Below, in pieces: positions 1 to 43,170 of a DNA stretch of 43,170 nt; positions within the stretch are counted from its first letter, which is position 1; every line of letters begins with the position of its first letter. Source of the DNA: a bacterium (GTDB taxonomy: Bacteria > Planctomycetota > UBA11346); the NCBI GenBank assembly GCA_020049615.1, contig JAIFKN010000175.1, forward strand, positions 1 through 43,170, given 5' to 3'. The notes beneath the pieces were generated by a model. The model had not been told where the DNA came from. It saw only the letters and a program-made list of their open reading frames with translations, and did not search any database. Position numbers and translations under genes: made by a program.

Positions 1-517
1 TCAGGGTGTTGAACTCGACCTGATGGCGCCGCAGCAGGTCGAGGCCCTTCATCACCTTGGCGAAGGTCGGCTTCTGCCCCTTGTCGACGCGATAGCCGTC
101 GTGGATCGACTCGGGACCATCGAGGCTGAGGCCGATGAGGAACTTCTCGTCGCGGAAGAAGCGGCACCACTCCTCGTCGAGCAGCGTGCCGTTGGTCTGG
201 AAGGCGTTGTCGATCGTCTTGCCGGGCGGGCAGTGCTTGCGCTGCAGGGCGACCACATTGCGGAAGTAGTCGACACCGAGCAGGGTCGGCTCGCCGCCCT
301 GCCAGGCGAAGGTCACGTTCTGCGCCGGATTCGCCCGGATGTAATCGCGGACGTAGGCCTCCAGCTGGTCGTCACGCATCCGCGCCTTGGCATCAGCAGC
401 ATCGTAGAGTTCATTCTTCCGCACATAATAGCAGTACGAGCAATCGAGGTTGCACACCGGCCCGATCGGCTTGGCCATGACGTTGAAGGGGAGAGTCGCG
501 GTCGGATGGGCGGACAT
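1..517 (-). CDS. Anaerobic sulfatase-maturating enzyme (radical SAM), 3' end beyond window
   Basis: The N-terminal 172 residues of a radical SAM protein read leftward off the window edge. The [4Fe-4S] motif CxxxCxxC is Cys22, Cys26 and Cys29 (VCNLDCSYCYY), followed by FAWQGGEPTLLG and a GLSLDGPESIHDGYR segment; this combination is typical of anSME/AslB-type maturases, which convert a Cys or Ser of a sulfatase to formylglycine. The start at 517 gives MSAHPTATLPFNVMAKPIGP, where the PFNVMAKP stretch is conserved in the family, so the internal ATG at 478 is too late. No clear Shine-Dalgarno is seen. A CxPxR sulfatase lies 0.9 kb away with an AraC gene between them, so the three probably form one functional unit. 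The C-terminal SPASM cluster region is outside the window. Confidence 0.9.
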   Translation of the reverse strand, partial: MSAHPTATLPFNVMAKPIGPVCNLDCSYCYYVRKNELYDAADAKARMRDDQLEAYVRDYIRANPAQNVTFAWQGGEPTLLGVDYFRNVVALQRKHCPPGKTIDNAFQTNGTLLDEEWCRFFRDEKFLIGLSLDGPESIHDGYRVDKGQKPTFAKVMKGLDLLRRHQVEFNTL

Positions 518-556
518 GCGTCGGCAGGATGGCGTCGGGCGGGAGGATGGAATGGC

Positions 557-1372
557 TCAGCCGCCCAGGCCGGGCCAGGCCCGTGGCGGAACGCCATAGG
601 CGCGGCGGAACAGCCGGCTGAAATGGAACGGATCGGCGAAGCCGGCAGCAGCGGCTGCCTCGGCGACGCGGGCGCCCTCGGCGAGCCGCTGGGCCGCCAG
701 CGCGAGCCGGGCGCTGCGCAGCAGACGCTGCGGCGAGAGGCCGGTGCGCCGGCGTAGCGCCTGGCGCAGGGCCGACCAGGAGAGGCCGTGCTGGCGGGCG
801 AGATCTGGCAGGTCCCACCGGCGCAGGGGATCGTCACGTATCAACGCGGCCACCAGCTCCGCTGCGGCATCGACGCGGCCGAGCGGCGCGCTTGCGGCGA
901 GCTCGGCCAGGACGGTCGCCAGACCGGCGACGAGTCGCAGTCCGCTGGTGCCTTGCGTTGCGGCCAGGGTCGCCAGCGCGGCCAGCGCCCGTGACGCAGG
1001 TGGCGATGGGTGCATGACCCCAGGGCGCAGGCCAAGGCGGTCGAAGCGCAGGCAGGCAAAGGAGAGGTAGAGGGCGCGCCAGCCGCGCACCTGGGTCGAT
1101 GCGTAGCTGTGGGTGGTGCCTGCCGGCAGCACCAGGACATCGCCGGGTCCGGCCAGACGCTGCGGTCCGGGCTCGCGCATCTGCACCTGGCCCTCGGCGA
1201 TCCAGGTGAGGTGATGTGCGGTGTTCCCGGCACGATGCAGGTCCTGTCCCGCGGGTGGGTCGATGCGGTTGGCGCCGACCAGCAGCAGCTGCAATCCAGC
1301 GAGGATCGCATCGGATGGCCGGACGAGTATGCGCCGCTCCCTGGTCAGTCGTGTCAGAATATCCAGGTCCAT
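557..1372 (-). CDS. AraC-family transcriptional regulator
   Basis: A 271-residue regulator with an N-terminal cupin-like sensor domain (about residues 10-140; contains GDVLVLPAGTTHSY, typical of AraC_binding domains) and a C-terminal double helix-turn-helix (about 180-270; LARQHGLSWSALRQALRRRTG and VAEAAAAAGFADPFHFSRLFRR). The start MDLDILTRLT at 1372 was chosen because upstream residues look unlike the family; GTG/ATG codons up to 1486 are alternatives. It is divergent from the sulfatase (62 bp between the start codons) and lies head-to-tail with the maturase, so it is inferred to control sulfated-glycan use. The inducer is unknown. Confidence 0.88.
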   Translation of the reverse strand: MDLDILTRLTRERRILVRPSDAILAGLQLLLVGANRIDPPAGQDLHRAGNTAHHLTWIAEGQVQMREPGPQRLAGPGDVLVLPAGTTHSYASTQVRGWRALYLSFACLRFDRLGLRPGVMHPSPPASRALAALATLAATQGTSGLRLVAGLATVLAELAASAPLGRVDAAAELVAALIRDDPLRRWDLPDLARQHGLSWSALRQALRRRTGLSPQRLLRSARLALAAQRLAEGARVAEAAAAAGFADPFHFSRLFRRAYGVPPRAWPGLGG

Positions 1373-1433
1373 GTCGGATAATCCATGGATACCGTCATGT
1401 GCCGGCATTACCATCGACGCAGGAGATCCAGCC

Positions 1434-2777
1434 ATGGGCCGCCCGAACATCCTCATCCTGTTCGCCGACCAGCAGCGCGCCGACACCTGCGGCTGCTACG
1501 GCCAGCCGCTGCCGATCACCCCCAATCTCGACCGCCTCGCCGCCGAGGGCGTGCGCTTCGCCACCGCCATCACCTGCCAGCCGGTGTGCGGACCGGCCCG
1601 CTGCGCCCTGCAGACCGGCCGCTGGCCGACGCAGATGGGCTGCCACGTCAACGACCGCGCCCTGCCGCGCGACGCCAAGACCATCGCCCACCATGTCGGC
1701 GACGCCGGGTACCAGACCGGCTACTTCGGCAAATGGCACCTCGCCTCGGACGCGCACGGCCTCGGCCTGGACCGGGAGCAACTGCTCAACCGCACCGTCG
1801 CGGTGCCGCCCGACCTGCGCGGCGGCTGGCGCGACGGCTGGGTGGCCAGCGACACGCTGGAGTTCACCAGCCACGGCTACGGCGGCCACATGTTCGACGC
1901 CGCAGGGCGCCAGGTCGACTTCCCCGACGGCCGCTTCCGCGCCGACTGCGTCACCGACCAGCTGCTGCAGTGGCTCGAGCACGGCCGCGACCCATCGCGG
2001 CCGTTCGCGGCGATGATCAGCTGGATCGAGCCGCACCACCAGAACGACCGCAACCGCTACGAAGGACCGGAAGGCTCCAAGGAGCGCTGGAAGGACTACG
2101 TCGCCCCCGGCGATCTCGCAGCGTTCCGCGGCAAGGGCGACTGGGAGGTGAACTACCCCGACTACCTCGGCTGCTGCCATGCGCTCGACGCCAACGTCGG
2201 CAGGATCCGCGCCCTGCTCGAGAAGCTCGGCGCCTGGGAGGACACCGTGGTCGTCTATACCGCCGACCACGGCAGCCACTTCCGCACCAGGAATGGCGAG
2301 TACAAGCGCTCGCCGCACGACGCCTCGGTGCACATCCCGATGATCCTGCGCGGCCCGGGCTATCGCGGCGGCCGGGTCGAGACCGCCATCGCCAGCCTGA
2401 TCGACCTGCCGCGCACGCTCCTCGCAGCCGCGGGACTGCCGGCTCCGCGGGCCATGGCCGGCCGCGATCTCGCCACTGGCGGCTCCGACGCCGCCTTCCT
2501 GCAGATCAGCGAAAGCCTGTGCGGTCGCGCCATCCGCGAGGCCGGCTGGACCTATGCGGTCAAGGCCACCGACGCCGATGGCGGCAAGCCGACCAGCCCG
2601 GGCGGCAGCTGGATCGAGACCGAACTGTACGACAACCAGGCCGATCCGCACCAGTTGCAGAACCTGGTCGCAGATCCGGCCCACGCCGCCACGCGTGCGC
2701 GCCTGCGCAATCGCCTCACCGCCTGGATGCGCGAGACCGGCGATGCGGTCGCGACGGTGGCGGCTGCCGCAGGTTGA
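1434..2777 (+). CDS. Sulfatase, formylglycine-dependent, Cys type
   Basis: A 447-residue arylsulfatase/choline-sulfatase-like hydrolase. The N-terminal metal-binding strand is NILILFADQQRAD (Asp12). The modification motif CxPxR is Cys52-Gly-Pro-Ala-Arg56, followed by the conserved TGR at 61-63 and GKWH at 99-102. A second metal motif, ADHG, is at 277-280. The Cys form is the substrate of anSME or FGE enzymes, and an anSME gene is next to it. The start at 1434 has GGAG 8 bases upstream and gives the canonical strand directly at residue 5; the open frame reaches back to 1221 but those residues are not sulfatase-like. No signal peptide is visible, so the enzyme is probably cytoplasmic and would act on imported sulfated mono- or oligosaccharides. 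The exact substrate cannot be read from the sequence. Confidence 0.93.
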   Translation: MGRPNILILFADQQRADTCGCYGQPLPITPNLDRLAAEGVRFATAITCQPVCGPARCALQTGRWPTQMGCHVNDRALPRDAKTIAHHVGDAGYQTGYFGKWHLASDAHGLGLDREQLLNRTVAVPPDLRGGWRDGWVASDTLEFTSHGYGGHMFDAAGRQVDFPDGRFRADCVTDQLLQWLEHGRDPSRPFAAMISWIEPHHQNDRNRYEGPEGSKERWKDYVAPGDLAAFRGKGDWEVNYPDYLGCCHALDANVGRIRALLEKLGAWEDTVVVYTADHGSHFRTRNGEYKRSPHDASVHIPMILRGPGYRGGRVETAIASLIDLPRTLLAAAGLPAPRAMAGRDLATGGSDAAFLQISESLCGRAIREAGWTYAVKATDADGGKPTSPGGSWIETELYDNQADPHQLQNLVADPAHAATRARLRNRLTAWMRETGDAVATVAAAAG

Positions 2778-2860
2778 GCCAGATCGCCTCCTGACCAGCG
2801 GGGCGCGTGCCGAGGCAACGCCCCCCTTCCGCCCCACGCCCTCCGCCGTAGGTTCCAGCC

Positions 2861-4156
2861 ATGGATTGCTACCTCGTCGACGGTGGTGCGAAGCTCTCGG
2901 GCACCGTCCAGATCAACGGCTCGAAGAACGCCGCCCTGCCGATCCTGGCAGTGTCGCTGATGACCGCCGGGCGATGCACCTTCCGCAACGTGCCGGTGAT
3001 CCGCGACCTGCAGACGCAGGTGAAGATCCTCAATACGCTCGGCATCGAGTCGCAGTGGGACGGGCACACCGTCACCACCAAGGTGGTCGACACCTACAAC
3101 TCGGTCGCACCCTACGAGCTGGTCAAGACCATGCGCGCCGGCGTGTGCGTGCTCGGCCCCCTGCTGGGCATGCGCGGCCAGGCCACCGTCTCGCTGCCTG
3201 GCGGCTGCGTCATCGGCGAACGTCCGATCGACCTGCACCTCAAGGGACTCGCCGCGCTCGGCGCCGAGATCGCCTTCGACCAGGGCAACATCCACGTCAC
3301 GGCGCCCAGGGGCGGGCTCACGGGCGCGACGGTCTACCTCGGCGGCAAGTTCGGCTCCTCGGTGCTGGCGACCGACAACGTCATGTGCGCTGCGGTCTTC
3401 GCCAAGGGCGTGACGGTGATCGAATGCGCCGCCTGCGAACCCGAGGTCGTCGACCTCGCCGACTGCCTCAACATCATGGGGGCGAAGATCACCGGCGCCG
3501 GCAGTCCGCGCATCACCATCCACGGAGTCAAGCGGCTGCGTGGCGTCGACTGGTCGGTCATCCCCGACCGCATCGAGACCGCGACCTTCCTCATCGCCGG
3601 TGCCATCACCCAGAGTCCGATCACGGTCGCCGGCGGCCGCCCCGACCACCAACTGGCGGTCCTCGACGTGCTCCGCCAGATGGGCGTCGAGGTGAAGCGC
3701 CACGGCAACAAGATGACCGTGGTGCCGGGCGGGCGGCCGAAGTCGGCCGAGCTGGCCACCCTGCCCTACCCGGCCTTCCCCACCGATGTGCAGTCGCCGA
3801 TGCTGGCGCTGATGGCGATCGCCAACGGCACCTCGATCGTCACCGAACGCATCTATCCCGACCGCTTCATGGCCGCCGCCGAGATGAAGCGGCTGGGCGC
3901 CAACATCGCGGTCAGCAACGGCCAGGCCGTCATCCAGGGCGTCGAACGCCTGCAGGGCGCCCCGGTGATGGCCAGCGACCTGCGCTGCGGCGCCGCCCTC
4001 GTCCTCGCCGGCCTGGCTGCCCAGGGCCAGACCCGGGTCAGCCGCATCTACCACGTCGAGCGCGGGTACGAGCGCTTCGAGGAGCGGCTGCGCAAGCTCG
4101 GCGCGCGGATCCACCGGGTCAGCGAGGAGTCGGTCGAGCCCGCCGCGGGGGCGTGA
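2861..4156 (+). CDS. murA: UDP-N-acetylglucosamine 1-carboxyvinyltransferase
   Basis: A 431-residue EPSP-synthase-fold enzyme that transfers enolpyruvate from PEP to UDP-GlcNAc, the first committed step of peptidoglycan synthesis, in the cytoplasm. Visible landmarks are INGSKNAALP with Lys22-Asn23, and LPGGCVIGERPIDLH with the catalytic, fosfomycin-binding Cys116 (Cys115 in E. coli). Length is normal for the family. The ATG at 2861 gives the usual N terminus; its ribosome-binding site is weak. The stop codon overlaps the ATG of the following gene by one base (TGATG), implying translational coupling. Confidence 0.97.
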   Translation: MDCYLVDGGAKLSGTVQINGSKNAALPILAVSLMTAGRCTFRNVPVIRDLQTQVKILNTLGIESQWDGHTVTTKVVDTYNSVAPYELVKTMRAGVCVLGPLLGMRGQATVSLPGGCVIGERPIDLHLKGLAALGAEIAFDQGNIHVTAPRGGLTGATVYLGGKFGSSVLATDNVMCAAVFAKGVTVIECAACEPEVVDLADCLNIMGAKITGAGSPRITIHGVKRLRGVDWSVIPDRIETATFLIAGAITQSPITVAGGRPDHQLAVLDVLRQMGVEVKRHGNKMTVVPGGRPKSAELATLPYPAFPTDVQSPMLALMAIANGTSIVTERIYPDRFMAAAEMKRLGANIAVSNGQAVIQGVERLQGAPVMASDLRCGAALVLAGLAAQGQTRVSRIYHVERGYERFEERLRKLGARIHRVSEESVEPAAGA

Positions 4157-4962
4157 TGACGCGCTGGGCGACCGCCCTGCTGCCGGCCCTGGCCTGCGCC
4201 GTGCTCGCCGCCGGCGAAGCCCCGCTACCGTCGATGAGCACGACGACCATCGACGGCGAGGTGATGCACGCCAACACCCTCGAGGTGATCGGCCTCGCCT
4301 TCCGCGACATCACCGCCAAGCCGCGCTACGCCGCCGGACGACTGGAGTTCGCCGGCATCGAGGCCAAGGCCTATCGTGGCCGGGCCAAGGGCTGGTACGC
4401 GATCGACCTGCTGCCGGACAAGCGCGGCGAGCGCTGGCACCACTGCAGCTTCGAGGTCGCCAGCGTCGATCTGGCGACCCTGACGCGCAGCCTCGGCTCG
4501 ACCAACGACCAGCTCGCCGGACGGGTCGATGGCTGGTTCGAGATGACCCTGCCCGTCGGCGAGCGTCCCGGCATCGCCGGGCGCGGCCAGATCGACATCA
4601 GTGACGGCACGCTGGTCCAACTGCCGCTGCTGGTCTCGTTCCTCGCTGGCAATCCCACCGCAGCACGCGGCAAGGACCGCCTCACCGCCCGCTTCCAACT
4701 GCGTGACGGCGGTATCGACCTGCTGTGGCTGCGCCTGGAGAGTCCGGCCATCCGGCTCGCTGCACAAGGCCGCATCGGCTTCGACGGCAGGTTGGAGATC
4801 GAGATCTCGCCGCGACTGCCCTTCGACCTGCTGCGCAACGTGCCGCTACTCGGCGGTTGGGCCGCGACCGGCCTCAGCCGGCTGACCGGCAATGTGACAA
4901 GGGCCTATGTGCGCGGTCACATCAGCCAGCCGGTGATCGTGATCGACGCCTTCGGCAGATAG
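4156..4962 (+). CDS. Exported AsmA-like C-terminal domain protein
   Basis: A 268-residue protein with a Sec-type signal peptide (about residues 1-19, cleavage after VLAAG likely). The body is rich in short beta strands, with GRGQIDISDGTLVQLPLL and later LAAQGRIGFDGRLEIEIS and LTGNVTRAYVRGHISQPV, a pattern typical of AsmA/TamB-like C-terminal regions that occur in envelope lipid-transport proteins. The function here is not known. It overlaps murA by one base and is probably co-translated, so a role in envelope assembly is reasonable. The family assignment rests on pattern recognition and is moderate. Confidence 0.75.
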   Translation: MTRWATALLPALACAVLAAGEAPLPSMSTTTIDGEVMHANTLEVIGLAFRDITAKPRYAAGRLEFAGIEAKAYRGRAKGWYAIDLLPDKRGERWHHCSFEVASVDLATLTRSLGSTNDQLAGRVDGWFEMTLPVGERPGIAGRGQIDISDGTLVQLPLLVSFLAGNPTAARGKDRLTARFQLRDGGIDLLWLRLESPAIRLAAQGRIGFDGRLEIEISPRLPFDLLRNVPLLGGWAATGLSRLTGNVTRAYVRGHISQPVIVIDAFGR

Positions 4963-4989
4963 GTCGGCGCGTGGCAGGCTGAAACAATG

Positions 4990-5041
4990 CACCCACCGCG
5001 TCGGCGATGGGTGTCAGGTCGGAACGGGACTGGTCGTCCCG
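4990..5041. terminator. Paired hairpins between convergent genes
   Basis: Two stem-loops lie between the converging ends of the AsmA-like gene and rpsU. CACCCA at 4990-4995 pairs with TGGGTG at 5008-5013. CGGGAC at 5025-5030 pairs with GTCCCG at 5036-5041 with a 5-base loop, and in the minus direction it is followed by TTCC. Neither has a proper U tract, so terminator function is an inference from position. Confidence 0.4.
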
Positions 5042-5048
5042 ATTGCGC

Positions 5049-5261
5049 TCAGCGCTTGGCGAGGGCGGCCTTGGCCTCGATGCGCTCCTGGAGGATGCGC
5101 TTCTCCAGCTTGCGGCTCTCGCGACGGCGGACTTCCGACGGCTTGTCGTAGTACATGTTCTTCTTGATGTCCTTGGTCAGCCCTTCCTTCTCGCAACGCT
5201 TCTTGAAGCGGCGGATGGTCTTCTCGAGGGGCTCACCGTTACGGGCTTCAACGCGGATCAT
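5049..5261 (-). CDS. rpsU: 30S ribosomal protein S21
   Basis: A 70-residue, strongly basic protein with the S21 core (LEKTIRRFKKRCEKEG, then KPSEVRRRESRKLEKR). S21 sits on the 30S platform near the anti-Shine-Dalgarno and helps initiation. The start at 5261 (MIRVEARNGEP) matches the family and is preceded by AAGGA 7-8 bases upstream; the longer open frame to 5390 is yidD sequence in another frame. It is the third gene of rnpA-yidD-rpsU, 29 bases after yidD. Confidence 0.95.
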   Translation of the reverse strand: MIRVEARNGEPLEKTIRRFKKRCEKEGLTKDIKKNMYYDKPSEVRRRESRKLEKRILQERIEAKAALAKR

Positions 5262-5290
5262 GTACCAGTCCTTGGGTTGGGGCGGGAAGG

Positions 5291-5572
5291 CTAGCCGCTT
5301 TTCCCGTTTGGCAAGTCCTTCGGTGGGACCGGGTCCCATCCATGACCACCCCATGGATGGCAGCGGCAGATGCGCCTGGTCCCCAGCCACATCCCGCGCA
5401 CCGGGCCATGCGTTTCGATCGCTTCGACCATATAGGCCGAGCAGGTCGGCGTGTACCGGCAGGCCGGCGGCAACACCGGACTGATGAAGCGCTTATAGAA
5501 TCGGACCGGGGCGATGAGCAGGCGGCTGGCCAGCCCCGGGCCGCGTTCTCCGGACCCCGAACCCTCCGTCAC
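5291..5572 (-). CDS. yidD: Membrane protein insertion efficiency factor YidD
   Basis: A 93-residue protein with the invariant YidD signature: [20 protein letters not shown] followed by YMVEAI and [15 protein letters not shown]. YidD is an inner-membrane-associated factor that aids YidC/Sec insertion of membrane proteins. The GTG start at 5572 is supported because it overlaps the rnpA stop in a GTGA arrangement; this also gives a normal length, with the first 12 residues being extra. Gene order rnpA-yidD is widely conserved. Confidence 0.92.
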
Positions 5573-6006
5573 CGCCGCCTCCGGCCTTCCGCCTTGGCCA
5601 CCAGCGCCCGTTCGACCAGGGCGAGGACCTCGGCGTCGCACGCGGCGTGATCCGGCGGATCGGAGCGGAACACCACGGCGCAGTCCCAGCCGTCGAGGCG
5701 ACCCTTCAGGCGCAGCCGGAACAACTCGCGGACCCAGCGCTTCACGGCGTGCCGGCGGACGGCCAGCGGCGCGACCTTGGTCGAGACCATGACGCCAAGC
5801 CGGGCGCAGCGGCCACGACCGTCCTGCTGGCGGCCGCGGGGCCGGAGCAGCACCTGGCAATGCCGTCCTCCCGCCTTCTGTCCGCGATCGAAGGCCCGGC
5901 TGAAATCGATGCCATGGTGGAAGCGCGCCGCCGGAGGCAGGCGCCGGTCGCCGGCGGCCGGCGGCTGGCGGGGTTCCTCCGGAATGCTTGCGCCGGTGCA
6001 GGGCAT
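5569..6006 (-). CDS. rnpA: Ribonuclease P protein component
   Basis: A 145-residue basic protein that assists the RNase P RNA in removing tRNA 5' leaders. The N-terminal part [20 protein letters not shown] matches the substrate-binding start of the family, and the RNR region reads [17 protein letters not shown] (residues 82-98). The first 25 or so residues ([16 protein letters not shown]...) are unlike other RnpA proteins, so the true start may be internal; ATG at 6006 is the most likely upstream option but has no clear ribosome-binding site. No rpmH is upstream, where it is normally found. Its end overlaps yidD by four bases. Confidence 0.88.
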
Positions 6007-6085
6007 GCCGGCACGGTCGGAAGAGAGCAAGCCCCTGCAAGCGGACCGTTGCCCTGGCGCATCCCCTGATCTAGCATCGCCGGTG

Positions 6086-6520
6086 ATGGCCGACACCGTT
6101 CCCGTCCTCATCGGCACCGCTGGCATCGTCCAGGGCGAGAGCTTCGTGCTGGCGCCCGGCATCGCCGTCGTCATCGGCCGAAGCCGTTCCTGCGACATCA
6201 GCCTGCGCCGTACCGCCGGCTACCTCAAGGCGCCTGCCGACAGCCGTGACGCCGACCACGATTTCAACACCGTCAGCCGACGCCACGCCCGGGTGGAGGT
6301 CGGTCCGTCCAGAGCGCGTATCGAAGACCTCTCGACCAACGGCACCTTCGTCAATGGCGACCATCTGTCCGGTTCGGTCGAGGTCGATCTCGCCAACGGC
6401 GTCTGCGCCCTCCGCCTCGGCACCCGCGAGAGCTTCGACCTGGTGATGCTGCCCAAGGACGACCCGCGCCTGCAGGGGCTGCAGACGGTCTCGCCCGCTC
6501 CGCCCGGCCTGGTTGACTGA
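6086..6520 (+). CDS. FHA-domain protein
   Basis: A 144-residue protein consisting almost entirely of one forkhead-associated domain, which binds phosphothreonine peptides. Motifs are in order: GRSRSCDISL at 31-40, SRRHARVEV at 64-72 and LSTNGTFVNGD at 82-92. The three conserved blocks (GR, SxxH, STNGTxVN) are intact. There is no signal peptide or membrane segment. An unusual 20-residue insert (YLKAPADSRDADHDFNTV) lies between the first two blocks. It is divergent from rnpA and upstream of the GH13 gene. The partner kinase is not in this window. Confidence 0.88.
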   Translation: MADTVPVLIGTAGIVQGESFVLAPGIAVVIGRSRSCDISLRRTAGYLKAPADSRDADHDFNTVSRRHARVEVGPSRARIEDLSTNGTFVNGDHLSGSVEVDLANGVCALRLGTRESFDLVMLPKDDPRLQGLQTVSPAPPGLVD

Positions 6521-6578
6521 CGGGCACGATCATCCTGGCACCGCTGCGCCAAGGTGATACAACCGCAATAGCATAATC

Positions 6579-8012
6579 ATGCAGCAGCTCTACGAGCTCA
6601 ACATACGCACCTGGGCGAACGAGCGCGCGACCGAGCTCGGTCGCGACGCCACGCTCGATGACCTGCCCGACACCTGGCTGGAGCACCTCGCCGAGCACGG
6701 CTTCACCTGGCTGTATCTGATGGGTGTCTGGCCGACCGGCGAACGCTCGCGCGCCGCTTCGTTGGCTGACGTGGCGTTGCGCCAGTACCTCGTCTCGGTG
6801 CTGCCCGGCTCGACGGATGCGGACATCTGCGGCAGCCCGCTGGCGCCAGCCGCGTACACCTGCGATGGCAAGCTCGGCGGCGATGATGCCCTCGAACGGT
6901 TACGCGACCGCGCCCGCTCCTTCGGCCTGGCGCTGATGCTCGACTTCATGCCCAACCATGTCGGCCTGGATCATCCCTGGCTGGTCGAGCATCCCGACTG
7001 GTTCGTCCGCGGCGACGACGGCTGCGTGGTGCGCGAACCGGAAGCCTGGGTGCAGGTGGGCGGGCAGGTCTTCGCCCATGGCCGCGATCCGTTCTTCGCT
7101 CCCTGGCGCGGCACGGTGCAGCTCGACTACGCAAATCCTGCGGTCCATGACGCGATGATCGCGCTCGCCGCCGATATCGCCGCACGCTGCGACGGTCTGC
7201 GCTGCGACGTCGCCATGCTGCTCCTGCCGGATGTGTTCTCCGGCACCTGGCGGCGCCAGTGCCAGCCGTTCTGGAAGCGGTGCCTGGACGAAGTCCGCGC
7301 CCTGCACCCCGGCACGCTGTTCATGGCCGAGGTCTACTGGAACCGCGAGTACGAACTGCAGCAGGCCGGCTTCGACTTCACCTACGACAAGATCCTCTAC
7401 GACCGCCTGCTCTCCGGCGAATCCGAGTCGATCAAAGCCCACCTGCGTGCGGGACACGACTACCAGGGCCACTGCGTCCGCTTCCTCGAGAACCACGAGG
7501 AGCAGCGAGCGGCAGCCCGCTTCCCCAACGCCGACCACCACCGCGGGGCCTTGTTCCTTACCGGCATGGCCCCGGGCATGCTGCTGTGCCACTTCGGCCA
7601 GGAGGACGGCCGCGCCCTGCACTCCTCGCTGCACACCCGGCGCCGACCGCCCGAGGCGGGCAGCGATGCTCATCGTCGCGCCTACAAGGACCTGCTGCGT
7701 CTGCTCGGCGAACCGGCGCGCCAGGACGGCTCCTGGTCGCTGTGCGAAAGCCGCAGCGGTGGCCCCCTGCTCGGCATGCTCTGGACCCTGCAGGCCCACC
7801 ACAGCCTGCTGGTGGTGGTCAATGCCAGCTGGGGACACGCTACCGGACACCTCGACCTCGGCCCCCTCGCCGGACGCGATCTGCAGTTGCAGGACGTCTT
7901 CGGCCAGACCGCCGCCTGCGCGGTCGAGGCTTCGGTCCTGCAGCGCGAGGGATTGCGGCTTGAGCTCCCGCCGTGGGGGACTCTCGCGTTCCGCATCAGC
8001 GCCGGTCGCTAG
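6579..8012 (+). CDS. Alpha-amylase family (GH13) glycoside hydrolase
   Basis: A 477-residue GH13 protein. Conserved regions are DFMPNHVGL (residues 122-130, region I), GLRCDVAML (206-214, region II; nucleophile Asp210), FMAEVYW (248-254, region III; acid/base Glu251) and FLENHEEQR (302-310, region IV). In region IV the normally invariant Asp of NHD is Glu307. No signal peptide is seen, so it is likely cytoplasmic and acts on alpha-glucans or maltooligosaccharides, perhaps in glycogen or trehalose turnover. The start at 6579 is the first in-frame ATG and leads straight into YELNIRTW, a usual GH13 beginning. No nearby glycogen genes help to fix the substrate. Confidence 0.88.
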
Positions 8013-8021
8013 CGCCACCAT

Positions 8022-8056
8022 GACGACCGGACGACCGGACGGCCGGACGGACGGCC
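8022..8056 (+). repeat. Short degenerate GACCG/GACGG tandem repeat
   Basis: Between the GH13 stop and the mreC-like start there is a run of imperfect 5-9 base units of the type GACGACCG/GACGGCCG. It directly abuts the start codon at 8058 and contains purine-rich GGACGG that may serve as the ribosome-binding site. Confidence 0.45.
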
Positions 8057-8057
8057 G

Positions 8058-8861
8058 ATGAAACCCTGGCTCACCATCACCCTGCTGGCCATCGCCACCG
8101 CCGTGCTCGCGGCCGGTGGTGCGGCCGCGCTGTGGGGCCGGCCGGGGTGGCTGCTGACACCGATGCAGCGGGCAGTGGCGCCGCACGGAGAGGCGCACGC
8201 CGCACTGAAGGGCCTGCAGGACCAGGTCGCCAGGCTGAGCGCGGAAAACGCCCTGCTGCGCGCCAGGCTGAAGCAGTACGCCTCCATCGCCGGCGAAGGC
8301 GGCTTCCCGCCGGAGCGCGTGGTGGTGGCACGAGGGCGGATCGTCGGCCGCACCGCACGGGCAGGACGGCGCTTCTTCGAACTCGACACCGGCACCGCCG
8401 ACGGCGTACTGCGCGATCTGCCGGTGGCAGATGGCTGGAATCTGGTTGGACTTACCGCCGGCATGCGCGAGGGGCGCTGCCTGGTGCAGGATCTCGCCGA
8501 CAGCGAATCGCGCGTGCCGGCCATCATCATCGACAGTGCCGGCGTGGTCGCTGAAGGCGTCCTGGCCGGCGCTGGCGAACCCGGCTTCGCCCGACTCGAC
8601 TTCATCGAACCCCGCGAGGGCCTGCGCATCGACCCGGGCATGGCCGTCGCCAGCGCGGGTTCCGATGGCCGCTTGCCGCCTGGTCTGGCCATCGGCCGGA
8701 TCGACAACTCGACCCGAGGCACCGGCGCCGAGCACTGGCGGCTGCGCGTCCGCCTCTCAGGCGATGCCACCGCCGCCGAAAGCCTGCTCCTCCTGCGCGT
8801 GCCGGAAAGGCAGGCCCACACGGAGCCGCTGAAGCCCGGAGAGGAGCGCCGTGCCCCCTGA
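8058..8861 (+). CDS. mreC: MreC-like cell-shape protein
   Basis: A 267-residue protein with one N-terminal membrane anchor (about residues 5-27), a coiled-coil (about 45-75; [20 protein letters not shown]) and two small beta domains (about 85-240) containing [29 protein letters not shown] and PPGLAIGRI, the typical MreC layout. MreC is a periplasmic scaffold that links MreB filaments with cell-wall synthases. It stands alone here: no mreB or mreD is adjacent. It is followed 9 bases later by gluQ. A divergent paralogue of the main MreC is possible. Confidence 0.75.
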
Positions 8862-8870
8862 ACGCCATCC

Positions 8871-9794
8871 ATGGCTACGCTCTCCCGGGTGAGCCCGCGC
8901 TCCCGCTTCGCCCCGACCACCTCGGGCAGGGCGCATCCCGGCACCCTGCTCGCCGGACTGCTGTGCTGGCTCGACGCCCGCAGCCGCGGCGCGCACCTGA
9001 CGCTGCGACTCGAGGATCTCGATCCGGACCGCTGCCGACCCGAACACGCTGACGGCCTGCTCGACGATTTCGCCTGGTTCGGGCTCGATTGGGATGCCTG
9101 CGAACGCCAATCGGCGCATGGCGCCGGACACGCCGCCGCGCTCGACGCCCTGGCCGCGCAGGGTCGCCTGTACCCCAGCCCCTCAAGCCGTCGCGAATTG
9201 GCCGCCATCGGCCGCCGCGCGCCCGACGGCGGCTGGGCCTACGACAACCGTGATCGCGGACGGCCGCTGCCGTCAGGCGGCTGGCGCGCCTGCCGCGAAC
9301 CCCTGCGCTGCCGCATCGACGATGGCCGCATCGCGCTACGCGACGCTTCCGGACTCGACCTGTCCCAGGATCCGGCGGCCGAGGGCGGCGATCCGCTGGT
9401 CCGTCGTCGCGATGGTGTCGTCGCCTACGTCCTGGCCGTCGTGATCGATGACGCCCGTCTCGGCATCGATCGCGTGGTGCGCGGACGCGACATCGCCCCC
9501 GGTACTGCCGTCCAGGTCGCCCTGCAGCGCATCCTCGGCCTGCCCACGCCGGACTACCGGCACCATCTGCTGCTGTGGGAGCGTGGAGAGAAGCTGTCGA
9601 AATCCCACGGTTCGATCAGCGCCGCCGAACTGCGCCGCACGCGCAGTCCGGAGCAGTTGTGCGGATTCCTCGCCGCCTGCGCCGGACTGGCGGAGGAAGG
9701 GACGGCGTGCCGGCCGGGCGATCTGCTGCCCGGGTTCGCCTGGGAGCGCGTGCGGACGGATGATGTGGTGCTCACTCCCGGATTGAGAGGCTAG
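8871..9794 (+). CDS. gluQ: Glutamyl-Q tRNA(Asp) synthetase
   Basis: A 307-residue truncated GluRS-like enzyme that attaches glutamate to queuosine 34 of tRNA(Asp). It has [14 protein letters not shown] with the HxGH-like HPG at 22-24, DPDRCRPE in the usual place, [20 protein letters not shown], and a KMSKS-like GEKLSKSHG near residue 239. It lacks the anticodon-binding domain, as expected for this family. The zinc-binding Cys-x-Cys...Cys set seen in many GluQ proteins is absent: the corresponding stretch reads [19 protein letters not shown] 8871 is nine bases after the mreC-like gene. Confidence 0.88.
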
Positions 9795-9821
9795 CCGGAC
9801 CGGCACCTTCCCGCTCGGCCG

Positions 9822-10575
9822 TCAGCCTTGGCGTTGCCGCAGCCACCGACCAGGCGTGGCGCCATGTACTCGGCGAAAGGCGTGGATGAAGTGCGGACTC
9901 GAGCAGAAGCCGCAGGCTGAAGCCACCGCCTTGATCGGTTCGCCGGCCTCGAGCAGATCGGTGGCGCGGCTGATGCGATAACGGCGCAGCCATTGGGCCG
10001 GAGGTTGGCCGCAGGTGGCGCGCAGCACGCGCGAGAGATGTTCGCGACTGACCTTGAGGCGCCGGGCCAGATCGGCCAGCGGAGGTGGATCCTGCCAGCA
10101 GGCGGCTGCAGGAGTACACCGCCGCCGGCCTGCCCATCGCCGTCGAATTCGGCCATGGGGCGCCGTTCGGGGGCGAGATGGCCCCGCTCGGCCGCAACCG
10201 GCCGGGCCTTGACGACAAGGGCGTGATGCAGGGCGGAGTCGGCGACATCGTGTGGATGCCAGCCTACGACGAGCAGTTCACCGCCTTCGTCAAACGCCTG
10301 CTCTGCGAACACGGCTGGCCCAAGGGCCCGATCAACGCGGTGAAGATCTGGAACGAACCGTGGAACGGCGGCTCGATCGCCGGCTGGGGCGCCGACGACG
10401 AGCGCTTCCGCGAACTGACCCTCGCCATGGACAAGGGCGTGCGCGCAGCGCGGGCCGAGGCCGGCGTCGAGGTGCTGCAGGGCGGCGCCGACTCGCGCAG
10501 CAGATGATAGCGCGGGCAGGGGCCGACCTGGGCATCCGCTCCGGAGCCGGAGCCTGCCTCCGGGTGCGGGGTCAT
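9822..10575 (-). pseudogene. AraC-family regulator, middle replaced by foreign fragment
   Basis: The C-terminal HTH region is clear in the minus frame ending at 9822: WQDPPPLADLARRLKVSREH, then LRATCGQPPAQWLRRYRIS and AVASACGFCSSPHFIHAFRR. It can be followed upstream only to about 10095. A possible N-terminal start (MTPHPEAG...CPRYHLLRES) lies at 10575-10490 on the same strand. Between them, instead of about 150 residues of sensor domain, lies a 400-bp piece that codes on the opposite strand for a glycoside-hydrolase-like protein. The gene is therefore not functional as it stands, or the contig is chimeric here. The N-terminal assignment is tentative; the C-terminal one is firm. Confidence 0.75.
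10094..10507 (+). pseudogene. Fragment of glycoside-hydrolase-like protein (WNEP motif)
   Basis: About 135 codons of well-formed protein sequence without its own start or natural end: LPIAVEFGHGAPFGGEMAPL, DIVWMPAYDEQFTAFVKRLL, NAVKIWNEPWNGGSIAGWG and FRELTLAMDKGVRAARAEAG. The WNEP motif is typical of the acid/base site of clan GH-A enzymes (GH5/GH39-like). It enters at about 10094-10105 and leaves at about 10495, breaking into AraC sequence on both sides. An open frame starts at an ATG at 10085 but the first residues are not native. The source gene is not in this window. Confidence 0.7.
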
Positions 10576-10673
10576 AGTACGGTATTGTGCCCGCCTAACG
10601 CTCAGGGGTCAAGGTGCATGGATGGTGCAAACATCGGAATTGTGACATGCGGGCCGAAAATCCATGCTCGGAC

Positions 10674-11963
10674 TCAGCGCACTGCCCGCGCCGCCGCAAG
10701 CAGGACGGCAGCGCTCGGCCGGTCGCTCATGCTGGTGCCGATCCAGGCCCAGGCTATGCGCCCGTCGCGCCCCAGGATCAGGGATGTTGGCTTGGCCAGT
10801 TCGCCCTCGATGCCGAGACCCTGCACCAGCAGTAGGTTGACATCGAGGGCGATGGGCAGCGGGGGCGGCTCGGCTCGGATCTGCTGTACCGCGTTGACGA
10901 AAGCGGAGAGGGACGAGACCGGACCGGGAAACACCACGACGATGTCAATGCCTGCCTCGGCGAAGGTCGCCGCCGCATCCGCCAGCGCAGCGGTCTGGCT
11001 GGCGCAATAGAGGCAGACGCTGCCCGAAAAACCACGCATCAGGATGAGCACCGTCGGGCGGGCCGGTGCAGCGAGGTTGATCAGGCTTCCGGCACTGGAC
11101 AGGAGACTCGTCTGCGGCAGGGGCCGGCCTATCAGACGAAGCGCCGATGGATCGCCTCCGGCCAGTTGCGGTTGCGGCCCGGGCGCCGGCGCCGCGGCTG
11201 CGGCCTGGGCGAGGGCGCCGGTAAATCCCCGTCGGAGCGAGTCGGCGAAGCCGCGGAGGATGCTGCCGTACGTGATCAGCGGCGGCAGCGGCGTCGCCTC
11301 GACGGCAAGCGGCGGCGGCTGATCGACCTCGGGCAGCATGGCCGAGGTAGGTGCCGCTTCGGCAGCAGCCGCAACTGGCGGAGCGACGAGACGTGCGGCG
11401 AATCCAGCCCGCGCTGCCGTTTCGGTGATGCGCTCGTTCCACGGTGATCCGGGGCCTTCCCACCGCGCCTCAACCGCCAGAGTCGCGGCGGCAACCAGCC
11501 AATCCACGCTGGCCCGGCCGGGATCCTGCCAGCGCAAGGAATCGACCGTGGCGACAGGCGGCGTGCCGCCGTACTCGCGCACCTCCCCGTCGAGGATCCA
11601 CGGCCCGCTCCGGCGACCCTGCCACATGAGGCCCGCTGCCAGCACATGCCCGTCGGCGCCGCGCGTGCTCCACCAGCCATGCTGGATCCCGGCGCGGAAA
11701 TGACCGACGCCAGCCGGTTCGCCACCAGGATGGCCATAGGTCCACCGCCCTTCCTGGCGTCCATCGCTGAACGCACCCTCGCTGGCAAGGGTGCCATCAG
11801 CATGCCAATTGCTCCACGTGCCGATCGGTTTGTAGCCGTCGAGCGATCCGCGTTCCTGGGGACGCCCGTCCGGCCAATCGCGGAGATGCGCCCGCTGACC
11901 CGCGCACCCGGCGATCAGGATCATCGACGCGACGATCGCGAGAATCGTGCGGCAAGCGGTCAT
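10674..11963 (-). CDS. Lipoprotein with MORN-like repeats and thioredoxin-like domain
   Basis: A 429-residue predicted lipoprotein: signal peptide with lipobox LIAGC (Cys20). Residues about 25-135 hold YwqK/MORN-type repeats (GTWSNWHADGTLASEGAFSD, GRWTYGHPGGEPAGVGHF, GWWSTRGADGHVLAAGL). A Pro/Ala-rich linker follows, and residues about 280-425 form an AhpC/TSA-like thioredoxin fold (PTVLILMRGFSGSVCLYCAS) with a CxxC at Cys317 and Cys320. A redox role at the envelope is inferred from this motif; the MORN repeats probably mediate protein or membrane contact. The ATG at 11963 was chosen because GGAGGG lies 6 bases upstream and the signal peptide begins there. It is divergent from the lipocalin gene, 73 bp apart. 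Confidence 0.8.
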   Translation of the reverse strand: MTACRTILAIVASMILIAGCAGQRAHLRDWPDGRPQERGSLDGYKPIGTWSNWHADGTLASEGAFSDGRQEGRWTYGHPGGEPAGVGHFRAGIQHGWWSTRGADGHVLAAGLMWQGRRSGPWILDGEVREYGGTPPVATVDSLRWQDPGRASVDWLVAAATLAVEARWEGPGSPWNERITETAARAGFAARLVAPPVAAAAEAAPTSAMLPEVDQPPPLAVEATPLPPLITYGSILRGFADSLRRGFTGALAQAAAAAPAPGPQPQLAGGDPSALRLIGRPLPQTSLLSSAGSLINLAAPARPTVLILMRGFSGSVCLYCASQTAALADAAATFAEAGIDIVVVFPGPVSSLSAFVNAVQQIRAEPPPLPIALDVNLLLVQGLGIEGELAKPTSLILGRDGRIAWAWIGTSMSDRPSAAVLLAAARAVR

Positions 11964-12036
11964 CCGAGTCCCTCCGCCGTGGAAACCTGCGTTGTATGCA
12001 TATCCCTCAAGCCTCTTCATCGCTAACCTGCTACGC

Positions 12037-12576
12037 ATGCGTCACAGCAGCCACCGTCCAGCGACCATCCTCGCCCTCGCCTCGGCGCTGGCCTTGGCCG
12101 GGTGCGCTGCGCAACCGCCCCTGCGCACCGTCCAGCACATCGAACTGCCGCGCATGGAAGGCACCTGGTACGTCACCCACCACATCCCCTATTGGCTGGA
12201 GGAGGGCAAGGTCGCCACCGCCGACATCTATCGCCTCCGCCCCGACGGCCGCATGGACAACACCTTCGTCTTCCGTCGTGGTTCGTTCGACGCCCCGGAA
12301 GAGCGCTGGGAAGGCGTCGCCTGGGTCCACGACACCACCACCAACGCGCACTGGAAGGTGCGCTTCCTGTGGCCCTTCTCGGTCGATTACCTGATCATCG
12401 ACCAGGATCCCGACTATGCCTGGGTGGCCGTCGGGCATCCCTCGCGCGACTACTTCTGGATCCTCTCGCGCACCCGTCAGCTGCCCGAGACGACCATCGA
12501 GGGCATCATGGCCCGCGCCGTTGAACAGGGGTATGATCGCAGCCGATTCGCCGCGGTGCCGCAGCCGGCGGAATGA
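12037..12576 (+). CDS. Lipocalin (Blc-type) outer-membrane lipoprotein
   Basis: A 179-residue lipoprotein: signal peptide with lipobox LALAGC (Cys23), then the lipocalin GxW motif in MEGTWYVTHHIPYW, and the strand pattern YLIIDQDPDYAWVAVGHPSR and YFWILSRTRQLP typical of bacterial Blc. Blc proteins bind fatty acids or lysophospholipids at the outer membrane. Length is normal. The open frame extends upstream to 11947 but the signal peptide fixes the start at 12037. It is intact although it lies between two damaged loci. Confidence 0.9.
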   Translation: MRHSSHRPATILALASALALAGCAAQPPLRTVQHIELPRMEGTWYVTHHIPYWLEEGKVATADIYRLRPDGRMDNTFVFRRGSFDAPEERWEGVAWVHDTTTNAHWKVRFLWPFSVDYLIIDQDPDYAWVAVGHPSRDYFWILSRTRQLPETTIEGIMARAVEQGYDRSRFAAVPQPAE

Positions 12577-12589
12577 CGGCAGCCCCGGG

Positions 12590-13161
12590 TCAGGTCTGGA
12601 ACGACGCATACCAGTGCGGCAGCGCCTCACGCGAGGCGGCGGCGTGCGCGGCGGCGTCCTCGCCGCGGTCGAAGATGGTAACGGTGCCGTCGCCATGGCC
12701 TGGAAGGTCTCGTTGTACCACAGGCCGATCTGGCGCCCCGACCAGTAGGTGAAGCGGCTGGGATCGACCGCGAACAGGGTTGGCACGCCCTGATCGTCCT
12801 TGGGCTTGTCCGGATCGCTGCGCCAGATCGGGCCGGCGGCGGCGCTGAACACCTTGAGCGTCTTCGCGCCGTCCTGCACCAGCCGGCCCTCGATCCACAC
12901 CAGCGAGGCCAGCTTGCGGCCCTGCACCGTGACCGCATCACCGGGCTTCACGCCCTGGTCGTTGGCCAGCGGCATGGTCAGCGATCCGTCGAGATACCCG
13001 CCGAGGTCGAGGTAGGGTTCGTTCCACCATTCGACGACGGCGTTGCGCCCGAGGTCGCGGCCCAGTTCGCCGAGCCTGCGCCCGATCGCCCGGGTCGGGG
13101 TCTCCCAGTCCTTGCCCGACAGATCGCCCGGTTCGGACCGACGTGACCGATCCCGATGCAA
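12590..13161 (-). pseudogene. Remnant of a glycoside-hydrolase-like gene, truncated and frameshifted
   Basis: In one minus frame: KDWETPTRAIGRRLGELGRD, VVEWWNEPYLDLGGYLDG, LASLVWIEGRLVQDGAK and FTYWSGRQIGLWYNETFQAM. At about 12700 the sensible reading moves to another frame (GDGTVTIFDRGEDAAAH, then ALPHWYASFQT) and stops at 12590. The 5' part is missing: upstream of about 13150 there is only unrelated sequence and a stop. The WWNEPY motif suggests a GH-A clan enzyme. The frame change together with the abrupt join suggests an internal deletion. The fragment may derive from the same kind of gene as the fragment at 10094-10507, but the two share no overlapping segment that could show this. Confidence 0.65.
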
Positions 13162-14230
13162 CGAGGCCGATCACTCGGTGGAGCGCACGGTCCGCGGCAT
13201 GCGCGCTACGCCAGTAGCCGACGGTGTAGGCGTCCCACGACGGGAGCTTGCCGACCTCGACTTCCGCAGCCGTTTCGGCCCCATCGGCGAGCACCGGGAC
13301 GGGGATGCGCACGGCACGCACTGGTTTGCCCTTGGCGGCGAACTCGACGTCGACCACCGCCTTGTCGGCGATCCGCCCGAGGCGGTTCGCCAGTTCGACC
13401 CGCAGCCGGCCGCGCTCGAGGATCAGCCGGCGGATGACGAGGTCAGCGCCGCTGGTCGGCGGCTGCTCGAGCACGATCCGCCCGCCCTCGGAGCTGGGCA
13501 TGGTCGCCTGCACGGCGATGCCGGCATAGTCGGGGACCTTGGCCATGACCAGGCGCTGGCCCAGGCTGCCACGCGGCGGCACCGGCTTGGCCGTCTTCAC
13601 CTCGCCGGTGGCCACCGACTTGCCGTCCCGTCCAAGAAGGCGCACCGTCTGCACGGCTCCGGCAGGCGCCTCCACCGGACCCAGGTTCCACAGGTTCCAA
13701 GTGACGACCAGCGAGCTCGACCGGCTCTTCTCGGGCTCGCCGTTGGCATTGACTGCCAGCAGCAGCGGCTCGCCGAGGTTGCCGATAGCCAGCGGCGCCG
13801 CCTGCTTGTCGGGTCCGACGAAGGCCTCGGTGCCCCCCTCCCAGGCCGCCTCCAGCCGCCAGGCCGCGAAGGTCGGGCAGTTCAGGCGCAGGGCCAGGTC
13901 CCGCTGCTCGCCGGCCGTCAGCGCCTCCTGCGGCGTCCACTCGCCCTGGCGCAACACCTCCTGCGATGGTCCAAGGGTGGCGACGCGCAACCGCAGACCG
14001 CTCCGGGCCTCGGACCCGGCGCTCAGGCGCAGATCCCACTCGAAGAAGGGCTTGTAGCTCAGGTCGGCGCGACCGCTCCAGATCCATGCGCCGACCACCG
14101 CCAGTCCGGGCCCGGCATCACCGACCTTCCTGGACTGCGCGAGGAGCGAGGCGCGGGCCTCGTCGGGCAGCATCGGTTCGCCGGCGACGAGACCGAGGAC
14201 GGCCAGGAGCAGGGGCAGGAGGCGAAACAT
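12938..14230 (-). CDS. Secreted protein of unknown family, 3' part not native
   Basis: A 430-codon frame starting with a Sec signal peptide (MFRLLPLLLAVLGLVAGEP). Residues 20-340 are a beta-rich exported protein with CARDB/Ig-like strands: SSLVVTWNLWNLGPVEAPAG, ADLVIRRLILERGRLRVELA, KAVVDVEFAAKGKPVRAVRI and VGKLPSWDAYTVGYWR. Beyond that point (below about 13195) the residues are an out-of-frame reading of the neighbouring hydrolase remnant, so the original stop is lost. A one-base loss at TGGCGTAG (13190-13197) would explain it: the native protein may have ended at VGYWR. It lies 57 bp after the alpha/beta hydrolase gene and may belong to the same operon. Its function is unknown. Confidence 0.65.
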   Translation of the reverse strand: MFRLLPLLLAVLGLVAGEPMLPDEARASLLAQSRKVGDAGPGLAVVGAWIWSGRADLSYKPFFEWDLRLSAGSEARSGLRLRVATLGPSQEVLRQGEWTPQEALTAGEQRDLALRLNCPTFAAWRLEAAWEGGTEAFVGPDKQAAPLAIGNLGEPLLLAVNANGEPEKSRSSSLVVTWNLWNLGPVEAPAGAVQTVRLLGRDGKSVATGEVKTAKPVPPRGSLGQRLVMAKVPDYAGIAVQATMPSSEGGRIVLEQPPTSGADLVIRRLILERGRLRVELANRLGRIADKAVVDVEFAAKGKPVRAVRIPVPVLADGAETAAEVEVGKLPSWDAYTVGYWRSAHAADRALHRVIGLVASGSVTSVRTGRSVGQGLGDPDPGDRAQARRTGPRPRAQRRRRMVERTLPRPRRVSRRIADHAAGQRPGREAR

Positions 14231-14287
14231 GGTCGTGAGTCGAACGCGGACCAGGCACCTCGGTTCACCCGTCATGCCCGGCAGGGA

Positions 14288-15505
14288 CTACCGCGCCATC
14301 AGCCCGGCGGCGATGCGCTCGGCATCTGCCTTGGCCTTCACGCCATATTCCGCGTCCGGGTGGCGCTTGGCGAGCTCGGCATACTGCTTGGCGACATCGC
14401 CGAGACGGCCCTTGGCGGCGCCGGCCTTCTGCTCGGCCGCGTTGATCTGACGCCATGCCGCCTGCGCCGCCCATTGCCCCTTCACCGCAGGATCCTTGCG
14501 CAATTCCCCGAGCTTGCCGGACAGCTCCTTGCGCGCCGCTGCGTCCACCGCCGCCAAGGCCGGATCCTCGGACAGGGCCAGCAGCAGGCCGTGGCGCTTC
14601 CACGCGTCGCTCTCGCGTTCGGCCGGCGCCAGCGACAGGCGGTACCAGGCGGCGGCGAAGGGTGCCGCGGCGGGGCTCTTGGCGAAGGCCGGCAGGGCCA
14701 GGAGCGCAGCGCACTCGCCGCGACGACGCTCCGCCTCAGCCTCGTCCGGCGGCTCGGTCTCGAGCCGGGCCTTGGCCTCGGCCAGCCAGGCGGCGCGCTC
14801 GGCCGGCGCAAGCTTCGGGTGGGTGGCGCGCGCCACCGTCAGCATCCAGTCGAGGAAGGAGACCAGCTTCTCCCGCGGAGCCCCGCTGTGCCCACCGGGA
14901 TGGGTCTCGCAACGCACTGCGTTGCCGTTGCGGCGCGTCGCCTCGACATCGGCCAAGGCCCCGGCGATGGGGATGTTCTCGTCCTTCTCGCCCAGCCAGT
15001 AGCCGACCGCCATGTGCTTCGGCAGCGGCGGGCTCTCGCTCATGATCTGCATGAAGACGCCGGCGAAGTCGTCGGCGTGGCGCATCGCCAGATGGTGCGA
15101 CATCCGCCCGCCGCCGCTGCCGCCGCTGGCGAAGCGCAGCAGCGGGTGGATGCGCACCCGCTCCAGCACATTCCCGTAGGTCGCATCCTGGATCAGATGG
15201 ATGGTATCGAAGGTCTGGCCATTGGCGGTGCCGTTGATGCCGATGATGATGACACCGCGCGATTCGGACCATTCCTCGAGCCCGCCGAGCCCGGGATTGC
15301 CCTTGGGCGAGCTGAGGAAGACGGCGGGCATCGCCTTCGCGTCGGGGTCGGCGTATTGCCTGGGGAGGTAGGCGTTCCAGCTCCAGGCCTCGCGCTTGCC
15401 AGGGATGGTGAGATTGAGGTGCTTGCCGGGGGTCAGCGGATCAGCGGCGCTGACGGCGACGATGAGGGCGAACAGGGCGAAGGTCGCACGCATGCCGCAG
15501 GACAT
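14288..15505 (-). CDS. Exported alpha/beta hydrolase, esterase-like
   Basis: A 405-residue secreted protein: signal peptide (about 1-21) followed by an alpha/beta hydrolase fold resembling PHB-depolymerase/feruloyl-esterase-type enzymes. MPAVFLSSPKGNPGLGGLEE is the first strand and loop; GVIIIGINGTANGQ follows; the nucleophile elbow is ASGGSGGGRM at about 126-135 (GxSxG); a likely catalytic His is in GGHSG near residue 216. The C-terminal 170 residues are helical and unassigned. An alternative start is Met5 (15493); neither has a clear ribosome-binding site. It follows the heparinase-like gene by 51 bp, so it may remove acyl groups from the same polysaccharide. Confidence 0.78.
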   Translation of the reverse strand: MSCGMRATFALFALIVAVSAADPLTPGKHLNLTIPGKREAWSWNAYLPRQYADPDAKAMPAVFLSSPKGNPGLGGLEEWSESRGVIIIGINGTANGQTFDTIHLIQDATYGNVLERVRIHPLLRFASGGSGGGRMSHHLAMRHADDFAGVFMQIMSESPPLPKHMAVGYWLGEKDENIPIAGALADVEATRRNGNAVRCETHPGGHSGAPREKLVSFLDWMLTVARATHPKLAPAERAAWLAEAKARLETEPPDEAEAERRRGECAALLALPAFAKSPAAAPFAAAWYRLSLAPAERESDAWKRHGLLLALSEDPALAAVDAAARKELSGKLGELRKDPAVKGQWAAQAAWRQINAAEQKAGAAKGRLGDVAKQYAELAKRHPDAEYGVKAKADAERIAAGLMAR

Positions 15506-15556
15506 AGCACGGAAGGGGTCGGGCAGAAGCCAGGAAACCCCACCAGCCGCCGGAGG

Positions 15557-17383
15557 CTAGACCGGGGTGATCGCCAGGCTGGCGCTGCCGCCGGTTGGGA
15601 GATCCGTCCGCAGCGTCAGCCGCCAGAGCTTCGGCCACGAGCGCAGCATCGTCTCATCGCACGGGATCTCCTCGACGGAGGCGGATACCGGCTGGCCGGC
15701 GGCGATCCGCACCCGCTGGCCGTCGCGCTCGACCAGCCAGGCGCCGGCGCCATCCGCCATCGGGCAGGCGGTGAGCAGCAGCGGCAGGGCGTAGGCCGCG
15801 CTCCGTCCAGCGTCGAGCTGGTCGACCAGGCGGACGCTGCCATCGGCGCGGGTCAGCGTGACGCTGCGCCGCAGGCTGCGGACGCCAGCCTCGGCCGCGT
15901 AGCAGGCGGCGAGGTCGAGGCCGAGCGCAGCAGCGGCTGCCTGGCTGCTGCATGATACTGCGGCGGCCTTGCGCTCGGCTCCGGCGAGCTGCTCATGCCC
16001 ATCGATCTGCGGCACGGCGTGGCCGGCGCCGCGCGTCCACCACAGCTCGTAGCGCCGCGGGCCGAAGGTCTGCGCGGTGTACTCGCCGCGGCCGGCGTCG
16101 ACCAGCAGCGGCACGCCGTGGCGGTGGATGACGAACTGCCCGACGTCATTGTGGTTGTGGTTCTCGGCGTTGTGCCCGCCCTTCACCGCCAGGGCGGTGC
16201 CGCCGCCATGCGCGACCAGGACCTGCAGGTCGGGCAGCCAGGCGTCGGCCGGCACGGCCATGGCGCGGGGAGGATGGCCATCGAACCAGCACAGCGAGCG
16301 CAGCTGGTTGACGATCAGGTCGCCGACCGCCGGCGCCTCGACCTCGCCGGCCTGTTGCGGATCGTCGAGCAGGCAGGCCAGCGCGTGCAGCTCCGGCGAA
16401 CCGGTCCGCCCGGCTGCGGCGCCCAGCGCGCCGGCAGGGAGCCGGACGCGGGGATGGCCGTCGGCGAAGGCCGGGAACGAACCGCCGCCGAGATGCATGC
16501 GGGCAGGGAAGCGCATGATCTCGCCCAGCCGTGGGTCGGCAGCCCAGCCATTCACCAGCCCTCCGGTGCGGGCGTGCACCTCCTCGAGGGCGCGGATGAC
16601 GCAGGCCCCGGCCACGCTCCAGTACATCACGCCCTCATCGCAGCCGCCATCGGCGCCCTGGCGGTTGACATAGCTGTCGACCACGCCGAGCAGGCGATGG
16701 ACCAGGCGGCCCCAGGTCGCTGGTTCGCCGCGCAGGACAAAGCCGGCGGCGATGATCGACGACGAGGCGCACCACACGCTCCAGTTGTTGTCGCCGCCGA
16801 ACCACCACGGGGTGCTGCCGGCGAGGAGCGGATCGATGATCCGGCGGCGGATCTCCTCGGCCGCCCGCGGGACGATGCGGCAGTCGATCGCTTCGAGCTG
16901 CGGCCCGATCAGCTGGCAGGTCTCGGCCAGCACCAACGCCGTCTCGCAGTTGAACAGGTCGAGATAGCCGCCGCCGCCGGTCGGCGGCAGGCAGCTGGAG
17001 ACGTCGGCCGGCAGTCCGTGCCGGGCGTGCGCGGGGACGCACCAGCTCGCCTCGTCGCAGACCAGCCAGACGCCGTCCGCGGCATCGGCGGCGAAGCAGG
17101 ACTCGCCGCTCGCGGCGCAGGCGATGGCGGCGGATCCCAGGCGGCGCCGGCGGTAGAAATAGGGGCGCTCGTACCCGGACCGGTTGCCATCGCGGTAGTA
17201 GCGCAGATAGGAGCCGAGCGTCAGCGCAGGCCAGGGCTGGCCGAGCTGCCGCCGCGCCACCTCGATCTGATGCTGCGCCCGTGGCGCGCTCCGCTGCCAG
17301 GCCGTGACCGGGAAGGGGAAGTCACCGTGGGCGGCGAACGCCTCCGCAAGCATGCTGGCGGAGAAGGTGCCGTGCAGATCCAT
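15557..17383 (-). CDS. Heparinase II/III-like protein
   Basis: A 608-residue protein with an alpha/alpha-toroid N-terminal half (about 150-330; WWFGGDNNWSVWCASSSIIA) and a C-terminal beta-sandwich that opens with the hallmark GGHNAENHNHNDVGQFVIH near residues 402-421, then VPLLVDAGRGEYTAQTFGPR. This is typical of PF07940 polysaccharide lyases acting on uronic-acid-containing glycans. No signal peptide is visible; the chain begins MDLHGTFSASMLAEAF. A cytoplasmic oligosaccharide lyase is therefore more likely than a secreted one. The substrate cannot be deduced. It leads a run of minus-strand genes (lyase, esterase, secreted protein). Confidence 0.85.
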   Translation of the reverse strand: MDLHGTFSASMLAEAFAAHGDFPFPVTAWQRSAPRAQHQIEVARRQLGQPWPALTLGSYLRYYRDGNRSGYERPYFYRRRRLGSAAIACAASGESCFAADAADGVWLVCDEASWCVPAHARHGLPADVSSCLPPTGGGGYLDLFNCETALVLAETCQLIGPQLEAIDCRIVPRAAEEIRRRIIDPLLAGSTPWWFGGDNNWSVWCASSSIIAAGFVLRGEPATWGRLVHRLLGVVDSYVNRQGADGGCDEGVMYWSVAGACVIRALEEVHARTGGLVNGWAADPRLGEIMRFPARMHLGGGSFPAFADGHPRVRLPAGALGAAAGRTGSPELHALACLLDDPQQAGEVEAPAVGDLIVNQLRSLCWFDGHPPRAMAVPADAWLPDLQVLVAHGGGTALAVKGGHNAENHNHNDVGQFVIHRHGVPLLVDAGRGEYTAQTFGPRRYELWWTRGAGHAVPQIDGHEQLAGAERKAAAVSCSSQAAAAALGLDLAACYAAEAGVRSLRRSVTLTRADGSVRLVDQLDAGRSAAYALPLLLTACPMADGAGAWLVERDGQRVRIAAGQPVSASVEEIPCDETMLRSWPKLWRLTLRTDLPTGGSASLAITPV

Positions 17384-17503
17384 GTCGTCGCCTCGGGCTG
17401 ATCGGGATGCGGACGCCAGGCATCCTACCGCAGCCCCAGGCTGGACAACATGGCTCCTATTCCCGTCTAGGAACCGCAGTTCCCGGTTGGGGCTCCGCTC
17501 AGG

Positions 17504-18448
17504 TCACTTGCCGCCGGCAAGCCGGCTCGCCGCCACGGAGCCGACGATCATCTGCACGATGTGGTAGACCACCACCGGCAGCAGCATCAGCGGCAGGGCC
17601 GCTTCGCCGGCGAACAGCAGCCCGATCAGCGGAATGCCGAGGGCGGCGGTCTTCTGGCTGGCGGTCAGGGTGATGGCGATGCGATCGGCCCGGACCTGGC
17701 CGATGGCGGACGCCCAGGCGGCCGCCGCCAGGACGAGGTGCAGAGCCAGACAGGCCAGCGCGGCCAGGACCGCCCCGCTGCCCAGTCCGCTGCGCGCCAA
17801 TTCGCTGAAGATGCCGAGCAGTACCGTCAGCAGCAGCACGCTGCTGGCGATCCCGATGCGGACGCGGTGGCGGTCGAGGAATGGGGCTGCCGGCAGCCGC
17901 GCCAGCTGGCCGAGGGCCACGGGCAGGGCCGCCACCAGGGCCAGCTGCCCGATCACCGCGCCGACCGGAACGCTGCCGCTGCGGCCGACCAGAACCGTGA
18001 CCAGCAGCGGGGTGACGACCAGGCCGAGCAGGTTCCCGAGTACCGAGTTGACCAGGGCGATGCCCTGGTTGCCGCCGGCCAGGCCGGTCAGCGCGACGCA
18101 GCTGCCGATGGTGGTGGGCAGGCAGGCGAGGATGAGCAGCCCGGCCTGCATCGCCTCCGGCGCTCCGGCCAGACCGGCAAGCCAGGCGATGGCCAGACCG
18201 AGCAGCGGTGCGACGATGAAGGACAGGGTCTGCACCAGGGCATGCGTCCGCCAGGCCTGGACCGCCCCCAGCAGCTTGTGCGAGGGCAGGACCAGTCCGG
18301 CACAGCAGAAGATGCCGGCGATGCACCACGTCTTGAGCAGATCGAGGCGCAGCACGCCACCGGCGGAGCCCGGCTCCGGCCAGGCCATGGCGGCGGCAAG
18401 GACCGCCAGATAGGCGGCGAGGAACCAGTGCCTGCGCAGAAACGGCAT
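17504..18448 (-). CDS. Bile acid:sodium symporter-like membrane transporter
   Basis: A 314-residue hydrophobic protein with about nine or ten transmembrane helices. LACLPTTIGSCVALTGLAGG, LVNSVLGNLLGLVVTPLL and ITLTASQKTAALGIPLIGLL match the crossover regions of SBF-like (PF13593) transporters. The physiological substrate in such bacteria is generally an organic anion and is unknown here. The start codon overlaps the stop of the CoaB-like gene by one base, so they are translated together. It is the last gene of the minus-strand series beginning at 23835. Confidence 0.85.
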   Translation of the reverse strand: MPFLRRHWFLAAYLAVLAAAMAWPEPGSAGGVLRLDLLKTWCIAGIFCCAGLVLPSHKLLGAVQAWRTHALVQTLSFIVAPLLGLAIAWLAGLAGAPEAMQAGLLILACLPTTIGSCVALTGLAGGNQGIALVNSVLGNLLGLVVTPLLVTVLVGRSGSVPVGAVIGQLALVAALPVALGQLARLPAAPFLDRHRVRIGIASSVLLLTVLLGIFSELARSGLGSGAVLAALACLALHLVLAAAAWASAIGQVRADRIAITLTASQKTAALGIPLIGLLFAGEAALPLMLLPVVVYHIVQMIVGSVAASRLAGGK

Positions 18449-19089
18449 CAGGCGGCGGCGATGCGGCCGACCAGCGCGTCGACCAGCGATTCACGGTTGG
18501 CGTGCCGCTCGGTGCCTCCCGCATCGACCACCGCCAGCACCGTGCCGCACAGGCTGTTGGCGGCGATGCAGGTGGCTTTCACCCGCGCACACAGGGCGGC
18601 GGCGCTGGCCAGGACGGTGCCCGCGTCCTCGTACTTGAAGCCGATGATCGGCCCGCGCAGGCCGAAGGATGGCCGCAGGCGGTCGATCAGCTTGCTGTCC
18701 TGGCGCAACCGGATGACCACCTCGTCGGCGCCGCTGGGCAGCTTCTCGCCCGGACGCAGGGCCCGCGCCTCGCCGCCCTCCCAGCGCTCGACGCGGGTGA
18801 CGCGGTAGTCATTGACCGCTGCGCTCATCACCACGCAGCCCTCGGGATGCCTGCCGATCCACGAGCCCATCGCCTCCTCCAGCGCCTCGCGGTCGGCATA
18901 GCGCGTGGCGCTGGCGCCTGGAGCAGCATCGAGGGAGAGCAGGAGCTGGCTGTCCCGTCCGAGCCGGCGCAGCTTGGCCTGCAGCGCCAGGGCCGTCGTC
19001 CCGGTCGCCGCGACGGTGAGATGGCGGATCGCATCGACCGGTACGCGCGGGGCGCCACCGACCAGCAGGATAGGGCGCTCGAGGGTCAT
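18448..19089 (-). CDS. Stand-alone CoaB-like (phosphopantothenoylcysteine synthetase) domain protein
   Basis: A 213-residue protein resembling the DFP/CoaB domain: VMSAAVNDYRVTRVERWEGG matches the AAVxDY motif, LRQDSKLIDRLRP the motif leading to the NPDIL-type loop, and GPIIGFKYED the core GFxxE strand. CoaB joins cysteine to 4'-phosphopantothenate using CTP during CoA synthesis. The usual fused CoaC decarboxylase domain is absent. Conserved Lys and Asn positions of bona fide CoaB are only partly recognisable, so a related activity cannot be excluded. It lies 38 bp after trmB and overlaps the transporter gene by one base. Confidence 0.72.
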   Translation of the reverse strand: MTLERPILLVGGAPRVPVDAIRHLTVAATGTTALALQAKLRRLGRDSQLLLSLDAAPGASATRYADREALEEAMGSWIGRHPEGCVVMSAAVNDYRVTRVERWEGGEARALRPGEKLPSGADEVVIRLRQDSKLIDRLRPSFGLRGPIIGFKYEDAGTVLASAAALCARVKATCIAANSLCGTVLAVVDAGGTERHANRESLVDALVGRIAAA

Positions 19090-19127
19090 CGCCGCAGGCT
19101 AGCGCCCGGTTCCGGATCGGCATCCCC

Positions 19128-19775
19128 TCAAACCCGCAGGGCCGTCCGTTCGAAGCGCAGGTTCATGATCGTGCAGCCCTCGGCGCGCTTGTGCCGTTCG
19201 AACACCGTCTCGAAGCGCACCGGCACATCGACCTGGTAGCCGGCCGGGTGGATGCTGCGCCAGAGCCCGGGAATGGTGCTGACGTTGGCCAGCACCTGCA
19301 TGGCGTAGTTGTGCGTGTCGCTGGCGAAGACGAGGATGCAGCCAGGTGCGGCGACCCGGGCCAGCTCGAGCAGGTAGGCGCGGTTGACCAGGCGGCGGCG
19401 GCGGTGCGCCGCCTTCGGCCACGGATCGGGGAAGAGGATGTAGATGCGGTGGAAGGCGGCGGCAGGCAGGCGGGCCATCAGGGCCTCGGCCTCGCCGGCG
19501 TACAAGCGCACGTTGCGCGCCCCCAGCTTCAGGCACTTGTGCGCGCACTTGTTGACCCGCAGGTGGTCGAGTTCGAAGCCGACGAAGTCCTCGGCGGGAT
19601 GCGCCTGGGCCATCTGCGAGATGAACTCGCCATGCCCGCAGCCGATCTCCAGCCGGCGCGGCGCGGCGCGGCCGAACAGGATCTCGAGGTCGAGGCGTTC
19701 CGCGCCCCGGTCGCCGATCAGGCCGTCCTGCGCCGCCGTGGTCTGGCGGTAGCGCCGCATCGCCGAGGTGCTCAT
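19128..19775 (-). CDS. trmB: tRNA (guanine-N7-)-methyltransferase
   Basis: A 215-residue SAM-dependent enzyme that makes m7G46 in tRNA. RRLEIGCGHGEFISQMA (40-56) is the SAM-binding motif, FVGFELDHLRVNKC follows, and YILFPDPWPKAAHRRRRLVN (112-131) is the TrmB signature. The start at 19775 overlaps the stop of the upstream large gene by four bases (ATGA), which fixes it; the in-frame extension to 19859 is that gene's 3' end. Tight coupling to two large envelope-protein genes is unusual for trmB. Confidence 0.95.
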   Translation of the reverse strand: MSTSAMRRYRQTTAAQDGLIGDRGAERLDLEILFGRAAPRRLEIGCGHGEFISQMAQAHPAEDFVGFELDHLRVNKCAHKCLKLGARNVRLYAGEAEALMARLPAAAFHRIYILFPDPWPKAAHRRRRLVNRAYLLELARVAAPGCILVFASDTHNYAMQVLANVSTIPGLWRSIHPAGYQVDVPVRFETVFERHKRAEGCTIMNLRFERTALRV

Positions 19776-21757
19776 CGCCGGTGCGGCTCCCACGCCGGCA
19801 GGCCGCCCCAGGCTCCGCCGCCATACAACGCGTTCCACGCCGGGATCCTGCCATCCCACGGCTGGACATGGACCAGTCCGGTCTGGTCGACGGCGAACAT
19901 CCGCCGCCCGGTCTCGCGCGAGCGCGGCCAGGCGTAGGCCACCCAGAAGCGCTCCTGGTCGTCGACCGTCGCGGGCGCCAACCGGGGACCAGGCCCATCG
20001 GGCTCGCCCACGGCCCCACCGGCCCCGTCCGGGAGGAAGACGGCGAAGCGGAAGCCGTTGGCGGTGTCGCCCTGGGCGAGAGGGCCGGCCAGCAGGCGCA
20101 GCGTCTCCGCCTCGGCCTTGCCGACCGCGCGGCGACCGGACAGCTCGGAAAGCAGGCCGTGTTCACCGATACCGTCGCCATCGGCGTCCTGGTACCCGCC
20201 GGCCTGGAACTGCACCTGGCCGGGGAAGACGCCGGACCGCAGCCTCGCCGCGGCGGTGGCCTCGTTGGCGGTGACGCGGTTCTCCAGCAGGCTGGGCACG
20301 GCGATGGCTGCGATGACCGCTGGCAGCGCCACCCACAGGATGTCGCCCCCGCGGCCGTGGAGTTCGAGTCGGTCGGATGCGGCCTCACCCCAGTGGTAGC
20401 CGGGCGGCAGCAGGGCGGCGAGCCGGGAGACGCCGACGATGACCGCCTGGCGTTCGGCCGCGTCCAGGCCGCGCACCCCGGCCAGGGCCTGGTTGATGTG
20501 GCCCAGGCCCATACGCAACGACGTGGCGAGGTCGTTGACGCCGAGGATGCAGGCCGGCAGCGGCGCCCGGGCGGCCAGCTCGCAGCCCATTTCCGTTTCG
20601 GCGAAACCGCCCGCCGCGCCACCGCCCCAGGTCGAGGCGAACAGCGCATCGGTGCCGATCAGCCAGTGGCCGCGATCGCGCGCCAGCTGGATCGCCAACG
20701 GCACCTCGCGGACGGGCAGCAGGGCGAAGCCGCCTTCTTCCGGCATGCGGCAGCCGAGGCGGGCGCAGACGGCGGCGACCAGCGCGTCCAGCGCCGGGCT
20801 GCGCGGCACCAGCAGCGTGAAGCCGGGATACGGCACGCCCGGCGTCTGCACCAGCGCGACAGTGCCGACCAGGCCCTGGAGCAGGGCAGGCAGGTCGAGG
20901 TCGGCGCCGAGCAGGCTGAACGGAGCCTGGCCAGCGAGCGCGACGGCCAGTTCAGCGCCCCAGGCCCGCCACCACGCCGCCCCGTCGCAGCCGAGCAGCT
21001 GGACGGCGGAGGTGGTGGCCGGCAGCCGGCCGAGCAGCGTCCGATCGACCGGACGCAGGCCGCTGACATCGCCCTCGAAATTCCCCGTCCACGACACCCC
21101 GCCGATCCACGCCGGACCCGCCGGATCGAGGCTCGCCCGCAGGTCGAGGCTGCGCCAGCGCCGCGCCAGCAGGTCGAGCAGCGCCTTGGCCTGCGCCGCC
21201 TGGGCCGGATCCAACGCGTCCCGGACCAGGCCGAACAGGCCAGCGAATTCGAGGCGCAACGCGATATCGCCGTCGACGGGTGCCGGCGGCAGCGGGAGGA
21301 GGCCGGGCGGGCGGGCCAAGCCGATGATGCCGCCGAAGCGGACGAGTGCGTGCGCGCTCAGGCTCCACGCCTCGTCGGCGCCGGCGACCCCAAGGGCCTG
21401 GGCCGAGCCCTCGGCGGCGGCAAGACGACGCGCCACCTGCGGCGCCTGGGGGCCCAGGTCAGCCTGCATGGCCCAGCGCGGCAGGCCCTCGTCGAGGCCG
21501 AGGAAACGCAGCTGGATGCCACGGGCCGCACGCGCCGCGACGGCCAGGTCGACCCCGCTGTCGTGCTTCGCCTGCGCCAGCCAGGCGTCGACACGCGCGC
21601 GCAACGCCGCGAGGCCGGGCTCGGCCCAGACCTGGCCGAACAGCGAAGCATTCCAGTGGTGTTCGAGCTGCGCCCCGTCGGCCAGCACCACGCGCACGGC
21701 CTCGCCCTCGCCGGCCGGGATGGCGGCGGCGAGGACGAAGGGCAACGCCATCCGCAT
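19772..21757 (-). CDS. Large exported protein with internal pilin-like segment (paralogue B)
   Basis: A 661-residue protein: signal peptide-like start (MRMALPFVLAAAIPAGEGE), then an about 450-residue ectodomain of unknown family that aligns with the upstream neighbour (VLADGAQLEHHWNASLFGQV). At about residues 470-490 a hydrophobic helix runs into VPSLLENRVTANEATAAARL, closely resembling the N-terminal helix of type IV pilins and pseudopilins, and is followed by VQFQAGGYQDADGDGIGEHG, a calcium-loop-like segment common in such proteins. The C-terminal end PAWNALYGGGAWGGLPAWEP is shared with the paralogue. The ATG at 21757 overlaps the upstream stop (TGATG); a TTG one codon earlier is an alternative. 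The function is unknown. Confidence 0.8.
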   Translation of the reverse strand: MRMALPFVLAAAIPAGEGEAVRVVLADGAQLEHHWNASLFGQVWAEPGLAALRARVDAWLAQAKHDSGVDLAVAARAARGIQLRFLGLDEGLPRWAMQADLGPQAPQVARRLAAAEGSAQALGVAGADEAWSLSAHALVRFGGIIGLARPPGLLPLPPAPVDGDIALRLEFAGLFGLVRDALDPAQAAQAKALLDLLARRWRSLDLRASLDPAGPAWIGGVSWTGNFEGDVSGLRPVDRTLLGRLPATTSAVQLLGCDGAAWWRAWGAELAVALAGQAPFSLLGADLDLPALLQGLVGTVALVQTPGVPYPGFTLLVPRSPALDALVAAVCARLGCRMPEEGGFALLPVREVPLAIQLARDRGHWLIGTDALFASTWGGGAAGGFAETEMGCELAARAPLPACILGVNDLATSLRMGLGHINQALAGVRGLDAAERQAVIVGVSRLAALLPPGYHWGEAASDRLELHGRGGDILWVALPAVIAAIAVPSLLENRVTANEATAAARLRSGVFPGQVQFQAGGYQDADGDGIGEHGLLSELSGRRAVGKAEAETLRLLAGPLAQGDTANGFRFAVFLPDGAGGAVGEPDGPGPRLAPATVDDQERFWVAYAWPRSRETGRRMFAVDQTGLVHVQPWDGRIPAWNALYGGGAWGGLPAWEPHRR

Positions 21758-23835
21758 CAACGCTGCGCGGGCTGCCAGGCCGGCACGCCGTCCCAGCCCT
21801 GGCCGCCGTACAGGGCGTTCCAGGCCGGAGCCGTGCCGGTGTAGGGAGCCTCGTAGACGACGCAGCTCTGGTCGACGGCGAAGACGCGGCTGCCGCCGGC
21901 GGCCTCGATCGGCCAGGCGTAGATGACGAAGGCACGTTCCTGCGCGTCCGCGGCGGCCTTGTCGGCCTTGCGCCCGCCGGCGCCATCGAGCGCCCCGCCC
22001 TTGGCGTCGGGCAGATAGATCGCGAAGCGGAAGCCATCGCGGCTGCCGTCATCGGCGAAGCCTTCGGCGAGGACCTCGCCCTGGGCGCGTCCTGGGGCCG
22101 GCCGCTTGCCCATGATTTCGGACAGGGTCGCGAATTCGCCGACGCCGTCGCCGTCCTGGTCGGCATAGGTGCCGCCCTGGAACTGGAACTGGGCCGGGAA
22201 CAGCACCGAACCCAGGGTGCCGATGGCGAGGCTGTCGGGCGTCTCGGCCGGCTGCTCGCCCATGTCGAAGCCGCCGCCATCCATTCCCTTGTTCTTCATC
22301 ATCACGCCGGCGACCCCGGCGCCGATCAGCACCGGAACGACGCCGGAGCCGATCAGGCCGCGGACCTCGCTGCGCGAGCTCTTGGGGTCGTTGGCGGTGA
22401 AGACGTAGCCGGTCGAGGCGGCGGCGGCGAGGCGGATGATGGCGCCGTTGATCGACTGCTTCTGCTCCGGGGTCAGTTCGTCGTTGCCGGCCAGGACCAT
22501 GCCGAGGTAGCCCTGGATGGTGCGCAGCACCGCCGGGGTGTCGCTGGCGCCGAGCAGAGCGGCGTCCTTGGGCGCCGCCGCGTACAGCGTCTTGGCCATC
22601 GGCGTGTCGGCGAAGCCGCCGGGCGCGCCGCTGCTCCAGGTCGAGGACAGCACCGCATCGGTGGTCAGGACCCAGTGCCCCTTGTCGCGCAGCAGGGTGA
22701 TCGCCACCGGCACGCCGGGGATGACCACCGGCGCAGCCTGGCCCTCCTCGGGCAGGGCGCCGCCGATCTGGGCGATGCCGAAGCCGAGCAGTTGATCCAT
22801 CGGCTGCGAGCGCGGCACCGCGATGGTCACGGCCGGGAACGGAGCCGACTGGGTCAGGGCGAAGAGACTGGTGCCGCTCAGGCCTTCGACGACCTGCTGC
22901 AGCGAGGCCTCGATGCCCATGGCCTGGAGGTAGCCCTGGATCTCCTGCGCCGTGGCGGCGGCGCCGGCCGGGGCCATCGGATGCATCGCCTCGTCGATCT
23001 GCAGCAGCATGGTCTCGCCGGCGGCCTTCCAGTAGCCCTTGCCGTCGAAGCCGTACGACGCCGCCATCAGCGTGGTCGCGGGCAGGCGGGCGAGCAGGCT
23101 GCGGTCGGCCGGCATGGTGCCGGGGGTGGGCACGTTGGCGTCGAGACGCTCGCGGATGCCCTCCGGCACGATGTCGCCGCGGTACTTCCACAGGCCGAGA
23201 TAGGGCGCCAGGTTCTTCACCATCTTGTCGAAGTCGGTCTTCTTGTCGGCCGGGATGCCGCCGGCGATGGCGTCGACCAGGCGCTTGGCGTCGATGTCGA
23301 GGGCGACGGCGGCGGGCGAGGCCCCGGCCGGCGCGGCCGGCAGCGGCTCGGTGTGCACCGCGAGGACCACGACCGTGCCGAAGCGGGCGAGCGTGCCGTC
23401 CTCGTCGCCGAACGCCTCGTCGGCCCCGGCGACCTGCTTCTTCTTGTTGTCGACCTGGTCCTTGGCGAGCAGGGCGAAGAGCGGCGCCGCGGCGGCCCCG
23501 AGGTCGACGCGCAGGTGCAGGCGCGGCTTGTCCTCGGCGGCCATGCCGAAGAAGCGCAGCTCGCAGCCCTTGATGCCGGCGATGGCGGCCACCGGGTCGA
23601 AGCCGATCTCGTCCTGGATCTGCTTGACGCCCTCGGCCCACTTGGCGCGCAGGGCGGCGGCGGACTGGTCGCCCCACACCTTGGCGTAGATCGAGCCGTC
23701 CCAGGCCTTGACCAGGTCGGCGCCATCGGCGACGCGCAGCGTCACCGGGGCCGGAGCCTCGCCGGCGCAGAGCGCGACGGCGGCCAGCGTGGGGGCAAGG
23801 AGGATGCGGGCGCAGGGGATGGATGACAGGAGCAT
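21757..23835 (-). CDS. Large exported protein with internal pilin-like segment (paralogue A)
   Basis: A 692-residue protein, tandem paralogue of the next gene. It starts with a signal peptide (MLLSSIPCARILLAPTLAAV) preceded by GAAAGG-like purines 6-11 bases upstream. The ectodomain includes VTLRVADGADLVKAWDGSIY, aligning with paralogue B. A glycine-rich hydrophobic stretch (GSGVVPVLIGAGVAGVMM) is at about 493-512, then SLAIGTLGSVLFPAQFQFQG, DQDGDGVGEFATLSEI and FAIYLPDAKGG, the same pilin/pseudopilin-like module as in B. The terminal PAWNALYGGQGWDGVPAWQP is nearly identical in both. In A the pilin-type helix has lost the usual Pro and the NEA motif seen in B. It leads the series A-B-trmB-coaB-like-transporter and is divergent from pdxA (103 bp). 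Confidence 0.8.
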   Translation of the reverse strand: MLLSSIPCARILLAPTLAAVALCAGEAPAPVTLRVADGADLVKAWDGSIYAKVWGDQSAAALRAKWAEGVKQIQDEIGFDPVAAIAGIKGCELRFFGMAAEDKPRLHLRVDLGAAAAPLFALLAKDQVDNKKKQVAGADEAFGDEDGTLARFGTVVVLAVHTEPLPAAPAGASPAAVALDIDAKRLVDAIAGGIPADKKTDFDKMVKNLAPYLGLWKYRGDIVPEGIRERLDANVPTPGTMPADRSLLARLPATTLMAASYGFDGKGYWKAAGETMLLQIDEAMHPMAPAGAAATAQEIQGYLQAMGIEASLQQVVEGLSGTSLFALTQSAPFPAVTIAVPRSQPMDQLLGFGIAQIGGALPEEGQAAPVVIPGVPVAITLLRDKGHWVLTTDAVLSSTWSSGAPGGFADTPMAKTLYAAAPKDAALLGASDTPAVLRTIQGYLGMVLAGNDELTPEQKQSINGAIIRLAAAASTGYVFTANDPKSSRSEVRGLIGSGVVPVLIGAGVAGVMMKNKGMDGGGFDMGEQPAETPDSLAIGTLGSVLFPAQFQFQGGTYADQDGDGVGEFATLSEIMGKRPAPGRAQGEVLAEGFADDGSRDGFRFAIYLPDAKGGALDGAGGRKADKAAADAQERAFVIYAWPIEAAGGSRVFAVDQSCVVYEAPYTGTAPAWNALYGGQGWDGVPAWQPAQR

Positions 23836-23938
23836 GCAGGCCTTTCTCGAGCGTGCGGAAGCGCTGGCACTCTGCCGCCCCTGGCCCGGGATGCCAGCCC
23901 TGGCTTGCCCCACACGGGACAGGCCCTAGGCCGTTTCC

Positions 23939-24871
23939 ATGCCCCCCATCGCCGTCACCATGGGCGACCCGGCCGGCGTCGGCCCGGAAGTCCTGCTGCA
24001 CGCCTGCGCCGATCCCGCCCTGGCCGGCGTGCCCGTCGCCGCCATCGCCTCGCGCGCCCTGTTGGCGCGGGTGGCCGGCCGCCTCGGCCTGCCGCTGCCC
24101 GCCTGCATCATCGAACCCGGCCTGCCCGGCTTCGCCGCCGACGCGGTCGAACCGGGCCGCCTCGCCGCCGCGAACGGGGCCGCCGCCGCCGCCTGCATCG
24201 AACTCGCCATCGCCGGCTGCCAGGACGGCCGCTTCGCCGCCATGGCCACCGCTCCGATCCACAAGCAGGCGATCAAGCTGGCCGGCATCCCCTTCCCCGG
24301 CCACACCGAATGGCTGGCGGCGCGCACCGGGGTGGCCGAGGAGACGATGATGCTCTACGACGAGCGCATCGCCGTCGCCCTGGTCACCGTGCACCAGGCC
24401 CTGGTCACCGTGCCGCGCGACCTCGACCCCCTGCGCATCGTCCGGGTCGGCCGGCAGCTGGCCGAGGCGCTGCGCCGCATCCGCGGGCGCGAGCCGCGCC
24501 TGGCGGTGCTGGCCTTCAACCCGCATGCCGGCGAGGGCGGCCTGTTCGGCGACGAGGAGGCGCGCATCGTCCCGGCGGTCGGCGAGTTGCTGCAACTCGG
24601 CATCCAGGCCGACGGGCCGCTGCCGCCCGACACCGCCTTCACCCCGGCGGCGCGTGCGCGCTACGACGGCTGGGTGTGCATGTACCACGACCAGGGCCTG
24701 ATCCCGTTCAAGGCCTTCGCCTTCGACCAGGGCGTCAACGTCACCCTCGGCCTGCCCATCGTCCGCACCTCGGTCGACCACGGCACCGCCTTCGACATCG
24801 CCTGGCAGGGGCGCGCCGCGCACAGTTCGATGGTCGCCGCCATCCGGCTGGCGGCGCGGCTGTCAGCCTGA
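23939..24871 (+). CDS. pdxA: 4-hydroxythreonine-4-phosphate dehydrogenase
   Basis: A 310-residue NAD-dependent dehydrogenase of the DXP-dependent pyridoxal phosphate pathway. Family blocks are GDPAGVGPEV (9-18), TAPIHKQAIK with the metal-ligand region PFPGHTEWLA near residue 121, AFNPHAGEGGLFGDEE, MYHDQGLIPFKAFAF near 248 with a metal-binding His, and RTSVDHGTAFDIAW. Length is slightly short, as in many PdxA proteins. The start at 23939 directly gives the conserved IAVTMGDPAG. It converges with an AraC gene: the two ends overlap by nine bases. Confidence 0.95.
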   Translation: MPPIAVTMGDPAGVGPEVLLHACADPALAGVPVAAIASRALLARVAGRLGLPLPACIIEPGLPGFAADAVEPGRLAAANGAAAAACIELAIAGCQDGRFAAMATAPIHKQAIKLAGIPFPGHTEWLAARTGVAEETMMLYDERIAVALVTVHQALVTVPRDLDPLRIVRVGRQLAEALRRIRGREPRLAVLAFNPHAGEGGLFGDEEARIVPAVGELLQLGIQADGPLPPDTAFTPAARARYDGWVCMYHDQGLIPFKAFAFDQGVNVTLGLPIVRTSVDHGTAFDIAWQGRAAHSSMVAAIRLAARLSA

Positions 24872-25600
24872 ACGCAGCGCCCGCGGCCCGGCGCCGAATT
24901 CACGGCGCAGCAGCTTGTTGAGCGCCTGCGCGTCGCCCGCGCCGACCTGGCGGGCGATGGCCGCCGCGGTGAGGTCCGACGAGCGCAGCAGGTGCCGGGC
25001 GAGACGCGCGCGGCGCATGCGCACGAAGCCGACCGCCGTGCAGCCCAGCGCGGCGCGGAAGCGGCGGTCGAGCTGGCTGTGGCTGATGCCCAGCTGGCGG
25101 GCGATGGCGGCGATGCGCAGACCGGTGGCCAGGCGCAGTTCGATCAGATCCCGGGCCTGCTCGACCAGTGAATCACCGGCGGTGCGCGGTGCGCGGCAGG
25201 CGACCTCCCACAGCACGTCCCACAGGCGCACCGCGGCCCGCGCAGGCTGACGCGGCAGCCACGCGGCAGCATCCCGCAGGCGGGATTCGATGGCGGGATA
25301 TTCGCGCCCACAATCGACCAGCACGGGCATGGCCACGACCTCGCCGGCAGCGGCGAAATGGGCATAGGTATGCGTCCGCTGCGTCGGCAATCGGTAGCGC
25401 ATCACTGCGCCAGGCGGGGTGATGCCAGCCGTGCCAGGGCGGATATCCAGCTGATGGCCAGCGATTTCCGCCTGGCAGGCATAGGGATAGAGATGCAGCT
25501 GCCACAGGTCGGGGAGGACATAGCGGCACCACCCGGGGCCATGGCTGCCGACGGCGATGACGGATGGTACCGGCGGACGGCCGAGCGGCAGATCGGTCAT
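24863..25600 (-). CDS. AraC-family transcriptional regulator
   Basis: A 245-residue regulator with a cupin-like N-terminal domain (about 10-110; LDIRPGTAGITPPGAVMRYR) and a C-terminal double HTH (about 145-243; IAAIARQLGISHSQLDRRFR and AAIARQVGAGDAQALNKLLR). The start MTDLPLGRPPVP at 25600 gives a normal length. It is divergent from the phytanoyl-CoA dioxygenase-like gene with 68 bp between the start codons, where a direct repeat is present, so it is the likely regulator of that gene. Confidence 0.88.
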   Translation of the reverse strand: MTDLPLGRPPVPSVIAVGSHGPGWCRYVLPDLWQLHLYPYACQAEIAGHQLDIRPGTAGITPPGAVMRYRLPTQRTHTYAHFAAAGEVVAMPVLVDCGREYPAIESRLRDAAAWLPRQPARAAVRLWDVLWEVACRAPRTAGDSLVEQARDLIELRLATGLRIAAIARQLGISHSQLDRRFRAALGCTAVGFVRMRRARLARHLLRSSDLTAAAIARQVGAGDAQALNKLLRREFGAGPRALRSG

Positions 25601-25626
25601 GCGCAATCCATACCAGCAATGCGCAA
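25599..25626. promoter_or_regulatory. Direct repeat ATGCGCAA, candidate AraC operator
   Basis: ATGCGCAA occurs at 25599-25606 and again at 25619-25626, exactly 20 bp (about two helical turns) apart, between the divergent araC-type and phyH-type genes. The first copy overlaps the AraC start codon. AraC-type activators often bind direct half-sites with this spacing; the assignment is an inference from pattern and position. Confidence 0.35.
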
Positions 25627-25668
25627 ACACGCCAATCGCCGTCCAGCGAGCTCGCGCAGGCTTGCGGC

Positions 25669-26496
25669 ATGCACCCTGCACCCGCCATCGACCTCGCCGC
25701 CTTCGCCCGCGACGGCTACCTCGTCCTCCGCCGTTGCATCGACCGGCAGCGCATCGCCGCCATGCGGCAGGCCCTGGCCGACGAGGTCGACACGGTCCTG
25801 CGCGAACTGCACGCCGCCGGAAAACTTGCCGATACCCGGCCCGATCTGCCCTTCGAACGCCGATTGGTCGTCGCCGGGGCGCACGCCGCCGCCTATGGGC
25901 GCGGCTGGACCGGGCGCATGGCGGTGCAGGCGACCTATGCCCTGCACCACGATCCGGCGCTGCTGGCCGCCCTGCACCTCGTGCTCGGTCCGATGCTGCA
26001 TGGCCACAAGCAGTTCAACGTCCGGCCGAAGCTGCCCGGTCAGGACCTGACCAACGTGCCCTGGCACCAGGACACCGGCTACTACGGCATGCAGACGGCG
26101 AAGGACCTGATCGTGACCGCCTGGGTCCCGCTGGTCGAAGTCGACGCCGGCAACGGCTGCATGCAGGTCGTTCCGGGATCGCACCGCCATGGGGCCATCA
26201 CCCATGTCGATGCCCAGGACGCCGGCGGCTTCCTCCGTCTCGACACCGCGATCGACGAGTCCGCCGCCGTCACCCTGGCCATGTCGCCCGGCGACGTGCT
26301 CCTGATGCACAACCTGGTCTGGCACCGCTCGACCGAGAACCGTAGCGACGGCATCCGCTGGTCGATCGACCTGCGCTTCTGGCGCCCGGACACGCCCAGC
26401 GCAGGCGATCTGCTATGGGGCTTTCCGAGGCCCTGGGTGCTGTCAGGCGCACCCGCCGTCCCGCTGGCGGAATGGATGGGCTGGTACGGTCGCTGA
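25669..26496 (+). CDS. Phytanoyl-CoA dioxygenase (PhyH) family protein
   Basis: A 275-residue Fe(II)/2-oxoglutarate-dependent oxygenase. The iron triad is His133 and Asp135 in PWHQDTGYYG and His219 in HNLVWHRSTENRS; Arg230 (GIRWSIDLRF) is the likely 2-oxoglutarate anchor. FARDGYLVLRRCID at the N terminus is also typical. Bacterial members hydroxylate very different small molecules, so the substrate is unknown. The start at 25669 begins the conserved part; the upstream 35 codons of the open frame belong to the promoter region shared with the divergent AraC gene. Confidence 0.9.
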   Translation: MHPAPAIDLAAFARDGYLVLRRCIDRQRIAAMRQALADEVDTVLRELHAAGKLADTRPDLPFERRLVVAGAHAAAYGRGWTGRMAVQATYALHHDPALLAALHLVLGPMLHGHKQFNVRPKLPGQDLTNVPWHQDTGYYGMQTAKDLIVTAWVPLVEVDAGNGCMQVVPGSHRHGAITHVDAQDAGGFLRLDTAIDESAAVTLAMSPGDVLLMHNLVWHRSTENRSDGIRWSIDLRFWRPDTPSAGDLLWGFPRPWVLSGAPAVPLAEWMGWYGR

Positions 26497-26499
26497 TCA

Positions 26500-26550
26500 C
26501 AGCCCGGCGTAGCCGGAACCAAGAGGTTCATTTTCGGCTTCGCCGGGCTG
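26500..26550 (+). terminator. Long inverted repeat after phyH-like gene
   Basis: CAGCCCGGCG at 26500-26509 pairs with CGCCGGGCTG at 26541-26550, and the inner AGCCG/CGGCT extends the stem to about 15 bp with one bulged pair; the central region holds GAACC/GGTTC, which can form a small inner stem. It begins 4 bases after the stop codon and is followed by TTTGG. It may be a rho-independent terminator lacking a full U tract, or a REP-like element. Confidence 0.55.
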
Positions 26551-26598
26551 TTTGGCTGTTGCTGCAGGGCTTCGCCCCGCACCCCACGCACTCCTCGG

Positions 26599-26627
26599 CG
26601 AAATCTCCGGACGAACCGGAAATTTCG
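26599..26627. repeat. Second inverted repeat, between phyH-like and DUF2264 genes
   Basis: CGAAATctCCGG at 26599-26610 faces CCGGaaATTTCG at 26616-26627 across a 5-base centre. It lies between converging genes and starts 11 bases past the DUF2264 stop in the minus direction, so it may act as the terminator for that gene. Confidence 0.45.
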
Positions 26628-26637
26628 ACTCATAGTG

Positions 26638-27773
26638 CTACAGCAGACGCGGATCGGGATGCAGCGCGTGGTCCGTCGGCAGATCGGCGCCGCCCCACGC
26701 CGTCTCCTGGGTCGTCGGCGCGGCAGAAGCGCTCCAGAAGGGATCCGTCGGCGGCAGGCCGAGCGGGAGGAAGGCGGTCGCCGCCAGATAGAGGCTGCCG
26801 GTGCTGATATAGCCCTCCATCAGGTCGGGCTGATGGCCGGCGAGGCCGGCGCGCAGCCAGCCGGCAGCGTCGTAGGTGCCAGCGCATCGAGCGTCCGGGC
26901 GATGACCGCGCCGAGGGCGCGACGGGCCTGGCCGGGGACGAGATGCGCCTCGCCGAGCAGCCCCTGCAGCGCGGCCTGGGCCAATCCCTGGAAGGCGCCG
27001 CAGCGGTAGACCAGGCTGCGCCCGACCGGTGGGAACGATCCGTCGACGGCGACCAGGCGTTCCTGCACCGCGGCGTAGCGCGCCAGGCGCAGGCGGGCCT
27101 GGGCGAGCTGCTCGCGGGCGAACGGCAGCCGCTCGGCGAAGACGGCCGCGACATCGACCAGCATGGGATGGATGACGAAGGCGTTGTAATGGTCCCAGTG
27201 GAAGCGCGGACCGTCCCCGTAGATGCCGTCACCCAGATACCACGCCTCGTGCTGGCGCAGGGCGTAGTCGACGCGCATCGGATCGGGCACGCCGCCGAGC
27301 CGCAGGATCGCCGCCTCGCCCATGGCGGCGAACAGCAGCCAGTTGTTGTATCCCGGGGCGCGATCGCGCAGGGCGGCGAAGCCGGCGAGCAGCAGGCCGC
27401 GCGTGCCAGCCGGCAGGGCGGCGGTGAAGCGCGGCGCACGCAGCAGGCCATGGGCGAGGAAGGCGGCATCGACGATCGGCTGCTGGCCGACCGTCCAGTT
27501 GCAGCGATCTGGATCCGTTGGATCGGCGACCCGCGCCAGGGCGTCGGCCATGCCGGCGGTCTCGGCGGCCGGACCGTCCTGCTCGAGCCACGGGGCGAGG
27601 CCGGCGAAGGTCCGGCCCAGCGCCTCGAGGTGGGTGAAGCCGGCGCGGTCGTCGCGTAGGCCGGGCCGCGTCTCGACCGGCATCTCGGCATGCAGACGAC
27701 CGGCGGCGGCGGCGCGCCATACCGGTCCGGCGAGGAAGGTGAGCCGGGCTGTCCAGGCGGAGCGGTTATCCAT
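26638..27773 (-). pseudogene. DUF2264-family gene with a frameshift
   Basis: The minus frame from 27773 (MDNRSAWTARLTFL) reads a DUF2264-like protein: FTHLEALGRTFAGLAPWLEQ, NNWLLFAAMGEAAI, YGDGPRFHWDHYNAFVIHPM and SLVYRCGAFQGLAQAAL. At about 26875 it moves out of frame (ends at 26820). In the next frame the missing C terminus continues without a gap: TYDAAGWLRAGLAGHQPDLM, EGYISTGSLYLAATAFLP and TQETAWGGADLPTDHAL to the stop at 26638. One indel therefore splits the gene. DUF2264 proteins are helical-toroid proteins found in glycan-degradation clusters. A sequencing error is possible, because everything else is intact. Confidence 0.85.
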
Positions 27774-27809
27774 GGCAGGATGATGCCGCCCTGCGTTCCG
27801 GGGGAACGC

Positions 27810-28610
27810 CTACAGCACATTCTCCGCGGCGATCATGCCGCGCAGGCGGCCCAGCGCCTCGCCCTCGAGCTGGCGGATGCGTTCGCGGGTGAGCGCGAAG
27901 GCGTGGCCGATCTCCTCCAGGGTCATCACCGGGTAGCCGTCCAGGCCGAAGCGGTAGCGCAGGATCTCGGCTTCGCGCTCGGGGATGCGTTCCAGGCGCT
28001 CGCGGACCAGCTGACCGTCCTCGCCTGACAGCAGCGGAGCCTCGGGTTCGCCATCTTCGGCGATCAGGTCGCCGGCTTCGGCCAGGACCAGCGGATCGAG
28101 CGGCCCGGAACCCTGGACCGCGGTGGCGATGACGCGTTCGATCAGCCCGACCCGCTTGGGGTCCAGGCGCAACGCGCGCGCCAGTTCGCCGAGGTCCTCG
28201 CGGCCATTGCCGCAGCGGTCGTGCCGGCGCAGACGCGACACCAGTTCCGCCATGTAGGCCGGGATGCGCACGCTGCGGCTCTTGTCGCCCAGCGCGCGGC
28301 GGATGCCCTGGCGGATCCAGTGCACGGCGTAGGTCGAGAAGCGGCAGCCCACGCCCGGATCGAAGCGCTCGACCGCACGCATCAGACCGAGGTTGCCCTC
28401 CTCGATGACGTCGAGCAGCGGCAAGCCGAGGTTCTCGTACTGGCGCGCCACCGAGACGACCAGGCGCAGGTTGGCCTGGATCATCTCCTGCCGGGCTTCG
28501 CGATCGCCGCTGCGTACCCGCGCGCCGAGGCGTTGCTCGGAATCGGGATCGAGCATCGCGAAGCGCGAGACCTCCTCCAGGTAGATGTCGAGCAGGGCGT
28601 CACGGACCAC
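27810..28610 (-). CDS. RNA polymerase sigma-70 family factor
   Basis: A 266-residue sigma factor with regions 1.2 (LDIYLEEVSRFAML), 2 (NLRLVVSVARQYENLGLPLL, EEGNLGLMRAVERFDP, FSTYAVHWIRQGIRRAL), 3 (SVRIPAYMAELVSRLRRHDR) and 4 (REAEILRYRFGLDGY, TLEEIGHAFALTRERIRQLE). It lacks region 1.1, so it is a group 2 or group 3 factor rather than the main RpoD. The only start near the conserved N terminus is GTG at 28610. It lies 19 bp after holB and is probably in the same transcript. Which promoters it serves cannot be read here. Confidence 0.9.
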   Translation of the reverse strand: MVRDALLDIYLEEVSRFAMLDPDSEQRLGARVRSGDREARQEMIQANLRLVVSVARQYENLGLPLLDVIEEGNLGLMRAVERFDPGVGCRFSTYAVHWIRQGIRRALGDKSRSVRIPAYMAELVSRLRRHDRCGNGREDLGELARALRLDPKRVGLIERVIATAVQGSGPLDPLVLAEAGDLIAEDGEPEAPLLSGEDGQLVRERLERIPEREAEILRYRFGLDGYPVMTLEEIGHAFALTRERIRQLEGEALGRLRGMIAAENVL

Positions 28611-28629
28611 GGGGCACGGTTCTAGGGCA

Positions 28630-29538
28630 TCATCTGCCGAGCGCGAGTGCCTCGAGGACCAGACGCGGAGGGTGGTTGCGGTCGAGGTCGGCGAGGGCCC
28701 GATGCAGGCGCTCGAGCTGGTCGAGGGCGCGACCCGCGCTGCGCGGGTCGGGACTGCGCAGCCCGCCCCGAACCCGGTCGTTGAGCGCGATCAGCCACTG
28801 CCGCAGGCAGGCGCGCTGCACCGCAGCCGGGGTGCGCGCCTCCTCGTCGCCATCCTCCGCCGCCTTGCTCGGCAGCGCGGCGACCACCTCGGCGACCGCC
28901 GCCAGGTCGAAGCCGGCGAGCACGCGGTCGAGCGGAGCGAACGGCGGGACGGCGAGGCGTTCGCGGCTGAGCGTGCCGCGCACCTCCAGCACCTGCTCGC
29001 CCTCGGCCTCGCTGAGCGCCTGCAGACGGAAGACCTGGGCCCGCGAACGGATGGTGCCGAGCAGACCGGCGGCCGAGGCGGCAGTGAGGATCAGCGTGGT
29101 GCGCGGCGGCGGCTCCTCGAGGATCTTGAGCAGGGCGTTGGCCGAGGCGCCGCGCAGCCGCTCGGCGTCGGGGATGATGATCGCCTTGGCCACGCCGAGC
29201 AGCGGGCTGCTGCTGGCGCCTTCGGCGACGGCTCGCGCCTCCTCGACCGGCAGGCCGCTGGGCGCCTCGCGGCGGCCGGGCAGCTCGCTGAGGTCAGGAT
29301 GGTTGCCGGCGTGGGCCTGCACGCAATGCGCGCAGGTGCCGCAGGCGTCGCCGGCCTGGCGCTGCGGGCAGAGCAGGGCGGTGGCCAGGGCGAGGGCGAG
29401 GGTGCGCCGGCCGCAGCCGGAGGGACCCTCGAGGATGAGGGCATGCGGCAGATGGTCGTGATCGACCAGCCTGGCGAGCAGCCGGACGGCGCCGGCATGC
29501 CCGACGATCCCGCGCAGGGCCTTCGGCCGATGGCTCAT
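28630..29538 (-). CDS. holB: DNA polymerase III delta' subunit
   Basis: A 302-residue AAA+ clamp-loader subunit. The P-loop region is LEGPSGCGRRT (36-46). The zinc module has Cys57, Cys66, Cys69 and Cys72 (CPQRQAGDACGTCAHC). AIIIPDAERLRGASANALLK and LEEPPPRTTLILTA are the Walker B/sensor 1 area, and TIRSRAQVFRL replaces the usual SRC arginine-finger motif with SRA. It sits in the minus cluster rng-rplU-DUF2225-like-holB-sigma. Confidence 0.92.
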   Translation of the reverse strand: MSHRPKALRGIVGHAGAVRLLARLVDHDHLPHALILEGPSGCGRRTLALALATALLCPQRQAGDACGTCAHCVQAHAGNHPDLSELPGRREAPSGLPVEEARAVAEGASSSPLLGVAKAIIIPDAERLRGASANALLKILEEPPPRTTLILTAASAAGLLGTIRSRAQVFRLQALSEAEGEQVLEVRGTLSRERLAVPPFAPLDRVLAGFDLAAVAEVVAALPSKAAEDGDEEARTPAAVQRACLRQWLIALNDRVRGGLRSPDPRSAGRALDQLERLHRALADLDRNHPPRLVLEALALGR

Positions 29539-29558
29539 GCCGCTAGTTCATCATCCGG

Positions 29559-31205
29559 CTAGCGCGGCGCCAGCGGCTGGCCGACGGCCGGCGCAGTCTC
29601 GGTCCACACCACCCGCGTGTTTGCGCAGAAGGCGCCGAAGCGCGGCCCCTGCGACGTCTCGACCGGCACCGAGGTGGCGACCAGCACGGTGCTCGGGGCG
29701 ATGCTGGAGAGGTCGCCCGGCGGCTCGGTGTAGAGCAGGGGTTTGCCGGTGACCGGGCAATTGAAGCGGTTGACCCGGTTGCGGTCGCGCACGACCTCGC
29801 GCTCCCACAGTTCGCCCAGGGTCTTCGGCCAGGTGCCGAGGCGGAAAGCCTGTTCGAGGATCCCTTTGCCGACCAGGTCGAGGACGATGGCGCAGTCGGT
29901 CTGGGTGCCGCCGGCGCCGGGCTTCCAGCCCGGGGCATTGTAGTTCGCCGAGCCGAGCCCCTCGTTGACGATCGCCACCAGCAGACCGCGGTCGGGGCCG
30001 CTGAACTCGCCCGGATGCGCCGTGCCGGACTTCATCAGCTTCTCGTACTGCTCGTCGGCGATCCAGCCGAGCTGGACATGGTAGGGCTTGTCCGCCGGCA
30101 GGGCGCGCATCTTGCCTTCGAAACGCAGCGCCTTGCGCGCCGCCGGCTGGGTCTCGGGCAGGCGACCGAGCCCGAGGAACCAGTCGCAGGCGCGATCGCC
30201 GAACCCGAGCCGGCGGTTGCACTCGCCGAGCACGAGGAGGATCTCGGGGATGCGGGCGCGCACGATCTCCTCGGCACGCAACGCGGCGACGAAGCGCTCG
30301 GCCGCCACCGAGAGCAGCTTGTTGTGGTCCTCGAGCAGGCGCTTGCGGTCGCGGATCAGCCCCCGCAGCACGTCAGGCTTGTCATCCTTGCCCAGGCGAT
30401 CGCCAGCCTTGATGATGACGTCCTTGCAGCCCTGCAGATCGCCCTCACGGAGGAGGAAGCCGAACAGGGACGTGGCGCAAACCGTGTAGCCTTCGCGGGT
30501 CAGGCCGTCGGACTCGAAGATGCTCCGATAGATCCCGGTCCACTTGGCCAGATCGAAGGCCTCGCCGTCCTTGATCTTGCCGGCGATGCGGCCGTTGATC
30601 TCCTCGAAGCCGCCGGCCAGCGACTGGTGCGACACCGGCAACTGCGCCCGGCAGCGCAGCGCCCAGGCCCCGGTCAGCGCGATCTTGGCCAGCACCACAT
30701 GCCGCGCGCCACGCTTCTCGTAGGAGGCCAGCGCCAGCCGGTAGCGCTTCTCGACCGGCATGGCGTTCTGCGGCACGATGAAGGTCTTGCGCTCGGGCGG
30801 GGCCTGGCCGGTGGCCCGGGCCATCTGGATGGCGTATTGGAAGGCGTGGTTGTAGTCGATCTCACGCTCGGAACTGAACTCCTTGCGCGCCCAATCGGCC
30901 ACCTCCGGCGGCAGTTCGGACTGGAAGCGGCCGGTGCGCTGGTCGTATTCCGAAGCCAGGGCCGCGAAGTAGGTGTGCGGGTCGACCACGACGTAGTAGT
31001 CGTACTCGCTCGGGCCGGTGCCATGCCGGCAGCCGTCGACATCCTCGCCCATGTCGGCGGGGCCCGGAGCCGTCCCGGGCTGACCACCGGGGATGACCGC
31101 AACGAAGCGCCCGCCGCCGACCGGGGAGACCAGTTCCAGGTCCTGGAGCTGCAGGGCCGGCAGGGCGCAGACGCAGAGGGCGGCAGCGAGGAGGCGCAGG
31201 ATCAT
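29559..31205 (-). CDS. Exported DUF2225-like protein with C-terminal extension
   Basis: A 548-residue protein with a signal peptide (MILRLLAAALCVCALPAL). The region about 60-400 contains YDYYVVVDPHTYFAALASEY, VEKRYRLALASYEKRGARHV and LLVLGECNRRLGFGDRACDW, which resembles the helical-repeat layout of DUF2225 proteins. The C-terminal 130 residues carry LGTWPKTLGELWERE and NRFNCPVTGKPLLY, a motif also found in exported pseudopilin-type proteins, where it marks a processing or packing segment. The start at 31205 has GGAG 6 bases upstream; the track to 31298 is mostly rplU 3' sequence. It is 89 bp after rplU and 20 bp before holB. Family assignment is moderate and no function is known. Confidence 0.68.
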   Translation of the reverse strand: MILRLLAAALCVCALPALQLQDLELVSPVGGGRFVAVIPGGQPGTAPGPADMGEDVDGCRHGTGPSEYDYYVVVDPHTYFAALASEYDQRTGRFQSELPPEVADWARKEFSSEREIDYNHAFQYAIQMARATGQAPPERKTFIVPQNAMPVEKRYRLALASYEKRGARHVVLAKIALTGAWALRCRAQLPVSHQSLAGGFEEINGRIAGKIKDGEAFDLAKWTGIYRSIFESDGLTREGYTVCATSLFGFLLREGDLQGCKDVIIKAGDRLGKDDKPDVLRGLIRDRKRLLEDHNKLLSVAAERFVAALRAEEIVRARIPEILLVLGECNRRLGFGDRACDWFLGLGRLPETQPAARKALRFEGKMRALPADKPYHVQLGWIADEQYEKLMKSGTAHPGEFSGPDRGLLVAIVNEGLGSANYNAPGWKPGAGGTQTDCAIVLDLVGKGILEQAFRLGTWPKTLGELWEREVVRDRNRVNRFNCPVTGKPLLYTEPPGDLSSIAPSTVLVATSVPVETSQGPRFGAFCANTRVVWTETAPAVGQPLAPR

Positions 31206-31294
31206 GGATACTCCGGTAAACGACAAGGCCGTCGCAGCTTGGGGGGCTGCGGCGGCCGGCCAGTCGGACATCCGGCACGGGCCGGACGGGCGGA

Positions 31295-31606
31295 TCACCC
31301 GCTGATGGACACCACTTCGACCACCGTCGAGACCGCGCGGAAGCCGCGACGGCGGTTGGTCATGTGCTTGCGGTGCTTGTACTTGCCGATGATCACCTTG
31401 TCGCCGAGCTGCTCGCGCAGGACCTTGACCTTGGCGGTGGCGCCGGCGACGTAGGGCGAGCCGACCTTCACCGCGGCGCCATCGGCGACCAGCAGGACGG
31501 GCAGTTCCAGCTCGGTGCCGGGGGCGGCCTCGATACGGTCGAGTTCGAGCTTATCGCCGGGGGCGGCGCGGTATTGGCGGTTACGATCGGCGATGACAGC
31601 GTACAC
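31295..31606 (-). CDS. rplU: 50S ribosomal protein L21
   Basis: A 103-residue protein that binds 23S rRNA and contacts L20. It begins with YAVIADRNRQYRAAPGDKLE and has the basic signature GKYKHRKHMTNRRRGFR near the C terminus. The start is GTG at 31606, preceded by GGAG with a 6-base spacer; it gives the canonical first residues. It follows rng by 18 bp. The usual partner rpmA (L27) is not downstream: the next gene is the DUF2225-like one. Confidence 0.97.
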   Translation of the reverse strand: MYAVIADRNRQYRAAPGDKLELDRIEAAPGTELELPVLLVADGAAVKVGSPYVAGATAKVKVLREQLGDKVIIGKYKHRKHMTNRRRGFRAVSTVVEVVSISG

Positions 31607-31624
31607 GGCGTGCTCCAGGAGGGA

Positions 31625-33529
31625 TCAGCGACGGCGACGACGCCGGCGGCCCCCGTTATTGTTGCGGGGGGGGTTTGTAGCCTGGGCGGGCGTGCTGGCA
31701 AGGGCCGTCTGCCCAGCGCCTGACTGGGCCGCCAGGGACGAGGGCGCGACCACCACCGGCTGGTTGGCCGAGAACAGCAGCCGACGCAGCACGGCCGCCT
31801 CCTCCCAGACCTCCGGGGCGGTACGGACCGGCGCCGCCACCACCACCTCGACCGGCTTCGGCGCCGGCTCGATCGCCTCCTTCGCGGCGGCGCTGTCGCG
31901 GGCCTCGCCGGCGACCGGATCGGCGTTCAGCTCGCGCTCGAGGTCGTCGGCCTTCATCGCCGCCAGCTCCTTGGCCAGCTTGATCGCCTTGGCCTGCTCG
32001 ACCATCAGCGGCGCAAGCAGCGACGGGCGGACCGGCTGGTGCTTCTCGTCGCGACGGCGCTCGCCCTTCCTGAAGGTCGGGTTGAGGCGGAACTCGCGCG
32101 CCTTCATCAGCGCGTCCGGATGCGCGTCCGGATTGAAGACGATGCGGCAGTCGGTGCGCTCCTCGAGCGCGGCCAGCTCCTTGCGGCGGTTGTTGAGGAT
32201 GCCGGTGGCCAGATCGGAGGGCACCACCACCTCGAGCCGCTGCAGGCTGCGGCTGTGCAGCATCTGGCGGATCTCGCGCATGACGTCGATCTCGAAGGTC
32301 TCGGCCGTCTTGATCGCGCCGGTGCCGGCGCAGTAGGGACATTCCGACGACGCGACCAGCTTGTGGCTGGGGCGCTGGCGCTGGCGGGTCATCTCGACCA
32401 GGCCGAAGCGCGACATCGGCCCGACCTGGATCTTCGAACGGTCGGTACCCAGGGCGCGACGCAGGGCGACCTGCACCAGGCGCTGGTTCTCGCGCTTCTC
32501 CATGTCGATGAAGTCGATGATGATCAGGCCGCCGAGGTCGCGCAGCACCAGCTGCTCGGCGATGCCCTGGGCCGCCTCGAGGTTGGTCATCAGGGCGGTC
32601 GTCTCGACGTCGCCGGCATCGCGGTTCTTGGCCGAGTTGACGTCGATCGAGACCAGGGCCTCGGTCTGCTCGATGACGATGGCGCCGCCGCTGGGCAGCT
32701 CGACCTTGCGGTCGTAGATCGCTGCGAGGCGCTCTTCCAGACCGAAATAGGTGAAGAGCGGCAGCTCCTCGCGGTGGTGCTTGATCTTGTCGCACAGCTC
32801 CGGCATGAACACCTGGGCGAAGGCCCGGGCCTCGTCGTACATGCCCTCGTTGTCGATGACGATCTGCTCGGTGTCCGGGCCGGCGACGTCGCGCAGCGTG
32901 CGCACCACCACGTCGGCCTCCTGGTAGAGGCAGGCGGGGGCGCGGACGCGCTTGGCCAGCGCATCGATCTCCGCCCACATGCGCTTGAGGAATTCGTAGT
33001 CGAGCTTGATGTCAGCCTCGCTCGCATGCGCCGCGTGGGTGCGGACGATGAAGCCGAAGCCCTCCGGCGGCTCGAAGCCGTCAAGCTGCTTCTTCAGGCG
33101 CTTCCTGACCAGCGGGTCCTCGATGCGCTTGGACACGCCCTTGGCCTGCTCGGAGTGCATCATCACCAGATCGCGGCCGGGGAGGGCGAGGTACATGCTC
33201 ATGCACGGCCCCTTCTCCTTGATCGCCTCCTTGGTCACCTGGACGATGATCTCGTCGCCGTTCTTGAGGATGTTCTCGATGCGCGCGCCGCGGCCCTTGT
33301 CGTGGATCAGCTCCTCGACGTGGATGAAGCCGTTCTTCTGGCTGCCGAGGTCGAGGAAGGCCGCGTCGAGCGACGGCTCGACGTTGGCGACCCGCGCCTT
33401 GTAGATGTTGCCGAGGTGCTGGCCGTCGCCGAGGCGCTCGTGGAGGAGGGACTCCAGCCGGCCGTCGCGGATGACGCCGACGCGGAGTTCGTGCTCGTCG
33501 AGCACGTTCATGAGGATGTGGGTGGCCAT
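31625..33529 (-). CDS. rng: Ribonuclease E/G family endoribonuclease
   Basis: A 634-residue RNase E/G-type enzyme. An S1-like RNA-binding domain is at about 35-120 (GNIYKARVANVEPSLDAAFL, FIHVEELIHDKGRG). The DNase I-like catalytic core carries Asp296 (ALVSIDVNSAKN) and Asp339 (LGGLIIIDFIDMEKREN), the metal-binding pair. The zinc-link CPYC is at 397-400 (ECPYCAGTG). The C-terminal 130 residues are Ala/Pro-rich and end in an eight-residue Arg tail (NNNGGRRRRRRR), longer than classical RNase G, so a short scaffold-like extension is present. Start ATG 33529 (MATHILMNVLDEHE) is the family start. It heads the transcript rng-rplU and probably beyond. Confidence 0.93.
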   Translation of the reverse strand: MATHILMNVLDEHELRVGVIRDGRLESLLHERLGDGQHLGNIYKARVANVEPSLDAAFLDLGSQKNGFIHVEELIHDKGRGARIENILKNGDEIIVQVTKEAIKEKGPCMSMYLALPGRDLVMMHSEQAKGVSKRIEDPLVRKRLKKQLDGFEPPEGFGFIVRTHAAHASEADIKLDYEFLKRMWAEIDALAKRVRAPACLYQEADVVVRTLRDVAGPDTEQIVIDNEGMYDEARAFAQVFMPELCDKIKHHREELPLFTYFGLEERLAAIYDRKVELPSGGAIVIEQTEALVSIDVNSAKNRDAGDVETTALMTNLEAAQGIAEQLVLRDLGGLIIIDFIDMEKRENQRLVQVALRRALGTDRSKIQVGPMSRFGLVEMTRQRQRPSHKLVASSECPYCAGTGAIKTAETFEIDVMREIRQMLHSRSLQRLEVVVPSDLATGILNNRRKELAALEERTDCRIVFNPDAHPDALMKAREFRLNPTFRKGERRRDEKHQPVRPSLLAPLMVEQAKAIKLAKELAAMKADDLERELNADPVAGEARDSAAAKEAIEPAPKPVEVVVAAPVRTAPEVWEEAAVLRRLLFSANQPVVVAPSSLAAQSGAGQTALASTPAQATNPPRNNNGGRRRRRRR

Positions 33530-33802
33530 GATGGCTACCTGTCTGGTAGGGAGCGAAACGGGTTCGTCCGGGGACCGGTTCCAGGGCGCGTACGGGAGGC
33601 CGGAGATCGGCCTGCTACCGCGGATGCGCCGGTGGACGACCGGGCCGCCCATGGGGGCGACGTCGCCAGACTACAGGCGAGCCGGGGATCTCAAGGACTG
33701 CTGGCTGCTGGCCGCTGGACCGGAGGCCCTGCGGCTCCAGGCAGCGGGGCAGCCGGTTGCCATCCTGGCAGCCGCGCAACACTCCCGCCCCCGGAGCCGC
33801 CC
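33530..33802. other. Divergent intergenic region between rng and carA
   Basis: 273 bp without a supported gene. It must hold promoters for both divergent genes. The carA end has GGAG at 33793-33796, 6 bases from the ATG. A hairpin (GGAGGCC 33722-33728 with GGCTCC 33733-33738) is visible, but no attenuator or riboswitch could be recognised. Confidence 0.5.
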
Positions 33803-34939
33803 ATGACCGACCGCGCCGCCCGACTCGTCTTCGCCGATGGCACCATCTTCCGCGGGCGCTCCGTCGGCGCGATCGGCACGACCACCGGCGAGGCGGTGTT
33901 CAACACCGGCATGACCGGGTACCAGGAGGTCCTCAGCGATCCCAGCTACCGTGGCCAGATCGTCACCATGACCTACCCGGAGATCGGCAACTACGGCATC
34001 ACGCCGCTGGACATGGAAAGCGACCGCGCCCAGGTCAGCGGCTTCGTCATGCGCGATTGCTGCGAGGTGCCGTCGAACTTCCGCTCGGTCGAGAGCCTGC
34101 CCGACTTCCTCAAGCGTTCCGGCATCGTCGCCATCGACGGCGTCGACACCCGCGCCATCACCCGCCGCCTGCGCGTATCCGGCGTGGTCAACGCCGTGAT
34201 CAGCAGCGAGGACGCCAGCGACGCCGAGCTGATCGCGCGGGTCAAGCAGGCCCCGTCGATGAACGGCCTCGACCTGGCGACCGTGGTCTCCTGCAAGACC
34301 GCCTACGACTGGGACGAACCCAGCGACCGTGCGAAATTCGGCACCCCGGTCGAGTGGCCGGCGCTGAGCGGCAAGCCGCTGGTCGTGGCGATCGACTGCG
34401 GGGTCAAGCGCAACATCCTGCGCCTGCTGGTGTCGTGCGGCTTCCGCGTCCGCGTGGTGCCGAGCACGACCAGCGCCGCCGAGATCCTGGCGCTCCAGCC
34501 GCGCGGCATCTTCCTCTCCAACGGTCCCGGCGATCCGGCCGCCGTCACCAGCGTCATCGCCAGCGTGAAGGAGCTGCTCACGACCGACGTGCCGGTGTTC
34601 GGCATCTGCCTCGGCCACCAGATCCTCGGCCTCGCCTACGGCGCCACGACCTACAAGCTGAAGTTCGGTCACCGCGGATCCAACCACCCGATCAAGCGCC
34701 TCGCCGACGGCAAGGTCGAGATCGCCAGCCACAACCACGGCTTCGCCGTCGACCCGAAGTCGCTGCCGGCCGGCGTGCGCATGAGCCACGTCAACCTCAA
34801 CGACATGACCTGCGCCGGCATCGAGCACGAGCAGAAGGCGCAGTTCTCGGTGCAGTACCATCCCGAGGCCGCCCCCGGCCCGGCCGATCCGTTGTACCTA
34901 TTCCGCCGTTTTTCTGAGGCGGTGGCTGGAAAGGCTTGA
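33803..34939 (+). CDS. carA: Carbamoyl-phosphate synthase small (glutaminase) chain
   Basis: A 378-residue subunit that hydrolyses glutamine and passes ammonia to CarB for arginine and pyrimidine synthesis. GEAVFNTGMTGYQEVLSDPS and PEIGNYGI are the N-terminal CPSase blocks. The class I glutaminase domain has LSNGPGDPAAV, the catalytic Cys in FGICLGHQILGLAYG, GSNHPIK, and the catalytic HPE in QYHPEAAPG. ATG 33803 has GGAG 6 bases upstream. carB is not downstream; the gene is followed by an inverted copy of its own 3' end and then mtnA. Confidence 0.96.
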   Translation: MTDRAARLVFADGTIFRGRSVGAIGTTTGEAVFNTGMTGYQEVLSDPSYRGQIVTMTYPEIGNYGITPLDMESDRAQVSGFVMRDCCEVPSNFRSVESLPDFLKRSGIVAIDGVDTRAITRRLRVSGVVNAVISSEDASDAELIARVKQAPSMNGLDLATVVSCKTAYDWDEPSDRAKFGTPVEWPALSGKPLVVAIDCGVKRNILRLLVSCGFRVRVVPSTTSAAEILALQPRGIFLSNGPGDPAAVTSVIASVKELLTTDVPVFGICLGHQILGLAYGATTYKLKFGHRGSNHPIKRLADGKVEIASHNHGFAVDPKSLPAGVRMSHVNLNDMTCAGIEHEQKAQFSVQYHPEAAPGPADPLYLFRRFSEAVAGKA

Positions 34940-35094
34940 GGCTTGAGGCTCATTGCCTCCAAACCTCGCAGCACAGGGCTGCAGTTGCCATCACGCGCCT
35001 GTGAGTGGCAATGGACCTCAAGCCTCAGGCCTCAAGCCTTTCCAGCCACCGCCTCGGAAAAACGGCGGAACAGGTACAGCGGATCGGCCGGGCC
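34877..35094. repeat. Inverted repeat of the carA 3' end
   Basis: The left arm is 34877-34940, the last 20 sense codons and stop of carA plus a base beyond; the right arm is 35031-35094 in reverse orientation. Of 64 aligned bases 61 match. The three differences (TTG/CTG, CTA/CTG, TCT/TCC in the carA frame) are all synonymous, so the right arm encodes exactly the same C-terminal peptide. Similarity continues past the stop into a GGCTTGA heptamer array, with two copies on the left and three on the right, and then CATTGCC (34951-34957 and the reverse complement of 35004-35010). The unpaired centre is about 34958-35003 and contains a smaller hairpin (TTGCCA at 34985-34990 and TGGCAA at 35006-35011). 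Confidence 0.9.
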
Positions 35095-35114
35095 CCGCCG
35101 ATACCGTCAAGCCG

Positions 35115-36167
<1,053 letters not shown>

Positions 36168-36171
36168 CCGG

Positions 36172-36990
36172 CTACGCTCCGCCGTGCAGCCGTCGCCACC
36201 CCTCGGGCGCGAGTCCGAGGAGGCGGCGGAAATGCCGGCGCAGATGCGCCCCATCACAGAACCCCAGCTGTTCCGCAGCCGCCTCGACCGTCGCCCCGGC
36301 GAGCAGGGCGTCCCCTGCCGCCTCGCAGCGGGCCTGCAGGCGCCAACGCCCGGGCGGCAGCCCATAGCGGGCGCGGAAGCGCTTGCGGAAGAGCTCCCAG
36401 CCCATGCCGGCCGCATCGGCCGCGGCGCGCGGATCGAACGGCCGCGCCAGATCGGCTGCCAGGCTGCGGCGGCCGGCATCGAGGGCAGCGTCCTCGGCGC
36501 CATGGCTCCAGCGGGCGAGCGCCAGGATCGCGCCGTGCAGACGCAGCTGCGCTTCGGCCGGATCGGCGATGCGGTGCGCCTCGACATCCTCGATCAGCCG
36601 GCGTAGCGGCGCCAGCGCGTCAACTGGCGGGTGCCGCAACGGCCGTCGCCGATCCAGCAGGCCCTGGGTGGCGAGCAGGGCCATGATCCCGCCATCGCAG
36701 TCGAGGAACAGTTCACGCCAGAGCTGGCCGGGGCCGGGCCCGTAGTCGTGGCGCAGTCCCGGGAAGAGCAGGAGCAGATCGCCTGCCACCACCGGCTCCC
36801 GCCGACCATCGGAATCGCGGTAGGCGCCTGCACCCTCGGCCAGCAGGAGGAAGCCGTGCATGCCCAGTTCGCGGCCCCGCGGACCCCAGGTGTGCCCCGG
36901 CTGCTTCTGGGAGCGGCCGGCATAGAGATGGAAGCCGGGGCCGCGGATGACCACGCGGTTGAATCGGTGCCATACCATAACGTTCCCCAT
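36172..36990 (-). CDS. AraC-family transcriptional regulator
   Basis: A 272-residue regulator: cupin-type sensor domain (about 12-120; LLLAEGAGAYRDSDGRREPV, AGDLLLLFPGLRHDYGPGPG) and double HTH (about 175-270; AAADAAGMGWELFRKRFRAR, VEAAAEQLGFCDGAHLRRHF). Start ATG 36990 (MGNVMVWHRFNR); ATG 36978 is a slightly shorter alternative. It is divergent from the GH42 gene with 51 bp between, so it is the probable regulator of galactoside use. Its 3' end is 4 bases from the mtnA stop. Confidence 0.88.
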   Translation of the reverse strand: MGNVMVWHRFNRVVIRGPGFHLYAGRSQKQPGHTWGPRGRELGMHGFLLLAEGAGAYRDSDGRREPVVAGDLLLLFPGLRHDYGPGPGQLWRELFLDCDGGIMALLATQGLLDRRRPLRHPPVDALAPLRRLIEDVEAHRIADPAEAQLRLHGAILALARWSHGAEDAALDAGRRSLAADLARPFDPRAAADAAGMGWELFRKRFRARYGLPPGRWRLQARCEAAGDALLAGATVEAAAEQLGFCDGAHLRRHFRRLLGLAPEGWRRLHGGA

Positions 36991-37041
36991 GCTGCCGCAG
37001 TGTTCCTGGCGCGACAGCAGAATAGCAGTCAGGATCGGAAT

Positions 37042-39105
37042 ATGACCGCACGCGCCCATCCCATGATCGTATCCGGAGCGTACCGCCTGCTGCATGGCGG
37101 CGACTACAATCCCGAACAGTGGTTGCACCGCCCGGAGATCCTCGCTGAGGACGCTGTGCTGATGCGCGAGGCCGGGGTCAACCAGGCGTCGGTCGGCATC
37201 TTCTCCTGGGCGGCCCTCGAACCCGAGCAGGACCGATTCGACTTCGCCTGGCTGGATGCCGTGATGGATCGCCTGCACGCGCAGGGCGTCGGCATCATCC
37301 TCGCCACCCCCACCGCCGCCCGCCCACGCTGGTTGGCCGAGGCCCATCCCGAGGTCATGCAGGTGCGCTCCGACGGACGGCGCGCCCCGCCGGGCTTCGG
37401 CCGCCACAACCCCTGCTGGACCTCGCCGGTGCTGCGCGAGCGCAGCCGCATCGTCATCGATCGCCTCGCCGCCCGCTATGCCAAGCATCCGGCGCTGATC
37501 GGCTGGCACATCAACAACGAGTACGGCGGCAGCAGCGATCATGCCCGCTGCCACTGCGACGGCTGCGTGGCGGCTTTCCAGGGCTGGCTCAAGGAGCGCT
37601 ACCAGGGGGATCTCGAGCGCCTGAACACCGCCTGGTGGACGCGCTTCTGGAGCCACCAGTACCAGGCCTGGGAGCACATCCGTCCAGGCGACGGCTCCAG
37701 CGAGGCGCTGGAGCTGAACTGGCGGCGCTTCAGCAGCCGGCTGGTCGCCGGCTTCTGCGCCCACGAGATCGCCGCCGTGCGACGCCATAGCGCTGCGCCG
37801 GCGACCACCAACCTGCACGGCTGGCTGAACCAGTACGACATCCGGGCCCTCGCCGATCAGCTCGACTTCACCAGCTACGACGCCTACCACGACGCCACCG
37901 GGACCGCCGCCGACATCGCCGGGGCCGGCAGCATGCAGCATTTCTCCTTCCTCGTCTCGGCGGTGCGCGCCTTCGGCGCGGGCAAGCCGTGGCTGCTGAT
38001 GGAGAGCTGCCCGTCCCTGCCGCAGTACAAGAAGCTGCTGCGGCAGAAGCGGCCGGGCGTGCACCGCCGCAACAGCCTGTCGATGGTGGCGGAGGGCTCC
38101 GATGGCGTGTGCTACTTCCAGTGGCGCGCCGGCCGCGGCGGCCACGAGAAGCTGCACGGTTCGGTGCTGATGCAGGACGCCCCGCATGACACCCGCGTCT
38201 TCCGCGAGGTCGCCGCCCTCGGACGCGAACTGCAGGCCCTCCAGGCGGTGGCCGGCGCGGCGACGCCTTCGGCAGTGGCGGTGGTCTGGGATGTGGAGAG
38301 CGAATGGGCGCGCCACCTCAACTCCGGCCTCGACACGCTGCCCTGGCCGGAAGCGCTGGCCCGGGCCTGGCATCGGCCGCTGTGGGCCGCTGGCGTCGGC
38401 TGCGATGTGGTCGACGCCACGGCCGACCTCGCCGGCTACCGGCTGGTCATCGTGCCTGGCGTGTTCCTGATGCGGCCCGGCTTCGCCGAGCGGCTGCAGG
38501 CGGCGGCGAGGAGCGGCGTCCAGGTGGTGATCGACGGCCTGTCCGTCTGGCTCGACGAGGACATGTCCTGCGTCGCCGGTGGCCGTCCCGGCCCCCTGCG
38601 CGAGGCCCTCGGGCTGCGGTGCGAGGCCATCGACCAGTTGCGCGGCGACGAGGCGGTGACGGTAGCAGACCCAGGCGGCTGGTTCGCCGCCGACGCATCT
38701 GCGGTGGGCTGGCTCGACCAGATCCATGCTGAGGGTTGCGACGTGCTGGCTGCGCTGGTCGGCGGCTTCCACGATGGCTGGCCGCTGCTCACGCGCCGCA
38801 CCCTCGGGGCCGGGGCCATGTGGTACGTCGCCGGCGGCCTGCGCGACGCCGACCATGACCATCTGGCTGCGCGGCTGTGCGGCGTCGCGGGAGTGGCCCC
38901 CTGCCTGCCCGGACTTCCGCCAGGCGTGATCGCCCGCGAACGCCTGCAGCCGGGACGGCGCTTCGTCTTCCTGATCAACCCGACGGGCGGGCCGCTGACG
39001 GTGCCGCTGCCGGACGGCTGGTCGGACGCCGTGGACGGAGCGCCGCTGGTGCAGGTCCGGCTGGCTGCCGAGGACGTGCGGGTGGTGTCGGGGCCGAGCC
39101 GATAG
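37042..39105 (+). CDS. Beta-galactosidase, GH42 family
   Basis: A 687-residue GH42 enzyme. GGDYNPEQWLHRPEILAEDA opens the TIM barrel. Glu160 in GWHINNEYGG is the acid/base and Glu321 in LLMESCPS the nucleophile. The Cys cluster Cys125 and Cys170-x-Cys172-xx-Cys175 forms the known zinc site. The trimerisation/Rossmann-like domain (about 400-610; LVIVPGVFLMRPGFAERLQ) and a C-terminal beta domain follow. No signal peptide is seen, so it acts on imported beta-galactosides. The ATG at 37042 has AGGA 7 bases upstream. Its start is divergent from the AraC gene. GH42 members often prefer plant or glycan-derived oligosaccharides to lactose. Confidence 0.93.
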   Translation: MTARAHPMIVSGAYRLLHGGDYNPEQWLHRPEILAEDAVLMREAGVNQASVGIFSWAALEPEQDRFDFAWLDAVMDRLHAQGVGIILATPTAARPRWLAEAHPEVMQVRSDGRRAPPGFGRHNPCWTSPVLRERSRIVIDRLAARYAKHPALIGWHINNEYGGSSDHARCHCDGCVAAFQGWLKERYQGDLERLNTAWWTRFWSHQYQAWEHIRPGDGSSEALELNWRRFSSRLVAGFCAHEIAAVRRHSAAPATTNLHGWLNQYDIRALADQLDFTSYDAYHDATGTAADIAGAGSMQHFSFLVSAVRAFGAGKPWLLMESCPSLPQYKKLLRQKRPGVHRRNSLSMVAEGSDGVCYFQWRAGRGGHEKLHGSVLMQDAPHDTRVFREVAALGRELQALQAVAGAATPSAVAVVWDVESEWARHLNSGLDTLPWPEALARAWHRPLWAAGVGCDVVDATADLAGYRLVIVPGVFLMRPGFAERLQAAARSGVQVVIDGLSVWLDEDMSCVAGGRPGPLREALGLRCEAIDQLRGDEAVTVADPGGWFAADASAVGWLDQIHAEGCDVLAALVGGFHDGWPLLTRRTLGAGAMWYVAGGLRDADHDHLAARLCGVAGVAPCLPGLPPGVIARERLQPGRRFVFLINPTGGPLTVPLPDGWSDAVDGAPLVQVRLAAEDVRVVSGPSR

Positions 39106-39111
39106 CCGCGG

Positions 39112-39483
39112 CTACAGCGGCTTGCGCTTGAATTCCAGGATCACCTGCTGCGCCTCCGGATAGAAGCGGATCAGCTTGTCGAGCTGGGTGATCTTGAACA
39201 ACGGCATGAGGTCGGCGCGCACGCCGGCGATGGCCAGCCGGCCCTTCGCCGCCATCACGCCCTTGTAGAACGCGATCAGCTTGCCGACCATCGCCGAGCT
39301 CAGGTACGATACCGGGGCCAGATCGAGGACGATGCTCGGCTTGGCATGTCGGTCGAGCAGCCCGGTCAGCTCGGCGCCGATGGCGTTGATCACCGGCATG
39401 TCGAGCAACCGGTCCTTGGTCACCTGCACCAGCACGATGCGGTCGTAGACTTGGACGATGAGGTGTCCGCTGCGCTCAGCCAT
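39112..39483 (-). CDS. STAS-domain anti-sigma factor antagonist
   Basis: A 123-residue single STAS domain. The phosphorylatable Ser lies in VSYLSSAMVGKLIAFYKG (Ser62 or Ser63), the typical antagonist helix, followed by RLAIAGVRADLMPLFKI. Dephosphorylated STAS proteins bind the anti-sigma kinase and free its target. Its ATG at 39483 overlaps the anti-sigma kinase gene by eight bases. It is the last gene of the four-gene LysM-phosphatase-kinase-STAS cluster and converges with the GH42 gene. Confidence 0.9.
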   Translation of the reverse strand: MAERSGHLIVQVYDRIVLVQVTKDRLLDMPVINAIGAELTGLLDRHAKPSIVLDLAPVSYLSSAMVGKLIAFYKGVMAAKGRLAIAGVRADLMPLFKITQLDKLIRFYPEAQQVILEFKRKPL

Positions 39484-40051
39484 GGACCCTGCTTACATCG
39501 GCGCGGCGCCTGGAAAGGACCACTGTGGCGCCCCGGCGCCAGTAGGTCAGGGAGCCCAGCCAGGCGCGCATCAGCCGGATGCCGCGGCCATGCTCGAGCA
39601 GCAGGCTCGCGGGATCGTCCGGGTCCGGCACCGAGGCCATGCTGAAACCCGGCCCCTGGTCGCTGATCGCCAGCTGCCAGCGCTTGTCATCGATCGCCAC
39701 CGCCACATCGATCATCAGCCGCGGATCGCCTTCGTTGCCATGCAGCATGGCATTGGTCACCGCCTCATCGAGGCACAGCACGAGCCACGAGCGATCCGCC
39801 TCGGCAACCCAGCCTCGTTCGGTCATCAGCATGGCGATGGTGTCCATCGCCTCCTGCTTGGCGTCCAGGCGCGATGGCCACGAGCGGCGGAACACCACCT
39901 CGCCGGCGGGCTGCCACTCGCCCTGGCGCATCATCAAGCGGAAGCGCCTGGTGGTGCCGCCATCCTCGGCCGGCTGCACTGCGCGCTGCGCCTCCAGGGT
40001 GCGGATCGCCCGGCGCTTGGTCGTCGTGGTGGCATGCCGCCGCGTGGCCAT
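39476..40051 (-). CDS. RsbW-like anti-sigma factor serine kinase (HATPase)
   Basis: A 191-residue GHKL ATPase. The N box is LCLDEAVTNAMLHGN (92-106), the G1 box SDQGPGF (130-136), and a G2-like HGRGIRLMRAWL is at 154-165. These kinases phosphorylate STAS antagonists and sequester a sigma factor or another target. The first 40 residues are basic and look unstructured, which is longer than in RsbW itself. The gene lies two bases after the SpoIIE-type phosphatase gene and overlaps the STAS gene by eight bases. Confidence 0.9.
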   Translation of the reverse strand: MATRRHATTTTKRRAIRTLEAQRAVQPAEDGGTTRRFRLMMRQGEWQPAGEVVFRRSWPSRLDAKQEAMDTIAMLMTERGWVAEADRSWLVLCLDEAVTNAMLHGNEGDPRLMIDVAVAIDDKRWQLAISDQGPGFSMASVPDPDDPASLLLEHGRGIRLMRAWLGSLTYWRRGATVVLSRRRADVSRVHG

Positions 40052-40053
40052 GT

Positions 40054-41316
40054 TCAGAGGCGCTCGGCCACGATCAGGCTCATGTCATCATGCTGCGGCC
40101 GCCCGTCCAGCCAGGCGTCGACCGCCGTGACCACCGCGTCGCGCACCGCGACTGCCCCGTCGGCGGCGGCGATGGCGGCGCGCAGGCGGTCGTTGCCGAA
40201 GAGGTCGCGCACCGGCGGGACATGCGCCTCGACGATGCCGTCGGTGAGCAGCACGACGATGTCGCCGCGCGCCAGCGGGGCGATGCGCGCCAGATCATAG
40301 CTCGTCTCGTCGAGCATGCCGAGGGCGAGTCCGGTCGACTCGAGGGCGTCCCAGTTCGCTGCGGCACGCCGCAGCACCATCGGCGGATCATGGCCGGCGC
40401 TGACGTAGACGATGCCGCCATCGGCCTGGAACCGCGCCAGCACCATGGTCATGAAGGCATCATCGGCCATGTCGCCGGCGAGCAGGCCGTTGAGCCGCCC
40501 GACAAGGGCGGCGGGGTCGCGCTCGTGCTGGTGCAGGGCGAGGAGGAAGGCGCGAGCCGTGCTCATCAGCATGGCGGCGGCGATACCGTGGCCGCTGACG
40601 TCGCCGACCACCGCATCGACCGCGCCCTCGGGTCCGGCGATGAAATCATGGTAGTCGCCGCCGGTGGCGTCGCAGCTGCGCTGCCAGGCGGCGAAGCGCC
40701 ACGCGGTCGTTTCCGGCACGGTGGTGGGCAGGAGGCCGAGCTGGATGGTGCGGGCGAGTTCAAGGTCGTGCAGCAGGCGCTGCCGTTCGCGGTCGCGCTG
40801 CAGCAGCTGGGCGTTCTCCAGCGCCACGCCGGCCTGCGCCGCCAGCGCGGCCAGGACCTGCTCATCGCGTTCGCCGAAGGCTGACGCGTCGCGCTTGTTG
40901 AGCGCCTGGATCACCCCGACCACCGCGCCCTCATGGTTGACCATCGGTAGGCAGAGGATGCTGCGGGTGCGGAAACCGGTGCGCCGGTCATTGGCAGGAT
41001 CGAAGCGCGGATCGTCGTAGGCCGACGGGATGTTGACCACCGCGCCATCGACCGCGACCGTGCCCGCGATACCGCGGCCGATAGGCAGGCGGATCTCGCC
41101 GGTGCCTTCGGCAACGCGCGTCCACAACTCGTTGCGCTCGCGGTCGACGACGAACAACGAGGTGCGCTCGGCGTCGACCAGATCGGTCGCCGAAGCGACG
41201 ATCAATGCCAGCAGGCGATCGAGATCGCGCTCGGCGCCGAGCGCGCGCGACACCTTCAGGACGGTCTGCAGGTCGGCGAGCAGATCAGCGTCGCCCTGCC
41301 CGGCCTGGCCCGGCAT
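40054..41316 (-). CDS. GAF-domain SpoIIE/RsbU-type protein phosphatase
   Basis: A 420-residue regulator with an N-terminal GAF domain (about 28-175; RTSLFVVDRERNELWTRVAE, LPIGRGIAGTVAVDG, ILCLPMVNHEGAVVGVIQAL) and a C-terminal PP2C-type SpoIIE domain (about 205-418). Metal-binding acids are in CDATGGDYHDF (Asp221) and VVGDVSGHGIAAAM (Asp239), with VLLTDGIVEA and PQHDDMSLIV near the end. It would dephosphorylate the STAS antagonist in response to the GAF ligand. It is 12 bp after the LysM gene. No transmembrane segment is present, so it is cytoplasmic. Confidence 0.92.
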   Translation of the reverse strand: MPGQAGQGDADLLADLQTVLKVSRALGAERDLDRLLALIVASATDLVDAERTSLFVVDRERNELWTRVAEGTGEIRLPIGRGIAGTVAVDGAVVNIPSAYDDPRFDPANDRRTGFRTRSILCLPMVNHEGAVVGVIQALNKRDASAFGERDEQVLAALAAQAGVALENAQLLQRDRERQRLLHDLELARTIQLGLLPTTVPETTAWRFAAWQRSCDATGGDYHDFIAGPEGAVDAVVGDVSGHGIAAAMLMSTARAFLLALHQHERDPAALVGRLNGLLAGDMADDAFMTMVLARFQADGGIVYVSAGHDPPMVLRRAAANWDALESTGLALGMLDETSYDLARIAPLARGDIVVLLTDGIVEAHVPPVRDLFGNDRLRAAIAAADGAVAVRDAVVTAVDAWLDGRPQHDDMSLIVAERL

Positions 41317-41328
41317 CGCAGCCCCGGA

Positions 41329-42669
41329 TCAGCGGACCGGCGCGGAGGCCGGCTGCGCGTCGTAGGGCGAGTAGAACGGATCGTCCTGGAAGGTCGGCGC
41401 GGGCGGGGCGGGCGGCGCGGGGGCAACCCCGCCAGGCAGCGGCGCGAAGGTGTCAGCACCCGTCGGAGCGAGCGGGGCGGGGCCGCTGCTGCCGCCGGGA
41501 ATGGCCAGGACCTGTCCGATGCGCAAGGCGGTGGGCTGCAGGCCGGGATTGGCCTCGACGATCTGCTTCCACGCCGACTTCTTGCCCAAGGTGCTGGCAG
41601 CGATGCTTTCCAGGGTGTCGCCGGACTTGACCGTGTAGGTGTTCCCGCCGATGGGTGCGGCGGTGCCACCAGGCGTGGCGACCGGCAGGTCGGGGATGGC
41701 CAGGCTCTGGCCGACCTTGAGGTTCTCCGGACGCACGCCGGGGTTGGCCTCGACGATCTGCTTCCACTTGGTGGTGGTGCCGAAGTAGACCTTGGAGATG
41801 TCGCCCAGGGTCTCGCCCTTGGCCACGATGTGGGTCTTGCCGCCACCGGCTCCGGTGGGGCCCGCAGCTCCGGCGGCGCCACCGCCTGCATCCTTCGCCG
41901 GCAGCTTGATCACCGCCCCGGCGCGCAGTTCTTCGGCCGGGATGTTGTTGAGGCGCTCGATCTCGCGCCAGCGGCTGCTGCTGCCAAGCATCTTCTTGGC
42001 GATGGTGTAGTAGCTCTCGCCCTTCTTCACCGTGTAGGAATCAGCGCCGCCGGGGGTGGCCGCAGCAGCAGGAGCGGTCTCGACCGCCGGGATCTGGATG
42101 ACCTGGCCGATCTTGAGGCGGGCAGGATCGAGACCCGGGTTGGCCTCGACGATCTTGCGCCAGTGCTTGGTCGTACCGTAGTGGATGGCGCTGATGTCGC
42201 CGAGGGTCTCGCCCTTGGCCACGGTATGGGTGCCGCCAGGAGTCGTCGCCACTACCGGGACCGGAGCGGTGGTGCTCAGCGGATCGCTATAGCCCGGCGC
42301 TGGAGTCATCGCGCTGGGGCCGCTATCGAAGCCGGAAGGCGCCAAGGGGGCCGGAGCGAAAGCCGAAGTGCCGCCGGGGGCGGGGCCGAAGCCGCTGTCC
42401 CCAGGCGTGGGGCCGGGCAGCGGAGCCGGGGTGAAGCCGCCGTAGGAATCGACGGGCGCGCTGCTGGAGGAGCTGCTCAGACCGCCCGAGCTTGAGAACG
42501 ATGAGGAATCGCCGTAGGACGAGGTGCCATAGGAGTCGGCCGGCGCAGTCGTCGACACCGGATCGCTCGGAGTGTCCTTCTTCCCGGTCGCGACCAGCGC
42601 GACCACGACCAGCGCGACGCACACGACAACAACGCCGCCGGCGATCAGAACATCCTTCTGCAGCTGCAT
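41329..42669 (-). CDS. Membrane-anchored protein with four LysM domains
   Basis: A 446-residue protein with one N-terminal transmembrane helix (about 8-28; not cleaved-looking, followed by KK), a Ser/Pro/Gly-rich spacer (30-145) and four LysM repeats at about 147-194, 211-257, 279-325 and 344-391. Repeats 1, 3 and 4 share the core W(K/R)(K/Q)IVEANPG. A Pro-rich tail follows. LysM domains bind peptidoglycan or chitin-like GlcNAc chains, so the protein likely sits at the periplasmic face of the inner membrane and touches the cell wall. ATG 42669 has AGGAGA 9 bases upstream. It is the first gene of the partner-switching cluster. Confidence 0.9.
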   Translation of the reverse strand: MQLQKDVLIAGGVVVVCVALVVVALVATGKKDTPSDPVSTTAPADSYGTSSYGDSSSFSSSGGLSSSSSSAPVDSYGGFTPAPLPGPTPGDSGFGPAPGGTSAFAPAPLAPSGFDSGPSAMTPAPGYSDPLSTTAPVPVVATTPGGTHTVAKGETLGDISAIHYGTTKHWRKIVEANPGLDPARLKIGQVIQIPAVETAPAAAATPGGADSYTVKKGESYYTIAKKMLGSSSRWREIERLNNIPAEELRAGAVIKLPAKDAGGGAAGAAGPTGAGGGKTHIVAKGETLGDISKVYFGTTTKWKQIVEANPGVRPENLKVGQSLAIPDLPVATPGGTAAPIGGNTYTVKSGDTLESIAASTLGKKSAWKQIVEANPGLQPTALRIGQVLAIPGGSSGPAPLAPTGADTFAPLPGGVAPAPPAPPAPTFQDDPFYSPYDAQPASAPVR

Positions 42670-42812
42670 GGAAGAGGTCTCCTGCCCGCCGTCTGGGGGG
42701 GCTTTAGGCGGTACGGTGTACCGCCCACCGGTTCAAAGGCAACGATACCGGGGCATCGGCAGTGGCGGGTTGCCCTGCGGTTCCCCCTCGCTACAAGCCC
42801 GCCCCTGCACCT

Positions 42813-42902
42813 GGAGAGGTGGCAGAGTGGTCGAATGCGCCGGTTTCGAAAACCGGTTTACCAGAAATGGTAACGGGGGTTCGAATCCCTCCCTCTCCGC
42901 CA
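42813..42902 (+). tRNA. tRNA-Ser (anticodon CGA)
   Basis: A 90-base type II tRNA with encoded CCA. Acceptor stem GGAGAGG pairs with CCTCTCC, discriminator G, then CCA. The anticodon stem CCGGT/ACCGG encloses TTCGAAA, so the anticodon is CGA (reads UCG). The long variable arm (ACCAGAAATGGT) and the T arm (GGGGGTTCGAATCCCTC) are intact. Confidence 0.97.
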
Positions 42903-42903
42903 T

Positions 42904-42930
42904 CAAACGCTTGGTTTTTCCAAGTGTTTG
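42904..42930 (+). terminator. Hairpin terminator after tRNA-Ser
   Basis: CAAACGCTTGG at 42904-42914 pairs with CCAAGTGTTTG at 42920-42930 (11 bp with one G-U pair), loop TTTTT. It begins one base after the CCA end. The poly-T lies in the loop and only TTG follows the stem, so termination strength is uncertain. Confidence 0.65.
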
Positions 42931-42937
42931 TTGCTAG

Positions 42938-42977
42938 CCCGGTTCCGGCGCCGACCTCGGTCGGCGCCGGAATCGGG
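42938..42977. repeat. Strong GC palindrome downstream of tRNA-Ser
   Basis: TTCCGGCGCCGAC at 42943-42955 is the exact reverse complement of GTCGGCGCCGGAA at 42960-42972, loop CTCG; CCCG/CGGG extends it outward with one G-T pair. It follows the terminator hairpin by 7 bases. Function is not evident; another terminator or a REP-type element is possible. Confidence 0.6.
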
Positions 42978-43028
42978 CGGGATCCTGCGGGCATCTGCAA
43001 GTCCCTGCTGTTGCCCGCAGGATCCCGC
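42977..43028. repeat. Perfect 17-bp inverted repeat adjoining the first palindrome
   Basis: GCGGGATCCTGCGGGCA at 42977-42993 and its exact reverse complement at 43012-43028 flank an 18-base centre that can form an inner GCA/TGC pair. A partial third copy (GGGTCCCGCAG) follows at about 43031-43041. Such arrays are seen in REP/BIME elements; nothing here shows a mobile gene. Confidence 0.6.
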
Positions 43029-43123
43029 TGGGGTCCCGCAGCATTCACGCACCCGCGTGACCGCCTGCCGCCCTGGCCTTCCCTGGGATACGCGCGCCAG
43101 AGATCCTCGCCCCCGAGGGTTCC

Positions 43124-43170
43124 ATGCGCTCCGCCACCTCCCCCACCGCCCCGCGCGACCGTTCGGCCCT
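43124..43170 (+). CDS. Possible start of a gene running off the window
   Basis: ATG at 43124 is preceded by GAGGG 4-9 bases upstream and opens MRSATSPTAPRDRSA, in frame to the window end. Fifteen residues allow no family call. Support is limited to the start signal and position downstream of the palindromes. Confidence 0.35.
   Translation, partial: MRSATSPTAPRDRSA

Follow-up and report, generated by a model that had tools for sequence, protein, structure and literature searches.

An inverted copy of the carA 3' end in place of the native mtnA start in a Planctomycetota contig

In the quasi-palindrome mutagenesis of E. coli, fold-back copying takes place at an imperfect inverted repeat and usually corrects a few bases. 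The fold-back mechanism is also in print for other genomes (PMC8794818, PMC6649704), and template switching is a published route to long perfect stems, the cases presented being human microRNA loci and rRNA genes, including bacterial rRNA (Monttinen and Loytynoja 2022, PMC8794818). Heptamer repeats such as TAACTGA are described from intergenic regions of Beggiatoaceae (PMC4679880), and the one paper found that links heptamers with Planctomycetes and inverted repeats reports the heptamers in Thiomargarita.

The window (the whole stretch of DNA analysed, 43,170 nucleotides) carries carA, encoding the small subunit of carbamoyl-phosphate synthase (378 aa; 33803..34939, + strand; TIGR01368, 476.8 bits with a cut-off of 307.35), and on the same strand the conserved and intact body of mtnA, encoding S-methyl-5-thioribose-1-phosphate isomerase (35097..36167; PRK05720, 373.8 bits with a cut-off of 271), both genes being identified by NCBIfam. 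An inverted repeat with two arms of 74 nt (34877-34950 and 35021-35094), complementary at 95% and separated by 70 nt, joins the two genes, and it is the longest and best inverted pair among those listed in a scan of the whole window. With one gap of 7 nt the alignment extends to 34877-34957 and 35007-35094 around a loop of 49 nt (34958..35006), with four substitutions in total, one extra heptamer on the right arm and both arms reaching CATTGCC (34957 and 35007). The left arm (34877..34957, + strand) is made up of the carA 3' end, the last 20 codons and the stop being its coding part, of a heptamer array with GGCTTGA twice and GGC (34933..34949, + strand), the first unit of which holds the carA stop TGA (34937-34939), and of CATTGCC. 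The right arm (35007..35094, - strand) consists of inverted CATTGCC, a heptamer array (35015..35038, - strand) with one unit more than the left one, and the inverted carA 3' end. The outline given in the original prediction was borne out here: the copied coding part is 63 nt long and lies within the two 74-nt arms, its three differences (TTG/CTG, CTA/CTG and TCT/TCC in the carA frame) all leave the protein unchanged, and the similarity continues past the stop into the heptamers, the right array being the longer.

Among 392 genomes drawn from Planctomycetota the closest carA products are found in G285 (96% aa identity), G122 (92%) and G277 (91%), and 23 genomes of the family of G285 contain none that is closer. 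The named sources of close carA proteins (P0006, P0012) are Planctomycetes or Planctomycetota among the matches listed, which were the best 120 in each protein search out of 8000 and 7998 best candidates scored. At the nucleotide level carA and mtnA are 94.1% and 94.5% identical to those of G285, respectively. The order carA then mtnA is seen in eight of 18 loci examined (L081, L082, L083, L085, L086, L088, L090 and L098), most of the 18 reaching just about 1.5 kb past carA. The three closest genomes (L081–L083) have spacers of 77, 63 and 70 nt respectively, in which GGAG is followed by an mtnA start reading ATG-CCC-CGY-ACC/ACG, and none of the three has a comparable inverted repeat between the genes. 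In the window mtnA is present from codon 5 on, with GGAG and ATG-CCC-CGY missing, and the mtnA homology begins again only at the end of the right arm. The BLAST match to the G285 contig ends at 34934 and restarts at 35093, with 94–95% identity on either side, and at the junction between the inverted carA end and mtnA (35093..35096; junction sequence GGATCGGCCGGGCCCCGCCGATACC) the two nucleotides CC (35093-35094) fit both sides. The copy had been said to replace the expected start region of mtnA, and so it does. A relative with a normal mtnA start and no right arm had been put forward as the mark of an assembly artefact; this arrangement is present in all of L081–L083, and we read it as the ancestral state. 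Outside carA-mtnA the matches between the window and the G285 contig are blocks out of collinear order, so that the correct order is backed by the gene pair only.

An ungapped inverted-repeat scan with spacers of up to 200 gave a score of 62 in the window versus 37 for the best pair in 120 blocks of G285, G277, G122 and G183 (2,087,047 bases), and pieces of the repeat found in 23 relatives were short, the best being 35 nt over the right heptamers. When the 250 nt downstream of each CDS were searched for exact inverted matches, 14 nt or longer, to its last 63 nt, carA (24 nt) was the one positive among the 28 CDS ends of the window, and in the blocks of the relatives covered by this search one of 1075 was positive (14 nt). 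The RNA of 34870-35130 is predicted to fold with -187.8 kcal/mol (z -19.1), a stability reached by none of 200 shuffled sequences.

The reading frame of mtnA has survived the loss of its start: a four-way alignment shows 17 synonymous and four nonsynonymous changes unique to the window, and no stop inside the frame. The eight closest mtnA proteins among the matches listed (P0121-P0128) are 361–362 aa long and begin with MPR or MSR. In frame with mtnA there is a stop at 34944, followed by TTG 34953, GTG 35001 and, past the arm, TTG 35115, and the frame is open through the loop and the right arm into mtnA (34953..36167, + strand). TTG 34953 is preceded by GAGG at a distance of 4 nt, and TTG 35115 is the first ATG, GTG or TTG in frame past the right arm, 20 nt on, the same distance as counted in the original prediction. 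The first residue of the frame (404 aa) matched by PRK05720 is residue 54; with a start at TTG 35115 (residue 55), nearly the whole conserved part would therefore be retained. Since the body is intact, translation of mtnA probably begins at another start, the candidates read from the sequence being TTG 34953, GTG 35001 and TTG 35115. This translation might be coupled to that of carA or of a short leader frame; a possible leader of 35 codons starts at ATG 35011 (35011..35118, + strand), and its stop TGA overlaps the candidate start TTG 35115.

A single template-switch mutation of the fold-back type, at a heptamer hairpin downstream of carA, probably formed the locus, the new strand rejoining its template inside mtnA. 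The ancestor would have had such a hairpin directly 3' of the carA stop, of a class that recurs in the relatives. We infer that it happened during rightward synthesis of the coding-sense strand: the growing 3' end, then in the heptamers on the right, would have folded back onto those on the left with a shift of one unit and gone on to copy about 63 nt of the carA 3' end. The return to the template would have been at codons 4–5 of mtnA, bypassing the native spacer, Shine-Dalgarno sequence and start, and the live carA end would have gained its synonymous changes afterwards. The out-of-register pairing would explain the extra heptamer as well as the abrupt onset of near-perfect copying, and the return inside mtnA would explain the lost start. 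Heptamers at the switch point suit template switching; the microhomology at the return is 2 nt only. Inverted duplication followed by drift, one of three options offered originally, is in this form the best supported, and recombination with a sister strain or a join between two strains less so.

The hairpin that should have preceded the copy has to be assumed, as none is seen behind carA in the three closest genomes. It is nevertheless a likely starting point, since hairpins of 7-bp units recur in the relatives and, by eye, heptamer-like inverted arrays lie between the two genes in L088 and L090. At one threshold 7-bp-periodic inverted repeats were found at two loci in 786 kb of G285, two in 240 kb of G277, 11 in 267 kb of G122 and seven in 394 kb of G183, and of nine inverted repeats in another 400 kb of G285 three had the 7-bp periodicity. 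Their sparseness in G285, the closest genome, is evidence against the fold-back reading. The pair of 26 nt at 34932-34957 and 35007-35032 (88%) has the layout of the hairpins of the clade, in which two 7-bp arrays in inverted orientation flank a short spacer between genes. The repeated word often differs from locus to locus, and L134 is a full hairpin of the GGCTTGAGGCTTGAGGC word family; with one mismatch allowed GGCTTGAGGCTTGAGGC gave eight hits in four of the 23 family genomes and its backward control four hits in three, so that the heptamer word alone is not specific. Hairpins of 7-bp, and also of 8- and 9-bp, units occur at many loci (blocks L148-L247 and L276-L295) and are densest in G122. 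CATTGCC or GATTGCC adjoins heptamer arrays at L147, L133 and L190:16578-16757, as it does at the loop edges in the window. G183 also has a recurrent hairpin family, GCTCCC(T/C)GGGAGCGCCGGCTTC(C/T)AGCCGGC, REP-like by look (L206:9690-9813, L207:2596-2737 and L192:4510-4622).

The differences between the arms are the main loose end, and the fold-back reading does not fully explain them. At 34892 and 34898 the relatives have CTC (L081), CTG (L082) and CTG (L083) at both positions and the right arm has CTG, while the TTG and CTA of the left arm occur at these positions in none of L081–L083. The right arm therefore looks older, the live carA end having changed. Position 34913 is ambiguous, because the relatives encode Ala (GCC, GCT and GCC) and both arms of the window Ser. 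Of the allele with CTG, CTG and TCC proposed for comparison, L082 and L083 have CTG and CTG, with Ala at the third codon. The view that the right arm is the end of another functional carA allele is not needed when its CTG codons look like the older state, and the kept coding sense, taken as a sign of a working allele, would be seen in any recent copy of coding DNA. Between the arms dS is 0.21 (3 of 16.3 sites, with a wide error) and dN 0 (43.7 nonsynonymous sites), compared with a dS to G285 of 0.19 for carA and 0.148 for mtnA. A freely drifting right arm of equal age would by proportion have about 11 changes, and none must be placed on its carA part, so that either the live end changed fast, or different alleles are involved, or mixed strains were assembled.

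The last possibility, that the arm, or only its differences, come from merged reads of related strains in a metagenome, is on the whole unlikely. The window may be part of a metagenome record, long hairpins are difficult to assemble, and the arm difference of about 5% resembles that between separate strains or species. Against this, and as the best argument for a real structure, mtnA follows the arm directly, in the same order and orientation as in the relatives; a join to a strain in the opposite orientation should re-enter carA, and two exact false joins within about 200 nt would be required, which makes a simple two-strain join unlikely. One chimeric molecule, for its part, would give identical arms. 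The codons TTG 34892, CTA 34898 and TCT 34913 each occur once in carA, in the left arm, none of them being used in the remaining 358 codons; the ordinary carA of another strain would therefore not by itself account for the left arm. A strain mosaic could still be the source of the arm differences.

The relatives contain a second kind of structure in which the end of a gene recurs in inverted orientation. Behind genes for tRNA-Ser, -Gln, -Thr and -Leu an element is present at 12 loci, six in G285, three in G277 and three in G122 (L248, which equals L150:18960-19250, L249, L255, L259, L262, L279:6040-6320, L295:1978-2200, L298, L311, L318, L319 and L320); these loci were chosen for a motif or repeat and are thus not a random sample. 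The element combines a hairpin, in which the tRNA tail recurs inverted, with a CCACGCARGTGG-type stem and, after it, a direct copy of the T-arm or of the whole tail, and is sometimes found in tandem. The hairpin begins in the tRNA tail and has arms of 22–38 nt that are 83–100% paired, 6–20 nt of them being tRNA; the CCAYGCARRTGG-type stem follows the tRNA at 103–111 nt. Beyond it 11–25 nt of the tail recur exactly in direct orientation, at 133–156 nt in 11 of the loci; in L320, with its two stems, the distance is 318 nt. Neither the stem nor such a hairpin occurs at seven other tRNA-Ser genes (L250-L253, L256, L257 and the one in the window). The CCACGCARGTGG pattern gave 39 hits in six genomes versus 27 for a backward control, most of the control hits being in G183 and G196. 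Among 30 CCACGCARGTGG loci, some of which cover one and the same unit, none of the six in G183 and G196 is near a tRNA, while 12 of the 24 in G285, G277 and G122 are within 600 nt of one, in three others the stem is extended by 5 bp or more at the start of a contig, and the remaining nine have neither feature. Five tRNA-tail loci matched no Rfam family except tRNA at the gathering score, and the literature matches listed contained nothing that fits the elements, though this does not establish that they are undescribed. Repeats of 178 bp (rtT) lie behind E. coli tyrT, and we take the tRNA-tail elements to resemble these. The tRNA-Ser(CGA) of the window has an ordinary hairpin behind it (42813-42940), and by eye its gene sequence is the same as that of L259 in G285; as L259 carries the element, the window represents an empty site. 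An imperfect inverted repeat of 34 nt (79%, 6-nt spacer) lies behind this tRNA gene at 42966-43039.

A common denominator would be a process of this clade that repeatedly copies gene 3' ends backwards over terminator-like hairpins, at the four kinds of tRNA gene as well as at carA, with the mtnA start displaced by the copy, and mtnA now starting in antisense-carA DNA and depending on a hairpin that ribosomes completing carA would melt; we consider this broad proposal improbable. General inverted copying at CDS ends in the relatives was rejected, as only the one end among 1075 reached 14 nt.

Recombination between strains, in which a sister lineage with a different synonymous allele would have supplied either the live carA end or the right arm, is a little harder to believe. 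That three of three arm differences are synonymous, with none on 43.7 nonsynonymous sites, suits two working alleles. Also in favour is the carA tail, with five unique changes in the last 21 codons versus 14 in the remaining gene, and with A or T at the end of 8 of its last 20 codons versus 16 of 358 elsewhere in carA. An inversion would still be required, however, the right arm has the state of the relatives at two of the three sites, and the same last bin is raised in L081 (four unique changes) and L083 (five), not in L082 (none), indicating that the carA tail evolves fast in general. A conversion tract over the tail, where the last 63 nt differ from G285 at 18 sites compared with 1–5 in the other full bins, was toned down for the same reason. 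Of the unique changes in the carA of the window, C>T makes up four of five within the final 21 codons and four of 14 outside, which weakly suggests a mutational bias.

An integrated element, or a site-specific or retro-type process shared with the tRNA-tail elements, is highly improbable: the succession of tail, hairpin and inverted tail is indeed that of the 12 tRNA loci, yet the CCAYGCARRTGG stem is absent at the carA copy, with no hit of it or of the CCACGCARGTGG-type motif in the window, no direct copy of the carA tail is among the repeats listed in 34500-35600, and only one of 1075 CDS ends in the relatives has an inverted copy reaching 14 nt. We give equally little credit to the idea that the structure is, whatever its origin, a selected regulatory hairpin coupling mtnA expression to translation of the last carA codons. 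The stem is very stable, its left arm would be melted by ribosomes finishing carA, and GAGG stands ahead of the in-frame TTG 34953, but the hairpin is missing from the three closest genomes, nothing in 34700-35300 reaches an Rfam gathering score (four sub-threshold microRNA matches are what a long hairpin is expected to give), and the right arm is directly followed by CCGCCGATACCGTC with no run of T, so that the structure is not an intrinsic terminator. An origin from a phage or plasmid was rejected, since no phage or plasmid match for the repeat was found and the exact pattern of the right-arm tail does not occur in viral contigs.

If the fold-back template switch is real, the locus is a polarised bacterial case in which a single event gave rise to a stem longer than 70 bp, recast the carA-mtnA spacer and took away the start of the second gene, yet left that gene intact. 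Hairpins and possible translational coupling could then arise in one step, and the locus would be a test case for the divergence of long inverted-repeat arms of which one is coding. The kind of mutation is already known; here it would be unusually long, and it would have removed the start of a gene. Compared with the quasi-palindrome mutagenesis of E. coli, the event at carA would have lengthened the arms by 63 nt. As in the coding palindromes described from Nematomorpha mitochondria, a long inverted repeat lies within protein-coding sequence, but both arms encode conserved protein in the palindromes presented there and the left arm alone is known to code at carA (PMC6649704). Units of 7 nt are repeated intergenically as with TAACTGA in the Beggiatoaceae, while the words in the window differ from those given there, are laid out as an inverted hairpin, and include the carA stop inside the array (PMC4679880). 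Closest are the template switches described by Monttinen and Loytynoja (PMC8794818), which share with this locus a one-step reverse-complement copy beside its source, a near-perfect stem and outgroups without it; unlike the cases presented there, the copied stretch here is 63 nt from the 3' end of a bacterial protein gene and takes the place of the start of the following gene.
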